DNA of 32,629 nucleotides from positions 1 to 32,629 of IMG/VR virus record IMGVR_UViG_3300030106_005081. One strand, given 5' to 3'. The notes below the pieces were generated by a model. The model saw only the letters and a program-made list of their open reading frames with translations. It searched no databases and had not been told where the DNA came from. A program made the position numbers and the translations under genes. How positions within the stretch are numbered: the first letter of the stretch is position 1; each line of letters opens with the position of its first letter. The DNA comes from a virus. Below are positions 1-32,629 of this stretch, piece by piece.

Positions 1-390
1 TCTGTTAGCATCTTTTAATTTCTCAATATCAACTAAAACTTTATCCATTTGCTTTGTTAAAAATTCTATGTTTACTTTATTTAATGCCATTGACTCGATG
101 TGTTTATTTAAACGATCCGTGGTCTTATACAAATCCTCCAGCATCATGTATTGCTCACTATCTGCGGGCAGTGATCCCATTTGTCCACGTGGCCACTTGA
201 TTCTAAACTCTGTGTTTTGTTCAACGTCTTGCTCCATTATCTTTATCTTAGTGTCTGCAATATTGATACGCTCTACAATTTGAAAATAGCCCATGGTGCC
301 GAGTGCTACGATTACAATCAGACTGGCAACCGTTTTCATTGGCATTTGAACGGCTGCCGACTCTGATATTGATAAAGGTTTATTGGGCAC
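1..390 (-). CDS. Membrane-anchored coiled-coil protein (partial, runs off left edge)
   Basis: This reading frame stays open from a GTG at 390-388 to base 1, giving 130 codons without a stop. The GTG is preceded by a perfect AGGAGG with a 5-nt spacer, which is why I choose it over the internal ATGs at codons 16 and 18. The N-terminal 15 or so residues are polar. A hydrophobic stretch follows (from about MKTVASLIVIVALGTMGYF), and the rest is charged, heptad-like and probably coiled coil. The design is one membrane anchor plus a long helix facing the periplasm or cytoplasm. It overlaps the end of the 25-residue membrane peptide upstream by 11 bases. A position among tiny membrane genes fits a lysis cassette (for example an i-spanin-like role), but no family was recognised and the C-terminus is missing. 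Confidence 0.75.
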   Translation of the reverse strand, partial: MPNKPLSISESAAVQMPMKTVASLIVIVALGTMGYFQIVERINIADTKIKIMEQDVEQNTEFRIKWPRGQMGSLPADSEQYMMLEDLYKTTDRLNKHIESMALNKVNIEFLTKQMDKVLVDIEKLKDANR

Positions 391-457
391 TAGGTCCTCC
401 TAAGAACGCAAGTGCAACTAATAATATTATTAATATTGTTGTAAACCGGTAATCCAT
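380..457 (-). CDS. 25-residue single-pass membrane peptide
   Basis: A very short ORF that reads MDYRFTTILIILLVALAFLG followed by GPSAQ and TAA. Almost the whole protein is one hydrophobic helix with a short charged N-terminus. A GGAG lies 9 nt upstream of the chosen ATG. An in-frame ATG five codons earlier (470-472) would overlap the same GGAG and is less likely. The stop overlaps the GTG start of the downstream coiled-coil protein, so the two are probably translationally coupled. Size, topology and position would fit a small holin-like or lysis-accessory peptide; that function is inference from context only. Confidence 0.55.
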   Translation of the reverse strand: MDYRFTTILIILLVALAFLGGPSAQ

Positions 458-475
458 CTTGGCTATCTCCATAAA

Positions 476-529
476 TTACTTCCAAAAACAAATCCAAGAT
501 TTTAATTTTTCCCAAATCTTTTTAATCAT
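476..529 (-). CDS. Possible internally initiated 17-residue cationic peptide
   Basis: Within the zinc-ribbon gene, an ATG at 529-527 is preceded by AGGAGG with an ideal 5-nt spacer. Starting there gives MIKKIWEKLKSWICFWK, a short, positively charged, Trp-rich sequence that would form an amphipathic helix. The full AGGAGG so deep inside a gene is not needed for any downstream start, because the next gene begins about 70 nt later and has its own signal. Independent translation is inferred from this signal alone. Confidence 0.3.
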   Translation of the reverse strand: MIKKIWEKLKSWICFWK

Positions 530-640
530 GTTGTCCTCCTCTAATACTAAAGGCGAGTTTATGTATCCACAATGTGGGCACTCCCCTTGTAAGTTAATAG
601 GTGTTATTACAAATCCCATTCCACAATTTATACATGTCAT
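476..640 (-). CDS. Small zinc-ribbon protein (54 aa)
   Basis: The 54-residue product carries CxxC at residues 3-6 and CPHC at 21-24 followed by GY, the classical four-cysteine zinc-ribbon arrangement with a short knuckle between. The remaining C-terminal half is basic and rich in Trp and Lys. The start ATG overlaps the TGA of the preceding gene (ATGA), and GAGGAG lies 9 nt upstream. Such miniature zinc ribbons are common in phages as nucleic-acid or protein adaptors; the partner here is unknown. A second start inside this gene (codon 38) has an even better ribosome-binding site, so the gene may make two products. Confidence 0.65.
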   Translation of the reverse strand: MTCINCGMGFVITPINLQGECPHCGYINSPLVLEEDNMIKKIWEKLKSWICFWK

Positions 641-1284
641 CTTTTCTTCTCCTCAATTTCATAGAAGAACTTGTCGGTATCTTCTGTCCGCCATGCTCTA
701 CTATCTTCTACATTCCATTCAGAAGTTTGCACTTTCCAATCAGGGGTATTATCTTTCACTACGAAAGAAGGTATGTCCCATATACATCTGTTGTTTGGTT
801 GTGCTGCAAAATTGCCATCATCGAGAGCAATAATGTGAGCGCACTTATGTTCGTGCGGAATCTCTGAATGATCAGTATCAAGTATATTAGACTCTGGGTG
901 AGCGAAGTCAACCGTAAATAAGTATTTACCTGGGTGCCATTTTTTATCTTTACCTATATATTTACCAGCTTGTCCGTCTAGTATATCCCAACGATGAACA
1001 GAAGGATAATAGCTAAAACAATTCCAGAGCTGTAATTCATCAAGTCGTCTTGCGGGCACGTCGGATGGTTTAAATCCCTTTTGAATAAACGCGCTAATTG
1101 GTAAGCGATAAAATATTGCACCATTTTCCATGATAGCATGAAAAAGTATAGCCCTTCCAGTAAGAGCTGATAAGCCGAAGATAATACAATCTTCAACTTC
1201 TCCATGATGTTTTTGTAAATCATAAAGATACTCTCTTTTTATTTGAGCATAGGTTGGTGGTATATTTACATTTAAGTATGCCAT
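637..1284 (-). CDS. Phage protein of unknown function (215 aa)
   Basis: A complete 215-residue soluble protein, with no signal peptide or membrane segment visible. It is rich in Trp, His and Tyr (for example HRWDILDG, KKWHPGKY, CIWDIPSF) and has a highly charged C-terminus. I do not recognise a family. It starts only 6 nt after the DNA polymerase stop, with no convincing Shine-Dalgarno sequence, so translation is probably coupled to the polymerase. Its own stop overlaps the start of the zinc-ribbon gene. The position at the end of the replication operon suggests a DNA-metabolism or host-takeover role; this is context only. Confidence 0.8.
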   Translation of the reverse strand: MAYLNVNIPPTYAQIKREYLYDLQKHHGEVEDCIIFGLSALTGRAILFHAIMENGAIFYRLPISAFIQKGFKPSDVPARRLDELQLWNCFSYYPSVHRWDILDGQAGKYIGKDKKWHPGKYLFTVDFAHPESNILDTDHSEIPHEHKCAHIIALDDGNFAAQPNNRCIWDIPSFVVKDNTPDWKVQTSEWNVEDSRAWRTEDTDKFFYEIEEKKR

Positions 1285-1290
1285 AATAAA

Positions 1291-3228
1291 TCATTTTACA
1301 GATCCCCAGTTTGGACCAGATTCATAGTCTACCTTATTAGGTATCTTCAAGTCAACTGCGTTTTCCATCACATCTTTTATTTTTGCAGCTTCTAAATCAT
1401 TAACAACAGATATATCTAATTCATCATGAACTTGTATGTGTGGTGTAATACCTTCTTTATATAATTCTAACATGGCTTTCTTTGTCATGTCAGCGGCAGA
1501 ACCCTGGATTAATTTATTTAATGCTTTGTAAGTAAAAGCTCTACGAGTTGGATTGTTGTGCCAATAATTTTTTTTAGGATTACCATCTTTGTCTTTTATT
1601 ATTTCATCTTCATCATTTTTTAAATATGGTCCCATCTTTTGTAAGTCTTGCATACGTTCTTCATCTTCAGCTGGAATATATTTACCCCAGTCTGATCCAC
1701 GAAGAATAGGTTCGTATTTAGGAAATCTACATCTTCTACCTAACAAAGTTTTTATCTGACCTTTTTTAGATCCAGCTTTCATCACTTCATTCATTAATTG
1801 TTTTACGAACGGAACTTTGGTGTGATATTTATCAAATAATTCTTCTGCTTTAAATTTAGATACACCTAACTCTGCTTGTAACTTAGCTTTGCCCATACCA
1901 TAAAAAAGACCCAAATTGATCACTTTTGCTTGTGAACGTGGAATTTCTGCCATTTCTGCTACGATTTTGTGAAAGTCGGTCGACGGGTCAGTGTCGTATG
2001 AATCTGCAATTGTATTTACAGAAGGCAAACCATAACGTAATGCATAGTGTGCTACAAGTCTTGGTTCCTGTTGCGAGTAGTCAAAACAACCCCACTTCAT
2101 TCCTTGTTCAGGTATAAATAAACTTCTAATCATTGGCCCTAATACAGGATCACGCGCAGGTATTTGTTGTAGGTTTGGATTAGCATAACTAAATCTACCT
2201 GTAATAGTTCCACCATCGTCAGATCTAATTTGATTTATCTCTGCATGAATTCTACCTTTATGCTCGTGTTTTAATATAGTGTCTATAAATGTTGTATTTA
2301 CTTTGTTAATCTTTCTTGCCTCTGCTATCTTTTGTATGATAGGATGCTTATGATTAGAAAGGAAATTTTTTGTAAATGAAGGTTCATTGGATTTTGCCGT
2401 ACGTTCGTAAGATAAATTTAATTTTTGAAAAACTTTTTCAATCGATCTTGCTGCCCATATTTGGGTATCTATTCCTGTTTGTTGTTGAACTTCTCGCAAT
2501 AACAGCTGCTCTTGTCCTATCAATTCCTTACGCAACTCGTAGGCTCGTTGAGTATCTACGCGAACGCCTAAAAAACGCATATCCACAAGACAAGGAAAAA
2601 GATCCGTTTCAAGATTAAAAACTTGTTCTAAATCATTTTCAATTAATAATTTTTTTACATGTTGCCAAAGTTTAAAAGTTAACTCTGCATCTTTTTCTGC
2701 ATACGCTCCAACCTCGTGTGCTGGTAGTCTCCACATGTCAGCTTTTGGATCAAGTCCTCTTGATTTAGCAGCTTCGTTTAGTGCTCGTTCGTTTTTACCT
2801 TCATTTAAAAAATGCCAAGACAAAGTATTTAGCGTATATGAAAATCTGTTTTCATCTAGTAGTGAGCATGCAATCATTGTATCCACCACTAAACCATTGA
2901 TATTTAAACCCAAACTACGTATCCAACATATGTCGTACATAGCATTATGAAATATTTTTGTAGCTGGACATTCTAAAATATCTTTGAACCACTCTAAAGT
3001 TTTATCTCTGTTCATGTTAGGTCCTTCTTGATGAGCAATTGGAAAATACCAGGTATCATTATAAGTGGCTACAGATATGCCTACAACTTCACCATTGCCT
3101 ATGACTGCACCAGAACCTTTTGATTTTAAATCTGGATCTCTTGTTTCTAAGTCTATAGCAATCTCATCATACGATCTAAGATCTGGATACTCTGTGGGTT
3201 GAACCCACTCTGTTTGTGGTAATATCAT
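1291..3228 (-). CDS. DNA polymerase, family A (3'-5' exonuclease + polymerase)
   Basis: This is the replicative polymerase. The exonuclease domain is intact: ExoI D26-x-E28 (AIDLET), ExoII N95 and D99 (HNAMYD), and ExoIII Y176 and D180 (YAEKD). The polymerase domain follows: motif A near residue 383 (FDYSQQEPRL), motif B near 430-442 (RSQAKVINLGLFYGMG) and motif C near 600 (QVHDELD). At 645 residues it lacks the 5'-3' nuclease domain of bacterial Pol I, as in T7-type phage enzymes. It overlaps the DUF3310 gene by ATGA, so the two are translationally coupled. With a primase and a helicase just upstream, it forms the core replisome. Confidence 0.97.
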   Translation of the reverse strand: MILPQTEWVQPTEYPDLRSYDEIAIDLETRDPDLKSKGSGAVIGNGEVVGISVATYNDTWYFPIAHQEGPNMNRDKTLEWFKDILECPATKIFHNAMYDICWIRSLGLNINGLVVDTMIACSLLDENRFSYTLNTLSWHFLNEGKNERALNEAAKSRGLDPKADMWRLPAHEVGAYAEKDAELTFKLWQHVKKLLIENDLEQVFNLETDLFPCLVDMRFLGVRVDTQRAYELRKELIGQEQLLLREVQQQTGIDTQIWAARSIEKVFQKLNLSYERTAKSNEPSFTKNFLSNHKHPIIQKIAEARKINKVNTTFIDTILKHEHKGRIHAEINQIRSDDGGTITGRFSYANPNLQQIPARDPVLGPMIRSLFIPEQGMKWGCFDYSQQEPRLVAHYALRYGLPSVNTIADSYDTDPSTDFHKIVAEMAEIPRSQAKVINLGLFYGMGKAKLQAELGVSKFKAEELFDKYHTKVPFVKQLMNEVMKAGSKKGQIKTLLGRRCRFPKYEPILRGSDWGKYIPAEDEERMQDLQKMGPYLKNDEDEIIKDKDGNPKKNYWHNNPTRRAFTYKALNKLIQGSAADMTKKAMLELYKEGITPHIQVHDELDISVVNDLEAAKIKDVMENAVDLKIPNKVDYESGPNWGSVK

Positions 3229-3464
3229 TTAGTATCTTTTATTTTTTTTAACTCTAGTTGGCAGTAGTGTATTATTTTTTTAATATCTTCTGCTCCGCCT
3301 TTACGTTGATATCTACAAACGTATTTTATAACGTTCCCTTGGAAAAACGATAAATCATTTTTTGAAATAAACTCGTAAGGTTGAATAGGAAACTTAGTGT
3401 AATGATTCCCGCCGACCTGAGTATATTGTGGAAATGCTTCATCAAATAGTTTTTTGTCTGTCAT
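3225..3464 (-). CDS. DUF3310 family protein
   Basis: The 79-residue protein has the DUF3310 pattern: GNHYTKFPIQPYEFI, then FFQGNVIKYVCRY, then a charged helix EDIKKIIHYCQLEL. The family is widespread in phages, often beside nucleotide-metabolism or replication genes, and its biochemical role is unsettled; some members are labelled nucleotide kinase-like. GGGAG lies 8 nt before the ATG. Both ends overlap neighbours by ATGA, with the helicase upstream and the polymerase downstream, so it is made with the replisome. Confidence 0.85.
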   Translation of the reverse strand: MTDKKLFDEAFPQYTQVGGNHYTKFPIQPYEFISKNDLSFFQGNVIKYVCRYQRKGGAEDIKKIIHYCQLELKKIKDTK

Positions 3465-4891
3465 AGTTGATACTCCCTTAATTTCTTTTTTGCTCTCAGT
3501 TTATATAAATTATTTCTCGCTCTCGTGATCCCGACATACCACACTCTATGCTCTTCATCTTGTTTGTCAACACTTGATTTAATTCCTTGTTGAATGGTAC
3601 GACCTTGGTGCAAAGATAAAATTACATTGTCTTCTTCACCACCTTTTATTGCATGAATAGTTGACAGCCATATTCTTGCTTTGTCTTTTAAATTTTCTTT
3701 TGATGCAATTAAATTTCTTAAATATAAAATTTCTTTTTGATCAGCTATAAATTTATCATACCATGGAACTTTAACATCCCAGTCTGCATTAGGTATATAT
3801 TCTTTTACTGCGCTAATTTCTTTATCATCTAATAATTCATCCATGGTCCATTTAGTATATGCAACTGCAGCCTCGTACATACCAACTTTAAAACTTTTAC
3901 CTTTGTTACTTTGATAATAAAAATTTTTACGTTTTAAATCTTTCATTATATCTAATAGATTGCTTTTAGTTCTTGTAAGTATTAACCATTTACCTTTAGT
4001 CAAATCAACCTGGTTAAGATCTGAGATATAATGTGACTCTCCCTCATGACTTCTAGGTCTATAAAATTTTTTCTTTCTTACACCTTCTATCTTCATAATA
4101 GGATATCTTGATTCTGCTTGGACAGACATGGATATACGACGTGATTGTTTTAAGACAATCTCTCTTGCAGGTTCTTTTACAAATCTTTTTACATCAGCTC
4201 CAGCCCATGCATAAATAGCTTGATCATCATCACCAGCTAGATACATTTGTTCACAATGATATTTTAATTTATCATATAGTTGCCATTGCAATGGTGATAA
4301 ATCTTGAGCCTCATCAATAAATATAGCTTTGAATAATGGTATTTTATCAGAGTTTAAAACTGCTTTTACAATATCATTAAAGTCAAAAAGATTATTTTTT
4401 TCTTTGTATATTTGAAGATTTTTATAAATGTGATTAAGCGTGTCAAAGTCGTTAACTTGCCTTTTATCATGTTCGTTTAAATCAAACTCTTGTCTTATTG
4501 TTATATCTTTGTTTATTGACCTTTGTATCATCTGAAAGTATGGGTTATTACAAGTTAAAAAGTGTGTCTCTTCTTCATTGTATTTATCTGTAAATGATAC
4601 TCTAACATTTAATTTTTTACCTAAATCCTCATAGTGATACGGCTGCATAATATCTTCTTCACTTAATCCAAGTAAATGATAACAGAATGCGTGTATAGTT
4701 TGAAAATATGGAACTTCTTTTTCAGATACATTAATTCTTTTACGTGCTTCTTCTGCAGCTTTTCTGGTAAATGCAAAATAACCTATCTTGTGTAAAGGCA
4801 CACCTACACGTTCGTACGCTTTTACACGTCTAATTAATCTAAACGTTTTACCTGTACCAGGTGGTCCGTAGATTTTATTGATCTTTTCCAT
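3461..4891 (-). CDS. SF1 DNA helicase, UvrD/PcrA-like
   Basis: A superfamily 1 helicase with the motifs in order: Walker A GPPGTGKT right at the N-terminus, Ia FAFTRKAA, Walker B FIDEAQD, motif III LAGDDDQAIYAWAGAD, motif V STIHAIKGGEED and motif VI WYVGITRARNNL. At about 476 residues it is shorter than bacterial UvrD, with reduced accessory subdomains. I start it at the ATG ending at 4891, just before the Walker A strand. A longer frame begins at 4960 and has a fair GGAG, but it would overlap the preceding gene by 86 bases and adds residues unlike the family. It is the only processive-type helicase candidate in the replication operon, since no DnaB-like protein is seen, so it probably serves the fork or primer-strand unwinding. 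Confidence 0.93.
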   Translation of the reverse strand: MEKINKIYGPPGTGKTFRLIRRVKAYERVGVPLHKIGYFAFTRKAAEEARKRINVSEKEVPYFQTIHAFCYHLLGLSEEDIMQPYHYEDLGKKLNVRVSFTDKYNEEETHFLTCNNPYFQMIQRSINKDITIRQEFDLNEHDKRQVNDFDTLNHIYKNLQIYKEKNNLFDFNDIVKAVLNSDKIPLFKAIFIDEAQDLSPLQWQLYDKLKYHCEQMYLAGDDDQAIYAWAGADVKRFVKEPAREIVLKQSRRISMSVQAESRYPIMKIEGVRKKKFYRPRSHEGESHYISDLNQVDLTKGKWLILTRTKSNLLDIMKDLKRKNFYYQSNKGKSFKVGMYEAAVAYTKWTMDELLDDKEISAVKEYIPNADWDVKVPWYDKFIADQKEILYLRNLIASKENLKDKARIWLSTIHAIKGGEEDNVILSLHQGRTIQQGIKSSVDKQDEEHRVWYVGITRARNNLYKLRAKKKLREYQL

Positions 4892-5576
4892 TGGCTTTCT
4901 TAAACCCATCTTTGAGTGAGCCTGCCCAGCCATATGTTCCGTGATGTGTTGTTTTTCCATCTACTACTCCATAAAATTTAAAACCTGATTTTTTAATTAA
5001 ATTACAAAAATTAACATCTTCACCCCACCAAGTTCCATCTTTACCAAAAGTGGTATCCCAAAAATTGTAAAAGTATGAATTTGCTTTTTCAGATATTATT
5101 TCTTTTTGTTTTATTTTAAGATGTGGATTATCTTTAATTAATTTTTCATAAACCTTCCTGTGAATCAATGTTAAACCTGCAGGTCCAGCTTTTAATTCTA
5201 CAATACCTTTTTGATCTATTTGAATATTCATCGGGTCTTCAAATTCTACAGAAAACTTAACCACATTATCTTGTGTTTTTTTTCTGTAAGGAACACAAAT
5301 TGCATCTTTTTCAGATAAAATCATACGACCTACAACATCAGGTTCGAATTCTAAATCTGCATCTACAAACAATTGATAATCAAAACCTGATTCTAAAAAC
5401 ATTGCTGTTAATACATTTCTTCCGTAACCAACGTAAGGACATTTAAAAGTTCCTATCTCTGCCGGTATTTTTGCAAGCGTAAATTTATTAAATAATTTTA
5501 CCAACGATAGACAAGTTGATACTTGCATTAAATCATAAGTTGGCATTGATATATAAATCTTAGGTGGCTTCTTCAT
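4875..5576 (-). CDS. Glycosyltransferase, GT-A fold (replication-side copy)
   Basis: The 233-residue protein opens with IYISMPTYD, then YGRNVLTAMFLES, and has a DxD nucleotide-sugar/metal motif at residues 72-74 (LFVDADLEF). The late segment WWGEDVNFC resembles the acceptor or catalytic loop of GT-A enzymes. This layout is repeated in the protein at 17824-18708 (QGRNLCVAEML, LFIDSDIDF, YFGEDFGFC), so the two are paralogues or share a subfamily. AAGGAG lies 8 nt upstream, and the start overlaps the primase stop by ATGA. Finding it inside the replication operon is unusual. Possible substrates are modified DNA bases, host surface glycans or phage proteins; the sequence does not decide. Confidence 0.8.
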   Translation of the reverse strand: MKKPPKIYISMPTYDLMQVSTCLSLVKLFNKFTLAKIPAEIGTFKCPYVGYGRNVLTAMFLESGFDYQLFVDADLEFEPDVVGRMILSEKDAICVPYRKKTQDNVVKFSVEFEDPMNIQIDQKGIVELKAGPAGLTLIHRKVYEKLIKDNPHLKIKQKEIISEKANSYFYNFWDTTFGKDGTWWGEDVNFCNLIKKSGFKFYGVVDGKTTHHGTYGWAGSLKDGFKKANGKDQ

Positions 5577-7201
5577 ACTATATTCTCCTTATCTTCTATT
5601 TCTATTATTTCTTCTGGTGTTTCTTCTTTTTCTAAACCTTCCTTTGGAAGTTTTAAAACTCTTAGTGGTGGAAACGACTCCTCGTTATCCCCTTTTGGAA
5701 ATCTTTTTTGATAATCAAACTCACCTTTAAAATATTGTTTAATCATGGTTCCTGTTCTAGATCTTTCTTGAGTCCAATCTCCACGTTTTAATTCATCATA
5801 AAATTTATCGTATATAAAATAAAAATGTTTATCTTCATGTAATACAGAGCCACTTTTAAATGCTGCATAAGAGCTTGCTCTTGGTCCGTTAACATATGTA
5901 AATAATTCTTTTTTCAACATGTCTATAGGGTTTGTACCTGCAGGTGGTTGAATAGTTTCCATGGTTGCCCACAATCCATTTAATATATTCTGATATTCTT
6001 TTTCTTTAATAGTAGGTGGATATGTTGTTGTGTGGTCTGCAATTAAGCTACGCATTTGTTTCATTTCATTAAATTGTTTTATACTTTTAGCGTGCACCTG
6101 CACAATTTTATCTGCTGCAACTTCAACATTAAAAAAATATTCATGATCAGGTTTGTAAGTTATTCTAATTAAACCTGACACTGACGGCCATTGAGAATCA
6201 AAGTGACCACCAATACCAAATTTTCTTTTCAAGCATGTTCCTCTTGCGCAGTAAGACGATATTGGTAAATCATTACATTTAAAACCTGCTGTGTCTTTTT
6301 TCCAATATTTAATTTTTTCTTTTACTTTTTCATCGCCCCATATTTCATCATATAAAATATAGTTTCTAGCTGCTTCTAATATTTTCTTTTCCCAGTTTTC
6401 ACTAAATTTCTTTTTTGCAAACACCATGTAATTGTATAAAAATCTATCTCTTTCATCTTTTAGTTTGGTCCCTGATTCCTGTATCTCTTTGCAGATCATC
6501 TGTAAACATGGAGGACCATCACTAAATTCTTCAGGTCCACCGGTCAATACTTCTTTTATTTTTTTATTACTAACATCTTGTAGACTTTCTTTTGTTTGTA
6601 GATTAGCTTCAATAACTTTTAAAAAATAATCTAAATCCATTTTACTTCCATCAGGTTTGTAAGCTCTTCGTTCATTACCATTAAAATATGGAAGGTTAAT
6701 AAAACTACCAGTAGTCCTCTCTCCATTTTGATTTTTACCAAGAGCAGTTTGTTTAGGAAAAATTTCTGTCTTTGCTGGTAAACCAAATAAAAATAATAGA
6801 TTAGATAAAAATTCTCTAATCAAAGATGCAGGCACTTTCTCTTTTGTAAATACGTAAATATGAAGTCCACCACTTTTAGACTCGATTGGAATTACAGGTA
6901 AATTTTTTGTGTCAATAACTTTTAAATATTTTTGTAAATCAAATTTTTCATAGTCATCAGGATCAACATCAATAGCACCAAAGCTAGCCATGCTTTCATC
7001 ATCGCATGCTTGAAGTCCAATAGACTTTTGTCCTTTTAAATGATCTTCATAATCTTTTTCTGTAATAGGTCTTTTAGCCCAACCATAATCGCCGGGATCA
7101 AATTTAAGTTTGTTTGTTTTAGGATCATGGTATCCGTTCTTAACATTACAAAAACCAAAATCTCTTTTTAAACCAGTAAAATATTTTTCAAAATCTTTCA
7201 T
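5573..7201 (-). CDS. AEP-type primase/primase-polymerase with PriL-like cysteine cluster
   Basis: The numbers here count from the GTG at 7222. An archaeo-eukaryotic primase core is visible: the DxD pair D85/D87 (GAIDVDPDDY), S117-G-G-L-H121 (SKSGGLHIY), and the third motif around E152 (EIFPKQ) followed by INLPYFNG. This matches the primase domain seen in TOTE-type and other PrimPol proteins. Four cysteines follow at 238, 315, 324 and 329 (PPC... FKC... YC... TC), the spacing of a PriL-like Fe-S or zinc module. The last 190 or so residues are unassigned, and no helicase motifs are present. I prefer the ATG at 7201 because the GTG falls inside a GC-rich hairpin (7210-7239) and has no Shine-Dalgarno; neither start has a good one. 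It should make primers for the PolA polymerase downstream. Confidence 0.88.
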   Translation of the reverse strand: MKDFEKYFTGLKRDFGFCNVKNGYHDPKTNKLKFDPGDYGWAKRPITEKDYEDHLKGQKSIGLQACDDESMASFGAIDVDPDDYEKFDLQKYLKVIDTKNLPVIPIESKSGGLHIYVFTKEKVPASLIREFLSNLLFLFGLPAKTEIFPKQTALGKNQNGERTTGSFINLPYFNGNERRAYKPDGSKMDLDYFLKVIEANLQTKESLQDVSNKKIKEVLTGGPEEFSDGPPCLQMICKEIQESGTKLKDERDRFLYNYMVFAKKKFSENWEKKILEAARNYILYDEIWGDEKVKEKIKYWKKDTAGFKCNDLPISSYCARGTCLKRKFGIGGHFDSQWPSVSGLIRITYKPDHEYFFNVEVAADKIVQVHAKSIKQFNEMKQMRSLIADHTTTYPPTIKEKEYQNILNGLWATMETIQPPAGTNPIDMLKKELFTYVNGPRASSYAAFKSGSVLHEDKHFYFIYDKFYDELKRGDWTQERSRTGTMIKQYFKGEFDYQKRFPKGDNEESFPPLRVLKLPKEGLEKEETPEEIIEIEDKENIV

Positions 7202-7209
7202 AAATGTAA

Positions 7210-7239
7210 AGGGCGCTTCCACGCTAGCTTCAGCGCCCT
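7210..7239 (-). promoter_or_regulatory. GC-rich hairpin directly upstream of the primase start
   Basis: AGGGCGCT and AGCGCCCT form a perfect, very GC-rich 8-bp stem with a 14-nt loop. The 3' arm ends 8 nt before the chosen primase ATG, which has no clear Shine-Dalgarno. It could block ribosome loading or serve as an attenuator (TTTAC follows), lowering primase relative to the ssDNA-binding protein. Confidence 0.55.
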
Positions 7240-7249
7240 AGTTGCAACG

Positions 7250-7264
7250 ATTCCCATCGGGAAT
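7250..7264 (-). terminator. Short hairpin at the stop of the candidate ssDNA-binding gene
   Basis: On the minus strand ATTCCC-GAT-GGGAAT forms a 6-bp stem with a 3-nt loop starting at the last base of the TAA stop. No U-tract follows, so it may act only as part of a two-hairpin structure with 7210-7239. Confidence 0.4.
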
Positions 7265-8034
7265 TAGACTATGTCTCCAGTATTTTTAGGCGCATCGTAT
7301 TTTGGTTTTGCTGCACCTTTAGAAACCGTTTGTTGAAGTTGTTGCGCAACTTCGTACAATCCAGCATCTTCTTTTTTACTGACATCAAGATTTCTAACTC
7401 TTGATGGTTTGTAGACATGCCAGCTTTTACTACCTGCTGTTTTACCAACGGTTTTTAAATTATAAACCGCTGAGTATGCAGCTGGATTGAAAGAGCCCTC
7501 TGCATCTGTGAATCTAAGATTCTTAATCAGATTGTTTAGCTCTCTTGCTGGTGTAAGATTAGAAGATCGCATAGCAATAACCGCTGGTCTTGCTTCACCT
7601 TCGACCAATGCTAATACATAGAAGTATGCAGTTTTCTCTACATAGTTTCCATTAGGTAGTCTATATCTACCATTCTTCTCTTCCACACCATCCGCTGGAA
7701 TCTCTAAATGAGTTCCGACTGGAGCAGAAGCACTATCGCCTCTCTCCTGCCACTCCGGATATCTAGTTTGAGAATGTGCGATGATCACGTCAAGGCCTTC
7801 GTTACCATCAATAAGTTGCGTGAAGCCTGCTGCATATATCATGCCCGGCTTAGCACCCTTAACATATTTTGCATCTCTTTCATTACATTCTGGTGAAAGT
7901 TGATGAAGAATTTTTAAGATCGGTGTTGATACATCATCCGACTTAATTTCTTCTGCACCTTTACCAGAGTCACCTCTGAGATTGATAGTTGCAAGTGATC
8001 CTGCACTATTCTTTTTTACTACTTCTTTATCCAT
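7264..8034 (-). CDS. Candidate single-stranded DNA-binding protein (256 aa)
   Basis: A soluble 256-residue protein. It has a disordered Gly/Ser/Lys N-terminus, a central region rich in beta-strand-forming residues (PGMIYAAGF, GLDVIIAHSQTRYPEW, TAYFYVLALVEGEARPAVIAM, KSWHVYKP) and a low-complexity tail. Size, position between the operon's first gene and the primase, and likely abundance (AAAGGAG, 5-nt spacer) fit the phage ssDNA-binding protein slot, as gp2.5 in T7 or gp32 in T4. I do not see a diagnostic motif, so the function is inference. Its leader carries a 14-nt element also found before the preceding gene, and its stop codon leads directly into a short hairpin. Confidence 0.85.
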   Translation of the reverse strand: MDKEVVKKNSAGSLATINLRGDSGKGAEEIKSDDVSTPILKILHQLSPECNERDAKYVKGAKPGMIYAAGFTQLIDGNEGLDVIIAHSQTRYPEWQERGDSASAPVGTHLEIPADGVEEKNGRYRLPNGNYVEKTAYFYVLALVEGEARPAVIAMRSSNLTPARELNNLIKNLRFTDAEGSFNPAAYSAVYNLKTVGKTAGSKSWHVYKPSRVRNLDVSKKEDAGLYEVAQQLQQTVSKGAAKPKYDAPKNTGDIV

Positions 8035-8048
8035 ATTTACTCCTTTAA

Positions 8049-8062
8049 TGTTTGTTAGTTTA
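8049..8062 (-). repeat. 14-nt leader repeat, copy B (before candidate ssDNA-binding gene)
   Basis: The same TAAACTAACAAACA lies 14 nt before the ATG of the candidate ssDNA-binding protein gene, just ahead of its AAAGGAG. It lacks G and should be unstructured, as a single-strand binding site would be. Confidence 0.6.
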
Positions 8063-8067
8063 GTAGT

Positions 8068-8616
8068 TTAATTTTTGGTTTTTATTTCTGTTTGATTTCC
8101 TTCAAACAATGTGAACAACTCTGCAGGTATACTGCCACCTTTTTGATGATAGTCCCGCAAAGTTGTTCTAAGGGTTCCGGCATGAACTGCAATTTTCCGA
8201 TCGGGTTCATAACCTTGTCCTCGTGCAAGTGAAGCATATTGCTCCGCCTTGTTATCTTCGTTTAGACCAAACTTAACCGTGATTTCATTTTTCACGATCG
8301 CCCCCAGTCCGTTTTTCCGAAGCCAGTCATGTGCCTCTTGCTTTTTAGCAGCAATAATTGAGACACCAAATACATCTTTGACAGATATTTCTGATCCGTC
8401 TTTTAGTTTTAATGTTTTTAAATTTAACTGATTCATTAAATCAGGAATGATAATATTAGAATAATATTTTTCTCTTTCTTTTAATTCTTTCAGTTTTGTT
8501 TCTTGATTAATAACTTCTTGTTTTATTTCTTGAAGAGTATTAATTTCTTTTGAGAGTTCGTCGGGATTGACGTTTGACACCTGATTCGGTGCATCTTTTC
8601 TTAGATCTATAGTCAT
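8068..8616 (-). CDS. Coiled-coil phage protein, first gene of the replication operon
   Basis: A 182-residue protein. Residues from about 20 to 60 form a charged coiled coil (SKEINTLQEIKQEVINQETK onward), then comes a small domain containing LKDGSEISVKDVFGVSI and a C-terminal part with HAGTLRTTLRDYHQKGG. I recognise this only as a type common in phages near ssDNA-binding and recombination genes; no function is claimed. AAGGA with a 5-nt spacer precedes the ATG. The near-consensus promoter at 8678-8705 puts it first on the replication transcript, and its leader has the same 14-nt element as the next gene. Confidence 0.82.
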   Translation of the reverse strand: MTIDLRKDAPNQVSNVNPDELSKEINTLQEIKQEVINQETKLKELKEREKYYSNIIIPDLMNQLNLKTLKLKDGSEISVKDVFGVSIIAAKKQEAHDWLRKNGLGAIVKNEITVKFGLNEDNKAEQYASLARGQGYEPDRKIAVHAGTLRTTLRDYHQKGGSIPAELFTLFEGNQTEIKTKN

Positions 8617-8631
8617 AGCTTTCCTTATATG

Positions 8632-8645
8632 TGTTTGTTAGTTTA
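8632..8645 (-). repeat. 14-nt leader repeat, copy A (before coiled-coil gene)
   Basis: The minus-strand sequence TAAACTAACAAACA lies 15 nt before the ATG of the coiled-coil gene, just ahead of its AAGGA. An identical copy lies before the next gene. Confidence 0.6.
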
Positions 8646-8666
8646 ATCATTAATAATAATTCCTTT

Positions 8667-8679
8667 TTGCACTTTGCAA
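8667..8679. promoter_or_regulatory. Inverted repeat at the replication promoter start (operator candidate)
   Basis: TTGCA-CTT-TGCAA overlaps the -10 edge and the predicted start point of the replication-operon promoter. A related palindrome GTTGCAAC occurs at 7241-7248 before the primase gene. Confidence 0.3.
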
Positions 8680-8705
8680 TATAGTGATAATAAATTTAGT
8701 GTCAA
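8678..8705 (-). promoter_or_regulatory. Promoter of the replication operon
   Basis: On the minus strand a perfect TTGACA (8705-8700) is followed after 16 nt by TATATT (8683-8678). It is the best sigma-70 match I see in the window. It begins one base past the stop of the 111-residue gene and leads into the coiled-coil, ssDNA-binding, primase and polymerase genes. Confidence 0.65.
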
Positions 8706-8706
8706 C

Positions 8707-9042
8707 TTATTTTTGAAAAATATTTACTTCAATTGGATAATAAGTTTTTTCTTGACGATCCCATTTTAAAAGTTTGTATTTACCATTAGTTGTATCTGAA
8801 ACTAAAGAGCATACTACACCAATAATTGCAGGATCACCTGATAATAAAAGATAATCATCTTCAGTATAATTTTTTAGAAGAGTTCTAAGTTTCATAACTA
8901 AAGGCCCTGGTGAGTGAATCATTTGTGAAAATTCTGGAAGTAATGACACAATTTCACCATATTTTTGTGCGCCAACAATATTGTATTTAGGCTCACCTTT
9001 ACTAGTGCCTGGTATATCTTGTATTAAATAAACTTTGCTCAT
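8707..9042 (-). CDS. Conserved small phage protein (111 aa), unknown function
   Basis: The 111-residue protein has the pattern MSKVYLIQDIPG, then KYGEIVSLLPE, HSPGPLVMKLRTLL, DDYLLLSGDPAIIGVVCSL and YKLLKWDRQEKTYYPI. I recall this arrangement from many phage early regions, where it is annotated only as hypothetical. No catalytic motif is evident. It lacks a clear Shine-Dalgarno and is transcribed from a promoter sharing its -10 box with the divergent helicase gene. The replication-operon promoter starts one base beyond its stop codon. Confidence 0.82.
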   Translation of the reverse strand: MSKVYLIQDIPGTSKGEPKYNIVGAQKYGEIVSLLPEFSQMIHSPGPLVMKLRTLLKNYTEDDYLLLSGDPAIIGVVCSLVSDTTNGKYKLLKWDRQEKTYYPIEVNIFQK

Positions 9043-9070
9043 TGACTTTTTAGCTTTCAGCTAATATATA
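9042..9070 (+). promoter_or_regulatory. Promoter of the SNF2-type helicase gene
   Basis: TTGACT (9042-9047) is followed after 17 nt by TATATA (9065-9070). The -35 matches 5 of 6 consensus positions and the spacing is ideal. The predicted start near 9077 leaves a 17-nt leader with a weak ribosome site. Confidence 0.55.
9050..9064. promoter_or_regulatory. Inverted repeat in the helicase promoter spacer (operator candidate)
   Basis: TTAGCT-TTC-AGCTAA is a perfect 6-bp inverted repeat lying between the -35 and -10 boxes of the plus-strand promoter and at the predicted start of the minus-strand one. A dimeric regulator bound here could affect both directions. No regulator gene is seen in the window. 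Confidence 0.35.
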
Positions 9071-9092
9071 ACAATTAGAAAGTAAAAGTAAA
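9065..9092 (-). promoter_or_regulatory. Divergent promoter of the 111-residue gene
   Basis: On the minus strand TTTACT (9092-9087) lies 16 nt before TATATA (9070-9065). The -10 box is palindromic and is the same six base pairs used by the plus-strand promoter, so the two promoters should compete. Confidence 0.4.
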
Positions 9093-9093
9093 C

Positions 9094-10536
9094 ATGAATT
9101 ATAAGTTTAAAACGAAGCCATACGCTCATCAATTAAAAGCTTTAGAACGTTCTTGGGATAAAGAATACTTTGCGTATTTTATGGAAATGGGTACAGGTAA
9201 ATCTAAAGTATTAATAGACAATGCATCTATGCTTTATGATAAAGGTGAAATAAATGGCCTGTTATTAGTTGCACCTAAAGGTGTTTATAAAAATTGGTAT
9301 GATGGTGAAATACCTACACACATGGTAGATCACATCGAAAAGAAAGTTGTGCTTTGGGAAACCTCTCAGTCATCTAAACCAGAAAAAATAAAAGAACTAA
9401 ATACACTCTTTGCAACTGGTACGGACTTTCACATTTTAGTTATGAACGTCGAGGCATTTTCATATCCAAAAGCTACAGAATTTGCTAAACGTTTTTTATC
9501 TTGTCACAAAGCGATGATGGCAATTGATGAATCTACAACTATTAAAACTCCTACAGCTAATAGAACTAGAAATATTATATCTTTAAAATCACTTGCCAAG
9601 TATAGAAGAATATTAACTGGCTCACCTATCACCAACTCACCATTAGATTTATTTAGTCAAGCAGTTTTTTTAGATAATTATCTTTTAGGCTTTGATTCTT
9701 TTTGGGCATACAGAGCTCACTATTGTATTATGAAAACCATGAATTTAGGATCACGATCAGTTAGTGTTCCAGTGGGCCCAAACAAAAGAAACATACCAGA
9801 GCTAGAAGCAAAGATAAAATTATTTAGTGAACGTGTATTAAAAGATGATTGTTTAGATTTACCTAAAAAAACTTTCTTGACTCGTAAGATAGAATTAACA
9901 GGTATACAAAGAAAACTTTATAATGAAATGAGAAAGTATGCAATCTCCGAGTTAGAGGGTAAAGTTTGTTCCACGTCCACCGTTATGGTGCAGTTGTTAA
10001 GACTACATCAAATATCTTGTGGATATCATGCAACAGATGATGGTAAACCTCAACAACTTCCTTGTAATAGATTGACAGAGTTGATGGATATTCTTTGGGA
10101 GATATCAGGTAAAGCAGTTATATGGTCTTACTATGTTGAAGACTGCAGAAGAATTATAGAAGAAATAAAAAAACACTTTGGAGAAAATTCTGTGGTTGAT
10201 TATTATGGTGCAACTGCAACTGAAGACAGACAAAAAAATATTAAAAAGTTTCAAGAAAATCCTGAGTGTAGATTCTTTGTAGGTACAACTGGCACTGGTG
10301 GTTTTGGAATTACTTTGACTGCTGCGAGTACAATGATTTATTATTCTAATGGTTATGATTTAGAAAAACGTTTACAATCAGAAGCTCGTATAGATCGTAT
10401 TGGTCAGACTAAACCTATGACTTATATTGATCTTGTTGCAGAAGATACCATAGATATAAAAATACAAAAAGCTTTACGTACTAAAATGAATATAGCTAGT
10501 GATGTAATGGGAGAAGAACTTAAAACTTGGATTTAA
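9094..10536 (+). CDS. SNF2-family (SF2) DNA helicase/translocase
   Basis: One of only two plus-strand genes. The SF2/SNF2 motifs appear in order: KPYAHQ near the N-terminus, motif I MGTGKS (32-37), motif II DEST (145-148, in place of DEAH), motif III LTGSPITNSPLDL (174 on), motif V TGTGGFGITLTAA and motif VI QSEARIDRIGQ. At 480 residues it is a bare two-RecA-domain translocase without extra modules. Family members remodel DNA-protein complexes; phage copies are assumed to act in replication, recombination or defence avoidance. It has its own promoter (TTGACT, 17 nt, TATATA) but a weak ribosome-binding site, and its 3' end overlaps the convergent membrane-protein gene by four bases. Confidence 0.95.
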   Translation: MNYKFKTKPYAHQLKALERSWDKEYFAYFMEMGTGKSKVLIDNASMLYDKGEINGLLLVAPKGVYKNWYDGEIPTHMVDHIEKKVVLWETSQSSKPEKIKELNTLFATGTDFHILVMNVEAFSYPKATEFAKRFLSCHKAMMAIDESTTIKTPTANRTRNIISLKSLAKYRRILTGSPITNSPLDLFSQAVFLDNYLLGFDSFWAYRAHYCIMKTMNLGSRSVSVPVGPNKRNIPELEAKIKLFSERVLKDDCLDLPKKTFLTRKIELTGIQRKLYNEMRKYAISELEGKVCSTSTVMVQLLRLHQISCGYHATDDGKPQQLPCNRLTELMDILWEISGKAVIWSYYVEDCRRIIEEIKKHFGENSVVDYYGATATEDRQKNIKKFQENPECRFFVGTTGTGGFGITLTAASTMIYYSNGYDLEKRLQSEARIDRIGQTKPMTYIDLVAEDTIDIKIQKALRTKMNIASDVMGEELKTWI

Positions 10537-10751
10537 AAAAAGAATCCTTTATCTAAAACTTTTTCTAATAACAGAAGTGATACAGCCCCAACCGTACCCA
10601 ATAACACCCAATAGATCTTGTCTATCTTACCGCCCAAATCGTGTATACCTTCGTGCATATGTTTAACATCTTTTTTTAATCCAGTTATATATCCATAAAT
10701 AGATAATAAATGTTCTCTTGTGCTTTTGGGTTGTAACTTTCCGTTAGGCAT
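10533..10751 (-). CDS. Small membrane protein with amphipathic helix, holin-like candidate
   Basis: The 72-residue protein has a basic N-terminus, an amphipathic or coiled-coil middle (KKDVKHMHEGIHDLGGKIDK) and one C-terminal membrane segment (IYWVLLGTVGAVSLLLLEKV). Layout and length resemble XhlA-type haemolysin or holin-associated proteins, so a lysis role is possible, though many phages carry unrelated proteins of this shape. Its ATG overlaps the stop of the 1432-residue virion protein (TAATG), making it the last gene of the structural operon. Its end overlaps the convergent SNF2 helicase. Confidence 0.75.
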   Translation of the reverse strand: MPNGKLQPKSTREHLLSIYGYITGLKKDVKHMHEGIHDLGGKIDKIYWVLLGTVGAVSLLLLEKVLDKGFFF

Positions 10752-13700
10752 TATGTTATCATGTTCCTTTGTCTTAATTTTATCATTTTTTCTTCGTCGG
10801 ATAGTATGGCGTTTTCAGCCATGGTCAATCCGTTATTTAGTTGCGCAACCTGACCGCTATTTACTACCTGCGGATTAGGGTTAGCGTTGCTCACTTGCAC
10901 TGGTATATTAGGCACTATTAACTCTGATGTTTGTTGAGGTTTTAATAAATAATTATTTATATCTAACTTAAAGTCTTTATTTAATCTAAGTTTTTGCATA
11001 TCTCTTTCCATTCTATTAATCATCTTTTCAACTTGTCTAGAAAAAATATCAGGTATATTTTTATCTTTAGCAAGTTCTTTTACACCCTCTATTTGACCTT
11101 TTGTAATTAGTATTGGATAAAATTTATTATTTTCTATATCTTCATACAAAGGTATTTCATTTCTTTTACCAAATAAATCTTCAATATCTTTGTCTCTCAT
11201 GCCTAAAGTTTTAACTGCATCATATACTCTTCTTAATTTACTCATGTCTTCGTAAAAAGATTTGTTAGCCTCAAAATATTGTATGATAAGTTGGTTTTGA
11301 TCTAAGATTGGATCTCCTGATCTAAGACCTTCAAATATTTTTCTACCTTCATTTCTTTTTGATTCTTGAAATTCTGCTAACTTAAAGTTTAAGTTTCGCT
11401 CTATGTCTAGTGGTACTTTTCTAAAACCTACAAATCCTAATAATTCATCTGGTATTTCATAATTAACACCCTTCTGAGATTTTTTTTGAATAGCGTTAAT
11501 TAATCTTTGTAGCTGTGGTAAAGACCCTGGTGATAACGTATAAGCAACATGTTTTGTAGACTTGTACCATTTAGTCATAAAATTATCTTCTGGATTCCAT
11601 ACTGGGCTACCATTGTCTTTAATACCATTTCTAATTAACACATCTGATACTGCACCAAACCAAATAGATTCTGAAAAAAATGGTTCTAATACTTTACCTG
11701 TAGCTCTAGTTAAACCATTTACAAAACCAACTATAAGAGGATCATCCTCATTGGCAGCCTTTGCTCTTTCAGTATTAGCCACGATGGTATTTACTGGTTG
11801 AATCATGGTGTCATAAAAGAAACCATGACTGAAATCTATATATTTATATTTACCATTTTCATAAACACCGATAATTGTATTATCTTCTGACCATATTGGT
11901 AATATTTCTCTCATGGCTATTATTTTATCTTTTGATAAACCATATAATGCAGAACCTGCACTCATCGCTGCAAGAGGGAAAAACGCATAAGTTAAAGCTT
12001 GTCCCGTTAATCTCTTCATACCAATTGATTCTAATATTGGATTTTTCATTTCTTTAATTGCAAGCATAGTTGTATTACCACCAGTTCTAAAAATTTCTGA
12101 TGGAAACGATGCGAAACTTCCTAAAGGTGATCTTCTAATACCTTTTACAAAATCAGATACATATGCATAGTTAGGCACGGTCTCTCTAACTATCCTAGCT
12201 GCTTCTTTCATAATTTCTAGATCAGTAGGCATTTTTTTAATTATGCCACTTTTTACAGCTGATTTATAAGCCTCTTTGTACTTGTATGCTTCTGCTAAAA
12301 AATTAGTAATTCTAAAAACATCATCCTCAGCTGTATACAAATCTTGTGCTACACCATATAATTTTTTAAATTTTTGTGTGGTTGAATTAACTAATTTGTT
12401 AAAAAATACTTCAGCTGATTCATTGCTTCTACCTGCTCTCGTAATATCACCAAACAATCCTTCAATATCTCTAGCCACTACGTTTTGATTTACCACACCT
12501 TCTTCTAATAAAAATTTATAAAGACCTTGGTCTTCGGGTGTGTTTCTAAATCTAGGGTTTCCTGTTGCCCGATACAATAGTTGTGGTTGTGCAGCTTTAA
12601 CCGCACTATAAAAAAACTCTGCTAATTTTGTAGGTGGTATTAAAATATTACCGCTGTGAACCGTGGTAAACACAGCAGAGAAAAAATTTCTTAAGTGTGT
12701 AAAAGGACCAAGAATGGTTTTACCAGCTTGTGATATACCTTTAGGTATTAACAACAAAGCTCTGTATGGAAGAGATCTAGTTAATGCACTACCTATAATG
12801 TCATCTCCTGTTCTTATAGATTCAGCCCAGGCTTTACTTGTAAACAAACCATCTAAAGGTGATGAGTACACTTGATCAGATAATCTAGTTCTAAGTTTTA
12901 ATGGCGTACGAATAATTTCTTGATAAGGTAAACCTTTTAAAGCTGCATTGTATGTTTTAAAAAACAAAGGTCTTTCACCTCTTGCTAATAATGCATCGCT
13001 ATCTTTTAATAGTTGTGTGTAGAATTTATCTCTTGAAACTATATCCGCAAGATCGGTCATTACATTATAGATTGTATTTTTTGCATTTTTATATTTACCA
13101 AACAAAGTGTTAAAAGCCGCAAGATCTGATTTAGTTTGTATTAAACCACCTAATTTATCTGCTTTAAATTTACCACCTGCAGTTACGTTTTCACTCATAC
13201 TTTTTATCTGCACAGCTGAATCATCTAAAATATTAGCTGAACCTATTGGAAATTGTGGTGTTTTAGTGACAGGATCTTTAGTTACACGTTTTAAAATATT
13301 GTTAACAACAATCATAGCATCGTCTATAGAAAAACCTTTTTCACCATTAGCTCTGTGATATCTTTGAATAATTTTAGCGACATCTAATTTAGCTGCAAGG
13401 GTTGGTTTAAATCCATCAAACAATCCTGTGTTCATATCAAAAATTTTATAATCAGCACTTAAATTATATTTAACTCTATTATTTAATATGTCATTTAGTT
13501 CTGAGGTTGCTACTTTAAGATTTTTACCTTGTGCAATAGTATTTTTAAGAGCTGCTGCTACGACTCTAAAATCAACTCCGTTACTAATTAATTCATCAAT
13601 ACTTTCTTTGTTAACTCCTAATTCATCCATAGCTTTTCTAAAAGCTTTTATTGATTTGTCAGAAAAACCTTTAAATACAATTCTACCTTTTCTAACCACA

Positions 13701-15049
13701 TCATCTGTAGCCAGTAAAAAATTAGAAAACAATTCAGATAGGGCGCCAGGGTTTTGTATGGCTTCAGATGCTTTGGTGCTATTTCTAGATATCTTTTTTA
13801 ATGCATCGTCAAAACTTTTAGCAGCGTCGTCCGCTGTAATTTTGACTGCACTTTTTGTACCTTCTAATTTTTGAATACCATCAAATAATTCTTGAGCTTT
13901 ATCACTTCTAGATCTAAATGGTTTACCTACATATTTATCTACCCATCTCTCTATTTGTGAATTACTAAACGCAAGATCTTTACCTTTCGTTGCAAGTAAT
14001 TTAGCTGCCTTTGCTGTGCCAAAAACAAAAGGCACGATAGGAAAAGCTAACTCTGCACTAAATTTAAATTTATTATTTAATTGTCTAAATGCATCTTCGT
14101 TAGCTGATTCTTTTTGTTCTCTATCTAAACCTGTGCCTAAAAAATCTAACGCATCTATATCTCCAAATGTACCTATATCTTCCGATTTCATTACAATAGC
14201 ACCACCACCAAAACCACCACCTAATGATACAGCTACAAATTTATCAAAACCATTAGGTTTGTTTATTTGTTTAGCTTTAGTGGCAGCTTTAGATACTGCG
14301 GTTGCAGTATCATCTAATTTACCATATCGATTTGTTTTAACTGCTCTAACTAATCCAGGTGCTAACTCTCTTGCTTTTCTACTTGCATATTGAATACCTG
14401 GACCCAATACTTTTGTACCAACTTTAGCTGCATTAAATATTTGTAAAAATGCTTCTGTTAAATGACCAGCAGCCGTAGATCTTGCATCTTCCTCAGCTGC
14501 GTTTTCTATTAAACCAAAAATAGTTTTGTCAAAAGTTCTGTTAAATCTTTCTGTTAAACTTTGATCGACATCTAATCCATCACCTGTTGCTGCATCGTAA
14601 ACCAAAGTTCCAAAATTAATAATACCCTTAGGAAACTTAATACCTGCACTAACTACAGCTCCAGTTAGAGATTGACCTAAACCTACTTCGTAATCGTCTT
14701 TATTACCAAGTCCAACTTTTTCTGTTGTTTTAATATTTTTAACTTCAGGTTCTTCAACTTCTTCTGTTTCTATCGTAGATGCCTTCGCATCACCAATAAA
14801 ATTAATATCTTTTGGAATTATTCTAAATCGTTTATCATTTGCTATTTCATCTTTAGCAAGTTCGGCAGCTGTTTCATCATCATGACCAAGATCTAAAAAC
14901 TTTTGTTCTTTACGTCTTAGTTCTAAAGCTTCAGGTCCTTCTTCTTTTAAAATACGGACGTCTCTTTTACCTAATTCAATACCTTTTAAGATTGCTTCTC
15001 GTGTTTCTTTAGAGGGAATGAGAAAATCATACCAGCTTGGTTCAGCCAT
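10751..15049 (-). CDS. Large internal virion (DNA ejection) protein, 1432 aa
   Basis: The largest gene in the window. The product is Lys-, Ala- and Asp-rich, mostly helical, with a few hydrophobic segments (for example FSAELAFPIVPFVFGTAKAA and AFFPLAAMSAGSALYGL) and no enzyme motif that I can recognise. Such a giant protein at the end of a podovirus structural operon is normally an internal core or ejection protein (the T7 gp16 position) that forms a channel through the cell envelope during DNA entry. Residues 52-68 (LDLGHDDETAAELAKDE) share a short motif with the protein at 16730-17767. A GGAGGAG precedes the start. Confidence 0.85.
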   Translation of the reverse strand: MAEPSWYDFLIPSKETREAILKGIELGKRDVRILKEEGPEALELRRKEQKFLDLGHDDETAAELAKDEIANDKRFRIIPKDINFIGDAKASTIETEEVEEPEVKNIKTTEKVGLGNKDDYEVGLGQSLTGAVVSAGIKFPKGIINFGTLVYDAATGDGLDVDQSLTERFNRTFDKTIFGLIENAAEEDARSTAAGHLTEAFLQIFNAAKVGTKVLGPGIQYASRKARELAPGLVRAVKTNRYGKLDDTATAVSKAATKAKQINKPNGFDKFVAVSLGGGFGGGAIVMKSEDIGTFGDIDALDFLGTGLDREQKESANEDAFRQLNNKFKFSAELAFPIVPFVFGTAKAAKLLATKGKDLAFSNSQIERWVDKYVGKPFRSRSDKAQELFDGIQKLEGTKSAVKITADDAAKSFDDALKKISRNSTKASEAIQNPGALSELFSNFLLATDDVVRKGRIVFKGFSDKSIKAFRKAMDELGVNKESIDELISNGVDFRVVAAALKNTIAQGKNLKVATSELNDILNNRVKYNLSADYKIFDMNTGLFDGFKPTLAAKLDVAKIIQRYHRANGEKGFSIDDAMIVVNNILKRVTKDPVTKTPQFPIGSANILDDSAVQIKSMSENVTAGGKFKADKLGGLIQTKSDLAAFNTLFGKYKNAKNTIYNVMTDLADIVSRDKFYTQLLKDSDALLARGERPLFFKTYNAALKGLPYQEIIRTPLKLRTRLSDQVYSSPLDGLFTSKAWAESIRTGDDIIGSALTRSLPYRALLLIPKGISQAGKTILGPFTHLRNFFSAVFTTVHSGNILIPPTKLAEFFYSAVKAAQPQLLYRATGNPRFRNTPEDQGLYKFLLEEGVVNQNVVARDIEGLFGDITRAGRSNESAEVFFNKLVNSTTQKFKKLYGVAQDLYTAEDDVFRITNFLAEAYKYKEAYKSAVKSGIIKKMPTDLEIMKEAARIVRETVPNYAYVSDFVKGIRRSPLGSFASFPSEIFRTGGNTTMLAIKEMKNPILESIGMKRLTGQALTYAFFPLAAMSAGSALYGLSKDKIIAMREILPIWSEDNTIIGVYENGKYKYIDFSHGFFYDTMIQPVNTIVANTERAKAANEDDPLIVGFVNGLTRATGKVLEPFFSESIWFGAVSDVLIRNGIKDNGSPVWNPEDNFMTKWYKSTKHVAYTLSPGSLPQLQRLINAIQKKSQKGVNYEIPDELLGFVGFRKVPLDIERNLNFKLAEFQESKRNEGRKIFEGLRSGDPILDQNQLIIQYFEANKSFYEDMSKLRRVYDAVKTLGMRDKDIEDLFGKRNEIPLYEDIENNKFYPILITKGQIEGVKELAKDKNIPDIFSRQVEKMINRMERDMQKLRLNKDFKLDINNYLLKPQQTSELIVPNIPVQVSNANPNPQVVNSGQVAQLNNGLTMAENAILSDEEKMIKLRQRNMIT

Positions 15050-15052
15050 GGT

Positions 15053-15925
15053 TTACTCCTCCTTTACGTCTAGGTCTAACTTAAATACTCTTTTACCTTG
15101 TCTATAAATAAAATTACCTGTTGTAATATCATAAACGTATGTGTTCTCAGGAAGAGAACCTAATATCGCATTGTCTTTAAGAACTGCTCCACTCTCATCA
15201 TCAATATTACCTTCATACTCATCATTTTTATATACATACTTATCTGCAGATGAGGTTCTTAAAAATGTGTTGTAAGCCTCTGGATTTGCTTTTTCTAATC
15301 TTAACTCATCATTGTAAATAAGTTCAGCTTGATTAGTTGTTAAAGTAGGTCCAGTTCTACTTGATGTAACATCTATAATATCTTTTAACTTAAGATTTCG
15401 GGTTTCTCTCTCTATTGCAGCTTGACTTTTATCTTTTCTAACTCCAGGTATAGCTCTATCAAACGCTTCTTGTCTACTAAATCCACCACCATCTGGTGAC
15501 ATTAAATATTCTATTTTTTCTTCTAAAGCTATTTTATCTGAATCAGATAAATCTTTAACTAAATCTAATGCAATAGCCTGTCTTGTTTTTCTTAGTGATC
15601 GTCTGTCTTTTAATAAATCACGTACGGGTTCTTTTGATGCTAATAATAAATTAGGAATTAATCCACCACCACCTGTTTGACTTGCAATGTTTGGACCAAC
15701 CTGTAATAAAAATTGTGTTAAAGGATCATCTAATTTACTTCGTCCACCTGCACTTTCAACTAATTGTAGTTTATCTTCTAAAGATAAACCTGTAGAATCT
15801 TTATTTACATTTAAATCATCAGCATTACTTACAGCGTATTGCCCTCTTTCAACAATATTATTCATGATGCCACCACCTGTAGTGCCACCTTTTCTAAACA
15901 TAGGTCTCTTAAATACTCTACTCAT
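15053..15925 (-). CDS. Virion-associated protein, 290 aa
   Basis: The 290-residue protein begins with a basic, glycine-rich segment (VFKRPMFRKGGTTGGGIMNN). It continues as a charged helical protein with a predicted coiled region (LDLVKDLSDSDKIALEEKIE) and ends in a short beta-rich part (NTYVYDITTGNFIYRQGKR). I have seen similar RKGG-type N-termini in marine podovirus proteins next to internal virion proteins, but the function is not established. It lies 1 nt from the Q-rich gene upstream and 3 nt from the giant virion protein, and has no strong Shine-Dalgarno, so it depends on coupled translation. Confidence 0.75.
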   Translation of the reverse strand: MSRVFKRPMFRKGGTTGGGIMNNIVERGQYAVSNADDLNVNKDSTGLSLEDKLQLVESAGGRSKLDDPLTQFLLQVGPNIASQTGGGGLIPNLLLASKEPVRDLLKDRRSLRKTRQAIALDLVKDLSDSDKIALEEKIEYLMSPDGGGFSRQEAFDRAIPGVRKDKSQAAIERETRNLKLKDIIDVTSSRTGPTLTTNQAELIYNDELRLEKANPEAYNTFLRTSSADKYVYKNDEYEGNIDDESGAVLKDNAILGSLPENTYVYDITTGNFIYRQGKRVFKLDLDVKEE

Positions 15926-15926
15926 A

Positions 15927-16730
15927 TTAACTAAACGCTCTGTATACTCCCGCTAAAGTTGCTCCAGCTCCTAGTGCTGTTTGTAATGGTGAAGGCGAAG
16001 GTGAAACTGAAGTTTGGAATTGTGCTGGATATCCAGATATTAATCCCATAACACCTTGACCTAATTGTTGAGCTAAGTTTAATGGTCGGTTCATTTGTTG
16101 TTGTAATAATTGTTGTTGAGCAGACAACTCAGCTTGCTGTTGTGCTTGTTGCTGTGTGCCTAACGCGCTTAACGCTGAAATCTGTTGACCCACTAATGCA
16201 GGTGCAGTTTGTGCTAAGTTTAATTGATTAGCAAAATTTTGTTGTGCTAGTTGTTGTGCTTGACCAAAACCTTGTTGTAACAATTGAGATTGTAATGCTG
16301 CTCGGTTCCTGTCGCTTGCTGCTTGATATGAAGCTCTTTGAACACCTTCTCTACCACCACCAAATGCACCTTGACTAATAGCTTGTGCAGCGAGAGCTGG
16401 TATACCTTTTGCAGCTTGTACGTCAAACTCTTTTAATGTTGCATCAATTACATCTTGTTGAAAAGGAGACATAAATTGTTGATAAGCTTGTGGACCTGTC
16501 GTAGCTGCTGCTGTTTGCAAGAATGGTGCAAAAGATCCAAGGCCACCTGCTAGTGATTGTGCTTGTTGAGTTAATGCACCAGGTTTAGCTACAAATTGTG
16601 AACCAAGAATAGTGCTTAAATCTTTGTCTTTTAAATCTCCAATAGCACTTTGTAATTCTTGTAAATACGTTTGCCCTGCCGCTTCAATAAACGGTGCTGG
16701 TAATTGTTGTACTTGTTGAACTTCTGCCAT
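15927..16730 (-). CDS. Gln/Ala-rich virion protein, 267 aa
   Basis: This 267-residue protein is dominated by Gln, Ala and Leu, with runs such as QQAQQQAELSAQQQLLQQQM and a Gly/Ala-rich centre (ISQGAFGGGREGVQRASY). Long helices without Cys or catalytic patterns suggest a packed internal virion protein, comparable in place to T7 gp14, ending in a Pro/Ser tail. Its ATG overlaps the stop of the upstream gene as TAATG. The internal virion role is inferred from composition and from lying two genes before the 1432-residue protein. Confidence 0.75.
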   Translation of the reverse strand: MAEVQQVQQLPAPFIEAAGQTYLQELQSAIGDLKDKDLSTILGSQFVAKPGALTQQAQSLAGGLGSFAPFLQTAAATTGPQAYQQFMSPFQQDVIDATLKEFDVQAAKGIPALAAQAISQGAFGGGREGVQRASYQAASDRNRAALQSQLLQQGFGQAQQLAQQNFANQLNLAQTAPALVGQQISALSALGTQQQAQQQAELSAQQQLLQQQMNRPLNLAQQLGQGVMGLISGYPAQFQTSVSPSPSPLQTALGAGATLAGVYRAFS

Positions 16731-17767
16731 TATACTACCTTACTCTCTAGGCTTTTCATGAGATCATACATTCTCTGAGCGCCTTTATTAACACTACCAC
16801 CACCTGCAGCTCTAACTGCATCAGCGGTAAATACGAATTCGTTATTTGATAACATCGCTGGGATATCATCAGCTTTTTCTTTTACACCAACTGGCGGTAT
16901 AAATCCACCTGTTTCTCTAAGATCTAATTCTTTTACACCTTTTGAATTTTGTCTAACAGGTAGTCCTTCGATGCCACCTGCTTGCATAGCATTTTCGCTA
17001 GCTGTATCACCCATAGCTTTCATAACTCTACCACCTATGGCAAAAGATCCTTGTGCGCCTTGAGCATTAGCAACCATTGCATCTATTCTAATATCATAAT
17101 CAGAGTTAGACTCATTTGATCCTTGTGGATTTAATCTTTGAAACTGAACTTTTAATTGATCTTTTACAGCTTGAGTTCTTTCTATAAAATCTTGATCACT
17201 TTCACCTTCTTCTCTTTCTAAACTAGATAATAAACCTGTTATGACTCCACCAGCTCCACCTACTTTTAGTGCATCCATAACAGCACCACTTCCTGTTTTA
17301 TCACCGGATAAATTTAAAAAACCTAAAGGATTACCAAATGTTTTAACACTTCCTTTTAAACCACCTATACCAAAAAAAGGTGCATTACCAGCTAACATAG
17401 GTGCAAAGTTTAAAGCAGCTGCAGCCAATAAAGGATTTTTCTTAACACCTTTTACTACACCTTTAACAGCTTTCTTAACTGATTTAACAAGACTACCTAA
17501 ACCATAATTTACTCTACCACCCATGGCATAATCATCGATAGGGCCTTTATCCATAGCCTCACGATATGCATCTTCATCCATGGCTAATTTACCAGCGGTA
17601 TCATAATCATAGCCGAGATCTAATAAATCTTCCATTCTTTTGATAACATAGTCAGGGCCTGCCATTTTCATGGGTTTTTCTTCTTTAGGTCTTAAATCAC
17701 CTTTAAGAATAATATTAGGTGCTCCTGCTGTAAAATCTTTTGCTTGTCTAGTATTTGTTATTGCCAT
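16730..17767 (-). CDS. Virion-associated protein with GGGSVNKGAQRMYDLMKSLE tail motif, 345 aa
   Basis: A 345-residue protein in three parts. The N-terminal part contains LDLGYDYDTAGKLAMDE (residues 49-65), a motif shared with the 1432-residue protein. A basic and hydrophobic middle follows (VKSVKKAVKGVVKGVKKNP, then LLAAAALNFAPMLAG), which could be membrane-active. The C-terminal part has MLSNNEFVFTADAVRAAGGG followed by an NKGAQRMYDLMKSLE helix. I recall the C-terminal pattern as frequent in marine phage virion proteins. No Shine-Dalgarno is visible. The 56-nt gap upstream has a weak promoter-like pair (TATAAA at 17791-17786 with a poor -35), so it may open a transcription unit for the internal virion genes. 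Confidence 0.78.
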   Translation of the reverse strand: MAITNTRQAKDFTAGAPNIILKGDLRPKEEKPMKMAGPDYVIKRMEDLLDLGYDYDTAGKLAMDEDAYREAMDKGPIDDYAMGGRVNYGLGSLVKSVKKAVKGVVKGVKKNPLLAAAALNFAPMLAGNAPFFGIGGLKGSVKTFGNPLGFLNLSGDKTGSGAVMDALKVGGAGGVITGLLSSLEREEGESDQDFIERTQAVKDQLKVQFQRLNPQGSNESNSDYDIRIDAMVANAQGAQGSFAIGGRVMKAMGDTASENAMQAGGIEGLPVRQNSKGVKELDLRETGGFIPPVGVKEKADDIPAMLSNNEFVFTADAVRAAGGGSVNKGAQRMYDLMKSLESKVV

Positions 17768-17823
17768 AATTTTGTCTAAATTTAGTTTATAGGGCAGGCG
17801 TACTAATCCTGAAGTATCACACT

Positions 17824-18708
17824 TTATTTGATTTTTTTACTATCGTCAACCTGTTTTAAGTTGTCAAAGAACCTACCACAGAACTGATGTTCGCCAACAT
17901 GGGTTATATAATCCATGATATATAGATATACTTTACCACCCATATCGCCCCATCTTTGGCAAAAACCAAAATCTTCACCAAAATAACGTTTAGTTTCTGT
18001 GTCGTGAATAGTGTCAAAAAAGTTATAAAAGTTTGGTTTCTTAACCTCTTTACCATTAATATTAGTAGGTTGAAATATTTCTAACTCAGGGTAATGTTTA
18101 ATCATCTTTTCTAATACTTCTCTTTTAATTAACATACAGCCTGTAGGAGCGTGGGTTGCCTCTACAATACCTAATTTAGATTCAATGTGATTTTGATCTT
18201 CTAGTTTAATTGGAAACGTATATCCAGGTCTTTTAAGTTGATCTGGATTTTGAGCTTTATCTTTTTCTTGAAATATTTTATCCCAATCTAATGATTTCAT
18301 TGGATAAGGACATGCTATAACATCTTTGTTAGCTTTTAACATAGTTTCAATAGTTTGAAAATTAAAGTCAATATCAGAGTCAATAAACAATAAATGTGTA
18401 TAACCATCTTCATGATTTAACATTTCAGCCACACATAAATTTCTACCCTGTGTAACCAAAGACGATTTCATTAAAGTAAAACTAACTAATATTTTTCTCA
18501 TTAAACAATCTTGTTGAAACTTTAATAATGCTTGTGTGTAATGAATAGAACACTCACTATGCACAGGAGTGCATACCATTATTTTCCATGGTGATTTAGA
18601 TTCTGGTTTAGGATCCGATAAATCTATAACTTCAGCTTTAGTAGTAGATTGCTGAATAGTTTGATAAGTGTCTTCGTTGAACCAGATAGGTTTATTTGGA
18701 TTTTGCAC
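17824..18708 (-). CDS. Glycosyltransferase, GT-A fold (tail-side copy)
   Basis: The 294-residue protein has an extra N-terminal 40 residues, then WKIMVCTPVHSECS, QGRNLCVAEML, the DxD motif D110-S-D112 (LFIDSDIDF), APTGCMLIKREVLE, and YFGEDFGFCQRWGDMGG near the C-terminus. This series matches the enzyme at 4875-5576 block for block. The start is a GTG with AAGGAG 6 nt upstream, and it overlaps the preceding GT4-type enzyme by 17 bases. The pair probably acts on the same glycan or on a phage or host surface component. The acceptor and sugar are not readable from the sequence. Confidence 0.85.
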   Translation of the reverse strand: MQNPNKPIWFNEDTYQTIQQSTTKAEVIDLSDPKPESKSPWKIMVCTPVHSECSIHYTQALLKFQQDCLMRKILVSFTLMKSSLVTQGRNLCVAEMLNHEDGYTHLLFIDSDIDFNFQTIETMLKANKDVIACPYPMKSLDWDKIFQEKDKAQNPDQLKRPGYTFPIKLEDQNHIESKLGIVEATHAPTGCMLIKREVLEKMIKHYPELEIFQPTNINGKEVKKPNFYNFFDTIHDTETKRYFGEDFGFCQRWGDMGGKVYLYIMDYITHVGEHQFCGRFFDNLKQVDDSKKIK

Positions 18709-19639
18709 TAATTACTCCTTTTAAAAATGTAGTCCACTGCATAGCTATTTTATTCCAATTGTAATAAATATGCGTGTATCTAGATTGTGAATCTAAATGA
18801 TCATGTATTTGTTTTTGGTCTAATGTATGTGAGGCTTGTTCTATACCAAAGCCAAACTTTTGTGCTAACGCTCTATGATTAGAATCATATGGCACGTACA
18901 TTGGAAACTCTGCTCCGGTTTCATACAAAGCACCTAAGTCATCGACAATACAATATAAACCTGCTGCCATGCATTCAAGCAAAGATATACAAGATGTTTC
19001 TTCAAAGATACTAGGGTAAACATACATATGATAATTTTTTAAATTATCTTTTATGTACTGATTAGATTTATAACCAATGTAATTTACATTAGGTAATTTT
19101 TTAGCTTGTTCATAAAGTTCTCTGTACTCATGATCATTTTGATCATAAAATTGTTTACCATAAACTTCTGTAGATGAATATACATCTAAAGTAACTAAAG
19201 GATTTTTTACTAATTGCATTGCACCTAATAACACAGACAAACCACGCCAAGGTGTATTTTGGTGTATTATTTTTATAGGTTGACCTTTTTGATATGGTTT
19301 AGCTTGTTCTATTTTATCAATACCATTTTTAATAACCACAGATCTATTTGTGGGTATGTTAAAATGATATCTAAATTTTTCATATGTCCAATGTGAATTA
19401 AAAACATACCAGTCATATTTATTATGATTGGCTGGATTACTAAACCAGGGAGCTAGATTAGGTTGATCGTAAGAATTTTTTTGCCAAAGTATATTTGGTT
19501 TGTTTGGATGCAAAGGTATTTTTTCTGGAACTGAGGTACAAATTTCAACTTGATCTAATAATGCATTATCAACGTGTTTTCTTAAATAATCAAATTGTAA
19601 TTCTGTTCCTCCTTTAGGGTCTTGATTTCTTATTTTCAT
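18692..19639 (-). CDS. Glycosyltransferase, GT4-type (GT-B fold)
   Basis: The 315-residue enzyme has the donor-binding half of GT-B glycosyltransferases: VVIKNGID, IIHQNTPWRGLSVLL, YVYPSIFEETSCISLLECMA with the E-x7-E pair (EETSCISLLE), then AAGLYCIVDDLGALYETG. The N-terminal domain is short and starts directly with KGGTELQFDYL, the GG-x-E acceptor-side loop, so the first beta strand seen in full-length GT4 enzymes is largely missing. AAAGGA lies 6 nt before the ATG. It overlaps both neighbours, the UPF0489-like gene upstream and the GT-A enzyme downstream, forming one cargo block inside the structural operon. Confidence 0.88.
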   Translation of the reverse strand: MKIRNQDPKGGTELQFDYLRKHVDNALLDQVEICTSVPEKIPLHPNKPNILWQKNSYDQPNLAPWFSNPANHNKYDWYVFNSHWTYEKFRYHFNIPTNRSVVIKNGIDKIEQAKPYQKGQPIKIIHQNTPWRGLSVLLGAMQLVKNPLVTLDVYSSTEVYGKQFYDQNDHEYRELYEQAKKLPNVNYIGYKSNQYIKDNLKNYHMYVYPSIFEETSCISLLECMAAGLYCIVDDLGALYETGAEFPMYVPYDSNHRALAQKFGFGIEQASHTLDQKQIHDHLDSQSRYTHIYYNWNKIAMQWTTFLKGVISAKSK

Positions 19640-20126
19640 TTACGATCCTTTCTAATATTTTAAATGCAATAATCGCCTCTGCAGCTAATGCATAATCAGG
19701 ACTACAACATATAAAAATTTTGTCAAATTTTTTATTTTTTATATAACTTAAATTATGATCAAAGTAATAAGATTTTAAATTGTCTAAACGATTAATTAAT
19801 ACATGGTGTGAATTTGGATTATTAATCCAAAGATAATTTATCTTTTTTTTAAAAACATTGGACAAATGAAATAACCAATTACCTTCATTTAATTTATTAT
19901 CTAACTCATTTTTATAACTAAAGTCGTGATGATGATCTATGTTAATTAAATTGTATTCATCATATCCGTGTTCAAACATTGGATACATGGTATCATGAAC
20001 TAATGAAGTAACTACATTATCATGAGTATATAATAAAGGTATTACAAAATTTAATAATTCTTCTTGTTGTTTTAAAGAAATTATCCAATCACAATCTACT
20101 GATAATATATCAAGTTTTTTTGTCAT
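19614..20126 (-). CDS. UPF0489/arginase-like protein, 170 aa
   Basis: Key segments are ILSVDCDWIISL (D11-x-D13), NLINIDHHHDFSY with D64-x-H66-x-D68, EGNWLFHL, and IFICCSPDY near residue 140. The D-x-H-x-D triad and the separate D-x-D pair are the two metal-binding motifs of the ureohydrolase/arginase fold, and the GNW segment is as in UPF0489 proteins. Established knowledge: some UPF0489 members are peptide arginases that turn Arg into ornithine in ribosomal peptides. The assignment rests on short motifs, so the exact family is moderately certain and the substrate unknown. It sits between a His-rich small protein and the glycosyltransferases, overlapping both. Confidence 0.65.
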   Translation of the reverse strand: MTKKLDILSVDCDWIISLKQQEELLNFVIPLLYTHDNVVTSLVHDTMYPMFEHGYDEYNLINIDHHHDFSYKNELDNKLNEGNWLFHLSNVFKKKINYLWINNPNSHHVLINRLDNLKSYYFDHNLSYIKNKKFDKIFICCSPDYALAAEAIIAFKILERIVNENKKSRP

Positions 20127-20370
20127 TATTTTGATTTAATACTTTCTGAAATATTTCTAAACCTTTGTTAGTAATTTGAACGACAACGTCTTGCACTATA
20201 TCAGGTCCTTCTTTCTTCTCTTTATATGTTTCACCAGTTTTTGTATTTCTATATGTTGTTATAGTTGTACACTCTATTCTTGGTAACTCGTCATGAGTGT
20301 GTGGAATGTCTCCACCTTCATGAGAATGAGTAACACCATTTTCATGTGTGTGTTTTATTTTTTTATCCAT
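20110..20370 (-). CDS. Small His-rich protein with three HxH motifs
   Basis: The 86-residue protein begins MDKKIKHTHENGVTHSHEGG and continues DIPHTHDE, giving three HxH units spaced 8-9 residues apart. A mixed charged domain follows with VVVQITNKGLEIFQKVL at the end. HxH motifs bind Fe or Zn in phage fibre and spike tips, which are trimeric, so three units per chain could hold several ions; a metal-carrier role is an alternative. I start at the second ATG (20370) because AAGGA is 6 nt upstream of it but directly abuts the first ATG (20376). The 3' end overlaps the arginase-like gene by 17 bases. Confidence 0.75.
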   Translation of the reverse strand: MDKKIKHTHENGVTHSHEGGDIPHTHDELPRIECTTITTYRNTKTGETYKEKKEGPDIVQDVVVQITNKGLEIFQKVLNQNNDKKT

Positions 20371-20713
20371 TTTCATTCCTTCTGTCTATTAAAGCATAAT
20401 TTATTAGGCCTTGTATTTTATTACTGCCTGTAGCTGCTTGTATGGTTATAGCATCGCCTGCCTCTAAATTCAACCCTTGAGGTGAGGCGTTTACTTGAGA
20501 TTTAGCAGCTATCTCGTCTCTAAAAAATTCATATTCAGTGCTTGAATCTGATGAGTCTACAAAATTCATGTTTACTAAAATACCTGATGAGGCATCGTTG
20601 TTTGCACAATAAATACTTTTAACTATAATTGTTCCATCTGTAGGACAAGTAAGTATGGTATCCTTGCTCGTACCCGATTGTTTAAAACCTTGATTTTTAT
20701 AAAATATACTCAC
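20363..20713 (-). CDS. Small beta-rich structural protein, 116 aa
   Basis: The 116-residue protein reads as a compact beta-sandwich: TILTCPTDGTIIVKSIYCAN, GILVNMNFVDSS, YEFFRDEIAAKS, LNLEAGDAITIQAATG, LINYALID. Proteins of this shape are common small head or tail decoration proteins. The start is a GTG overlapping the TGA of the preceding 54-residue gene (GTGA) with no Shine-Dalgarno, so translation is coupled. Placement after the gp10-like and 275-residue tail genes favours a tail or fibre-associated role. Function is inferred. Confidence 0.72.
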   Translation of the reverse strand: MSIFYKNQGFKQSGTSKDTILTCPTDGTIIVKSIYCANNDASSGILVNMNFVDSSDSSTEYEFFRDEIAAKSQVNASPQGLNLEAGDAITIQAATGSNKIQGLINYALIDRRNENG

Positions 20714-20874
20714 GATAAAAAGTAATTAAAAGCGTCTTGTTCGTTTTTTAAATCTTGTTGAAAAGAAAAATTTAATTGATTTTGTAATGTAGTCATAGAC
20801 TCTAGTATCTGTCTTTGGTTCTCTACATCGTATTCTGGTTTTGGTTCGGGTATATAGTTTGTTACTTTAGCCAT
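20710..20874 (-). CDS. Small helical protein, 54 aa
   Basis: A 54-residue ORF beginning MAKVTNYIPEPKPEYDVENQ and continuing with a Gln/Asn-rich helix (RQILESMTTLQNQLNFSFQQ) to FNYFLS. The ATG is formed at the stop of the upstream gene (TAATG) and the TGA overlaps the next GTG start, so it fills the space between two genes exactly, which is good evidence that it is translated. No family recognised. A small connector or chaperone of neighbouring virion proteins is possible. Confidence 0.65.
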   Translation of the reverse strand: MAKVTNYIPEPKPEYDVENQRQILESMTTLQNQLNFSFQQDLKNEQDAFNYFLS

Positions 20875-21701
20875 TAATAACCTGCTCTTCCTCTACTTGT
20901 ACGCGGTGAAAACTGACCACTACCTACTGATGTGCCTGCATCATCTGCACGATCAGTGCTAAAACCACCTCTATCATTTGTAAAACCTTGGTCTCTAGCA
21001 CTTTTATAAACATCTGGCATAGCTTTCTGTGCTCTTTCAGCTTGTTTACGTTCTCTTCTTTTTTGAAGAAATTCCATTAAAGTTCTTGATCGACCAAAAT
21101 CAGATCCTTGTATTCTTTGATTTAAGCCAGATAATGATTCTAAACCACCTCTAATTAAATTAAAAGGTGTAGGAACTCCTTGTAAAAATTCAAATAGTTT
21201 AGCAATACCACTTTTAGTTTCTGTAGCTTTATCTACATCCTCTTCATCATCTGGTTCATTAGCAACACCAAAAGAAGTATCAAAACCTAATGACTTAGGT
21301 GCTTGACTCATGATGCCTAAATTAGGATAATACAAATCTTGAAACATAGTGGAAGCAGAAACAGGAGGAACTGGTGCTACAAAATTATTAGATGATGTGT
21401 CTGTATTTATAGGAGAAAAATAATTAATATCTTCTGCCATCTCAGCCATAGATCTAAATGGATATCGATTTGTTGTAATATTAGGCTTACCTGTAATAAC
21501 ATTAAAATCTGGTTCTGCACCAGCAGCAGGTGGGAAAAAGAAGTTTCCTATTTTTTGTAAGAAATTTGTTTTTTCTGGTTGTTGTTGAACAGCTGCTAGA
21601 TAATCTTCTGCTTGTTGTCTAATCTCAGGTGTATCGCTATTTAACATAGCTTGTAAGTTTTGGTCTGATATACCTATTCCGTAACTAATTGGTGTTGCCA
21701 T
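20874..21701 (-). CDS. Virion-associated protein of unknown function, 275 aa
   Basis: The 275-residue protein begins MATPISYGIGISDQNLQAML and contains the hydrophobic patch FLQKIGNFFFPPAAGAEP. A Pro/Ser-rich linker follows, then a helical part (IAKLFEFLQGVPTPFNLIRG), and the C-terminus is a basic, Gly/Arg/Ser-rich tail. No enzyme motif is visible. It starts at the stop of the gp10-like gene (TAATG) with GGAAGAAG before it, so production is tied to that tail protein. Disordered ends and position suggest a minor tail or ejection component. Confidence 0.72.
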   Translation of the reverse strand: MATPISYGIGISDQNLQAMLNSDTPEIRQQAEDYLAAVQQQPEKTNFLQKIGNFFFPPAAGAEPDFNVITGKPNITTNRYPFRSMAEMAEDINYFSPINTDTSSNNFVAPVPPVSASTMFQDLYYPNLGIMSQAPKSLGFDTSFGVANEPDDEEDVDKATETKSGIAKLFEFLQGVPTPFNLIRGGLESLSGLNQRIQGSDFGRSRTLMEFLQKRRERKQAERAQKAMPDVYKSARDQGFTNDRGGFSTDRADDAGTSVGSGQFSPRTSRGRAGY

Positions 21702-23665
21702 TATCTTCTTCCATCCGGTTGTGCGTCTAATCTTAATGTGCCGTATCTCCAGGTTTCACCTGTACCATCATTTTCTATTTTAATAGATACAAGTCTTCCT
21801 CGAGCTCGAGTGTCTACTTTATCAGTGGTTTTGGTAATTGTAAAGGGTCCAAGAGGTGAGCTAACTGCTACATCATCTGGATAAGAACTTACTAATAAAG
21901 TTACTTTTGCATTACCTTCTTGATATTTAAAGTCAGGTATAAAACGTCTTACAGCCATAAAAAATTCACCATCTCCTCTGTAATCTACAATACCTGTTGA
22001 TTGACCTAGAGCGCTACGTCTTGATGTTATATCCCAATCTCCTGATCTAATAAATGCAGGGATAGCTGTGGTTGCTGTGCTATTAACTTGATCTGTGCCT
22101 GTTTCATGTTCATAGTAAATACTAGCTCCATATTTATTTGTAATTCCTAATATGTCAGGAAATACAGGAGTGTCTGTGTCTCCATAATCTGTAGCGTAAG
22201 GATTATCAAATACACTTTGATCTTGATATGTTGTTCTATCTAACGATGATGTTGTCCAACAATTTTCTGAATAGTTGTAAGTAACACATCTGTCTATTTG
22301 TTCAGATCCATCTTTTGGATAAAACCAATTTACTTCAGTATATAAATTATTAGCCCCTGCAAAAATAACGTCACTTGAATTAAAGTTTAATCCTAAATTA
22401 TCTCCATCAGTAGTAAATACAAAATCTTCTACAAGTGATGGTAATGATTTAACCGTACCATCGAATGCAAAAAATCCACCCTGTGATCCCATCCAAAATA
22501 CAGCACCATTTACGAATGTGGCTGCATGTTGTCCAATACATCCACAATTAGTACCAACTTGTCTAACACTAAATGTAAATGGTGGTCCTACAAACTGAAT
22601 AACATATGCAGCAAGATCAGTTATAACAAACACGTAGTCTTTACCTTGTATGGCTGCCCTTATTTCATTTCCTGTATCTAATCTAAATGTACCGGCTGTA
22701 TTGGTTTCTGTTGGCGTGTATGTGTTTAAATCTTCTTGATTAGAAAATCTTACAAACATTGGATCTTGTGTAGATGGATCACCAATAGTTGTCTCTGTTC
22801 CAAAATGAAATAAGTGTCTGTCACGATCTGATACTAATGTAAATCTAGTGGCCGTAGGATTGTTACCAGTTGCAAAACCTGATGTGGTTAATGATGCTCT
22901 AATTGTTCTAGGGTTTGTTGCACCTGCATTCCATGTAAACGTTCTACCATCAAATATAGTTGCAACTAATACTTGACCAAAGTTATCAAGACTCCAGTTT
23001 CCTGGAGCTAGAATTACGTCACTAGTCGCTCTGGCAGTTCCCCATGTAGATGTATTCCAAGTTGATGTACTCCAACCATAACCTGTTGTTTGAGTGGTTG
23101 GCCCTACTTCAACATACGGATTTACGGTCACTGCTCCTGCAGCACTCATACCTGTGCCACCTTCATTTCTTGAAGCCTGAACGGTAAATTTATCTATGTC
23201 AGGGGTTGTTAATATTTCATAAGATTGCTGTAATTCTGCTGCTGTAAAATCAGATGCACCTGTAACCGTGACTCCAGAAAGAGTTACGTATCGTCCAACT
23301 GCTAATCCATGCGATCCTTTATTTATAGTTACAACATTAGATCCATTAGTAGTTGTTAAAGTGCCTCCAGTGATGGCTGTATCTAAAGGTGTAATGTCAT
23401 AAAAATCATTACCATAGTATAAAAATAAACCTTGCGATGTGCCTATGGCAGCATACTTCTCGCCAGCAAAACTTGAAAATGCAACTTGTGCCCTGGCTGC
23501 TCCCGGTAAAGTTTTATTAGCGGCGGTTAATTGTAACCACCCACCTATTTTTTCAGGCATACCATATCTAAATCTTACAAAATCGCCATCAGTCCATTGA
23601 CCTTCTGCCCCTGAATCTGTGTCTTGTTTATTGAATCCTGCCTTAAATTTTAATTTCTGTAGCAT
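21701..23665 (-). CDS. Tail/head-closure protein, P22 gp10-like
   Basis: The 654-residue protein opens with LKFKAGFNKQDTDSGAEGQW and then TDGDFVRFRYGMPEKIGGW (residues 25-43). This is the characteristic start of gp10-like packaged-DNA stabilisation and tail-hub proteins of podoviruses. The rest is beta-propeller-like with repeated strand pairs (SQGLFLYYGNDFYDI, GSQGGFFAFDGTVKSL, TNKYGASIYYEHE). In P22 this protein closes the portal channel and supports the tail needle and spikes. It has no good Shine-Dalgarno and follows a 45-nt gap with a hairpin after the oxygenase genes. Confidence 0.75.
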   Translation of the reverse strand: MLQKLKFKAGFNKQDTDSGAEGQWTDGDFVRFRYGMPEKIGGWLQLTAANKTLPGAARAQVAFSSFAGEKYAAIGTSQGLFLYYGNDFYDITPLDTAITGGTLTTTNGSNVVTINKGSHGLAVGRYVTLSGVTVTGASDFTAAELQQSYEILTTPDIDKFTVQASRNEGGTGMSAAGAVTVNPYVEVGPTTQTTGYGWSTSTWNTSTWGTARATSDVILAPGNWSLDNFGQVLVATIFDGRTFTWNAGATNPRTIRASLTTSGFATGNNPTATRFTLVSDRDRHLFHFGTETTIGDPSTQDPMFVRFSNQEDLNTYTPTETNTAGTFRLDTGNEIRAAIQGKDYVFVITDLAAYVIQFVGPPFTFSVRQVGTNCGCIGQHAATFVNGAVFWMGSQGGFFAFDGTVKSLPSLVEDFVFTTDGDNLGLNFNSSDVIFAGANNLYTEVNWFYPKDGSEQIDRCVTYNYSENCWTTSSLDRTTYQDQSVFDNPYATDYGDTDTPVFPDILGITNKYGASIYYEHETGTDQVNSTATTAIPAFIRSGDWDITSRRSALGQSTGIVDYRGDGEFFMAVRRFIPDFKYQEGNAKVTLLVSSYPDDVAVSSPLGPFTITKTTDKVDTRARGRLVSIKIENDGTGETWRYGTLRLDAQPDGRR

Positions 23666-23686
23666 ATAAAATCTTATATATCACTT

Positions 23687-23720
23687 ATCTCAATTATGGA
23701 AGAGAGATATTTATTGAGAT
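23687..23720 (-). other. 8-bp hairpin spanning the stop of oxygenase copy 1
   Basis: ATCTCAAT and ATTGAGAT form a perfect 8-bp stem with an 18-nt loop. The 5' arm on the minus strand includes the first bases of the TAA stop. There is no U-tract on the minus strand. It fills the 45-nt gap before the gp10-like gene and may mark the end of the oxygenase segment on the message. Confidence 0.35.
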
Positions 23721-24241
23721 TTTATAACATAATTAATTGATATTCGCCAGTAAGGTATTCTTTGATTAGGTCCTACACCCTCGTGTATTTCGTTACTTTT
23801 AAATATTAAAAACTTACCAGGTTCAAAATCTATTTTATTTTCTTCAACTTGCAAAGCCCCTCCCCATTCTTTTGACCATTGTGGAGTTAGAAAACCTAAG
23901 ATAGTTATTGCATCACTTTCATTTGAATCTACATGAAACTCAGTTAAAGAAGTTTCGTTTTTTGCACCTAGATGAATTCTTTGAATATGACGAGGTAATT
24001 CATAATTATATTTATTGTAAAAACTTATATTTATTCTTTCATATAAAGAAGTAAAATATCCATTCCAATATGGATTAAAGATATTTTCATTATCTTTTAC
24101 TACTAAACCAGGGAAGGTGCAAAAGTCTCCACCCGCAGATGATCTAGCTAAATTCCAGTCATTACAATTTATTAAACCTTTATATAAACTAAATAATTCT
24201 TTTTTTAATAAAATGTTGTCTACGTATTTAATTTTTGTCAT
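23711..24241 (-). CDS. Fe(II)/2-oxoglutarate oxygenase, copy 1
   Basis: The 176-residue protein has the double-stranded beta-helix signature: H103-x-D105 (EFHVDSNESDAITILGFLT), the turn EWGGALQVEE, PGKFLIFKSNEIHEGV with the distal H153, and R166 (YWRISINYV) to bind 2-oxoglutarate. The facial triad is complete, so it should be an active dioxygenase. Its substrate (protein side chain, nucleic acid or small molecule) cannot be read. It is the last of three minus-strand oxygenase-like genes and overlaps copy 2 by 14 bases. An 8-bp hairpin begins at its stop codon. Confidence 0.88.
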   Translation of the reverse strand: MTKIKYVDNILLKKELFSLYKGLINCNDWNLARSSAGGDFCTFPGLVVKDNENIFNPYWNGYFTSLYERINISFYNKYNYELPRHIQRIHLGAKNETSLTEFHVDSNESDAITILGFLTPQWSKEWGGALQVEENKIDFEPGKFLIFKSNEIHEGVGPNQRIPYWRISINYVIKSQ

Positions 24242-24716
24242 AATTATAAAATATGTTTATCGTGTGTCTAGGTGAACTTTTTCCTAACGCTTGTAAATCA
24301 GTATGAACATTATTTTTTCCATCAAAAAATAACGCTCTGTTATTTATAAACCCTAAATATGTATTTAATTTATTTTTATAATAAAATCCAGTTCCATTAT
24401 AAACAAGTTCATCACCTTTTAAATATAGTATAAAATTATAGTCTTCTTCATCCTCATGCGACATAACTTTTTTAGCATTGTGTCTTAAATGATAAGATCC
24501 TTTATTAACTTTTAAATTAATATTTGGAAAAAATTGTTTTTTTATTTTTTTAAAAAGCCATTCATTTTCTGAATTTCTTTCAAACTCATGTCTAAATCCA
24601 AAATTTCCGTCATCATTTTTTATTGCTTTATAATTTATCTTATTTAAATTATTAAGCAAAATGCTTAATTCTTTTTTATTTAAAAAGTTATCTTTTATTT
24701 GTATGGTAGGCAACAT
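24228..24716 (-). CDS. Fe(II)/2-oxoglutarate oxygenase-like, copy 2
   Basis: The 162-residue protein shows SYHLRHN, then H87-x-D89 (MSHEDEEDYNFILYL), YLGFINNRALFFDG, and H138 (NNVHTDLQAL) followed by R150 (SSPRHTINIFYNY). These supply the H-x-D...H triad and the 2-oxoglutarate arginine, so the active site looks intact although the rest has diverged strongly from copies 1 and 3. I start at the ATG overlapping the previous stop (TAATG at 24716), not at a TTG five codons earlier. Substrate unknown. Confidence 0.75.
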   Translation of the reverse strand: MLPTIQIKDNFLNKKELSILLNNLNKINYKAIKNDDGNFGFRHEFERNSENEWLFKKIKKQFFPNINLKVNKGSYHLRHNAKKVMSHEDEEDYNFILYLKGDELVYNGTGFYYKNKLNTYLGFINNRALFFDGKNNVHTDLQALGKSSPRHTINIFYNYDKN

Positions 24717-25234
24717 TACGAATATTTCCAATTAAAACTTATTCCATATCTAGGCTTATTAGTTTTATTTTTTTCATTTCCATGTGATAAAAATGATGTA
24801 AACATGGCAAAACTCCCGGGTTCAGGTTCTAAAACCTCTTCTATTTCTGGAAAATATAATTTTTGAGGATGTTTAGTTAGCATAATAGTGCCAGACACTA
24901 TGGCTGGTTTATGGTCATGGTATCTTGAATGATCGCCAAAATTTTGTTTAAATCCCCATGCGTCATCTAAAAACCATGGCAAATTTTCAGTAAAATTATA
25001 TTTAGTAATCATGTCACCAAGTGGCATTATCATTTTAATAAATTTTGGATCATTTACAAAATATTTGTAAGAAGTCATTGGACTTATTAAATTAGTAAGA
25101 AAATTTTGATTATCTTTGTGTTTTATACCTTTTTCAATACGTTGGATAAAATAATCCACATCTACTTTTAATTTTCCTTTTACAAAAAAATAATCTCTTT
25201 CTATTTTTGATTTTACAAATTTATCAACTTTCAT
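24716..25234 (-). CDS. 2-oxoglutarate oxygenase-like protein, copy 3 (variant iron site)
   Basis: From the ATG at 25234 the product has 172 residues; a TTG at 25282 would add 16. The sequence WGFKQNFGDHSRYHDHKPAI, then VSGTIMLTKHPQ, EPEPGSFAMFTSFLSHGNE and KPRYGISFNW matches the family of putative 2OG-Fe(II) oxygenases whose first iron motif is HxH (lSGxxYL type) rather than HxD. The distal His and the Arg are present. It is first of the minus-strand trio and faces the plus-strand oxygenase across a short divergent promoter region. Whether it binds iron without the usual acidic ligand is open. Confidence 0.78.
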   Translation of the reverse strand: MKVDKFVKSKIERDYFFVKGKLKVDVDYFIQRIEKGIKHKDNQNFLTNLISPMTSYKYFVNDPKFIKMIMPLGDMITKYNFTENLPWFLDDAWGFKQNFGDHSRYHDHKPAIVSGTIMLTKHPQKLYFPEIEEVLEPEPGSFAMFTSFLSHGNEKNKTNKPRYGISFNWKYS

Positions 25235-25267
25235 GTCTTTATTATGTTTACAAAAATTAATGTATAA

Positions 25268-25296
25268 TTTACTTTTTTTCAAGACAAAAATATGAT
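25268..25296 (+). promoter_or_regulatory. Promoter of the plus-strand P4H-like gene
   Basis: TTTACT (25268-25273) is followed after 17 nt by TATGAT (25291-25296), matching 4 and 5 of 6 sigma-70 consensus positions. The predicted start near 25303 leaves a 10-nt leader before the ATG. The box lies in the gap between two divergent oxygenase genes. Confidence 0.45.
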
Positions 25297-25312
25297 ATAG
25301 CCCATTTTAATT

Positions 25313-25912
25313 ATGAAAGAAAAAACGGTTAATATAACTAATTTCATTGGAATATACGACAATTACATCACTGACCAAGAATGTGATAAGGCTATTAAAT
25401 TATACGAAGATCAAAATAAATTTAACAGAACGGTAAACAGAATTGGATCAGAGAATATGTCTATATTACATAAACAAGATCAACAATTTTTTGCTAATTC
25501 TTCTAATGTAGATGTGTGGTGGGAAAATTTAAAAACTATGATGCATAACTACAATTTAGCATGGAATCACTATTCTAAAAATGTAGGAGCTATAGAAGCT
25601 TACGGGAATGTAAGTGCTTTTAATTTTACTTGTTTAAAAATTCAAAAAACTTTACCAACAGAAGGTTATCATGTTTGGCATCTTGAACATGGTAAAGGTT
25701 TTGAAAATGAAGCAAGAGCTTTTGTTTTTTCTATATATTTAAACGATGTAGAAGATGGAGGCGAAACAGAATTTTTACATTTTTCAAAAAGAGTAAAACC
25801 TAAAAAAGGTAGAATAGTTATATGGCCAGCTGGTTTTCCATACGTGCACAGAGGTAATCCACCTTTATCAGGTGAAAAATATATATTAACGTCTTGGATG
25901 ATGTTACGATGA
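25313..25912 (+). CDS. Prolyl 4-hydroxylase-like 2OG-Fe(II) oxygenase, copy 4
   Basis: The 199-residue protein has the P4H-type fold: GYHVWHLEHG with H123-x-E125, then FVFSIYLNDVEDGGETEFLH, RVKPKKGRIVIWPAGFPYVH with H179, and K189 (GEKYILTSW) at the 2-oxoglutarate position. Glu replaces the usual Asp of the facial triad, which can still bind iron. The pattern matches marine-phage P4H-like enzymes, which probably hydroxylate protein side chains. It is the only plus-strand gene in the structural half. A promoter (TTTACT, 17 nt, TATGAT) lies just upstream, and its end overlaps the convergent 133-residue gene. Strand and promoter suggest a separately acquired cargo gene. Confidence 0.9.
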   Translation: MKEKTVNITNFIGIYDNYITDQECDKAIKLYEDQNKFNRTVNRIGSENMSILHKQDQQFFANSSNVDVWWENLKTMMHNYNLAWNHYSKNVGAIEAYGNVSAFNFTCLKIQKTLPTEGYHVWHLEHGKGFENEARAFVFSIYLNDVEDGGETEFLHFSKRVKPKKGRIVIWPAGFPYVHRGNPPLSGEKYILTSWMMLR

Positions 25913-26305
25913 TGAATATGATGTAGGTCTTGCACCTAATCTAGCTATTTTATCAGATTCACTTTCAGCAGAAACTTCATTACCTGACTCATCAAAAGAT
26001 GTAAGGTTATCATTATCCCAATCAGATTGTAATCTAGCTAAATGTGCAGAGTCCCATCTATCAATAAAATCTTGAAAGTCGCCTAAGTTTGCATCTTCCC
26101 AAGTAGAGTGAGGAGTTGAATCTCTGTACTCAACCGTGTCGCTAGGTTCAAATGTTCCATATTGAATAGCCCAAATGTTATTCCATTTAGCTAATCCCCA
26201 AAAATCATTATCATTTAAAATTTTGTAAGCACCTGCACCATCTCCAGATTGTTTTATAATTTTTTTATCTTCGAATACTACGGTCCATGTTGAATTTGTT
26301 GCCAT
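25904..26305 (-). CDS. Small protein of the tail-fibre block, 133 aa
   Basis: The 133-residue acidic protein is rich in Trp, Asp and Ser (TWTVVFEDKKIIKQSG, DFWGLAKWNNIWAIQYGTF, DFIDRWDSAHLARLQSDWDN) and ends in a disordered Ser-rich tail. AGGAG with a 5-nt spacer precedes the ATG. It follows the collar-domain fibre protein, the usual place for a fibre assembly chaperone or a tip-associated protein, and its acidity fits a chaperone; I do not recognise a family. Confidence 0.7.
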   Translation of the reverse strand: MATNSTWTVVFEDKKIIKQSGDGAGAYKILNDNDFWGLAKWNNIWAIQYGTFEPSDTVEYRDSTPHSTWEDANLGDFQDFIDRWDSAHLARLQSDWDNDNLTSFDESGNEVSAESESDKIARLGARPTSYSSS

Positions 26306-26313
26306 ATTTTCTC

Positions 26314-26886
26314 CTATGTCTTAATAATATAAATTACTGCTAAATAAGGTTGAACAACTGAAGTCGAATCTCCAGTAAAAGTTGCACTCATGTTGTGAGA
26401 GTGACCTGTCCCTGATCCAGCGTTGTTAGTGTTGTTATTTGCTTCCAATAAAGGATAAGATGAAGCTTGCGGTCCTTGATATCTGTGAATTGAACCTCTA
26501 GCACTACCACCATGATCGTGTTCAGCTAGTTGTGCTTCTGATAAAGTTGCATTTGCTGTTGAACCTCCAACGTTTCCAGTTGACTGAACCGTGTTCGCTC
26601 CACCAGTTGATGCTAAAGCTTTAGTTCCAGATTTACCTATTACAACGTTATCTTGTAAATCAGGTAGATTAAAAGTTGATGCACCATCTCCAGCTCCATA
26701 AGTTGTACCTACGATAGCAAATAAAGCAGAGTAAGTTGATCTTGAAACAGCTGCTCCATTACATTCTAAAAAACCTGTTGGCACTGAAGAAGAAGACCAC
26801 GGCACAATAGTTGCTGTAGGAATTCCTTCGATACCAGTAAGATTTGCTCCTGAAAAATCGTATTTTGTTGCTTCGTAATTTGACAT
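26314..26886 (-). CDS. Tail fibre protein with phage tail collar domain
   Basis: The 190-residue protein has the collar signature: ATIVPWSSSSVPTGFLECNG, then SALFAIVGTTYGAGDGASTF and NLPDLQD. It ends as collar-type fibre tips do: EHDHGGSARG, GTGHSHNMSATFTG and VVQPYLAVIYIIKT. The two HxH units (HDH, HSH) are in the region where T4 gp12 and gp37 bind metal ions. I start at the ATG at 26886 with GGAG 7 nt upstream. An ATG at 26922 would overlap the preceding gene and adds unlikely residues. The protein probably forms the receptor-binding tip of the trimeric fibre. Confidence 0.88.
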   Translation of the reverse strand: MSNYEATKYDFSGANLTGIEGIPTATIVPWSSSSVPTGFLECNGAAVSRSTYSALFAIVGTTYGAGDGASTFNLPDLQDNVVIGKSGTKALASTGGANTVQSTGNVGGSTANATLSEAQLAEHDHGGSARGSIHRYQGPQASSYPLLEANNNTNNAGSGTGHSHNMSATFTGDSTSVVQPYLAVIYIIKT

Positions 26887-26887
26887 A

Positions 26888-27589
26888 TTATTTCTCCGTG
26901 TAAGTCCATCCTGTTGTAGCATCGCCTGAGAATACTAATCCAAAAGCTGCGCCTTGCGTATTGACCGTGAGATCAGATGCTGCGTTAGCTATATTAGATC
27001 CATTTCTTCCGACCGTCAATGCATTACTATTAAAATCATAACCTTGATCGACAAAATGCACTTCATCGCCAGTTGCAGGTGAGGCAGGTAGCGTTATTGT
27101 TACTCCTCCACCATTTGTGTTTACTAAAAGCTGAGCTCCAGCTTGAACCGTTTCAGCTGCAGATACTACTCTCCATTTTCTGTACTCATTTACTTTTTCA
27201 ACATTAGTTCCATCAGAATATAATGTATAACAATTACCCTCACATAAAAGAACACCTGTTCCTGAAGAAGTTTTAAAAGTTAAAGTGTTTCCTGCATGAT
27301 CACAATTGTTTTGTACAAAATAAGTTTTTTCAATTGAATCTGGAATAGTCACCGTTCTGTTGGCCGCTAATGTTCCTGTTAATCTAATAACATCGTTTTT
27401 ACCATTTGATAAAGCACCATTAGTAAAAGTTAAAGATCTGTTAGCGTTAGTTAAGTTAAAAGTTGTAAAGCCACCAATAGCTTGTTCTAAAATTAGTAAG
27501 TTTGTATTTGTAATTTGACCCCAAGTTCCCGAGTTTTCACCGGTTGCTTGAACCGTAAGTTTTAGGTTAGCAGATGTTGAATTAGCCAT
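26888..27589 (-). CDS. Tail fibre shaft protein, 233 aa
   Basis: The protein starts MANSTSANLKLTVQATGENS then GTWGQITNTNLLILEQAIGG, a typical start of phage fibre proteins. It continues with beta-strand and turn repeats (RTVTIPDSIEKTYFVQNNCD, GNTLTFKTSSGTGVLLCEG, AGAQLLVNTNGGGVTITLPA). It probably makes the shaft or adhesion segment paired with the collar protein downstream, which follows the stop at once. AAGGA sits before the start. A terminator-like hairpin separates it from the repeat-rich gene upstream, yet the gene can be read by run-through. Confidence 0.82.
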   Translation of the reverse strand: MANSTSANLKLTVQATGENSGTWGQITNTNLLILEQAIGGFTTFNLTNANRSLTFTNGALSNGKNDVIRLTGTLAANRTVTIPDSIEKTYFVQNNCDHAGNTLTFKTSSGTGVLLCEGNCYTLYSDGTNVEKVNEYRKWRVVSAAETVQAGAQLLVNTNGGGVTITLPASPATGDEVHFVDQGYDFNSNALTVGRNGSNIANAASDLTVNTQGAAFGLVFSGDATTGWTYTEK

Positions 27590-27615
27590 TTTTTAATTCC
27601 TTATTCGTTCATTTT

Positions 27616-27645
27616 ATTAAAAATATGAGTTTCTGTCAAACTCAT
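27616..27645 (-). terminator. Terminator-like hairpin after the repeat-rich fibre gene
   Basis: On the minus strand ATGAGTTT-GACAG-AAACTCAT forms a perfect 8-bp stem, followed by ATTTTTAAT. The 5' arm begins at the last base of the TAA stop. The U-tract makes this the best intrinsic-terminator candidate in the window, though the stem is AT-rich. Confidence 0.55.
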
Positions 27646-28607
27646 TATGCAGCTACCTCTTGCCATCCTGGAGGTGTTATAGGCGCTGAACCTGTGTTAA
27701 CTTCATTCCAGATCAAAGCACTACCAGATCCTTGGTTCATAGTCAAGCTTAAACCAGTTAATTGAATATCTATATGAATTGCAATAGAAACTGAAGCTAA
27801 TTGATTATTCATAGAAATTCCAGTTAATGGAATTTCTTGACCAGGAACACCTACCGCCGTTCCTAAAGCAGCTGTCATTGCAATTCCTGAAGGAGATGCA
27901 CCCGCACCAGCTTGACCTACAAGAGTTCCTAAATTAGCAACTGCTAAATTTCCAGTTACAGAGGCATCTGGAGCTGGATCTACATTACCGAGAGTTACGT
28001 TAGCTACGTTTAAAGTATTAAGAAGAACTACTGCTTCACCTAAGAGAGATATATCTCCTGCAGCCGCGGTCATTGCAATACCTGTTACATCAACATTTGC
28101 AAATTGACCTTCAACACCCCAAGCGTTAACATTCCAACCTTGTCTGCCCCAACCTGTTTGATTAAATGCATCTACAGATCCAAGACCCATAGACATTGCA
28201 ATACCTATAGCCATTGCATCAGGACCAGCATCAGCCGTTCCTAAATTAGAAGTCATAGCAATACCAGTTGGAAATGCTTTTCCAACTACGTCTATATTAG
28301 GTGTTCCTAAACTTGCAGATAAGAGTTGATTATTATTTGTGCCAGGACCTGTGCTTACATCGATAGAAGCTACAGCACTTCCTAAAGTAGCTGTAATGGC
28401 GTCACCAGGAGCTATAAGATTTCCTGCGATACCCCAAGCAAAATCATTCCAACCAGCTCTGCCCCAACCAGTGTTAATTTCACCAGCAGTTGACTCATCA
28501 CCTAAAGATGCACTGAGGGCAATACCCGTAAGTGTAAAAGTCGGGTTTGCTGAATCGTTCCATTGGTTTTGACCCCAAAAGCCAGTACCCCAAGTTCCGG
28601 ATGCCAT
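27645..28607 (-). CDS. Repeat-rich tail fibre protein, 320 aa
   Basis: The 320-residue protein is built from about eleven imperfect units around GIAMTAALGT (for example GIALSASLGD, GIAMTSNLGT, GIAMSMGLGS, GIAMTAAAGD, GISMNNQLAS), plus three Trp-rich units (TWGTGFWGQNQWND, GWGRAGWNDFAWG, GWGRQGWNVNAWG). The repeats should give a beta-rich fibrous fold. Trp-rich Gly units like these are common in marine phage fibres. AGGAGG lies 9 nt upstream, but it can pair with CCTCCT directly before the ATG (28608-28622), so its translation may be restrained. A terminator-like hairpin begins at its stop. Confidence 0.8.
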   Translation of the reverse strand: MASGTWGTGFWGQNQWNDSANPTFTLTGIALSASLGDESTAGEINTGWGRAGWNDFAWGIAGNLIAPGDAITATLGSAVASIDVSTGPGTNNNQLLSASLGTPNIDVVGKAFPTGIAMTSNLGTADAGPDAMAIGIAMSMGLGSVDAFNQTGWGRQGWNVNAWGVEGQFANVDVTGIAMTAAAGDISLLGEAVVLLNTLNVANVTLGNVDPAPDASVTGNLAVANLGTLVGQAGAGASPSGIAMTAALGTAVGVPGQEIPLTGISMNNQLASVSIAIHIDIQLTGLSLTMNQGSGSALIWNEVNTGSAPITPPGWQEVAA

Positions 28608-28622
28608 AGGAGGTTACCTCCT
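28608..28622 (-). promoter_or_regulatory. Hairpin that can hide the Shine-Dalgarno of the repeat-rich fibre gene
   Basis: The minus-strand sequence AGGAGGTAACCTCCT lies directly before the ATG. The AGGAGG is the only ribosome-binding site for this gene and is perfectly complementary to the CCTCCT three bases later. Confidence 0.5.
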
Positions 28623-28626
28623 ACGA

Positions 28627-29073
28627 TTAACCAGAGATCCTTAGAATCGCTGCTGTTGATGTGTTAGCCGGAAACTGAATTGTGAAAACTCCAGATGTAG
28701 CTGTTTTATCTCCTCCAAAATCTAAAACTGCTACCGCTGCATTTGAGAACGATGTGTTATAGATTAAAGCACCTCTAGCAGTAATAGTAACGTTAGTAAA
28801 CGATCTATCTGAAAAGTCTACTCTTGCTACACCAGCTGTTATTGAAGTTGCTAAGTTAACTAATTTTCCACCACCTGCTGTGTATTGTCCAGAGTTTGGA
28901 ACTTCATTAGTAGGTGAGCTAGTTAACAAAGAAGCTGTAGCTGAGTTTAGAGTTGCTGAAGAAGTATAAAGAGCTATTTTAAAAATATCACCAGCTGGTG
29001 CCGCTGTAAAATCGTGATCACCATCTAATAATTGTTTTTTAAAAGAGTTTGCAATTGCTTGTGTTATAGCCAT
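28627..29073 (-). CDS. Small virion protein, 148 aa
   Basis: The 148-residue protein (ITQAIANSFKKQLLDGDHDF, then DIFKIALYTSSATLNSAT, GQYTAGGGKLVN, RGALIYNTSFSNAAVAVLDF and a beta-rich end) has an arrangement I have seen often in phage structural modules between adaptors and fibres. It reads as an all-beta protein with one N-terminal helix. AGGAG with a 9-nt spacer precedes the ATG. A tail or baseplate-like accessory role is likely; no enzymatic residues are seen. Confidence 0.78.
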   Translation of the reverse strand: MAITQAIANSFKKQLLDGDHDFTAAPAGDIFKIALYTSSATLNSATASLLTSSPTNEVPNSGQYTAGGGKLVNLATSITAGVARVDFSDRSFTNVTITARGALIYNTSFSNAAVAVLDFGGDKTATSGVFTIQFPANTSTAAILRISG

Positions 29074-29085
29074 TTTTATTTTCTC

Positions 29086-29736
29086 CTATTTTCCTATACG
29101 AGGAACACCACTTTGATATTCGTCTCGTCTTCTTCTTCCCATTTGTTCTATTGAGAAGCCTTCTACCGCTTGTTTATACTTTCCTTCGTATAATTGCAAG
29201 AGATCATTTGGCCCCTTTAGAAAACCATATGCCTCGATTAGACATGCATACAATAAGCCATTGGGAAATTGTAGACTTAAGTATGTAGTTGGAGTTGTAC
29301 TAGATAATCCAGCAGGTTTCAAGATATAATTTAATTGAATTTGATAAGTTTGATCAGGGGTAGGAGCCACCACTATTCTGCTTTCATCCCAATTACTATA
29401 GTATTTTGGAACCCCTTGACTTCCTAAATTATTAAACTCAGACATAAAACTTGTATCTCGGTATTGTAAGAATTCTCTATTGTTAGGTTCAGCCGTTCCG
29501 TCAGAATCTATAATCTGAGCTGATCTAATAACTAACAAATCTTGTGGTGTATCAATAAATCTTGTTCCTGCTATCAGGTTAGCACTCACGTATCTTCTAT
29601 TATTATCGGAATCTACATCTCTTAAAATTCTAAACTCCGCATCTTGAATAAATCCGTTCACAATAGTGTCAGTTAAAACCGTGCTTGTGACTTCTGTATA
29701 ATCTCTAATTTTTTGTACTAGTTCTGTGTAAGTCAT
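29086..29736 (-). CDS. Head-tail adaptor protein, SU10-like
   Basis: From the ATG at 29736 the product is 216 residues. The N-terminal helix region (MTYTELVQKIRDYTEV, then IVNGFIQDAEFRILRDVD), the middle NYILKPAGLSSTTPT and the helix FPNGLLYACLIEAYGFLKGP followed by QLYEGKYKQAVEGF match podovirus adaptor proteins that dock below the portal. The C-terminus is Arg-rich (QMGRRRRDEYQSG). A TTG 16 codons earlier was rejected because the ATG overlaps the previous stop as TAATG. With the gp4-like protein two genes upstream, it should form the neck. Confidence 0.8.
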   Translation of the reverse strand: MTYTELVQKIRDYTEVTSTVLTDTIVNGFIQDAEFRILRDVDSDNNRRYVSANLIAGTRFIDTPQDLLVIRSAQIIDSDGTAEPNNREFLQYRDTSFMSEFNNLGSQGVPKYYSNWDESRIVVAPTPDQTYQIQLNYILKPAGLSSTTPTTYLSLQFPNGLLYACLIEAYGFLKGPNDLLQLYEGKYKQAVEGFSIEQMGRRRRDEYQSGVPRIGK

Positions 29737-30581
29737 TATGTTATATTTATCATTCCTCCCATACCTATACCATGAATCCAACAAGCATAGTAGTAAATCC
29801 CCGTGCTAGATGGAGTCCACTCAATATATCTTTGAGAGGCAGCGTTAAAAGTTGTTGTGTTAGTATAATTTGTTTCATTACTTGTTCCATCTAAATAATA
29901 TACAACACCAGATGATATAACTCCAGATCTTAAAGTTGCTAAGTCAGTAGAATTAGAAGTTGTAATAAATAGAGGGTGATTATCGTTACTGCTATTGTCT
30001 TGTGTAAATCTTATTGTAGTACCTTGAGATAGAGATAAACTTGTTTGTCGAGTTCCATCAAGATAAAATACGTTTCCTGTTCCTCCAACTATATACAATG
30101 TGCCAGATGCGACGGTAACATTATAATTTGGAGAAGACGATGTGCTTATTGTTGGACTTGTAATAGCCCCAGTTAAACTAGAACCAGTTACAGGCACGTT
30201 TACTAGCGTCGAAGGAATTCCTGCTATAACACTTCCTAAAGCTAATGTGGCTTCTCTTCTAGAATTTACAACAGATGGATTTTCAGGCATCATGCTATTA
30301 TTACTTAAATCTTGAAAAGCAAAATCTCCAGGTAAAGTTAAATTAGCTACCATGTTTCCTCCACCAATTTGGTCAGGTGGAAAACGTTGAGGTCTTGCTT
30401 GTTCTAAACCTTGTGGATCAGCCACAAAAGGTTTTGGTTCTAATTGTGGTTGTTTTGGTTCGTACTCTGATATATGCACAAACGCACCATTCCATTCTGT
30501 AACCATTTCTCTCCACGGAAAAGCTTGTCCGCTTCTATCAGAAATTGCTAGTGCGTATTTACCTTTTGCGTACTTTGCCAT
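29736..30581 (-). CDS. Virion protein with C-terminal cupredoxin-like domain, 281 aa
   Basis: The N-terminal half (KYALAISDRSGQAFPWREMV, then FVHISEYEPKQPQLEPKPF) is a linker-rich structural region. The C-terminal half reads as a cupredoxin: SLSQGTTIRFTQDNSSNDNH with H202, and IYYYACWIHGIGMGG with C267, H270 and M274, the His-Cys-His-Met set of a type 1 copper site (CxxHxxxM). Similar C-terminal domains with YYYCxxH motifs are known to me from marine phage structural proteins. GGAG precedes the ATG, which overlaps the gp4-like stop. It lies between two adaptors, so it is probably on the neck or head surface. Copper binding is inferred from residues. Confidence 0.75.
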   Translation of the reverse strand: MAKYAKGKYALAISDRSGQAFPWREMVTEWNGAFVHISEYEPKQPQLEPKPFVADPQGLEQARPQRFPPDQIGGGNMVANLTLPGDFAFQDLSNNSMMPENPSVVNSRREATLALGSVIAGIPSTLVNVPVTGSSLTGAITSPTISTSSSPNYNVTVASGTLYIVGGTGNVFYLDGTRQTSLSLSQGTTIRFTQDNSSNDNHPLFITTSNSTDLATLRSGVISSGVVYYLDGTSNETNYTNTTTFNAASQRYIEWTPSSTGIYYYACWIHGIGMGGMINIT

Positions 30582-31516
30582 TATATCTCCGGATAATAAG
30601 TTTTAGGTGAGATGAAAACACTAGCAGCTGATCCATCTTCTTGCAATGCTCTTTGTAATTCATCCTCATAATACAATTTCATTTCTTGAGTTCTTTGTGG
30701 AGCTTTTTTCATAGATATGTAATAAGATAAACCTGCACACATACATGGAACAAATCTATTAACTACATCTGCTTCGTTAGTATATTTACCAGCATCTTGA
30801 ATTCTTTTTACATAATAAAAATAAATAAATTTACCAGCCTGTGTATCACCCGGTGTTAAATATAAAGTTATTGTAACTTTATCTATAAATCTTTGGACAA
30901 AATATTGTGATGGTTGTCCTGTTGAACTTTTATTTGAAAAAGCTTGATATTGTGATCTATTAATTTTTGATAGTGGTGTGTCTACATCACTTTCGTTTCT
31001 AAAACTAGCTTCAAGAATATCTGAAACCATATCAACAAAATTTGTAACTGCATCACCACTACTATGTGACGCTGCTGTTGTACCATCAGCTCCACGTCCA
31101 GATGCCTCACAAAGTATATTGTTTCCAGAAATAGAAGTGTAAATAATTACTTCATTATTAATTCTAATTTTACCTGTAGGATTCATGTTTTTAACAGATG
31201 CAACAGGTATGGTTGTAGCTGTAGATAAAATACCTGATGATAAAGTTGTAGTTATACCATTTGCATTTCCATCAGATGGTGATCTAAATAGTGTGTATTC
31301 GTTTTTACCAGATTCTAATGTGATCGCTGTTCTTGCAACTTCCCAAAAATGTAAACCTCTGTTGTCCCATTCTTGAAACATTATATTTAAAGAACGTCTA
31401 GCAGATCTTAAATCATTACCAGAGTAATCAAAGAACCCTAGTCTTTCATAAGACTCTGTTATAATATCATCGATCGAGAGAAATTTCTCGAATGTACTTG
31501 TGCCTGAAAAAGTCAC
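30581..31516 (-). CDS. Head-tail adaptor / DNA stabilisation protein, P22 gp4-like
   Basis: The 311-residue protein begins with SIDDIITESYERLGFFDYSG, then RSARRSLNIMFQEWDNRGLH and FWEVARTAITLESGKNEYTL. This pattern typifies gp4-like proteins that bind under the portal and close the head after packaging. The C-terminal half carries TPLSKINRSQYQAFSNKSST and ITLYLTPGDTQAGKFIYFYY. The start is a GTG with a full AGGAGG 5 nt upstream. It marks the head-to-tail transition of the operon, so portal and capsid genes are expected to the right. Confidence 0.82.
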   Translation of the reverse strand: MTFSGTSTFEKFLSIDDIITESYERLGFFDYSGNDLRSARRSLNIMFQEWDNRGLHFWEVARTAITLESGKNEYTLFRSPSDGNANGITTTLSSGILSTATTIPVASVKNMNPTGKIRINNEVIIYTSISGNNILCEASGRGADGTTAASHSSGDAVTNFVDMVSDILEASFRNESDVDTPLSKINRSQYQAFSNKSSTGQPSQYFVQRFIDKVTITLYLTPGDTQAGKFIYFYYVKRIQDAGKYTNEADVVNRFVPCMCAGLSYYISMKKAPQRTQEMKLYYEDELQRALQEDGSAASVFISPKTYYPEI

Positions 31517-31525
31517 GTAAACCTC

Positions 31526-31828
31526 CTACGAGTTATTTCCGCCACTATGAAATACGGTTATAGCTGTAATCTGTTCTGTAGTAAAAGCAGTATTAACATT
31601 AGTCTTAAATAAAATCGGCACAGGGAAATTAATTGTCATGTCATGAACATGAGCAGCCTTATTTAATTTTACTTTAGACGTTGAGCCATCTTTAATATCT
31701 AAAACTCCAGCTACGTTAGGACCAGATACATGTACTCCATATACTCTAGTTCTACCTACTTGAATAGTTTTAGTTTCAGTAGTTACGTTGCTCGCTACTC
31801 CATCTTGTGTTGATCCAAATGTTGTCAT
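31526..31828 (-). CDS. Small beta-sandwich decoration or neck protein, 100 aa
   Basis: The 100-residue protein (ETKTIQVGRTRVYGVHVSGP, VAGVLDIKDGSTSKVKLNKA, TINFPVPILFKTNVNTAFTT) is almost entirely beta strand. Size and strand pattern fit small head or neck decoration proteins. AAGGAG with a 5-nt spacer precedes its ATG. A strong UNCG-loop hairpin (31850-31867) separates it from the decoration-like gene upstream, so it is probably made in lower amount than that protein. It resembles the 116-residue protein at 20363 in type, but I see no clear sequence identity between them. Confidence 0.75.
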   Translation of the reverse strand: MTTFGSTQDGVASNVTTETKTIQVGRTRVYGVHVSGPNVAGVLDIKDGSTSKVKLNKAAHVHDMTINFPVPILFKTNVNTAFTTEQITAITVFHSGGNNS

Positions 31829-31849
31829 TTTTTCTCCTTAAAATTTTAC

Positions 31850-31867
31850 GTGGGCCCGAAGGCCCAC
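31850..31867 (-). terminator. GC-rich UNCG-loop hairpin after the decoration-like gene
   Basis: On the minus strand GTGGGCC-TTCG-GGCCCAC forms a 7-bp GC-rich stem with the extra-stable C(UUCG)G tetraloop, 12 nt after the stop. In this AT-rich genome it stands out. The downstream sequence GTAAAATTTT gives only a delayed U-tract, so it is probably a leaky terminator or an mRNA 3'-end protector. Confidence 0.6.
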
Positions 31868-31879
31868 ATTAATTATTTA

Positions 31880-32434
31880 TTATGCTGCAAATGCAAATGC
31901 ACCTTTAACAGATGTTGCTGATCCAGTGAATTCATATGCAATATGCCACGTACCTGTTTCATAACAAATGAAAGCAATTTTACTTCCAGTTGTAAAAAGG
32001 TTTGTAGCTGCATCAACTGGTGTAAACACTAATTGTGTTTCACCTGCTGTAGAGATGTCAAAATCAACTTCATCTGTTGCTCTTGATTCTATTACAGAAC
32101 CAGTAGCCCAAACATCAGTCCCAGCTGCATCAAAAGTTAAAGTATTAACTCCACCTGCTGTATCTTTTGCTTGAACGTAAACACATACCGTTCCTTGCGT
32201 AGCTGCAGGTAATGTAGTGCTTGCTGCGGCTGCACCTGTGTAGTTTACAATTGTCATAGTATTTGCTGCAAATGCAAAACCAGCTCCTGTTGCTACATCA
32301 GCTTTTGCTAAACCAGTTAAGTCAGGCATAGCTGAACTCATTCTAGTTGTTACTGCTCCCGTAGTTGCATTTTTAGTTGCAACTTGGAAACCTTTTTCGG
32401 ACCTTACTGGTCCATTAAACGTTGTTGAAGCCAT
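31880..32434 (-). CDS. Probable head decoration protein, 184 aa
   Basis: The 184-residue protein is Ala-, Thr- and Gly-rich and all-beta, with a regular strand pattern (MTIVNYTGAAAASTTLPAAT, GTVCVYVQAKDTAGGVNTLT, TGSKIAFICYETGTWHIAYE). Several signals point to high expression: a promoter at 32521-32549, a structured leader, a perfect AGGAGG 8 nt upstream, and a GC-rich hairpin after the stop. That profile is expected of an abundant head protein; it is too small for an HK97-fold major capsid protein, so decoration is the best guess. No sequence family recognised. Confidence 0.72.
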   Translation of the reverse strand: MASTTFNGPVRSEKGFQVATKNATTGAVTTRMSSAMPDLTGLAKADVATGAGFAFAANTMTIVNYTGAAAASTTLPAATQGTVCVYVQAKDTAGGVNTLTFDAAGTDVWATGSVIESRATDEVDFDISTAGETQLVFTPVDAATNLFTTGSKIAFICYETGTWHIAYEFTGSATSVKGAFAFAA

Positions 32435-32445
32435 AATTATATCCT

Positions 32446-32482
32446 CCTAGTTTCTGAACATAGTCTCTAGGCCGTCGACTAT
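32446..32482 (-). promoter_or_regulatory. Pseudoknot-capable leader overlapping the Shine-Dalgarno
   Basis: Read on the minus strand, ATAGTC (32482-32477) pairs with GACTAT (32465-32460), and CCTAG (32471-32467) pairs with CTAGG (32450-32446). The stems interleave, with loops of 5, 1 and 9 nt, which is H-type pseudoknot geometry. The last arm shares bases with the AGGAGG of the decoration-like gene, so folding would hide the ribosome site. Confidence 0.35.
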
Positions 32483-32520
32483 ACGCGTCTATGCTCTTTT
32501 AATAATTGTATAGTGATTAT

Positions 32521-32549
32521 TTTATATACTAGTTTTGAATAGAGTGCAA
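32521..32549 (-). promoter_or_regulatory. Promoter of the structural operon
   Basis: On the minus strand, TTGCAC (32549-32544) is followed after exactly 17 nt by TATAAA (32526-32521). The -10 box is close to consensus; the -35 box keeps TTG only. Transcription would start near 32514 and give an 80-nt leader before the decoration-like gene. Confidence 0.45.
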
Positions 32550-32584
32550 GAGAGCCTGTAATGTGGAGTGGTTTTTTCCAACGA

Positions 32585-32609
32585 TGTAGCTTTTTATTAA
32601 GTAGCTACA
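32585..32609 (-). other. Hairpin at the end of the upstream partial gene
   Basis: TGTAGCT and AGCTACA form a perfect 7-bp stem around an 11-nt loop that holds the double TAA stop of the upstream gene. No U-tract follows on the minus strand, so it is more likely a 3'-end stabiliser or a processing structure than a classical terminator. Confidence 0.4.
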
Positions 32610-32629
32610 GAAACTTGTGGAGCAGCCTC
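32597..32629 (-). CDS. C-terminal end of an upstream gene (partial)
   Basis: The last ten codons of a minus-strand gene read EAAPQVSVAT, followed by two consecutive TAA stops. The other minus-strand frames are less convincing: one stops within eight codons and the other gives an unlikely composition. The position right before the decoration-like gene makes a major capsid or scaffold gene likely, but ten residues identify nothing. Confidence 0.45.
   Translation of the reverse strand, partial: EAAPQVSVAT

Follow-up and report, generated by a model that had tools for sequence, protein, structure and literature searches.

What do modification-type enzymes do among the tail genes of a phage, and do they form a single system? 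This question is raised by the region 17,824-25,912 of IMGVR_UViG_3300030106_005081, which we analyzed over positions 1-32,629 (32,629 nucleotides, hereafter the window). The window belongs to an HTVC023P-type pelagiphage, of the marine, SAR11-infecting kind, whose closest cultured relative is HTVC027P. A preliminary description had placed seven modification-type genes in two blocks around gp10-like tail genes, and our analysis confirmed them: four 2OG-Fe(II) oxygenase-like ORFs, one arginase-like ORF and two glycosyltransferase ORFs are present, each identified by family, motif or fold evidence. The gene for the gp10-like tail (stabilisation) protein (21701..23665, minus strand; 81% identity to HTVC027P gp75 at 100% coverage) is the anchor that separates two slots. 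Slot A lies between the collar/P133 genes and gp10, and slot B between a His-rich gene and the glycosyltransferase gene GTb. The edge of slot A is P133 (25904..26305, minus), which evolves fast and adjoins OX4, followed by a tail collar domain protein (COL; 26314..26922, minus), a homologue of HTVC027P gp70 with PHROG tail collar/fibre matches and a candidate substrate. The left edge of slot B is HIS (20110..20376, minus), a His-rich protein of 88 aa that is conserved beside the slot; it is not an enzyme, and its amino acid letters point to a possible metal binder. P116 (20363..20713, minus) is a small conserved late protein with 275 homologous ORFs in 349 sequences, and a 275-aa protein adjoining the gp10-like gene (20874..21701, minus) varies among relatives.

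Slot A of the window contains four predicted Fe(II)/2OG-dependent oxidising enzymes, OX1 to OX4. The accessory oxygenase OX1 (23711..24241, minus) matches PF13640 above the Pfam cut-off (E 1.8e-7), and H104, D106, H153 and R165 are kept in 10/10 members of its cluster; it also matches PHROG 274, whose label reads 'DNA endonuclease V'. OX2 (24228..24731, minus), likewise accessory, gave no relevant match in the Pfam search and was assigned by its HxD...H...R motif and predicted fold. D94, H143 and R155 are present in 27/27 rows of the OX2 family alignment and H92 in at least 90%, and the AlphaFold model (pLDDT 90.4) matches PHD2 with Z 15.5 and an rmsd of 2.9 over 159 aligned residues. Its best matches are protein hydroxylases, PHD2 together with the viral collagen prolyl hydroxylase of PBCV-1 (Z 14.9) and Pseudomonas putida P4H (Z 15.0), and it is the only one of the four for which a double-stranded beta-helix is supported, by comparison of a predicted model with PHD2. 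The third accessory enzyme, OX3 (24716..25282, minus), matches PF13759 above the cut-off (E 4e-8) and PHROG 81, forms its own singleton cluster among the slot proteins and has, by eye, the residues HDH...H...R. OX4 (25313..25912, plus), the constant oxygenase of slot A, is encoded antisense to the late genes and matches PF13640 above the cut-off (E 2.1e-11) and PHROG 61 (E 5.1e-46); H122-x-E124, H178 and K188 are present in 94/94 distinct family members.

The arginase-like (UPF0489-like) protein ARG (19614..20126, minus) occupies slot B and was assigned by invariant motifs and by Pfam matches in family members. The window protein itself matched no Pfam model and thus did not reach the UPF0489 or Arginase gathering score, while UPF0489 was found in 3/26 family members (best E 3.5e-5) and Arginase in 5/26 (best E 0.0081); the two UPF0489 matches inspected in detail scored 17.1 and 18.5, below the 27-bit cut-off. 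In a 25-row alignment D11, D13, H44, D64, H66, D68 and E81-G-N-W84 are invariant, comprising the metal motifs D11-x-D13, H44, D64-x-H66-x-D68 and E81. The DxD of ARG is N-terminal and precedes DxHxD, whereas the BipC motifs run EEHxE, DxHxD, DIDLD in the available text of PMC12707348, and hence the metal geometry is only putative. The AF2 model of ARG (pLDDT 88.3) yielded a formiminoglutamase, an agmatinase and a guanidinium hydrolase at VIA ranks 1-3, with Z 5.3-5.5, below the trust level of the tool, and covering residues 33-170 only; a Foldseek search of the PDB gave no match with E ≤0.001. We predict that ARG is a peptide or protein arginase converting arginine to ornithine.

The two glycosyltransferase genes are adjacent. 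GTb (18692..19639, minus) is a group 1 (GT-B type) enzyme (PF00534, 39.2 bits versus a cut-off of 26.4; PHROG 2170). GTa (17824..18708, minus) is a GT-A-type enzyme related to STIV A197 and belongs to PHROG 1574 (E 8e-36), labelled 'unknown function'. The GTa family profile matches PDB 2c0n (STIV A197; E 2.7e-4) and GTa has a match to Anp1 in Pfam below the cut-off; D110 and D112 are invariant in 15/15 rows, and the DxD, ED and H motifs are conserved. A second PHROG 1574 protein (4875..5576, minus), a GTa paralogue with 33% identity, is encoded in the replication region outside the island.

Comparison with relatives bore out the view that modification-type enzymes cluster on both sides of the gp10-like tail genes, a place that is a hotspot in related loci. 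Slot A is occupied in 119/119 related loci where it was readable, so that the clustering goes beyond chance, and it holds 1-12 genes in 45 different compositions; the OX4 family is present in 118/119. Pfam matches among 52 cluster representatives (overlapping counts) were mainly to 2OG-FeII_Oxy_3 (18), Oxy_5 (11) and Oxy_4 (5), with Cupin_2 (4), JmjC_2 (3), carbamoyltransferase (3), methyltransferase models (up to 3) and sulfotransferase (1). Slot B, assessed in 106 loci, is empty in 80 and contains ARG in 21, OX1 in 3 and both in 2, with OX1 homologues in this slot in L008, L045, L064, L109 and L110. When ARG lies outside slot B, a profile-detected oxygenase is no more than 3 genes away in 12/15 loci, the exceptions being L108, L111 and L122; cyanophage L006, which is not among the 15, also has ARG without an oxygenase nearby. 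In other lineages ARG is part of oxygenase arrays, and oxygenases in turn enter the slot of ARG beside the glycosyltransferases; in L118 the glycosyltransferase pair is present, yet ARG is in slot A. The two blocks are linked by exchange of ARG and oxygenases between the slots, not via the glycosyltransferases.

The enzymes also differ in evolutionary regime. Median dN/dS is 0.10 for GTa and 0.075 for GTb, similar to gp10 (0.084), whereas OX4 (0.24) and ARG (0.26) are closer to the collar protein and the adjacent P133 (both 0.30). Median distances are likewise larger for OX4 (0.31), COL (0.25) and P133 (0.37) than for gp10 (0.13) and TF (0.12). Partial Mantel correlations given gp10 were 0.24 for OX4-COL (as high in 11/500 permutations), 0.20 for OX4-P133 (14/500) and 0.08 for OX4-TF (107/500), a weak signal that could be plain linkage between neighbouring genes.

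The explanation that we favor, with slightly less than even confidence, is that the locus comprises two exchange sites for protein-tailoring enzymes that act on the variable tail tip, plus a stable glycosyltransferase pair. In slot A, OX4 is kept while further 2OG-Fe(II) oxygenases come and go, joined in relatives by enzymes that transfer other groups; slot B is usually empty and can take ARG, an OX1-like oxygenase or both. During infection the oxygenases would hydroxylate side chains on the fast-evolving tail-tip/collar proteins and ARG would turn selected arginines of these proteins into ornithine, and both changes would diversify the surface that meets the host. GTa-GTb would be a separately inherited unit, probably glycosylating a conserved virion protein. 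The data show the gene identities (by family, motif or fold) and positions, the exchange between slots and the contrasting evolutionary regimes of glycosyltransferases and oxygenases; that the substrates are proteins, specifically those of the tail tip, and that the reaction of ARG is arginine to ornithine, we infer.

Instead, the targets of the oxygenases and ARG in the infected cell could be proteins of the host, such as translation factors, by analogy with the prolyl hydroxylase of P. putida, which acts on EF-Tu. The match of the OX2 model to P. putida P4H, solved in complex with EF-Tu (4iw3, Z 14.7), is about as good as to any other protein hydroxylase, and most slot A genes run antisense to the late genes (206/224 of those not named OX4 and 141/146 of those named OX4), so late timing is not assured and the enzymes need not act late. 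However, their position among the tail genes is fixed, and they vary extremely, with an evolutionary pattern like that of the fibre tip where a conserved host target predicts otherwise, which makes action on host proteins unlikely.

We consider it somewhat less probable still that the oxygenases are auxiliary metabolic genes (AMGs) for small molecules or for iron/haem metabolism, as the accessible parts of PMC9599517 and PMC11561400 present co-located 2OG oxygenases and ferrochelatases. Two of the 'ferrochelatase' proteins have no Pfam match, and PF00762 was absent from 8/8 phage records, two of them with genes so annotated, but was detected in 10/14 control genomes. The 'ferrochelatase' family retains HxD...H, as in oxygenases, and the neighbouring transferase and arginase-like genes suit macromolecule tailoring better.

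The preliminary description had proposed one linked island, in which hydroxyls placed on fibre residues by the oxygenases are then glycosylated by the two glycosyltransferases. We examined 36 well-covered loci, in which the sequence extends 4 kb or more upstream of gp10 and 4.5 kb or more downstream. A first count gave 25 loci with both classes, 8 with oxygenases only and 3 with glycosyltransferases only; one of the last (L263) has a PF13759 gene beside gp10, which corrects the counts to 26, 8 and 2. Both classes frequently occur together and are near-universal inside the clade of the window, but independent variation of the blocks, which the preliminary description had named as refuting its idea, is largely what relatives show. 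The remaining glycosyltransferase-only records, L231 and L268, lack oxygenases detectable by two Pfam models, and tail tips can therefore do without oxygenases of this kind, which also counts against the explanation favored above. On the gp10 tree (91 rows) the glycosyltransferase pair requires one gain or loss, versus 27 changes of slot A composition (46 rows) and 6 of ARG (51 rows), and joint inheritance of oxygenase and glycosyltransferase genes was not supported. The analogy to collagen also failed: across 17 structural-region proteins of the window, collagen-like Gxx runs extend to 3 triplets at most. With the glycosyltransferases constrained like gp10 and the oxygenases evolving like the fibre tip, a single pathway is very improbable, and the pair is a separate stable unit, not its second step. 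A mere landing site for neutral or selfish cargo without common function, which the high turnover and mixed families would allow, is equally hard to credit given intact catalytic residues (OX4 HxE, H and K, for example), dN/dS of OX4 and ARG well below 1, one family kept in nearly all loci and identifiable cargo of mostly tailoring chemistries.

Phages of the HTVC023P type have a wide distribution in the ocean, and until now their many 2OG-Fe(II) oxygenases have been interpreted as genes for metabolism or linked to iron. Should these enzymes modify proteins of the tail tip, they would be part of host recognition, the host-range variability of these phages would gain a chemical layer, and the published 'ferrochelatase' story would also need re-examination; a phage peptide arginase, if true, would be a new place for arginase chemistry. 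A broader and doubtful reading is that a combinatorial, horizontally swapped set (hydroxylases and an ornithine-making peptide arginase, with carbamoyl-, methyl- and sulfotransferases in relatives) remodels the tail tip chemically where it binds the host. Phages would then diversify receptor binding not by sequence alone but also by the chemistry of side chains, extending RiPP-like logic to virion proteins.

Clusters of oxygenases in pelagiphages have been published before. The searchable literature yielded neither the link to the arginase-like gene nor the exchange between two slots, nor any doubt cast on the 'ferrochelatase' labels. The available text of PMC9599517 describes HTVC023P-type pelagiphages with several co-located, non-orthologous 2OG-Fe(II) oxygenases and reports three glycosyltransferases; the phage group and the co-location are the same as in the window. 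That text reads the oxygenases as AMGs with ferrochelatases, and 'arginase' occurs 0 times in its main text, whereas the present locus has two defined slots that exchange genes, one oxygenase that stays constant, and a partner resembling arginase. Metaviromic islands of marine phages (PMC3909814, as far as its text is accessible) contain Fe(II)-dependent oxygenases (8 genes) in variable host-recognition islands, beside tail fibres as in the window; arginase-like and glycosyltransferase genes are not mentioned in that portion, and the phages analyzed in detail are HTVC010P relatives. OX2 resembles the prolyl 4-hydroxylases (PHD2, PBCV-1 vCPH and P. putida P4H) in predicted fold and HxD...H...R, but with only 10-19% identity and with no collagen-like target in the window. 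For STIV A197, a GT-A enzyme, the accessible text of PMC10551542 gives the viral coat protein as a possible target of glycosylation; the GTa family profile matches the A197 sequence, but the pelagiphage protein is longer and is paired with a GT-B enzyme. In biphenomycin biosynthesis, the available part of PMC12707348 describes a UPF0489 arginase that works on a hydroxylated peptide. The phage proteins differ from the RiPP peptide arginases OspR and BipC of this superfamily in their length (∼170 aa), N-terminal DxD, location in a tail operon and lack of a known precursor peptide, but share with them DxHxD and a partnership with hydroxylases.

The seven genes that the preliminary description had assigned to protein modification are all real, each being an open reading frame with family, motif or fold evidence. 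Three of the four 2OG-Fe(II) oxygenase-like genes, OX1 (23711-24241, minus strand), OX3 (24716-25282, minus) and OX4 (25313-25912, plus), passed Pfam cut-offs, unlike OX2 (24228-24731, minus). The OX2 family keeps the HxD...H...R motif, and prolyl hydroxylases match the OX2 model (pLDDT 90.4) at Z of about 15, with PHD2, the PBCV-1 viral collagen prolyl hydroxylase and P. putida P4H among the structural matches; tblastn of OX2 against annotated phages gave no match. OX1 and proteins of two relatives (L116:4502-5014 and L064:7927-8454) match PHROGs 274 and 19810, which bear the label 'DNA endonuclease V'; all three proteins are 2OG-Fe(II) oxygenases by Pfam or motif, and the label looks wrong. 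GTb (18692-19639, minus) is a group 1 glycosyltransferase by Pfam. GTa (17824-18708, minus) belongs to a PHROG of unknown function, and its profile matches STIV A197, described as a viral GT-A glycosyltransferase (PMC10551542). By analogy with the proposal for A197, a virion protein may be the acceptor of GTa and GTb. The GTa family has a second member in the window (4875-5576, 33% identical), located between the primase and helicase genes; it shares 86 bases with the helicase ORF (3461-4960).

Most ORFs of the window are on the minus strand, including those for DNA polymerase A, helicase, primase and tail proteins. The gp10-like tail protein (21701-23665, minus) shares 81% identity with gp75 of HTVC027P along its whole length, and the window is a fragment of an HTVC023P-type pelagiphage; its record is a virus contig of 33,064 bases. 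HTVC027P has the same layout: gp73 is OX4, gp72 and gp74 are two more oxygenases, gp80 is GTb and gp81 is GTa, and gp72-74 are antisense. Its tail region lacks the arginase-like gene of the window. Megablast of positions 17000-26500 against annotated phages found no close DNA relative.

Loci of relatives were fetched with five queries: ARG (the arginase-like protein, 19614-20126, minus), GTb and the gp10-like proteins of the window, HTVC023P and 023Pt_psg01. For all queries except ARG the best 80 loci were taken, which biases the set towards close relatives. We removed 10 loci that were second pieces of contigs already counted, and L001, a piece of the window. This left 119 readable loci for slot A, the interval from P133 (25904-26305, minus) and the tail collar domain protein COL (26314-26922, minus) to gp10, and 106 for slot B, from a His-rich gene to GTb. 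Slot A loci were anchored on P133/collar, a set that includes HTVC027P and leaves out HTVC023P, 023Pt_psg01 and DSL-LC04. Near-identical contigs of other samples were kept, so the counts are not counts of independent genomes.

Slot A occurred in 45 compositions of 1-12 genes. A member of the OX4 family was present in 118 of the 119 loci (the exception being L111), and slot A genes are mainly antisense to the late genes; OX1-OX3 of the window, which run in the late-gene direction, are one of few exceptions. The 398 proteins of both slots formed 52 clusters. Among the cluster representatives, Pfam (E 0.01; overlapping counts) found 2OG-FeII_Oxy_3 in 18, Oxy_5 in 11, Oxy_4 in 5, Cupin_2 in 4 and JmjC_2 in 3, together with carbamoyltransferase in 3, a methyltransferase model in up to 3 and Sulfotransfer_2 in 1. 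Genes with Carbam_trans_N/C domains lie within oxygenase arrays of relatives (L111:2556-3671, L066:2085-3668 and L047:2345-3268), and sulfotransferase-like and methyltransferase genes also occur in their slot A (L065:2462-3025; L084:3187-3861). Four loci (L081, L082, L160 and L169) combine a seven-gene slot A with three tandem collar-domain genes; the numbers of collar copies and of oxygenases may be linked. One family, OXc1, had a high and wide dN/dS (median 0.865, quartiles 0.30-1.05), which we take as paralogue and alignment noise; relaxed selection is a possible alternative cause.

Slot B was empty in 80 loci and held ARG alone in 21, an OX1-like gene alone in 3 and both in 2. At its left edge a small His-rich protein (20110-20376 in the window) is kept, which we infer may bind metal for the neighbouring Fe- and Mn-type enzymes. 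Other lineages have ARG inside the oxygenase slot (L102, L103, L111, L113, L114, L116 and L118), L118 despite carrying the glycosyltransferase pair. When ARG was outside slot B, a profile-detected oxygenase was within three genes in 12 of 15 loci (all except L108, L111 and L122); the cyanophage locus L006, not among these 15, had none within three genes. A contig filed as a Flavobacteriaceae MAG, possibly from a phage, carries ARG in the middle of a row of genes for proteins of about 200 amino acids (L350:271-7766), and five scanned neighbours matched 2OG-Fe(II) models (three), DUF6445 (one) or nothing (one). ARG is therefore a partner of the oxygenases more than of the glycosyltransferases.

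The two blocks had been read as a possible single island for hydroxylation and then glycosylation, a two-step route known on collagen-like and other proteins, with the fibre proteins as possible targets. Of the 36 loci that extend 4 kb or more upstream of gp10 and 4.5 kb or more downstream of it, both enzyme classes occurred in 25, oxygenases alone in 8 and glycosyltransferases alone in 3. A family search in one of these three, L263, found a PF13759 gene beside gp10, bringing the joint count to 26; PF13759 and PF13640 were absent from the records of the other two, L231 (48.8 kb) and L268 (36 kb). Oxygenase counts come from in-house profiles, and because absence in short loci is weak, a looser set of 73 loci (both 53, oxygenase only 12, glycosyltransferase only 6, neither 2) was kept out of the main claim. 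On a 91-row gp10 tree the glycosyltransferase pair (68 rows with, 23 without) required a single change, versus 6 for ARG in slot B (51 rows), 4 for an oxygenase in slot B (51 rows) and 27 for slot A composition (46 rows). Median dN/dS of GTb (0.075) and GTa (0.104) was near that of gp10 (0.084); it was higher for OX4 (0.241) and ARG (0.26) and highest for COL and P133 (both 0.303). Judged by tree changes and dN/dS, the glycosyltransferase pair behaves like a stable, clade-specific unit; the oxygenases and ARG behave like genes of the variable tip. One linked two-step pathway was rejected as the main reading because of these different histories, and collagen-like runs of more than three triplets were absent from all 17 structural-region proteins of the window.

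Window ARG itself had no Pfam match; of 26 family members, three matched UPF0489 and five Arginase. Residues D11, D13, H44, D64, H66 and D68 and the EGNW motif are invariant in 25 rows. Ureohydrolases took VIA ranks 1-3 with the ARG model, which is of good quality (pLDDT 88.3, pTM 0.86), at a modest Z of 5.3-5.5 and in alignments starting at residue 33. PDB sequences gave four chance-level matches, none a ureohydrolase, and Foldseek against PDB found none at E <= 0.001. Among viral models there was one match, the uncharacterised C7BUW9 of Synechococcus phage S-RSM4 (E 9.4e-8), and among annotated phages one, a cyanophage. The ARG cluster reached at most 8.6% probability against three oxygenase clusters in profile-profile comparison, and a UPF0489 search of the genomes behind L350 and L353 found 0/2. 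ARG-like genes on Clostridium/Clostridia-labelled contigs (L349:5746-6387 and L352:1914-2561) have a replication-type context, flanked on one side by a helicase-like gene and on the other by a large ORF resembling a PHP-domain polymerase (both named by eye).

The best reading, on circumstantial evidence, is that the slot A enzymes and ARG tailor tail-tip proteins. The evidence consists of the fixed position of slot A beside collar/P133, the protein-hydroxylase fold of OX2, the fast divergence common to OX4, COL and P133, the other transferases alongside, and partial Mantel tests giving a weak OX4 signal with COL and P133 and none with TF. The Mantel signal, confounded by linkage, hints at OX4-collar coevolution. 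Action of the oxygenases and ARG on host proteins is also possible; the structural matches of OX2 include a P4H whose structure was determined with EF-Tu bound (4iw3). Metabolites are possible substrates as well.

The literature searched yielded neither a phage arginase-like gene linked with oxygenases nor a description of the two-slot exchange. In biphenomycin biosynthesis a UPF0489 arginase is described as working with hydroxylases (PMC12707348). The motifs of this RiPP arginase, BipC, are named there in the order EEHxE, DxHxD, DIDLD, with the DxD type last, whereas in ARG DxD comes first, on the first strand; a circular permutation of the arginase order is possible from the motif positions. 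Published work on HTVC023P-type phages reports 2OG-Fe(II) oxygenases that are co-located, as well as three glycosyltransferases (PMC9599517), gp73 was noted as a 2OG-Fe(II) oxygenase in the HTVC027P transcriptome (PMC12753301), and variable host-recognition islands of marine phages are described as carrying oxygenases (PMC3909814).

Oxygenases and 'ferrochelatases' have been reported as seasonally enriched together (PMC11561400). A 35-member slot A cluster (e.g. L157:3386-3931) matches PHROGs labelled ferrochelatase, with no Pfam match for its representative; HTVC023P gp67 and its 023Pt counterpart match such PHROGs and no Pfam family. PF00762 was found in 0/8 phage records, both carriers included, versus 10/14 control genomes. 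Pelagiphage 'ferrochelatases' of PHROG 2954 (L003:10289-10909 and L004:12054-12710) have an HxD...H oxygenase-like motif and no Pfam ferrochelatase match. The family keeps H109-x-D111, within YxxGxxLxxHxD, and H162 in at least 90% of 27 rows. Profile-profile comparison with the oxygenase clusters was not significant (probability at most 0.84%; shallow profiles), which leaves the motif as the basis for reading the family as a putative further oxygenase; this test is weak, because OX2-type cluster 10 likewise scored under 1% despite its clear fold. The published pairing of oxygenases with ferrochelatases may be one of oxygenases beside oxygenases.

Follow-up and report, generated by a model that had tools for sequence, protein, structure and literature searches.

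Marine phages commonly carry, as 'auxiliary' genes, oxygenases that use Fe(II) and 2-oxoglutarate (2OG). Most T4-like cyanophages carry one to five 2OG oxygenases (Sullivan 2010, PMC3037559), and cyanophage S-SCSM1 carries 24, the function of which was not specifically investigated (PMC9602691). In the HTVC023P-type pelagiphages, eight non-orthologous 2OG-Fe(II) oxygenase families have been reported, often nearby though 'not adjacent', with a ferrochelatase treated as a partner enzyme of the oxygenases (Wittmers et al. 2022, PMC9599517). That a marine phage, the HTVC027P/HTVC023P group included, may have several oxygenases is already known. What is new here is an ordered locus of adjacent oxygenase genes with a universal anchor (P4), the turnover of the cargo beside this anchor, and a reinterpretation of the 'ferrochelatase'.

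The HTVC027P/HTVC023P phages are podoviruses whose hosts are Candidatus Pelagibacter (SAR11), the commonest bacterium of the ocean, and the HTVC027P-type phages infecting SAR11 are a widespread and abundant group of ocean viruses. The window analyzed in this work is the whole 32,629-nucleotide stretch of IMG/VR record IMGVR_UViG_3300030106_005081. Its tail genes place this 33-kb viral contig in the HTVC027P/HTVC023P pelagiphage group; the structural protein at 21701-23665 and P4 are each 81% identical to their counterparts in HTVC027P (gp75 and gp73, respectively).

Results

The locus and its surroundings contain the following features.

18692-19639, minus strand: glycosyltransferase of the same tail module, PF00534 (7e-10), possible partner
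21701-23665, minus strand: left border, virion structural (stabilisation-type) protein, phrog_3287 (3e-80)
23711-24241, minus strand: P1, 176 aa, 2OG-Fe(II) oxygenase-like, HxD/H/R, PF13640
24228-24731, minus strand: P2, open reading frame with a TTG start at 24731, likelier 24228-24716 (162 aa), HxD/H/R
24716-25282, minus strand: P3 open reading frame, likelier 24716-25234 (ATG at 25234), PF13759-type, HxH/H/R
25235-25312, no strand: divergent gap between P3 (from its ATG start) and P4; the P4-proximal part is also present in relative L004, which is without P3
25313-25912, plus strand: P4, predicted prolyl-4-hydroxylase-like oxygenase, HxE/H/K, PF13640
25904-26305, minus strand: right border, conserved 133-aa protein without family match, convergent with P4 and overlapping it by 9 bases
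26314-26922, minus strand: Phage Tail Collar domain protein, PF07484 (2e-22)
26888-27589, minus strand: fibre/tail protein used as survey bait, phrog_31104 (4e-49) and weak tail-fibre families

The four adjacent genes at 23711-25912, three on the minus strand and one on the plus strand, exist as open reading frames as given in the preliminary description, which had also named a gp10-like neighbour. Family search found no such neighbour; the gene at 25904-26305 matched no family and is followed by the Collar-domain gene. The likelier starts of P2 and P3 are internal ATG codons, at which the relatives of P2 and the close relatives of P3 begin. A promoter scan gave as many matches as expected by chance, and the promoter-like match at 25268-25296 was no better than chance. 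Elsewhere in the window, the phrog_1574 protein occurs in two diverged copies, at 4875-5576 in the replication region and at 17824-18708 beside the glycosyltransferase, the latter with a weak match to the Anp1 glycosyltransferase family.

To assign the proteins, we compared them with family models and solved structures. P1 and P4 matched PF13640 (1.8e-7 and 2e-11, respectively) and P3 matched PF13759 (4e-8), all over the curated Pfam cut-offs; P3 matched TIGR02466 only below the cut-off of that model. P2 had no reliable named family in Pfam, PHROG or NCBIfam, giving weak and irrelevant matches only. The sequence of P4 resembles the solved prolyl 4-hydroxylases 3itq and 5hv0 (8e-9), and P4 is classed as prolyl-4-hydroxylase-like on this predicted relationship, while the search of solved structures with the sequences of P1, P2 and the 'ferrochelatase' family (see below) returned no relevant relatives. 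The AlphaFold2 model of P2 (pLDDT 90, pTM 0.87) best matched PHD2 and the viral collagen prolyl hydroxylase (vCPH) of PBCV-1, with Z of about 15 over 147-159 residues. The P3 model (pLDDT 92) best matched 3bvc/2rg4 and viral and bacterial prolyl hydroxylases (Z 16-17); 3bvc and 2rg4, two uncharacterised proteins of solved structure, are nearest to P3 by sequence profile as well. P2 is thus predicted from its model to be a double-stranded beta-helix protein of the 2OG-Fe(II) oxygenase type. Both modeled proteins had this fold, and a different fold of copy 2 or 3, considered at the outset as a possible refutation, was not observed. On the basis of predicted fold for P2 and P3 and of family match for P1, P3 and P4, it is almost certain that all four proteins have the oxygenase fold, as had been proposed for each of them.

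The active-site motifs assigned to the four copies were confirmed at the residue level: H103xD105, H153 and R166 in P1; H87xD89, H138 and R150 in P2 (numbered from the internal ATG); H122xH124, H167 and R178 in P3; and H123xE125, H179 and K189 in P4. The iron-binding HxD/E...H triad and the distal Arg or Lys for 2OG are present in P1, P2 and P4, and the four motif residues of P2 are invariant among its close relatives. P3, on the other hand, is without the canonical 2-His-1-carboxylate triad and has HxH instead. This HxH is invariant in an alignment of P3 with its relatives (36 rows), and solved protein 3bvc aligns with HxH as well. Likewise, the HxE of P4 is common to its T4-like cyanophage homologues from Syn33, S-RS29, QB2 and S-SSM5. 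Judged from these alignments, HxH in P3 and HxE in P4 are family traits and not variants evolved at the locus.

Since P1 to P4 have no significant mutual similarity (they cannot be aligned with each other by BLAST, the best E being 0.3), they are not recent duplicates. The preliminary description had argued the same from the different iron motifs; its conclusion holds, but the motifs belong to the families and did not diverge locally. When the window was compared with the near relative L004, dN/dS was 0.06 for P1, 0.10 for P2 and 0.13 for P4, and these three genes are under purifying selection. For P3, dN/dS was about 0.3 against more distant relatives (54-56% identity).

To compare the locus between phages, we made two surveys of the interval bounded by the stabilisation-type protein on one side and the collar/fibre genes on the other, covering mainly the closest relatives in one collection, often as contig fragments. 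Families were assigned by clustering and by profile match to families with Pfam-checked representatives. In the first survey, in which P4 served to fetch most of the loci, the 48 non-redundant intervals held 1-9 oxygenase-fold open reading frames each (mean 3.5) in 40 distinct arrangements; locus L083 had nine oxygenases in a row, including diverged members of all four families. The universality of P4 in this set was put aside as a bias of fetching with P4, and the survey was repeated with the fibre gene (26888-27589) as the only bait, blind to the oxygenases. P4 was present in every one of the 50 non-redundant complete intervals so obtained, which held 1-6 oxygenases (mean 2.82), with at least two in 42 and at least four in 13. 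Oxygenases in related phages are therefore more than random singles, an outcome that had been considered beforehand as a possible refutation; one to nine of them stand at exactly this place.

The contents of the interval were shuffled between loci. Accessory families were gained and lost, with some recurring pairs (for example c0 then c4), and the same four close homologues were together in no other locus fetched. The closest relative, L004, has P1, P2 and P4 at 96%, 93% and 92% identity, respectively, is without P3, and carries another oxygenase across P4 instead; P1-P3 therefore have not accompanied P4 as one unchanging group. The block of P1, P2 and P4 recurs in contigs L003 and L004 at 92-96% identity. 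A fixed multi-step cassette, as first suggested from the window, was rejected on the shuffled gene content in both surveys. We consider it very likely that the locus is a gene-exchange site in which P4 is the fixed anchor and P1-P3 are swappable cargo.

Other enzymes are among the cargo besides these oxygenases. A carbamoyltransferase (3e-39), a methyltransferase (3e-10), a JmjC_2-type protein (6e-8) and a sulfotransferase-like protein (3.5e-4, just under the cut-off) were found at the site, the transferases in a minority of loci. Downstream cargo often begins right at the conserved P4 3' end and overlaps the stop codon of P4. When relatives of P2 and P3 were fetched with their own queries, they were mostly in the same neighbourhood, deeper clades included. 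In the window, P1-P3 are encoded on the tail-gene strand, immediately upstream of the stabilisation-type gene, and P4 is divergent; in the relatives, the tail genes are on one strand and P4 and most accessory copies on the other. In HTVC027P, a close relative in culture, three genes fill this site, also opposite the tail genes: gp74 (P3-type), gp73 (P4) and gp72 (PF13759, 1.7e-12). Only gp73 is annotated as an oxygenase, gp72 and gp74 being annotated as hypothetical, and whole-genome scans of HTVC027P with PF13640 and PF13759 gave matches at this site only.

The neighbouring genes vary as well. The Collar-domain gene is present in one to three copies in relatives, and two or three diverged copies are beside the oxygenase locus in L010, L033, L038, L298 and L322; receptor-binding genes therefore vary at the same place. 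The glycosyltransferase at 18692-19639 was kept in all five of the loci that reach that far.

Several single loci deserve a separate description. L006 (4594-5550) has a 318-aa open reading frame in which P2 is joined in frame to the oxygenase next to it; since the two genes are separate in the near relative L005, the fusion arose either by deletion or by an assembly join. The cargo of L008 (10154-10606) includes phrog_9155, a protein of the CxxCxxCC type that may chelate metal. A 170-aa DHHHD-motif protein without family match is encoded in the window at 19614-20126 (minus strand), between small genes and the glycosyltransferase, and is inside the oxygenase array in L204 (4921-5409) and L230. 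The gap between g116 and the glycosyltransferase holds P2 relatives in L182, L184, L186 and L190, and the two slots, this gap and the oxygenase array, appear to share cargo. When bacterial and archaeal genomes were scanned for a cellular source of P2, none was found; the single relative obtained is on the phage-like L254 (NZMJ01000026.1, with the label Maricaulis sp. MAG). This contig of 7.6 kb contains the phage tail module, with structural and fibre proteins 76% and 88% identical to those of the window, and most likely represents a piece of a pelagiphage genome that was assigned to a bacterial MAG by binning. A PADLOC search for anti-defence genes was uninformative, with P1 and P4 matching only a generic '2OG' model associated with Cas.

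The 'ferrochelatase' family found beside these genes (HTVC023P gp67, which is L090 5289-5909; L091 7054-7710; phrog_2954) has members of 170-218 aa. It did not match the ferrochelatase models of Pfam and NCBIfam or the sequences of solved ferrochelatases. Instead, its members share an invariant oxygenase-like HxD...H motif, and profile comparison aligned the family with that of P2 over 128 columns at a probability of 79%. The phrog_3531 family, also named ferrochelatase, is matched in its first half by the phrog_2954 family and in its second half by P4, suggesting a natural fusion. The comparison suggests that the database 'ferrochelatase' beside these genes is another oxygenase-like protein.

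Discussion

Our best explanation, to which we give a probability of about 0.5, is that the locus is an exchange locus of oxygenases whose most likely substrates are tail or fibre proteins of the same phage. We infer the catalysis, the time of expression and the targets of P1-P4. In the infected cell, each protein would hydroxylate a single type of substrate with Fe(II), O2 and 2OG. P4 is fixed at the site, and P1-P3 are interchangeable, being lost and gained beside it among a pool of oxygenase-fold families and occasional carbamoyl-, methyl- and sulfotransferase-like genes. The likeliest targets would be residues on the tail or fibre proteins of the phage itself, the hydroxylated residues might later be glycosylated by the conserved nearby glycosyltransferase, and swapping of the enzymes would change the chemistry of the exposed surface.

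A virion tail protein as the main target is favoured, tentatively and at somewhat less than even odds, because the site is constantly beside tail genes, because the P4 homologues of several cyanophages are among virion genes (between the major capsid gene and a tail-completion gene), and because the glycosyltransferase is conserved in the same module. On the other hand, the oxygenase repertoire did not correlate with the sequences of the collar, fibre, stabilisation-type and 133-aa proteins (Mantel r -0.11 to 0.08, all p > 0.14); since a tight match between enzymes and fibres would predict a correlation, this null result counts against a virion target, and co-variation of the repertoire with the neighbouring tail proteins was given up as support for fibre modification after the Mantel and partial Mantel tests were negative. 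The window also has no GXY run of at least five repeats, which counts against a virion target and rules out a collagen-like substrate in the window. Late co-transcription with the tail genes is not evident, because P4 and most accessory genes of the relatives are on the opposite strand. The HxH of P3, in place of the canonical triad, likewise counts against our explanation. A stronger form of the idea, a combinatorial post-translational modification array for tail proteins in which a fixed hydroxylase and rotating hydroxylases and transferases are maintained by recombination, is improbable in our estimate; if true, it would diversify the receptor-facing surface as a chemical counterpart of diversity-generating retroelements.

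The uncoupling of repertoire and tail genes, together with the opposite strand of most copies, would fit with enzymes that act on host proteins, such as translation factors or ribosomal proteins, and redirect the infected cell, the tail-side site being a tolerated insertion. One of the fold neighbours is the Pseudomonas prolyl hydroxylase whose structure was determined together with EF-Tu, and a JmjC_2-type gene is among the cargo, a family that includes ribosomal oxygenases. However, the P. putida-like fold is common to much of the superfamily and names no substrate, and the position beside the tail genes is constant across deep clades; we regard host targets as possible but rather unlikely. 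Glycans of the cell surface or the virion are an unlikely target as well. Hydroxylation, carbamoylation, sulfation and methylation could alter receptors against co-infecting phages or decorate the virion, and carbamoyl-, methyl- and weakly sulfotransferase-like genes do occupy the same slot, with a glycosyltransferase and a possible second one conserved in the module. Yet such transferases are in a minority of loci, and the structures that P2 and P3 match best are for the most part peptidyl-prolyl hydroxylases, though the fold does not fix the substrate.

That the enzymes mainly consume 2OG or oxygen and so shift host metabolism has been proposed for cyanophages (PMC3037559) and would agree with multiple oxygenases per genome, but one efficient enzyme would suffice for this purpose, and the many divergent, swappable families suggest substrate specificity, so that we consider it very unlikely. 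An accident of assembly or gene decay might be suspected behind a run of four genes in an IMG/VR contig, given the variable content and the in-frame fusion in L006. This reading is largely refuted, and almost certainly wrong, with the P1-P2-P4 block recurring in two other contigs, with purifying selection on the genes, and with the same site filled in cultured HTVC027P. For the preferred reading of tail or fibre modification and for its rivals, gp72-gp74 of this cultured phage make the question of the target specifically testable.

The oxygenases of Wittmers et al. are from the same phage group; in the locus described here, by contrast, the oxygenase genes adjoin one another in runs, at a single defined site that P4 anchors universally, and the 'ferrochelatase' family appears to be oxygenase-like too. 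The T4-like cyanophages, like the pelagiphage locus, have many divergent PF13640/PF13759 oxygenases per phage. Their P4 homologues (cluster T4-GC 240) share the HxE of P4 and are among virion genes in several phages, but in the cyanophages looked at the oxygenases are single or paired among other genes, unlike the long one-site runs of pelagiphages. PBCV-1 vCPH and PHD2 rank among the solved structures with folds nearest to that of P2 and, together with 3bvc/2rg4, to that of P3; they differ in having only about 10-19% identity to the phage proteins, and the window lacks the collagen-like repeats. Exchange hotspots of phage accessory genes likewise have fixed flanks and an anchor with swappable cargo. 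Unlike these hotspots with their mixed anti-defence genes, the pelagiphage locus holds cargo mostly of one fold and chemistry, and is an exchange locus specialised in oxygenase-type enzymes.
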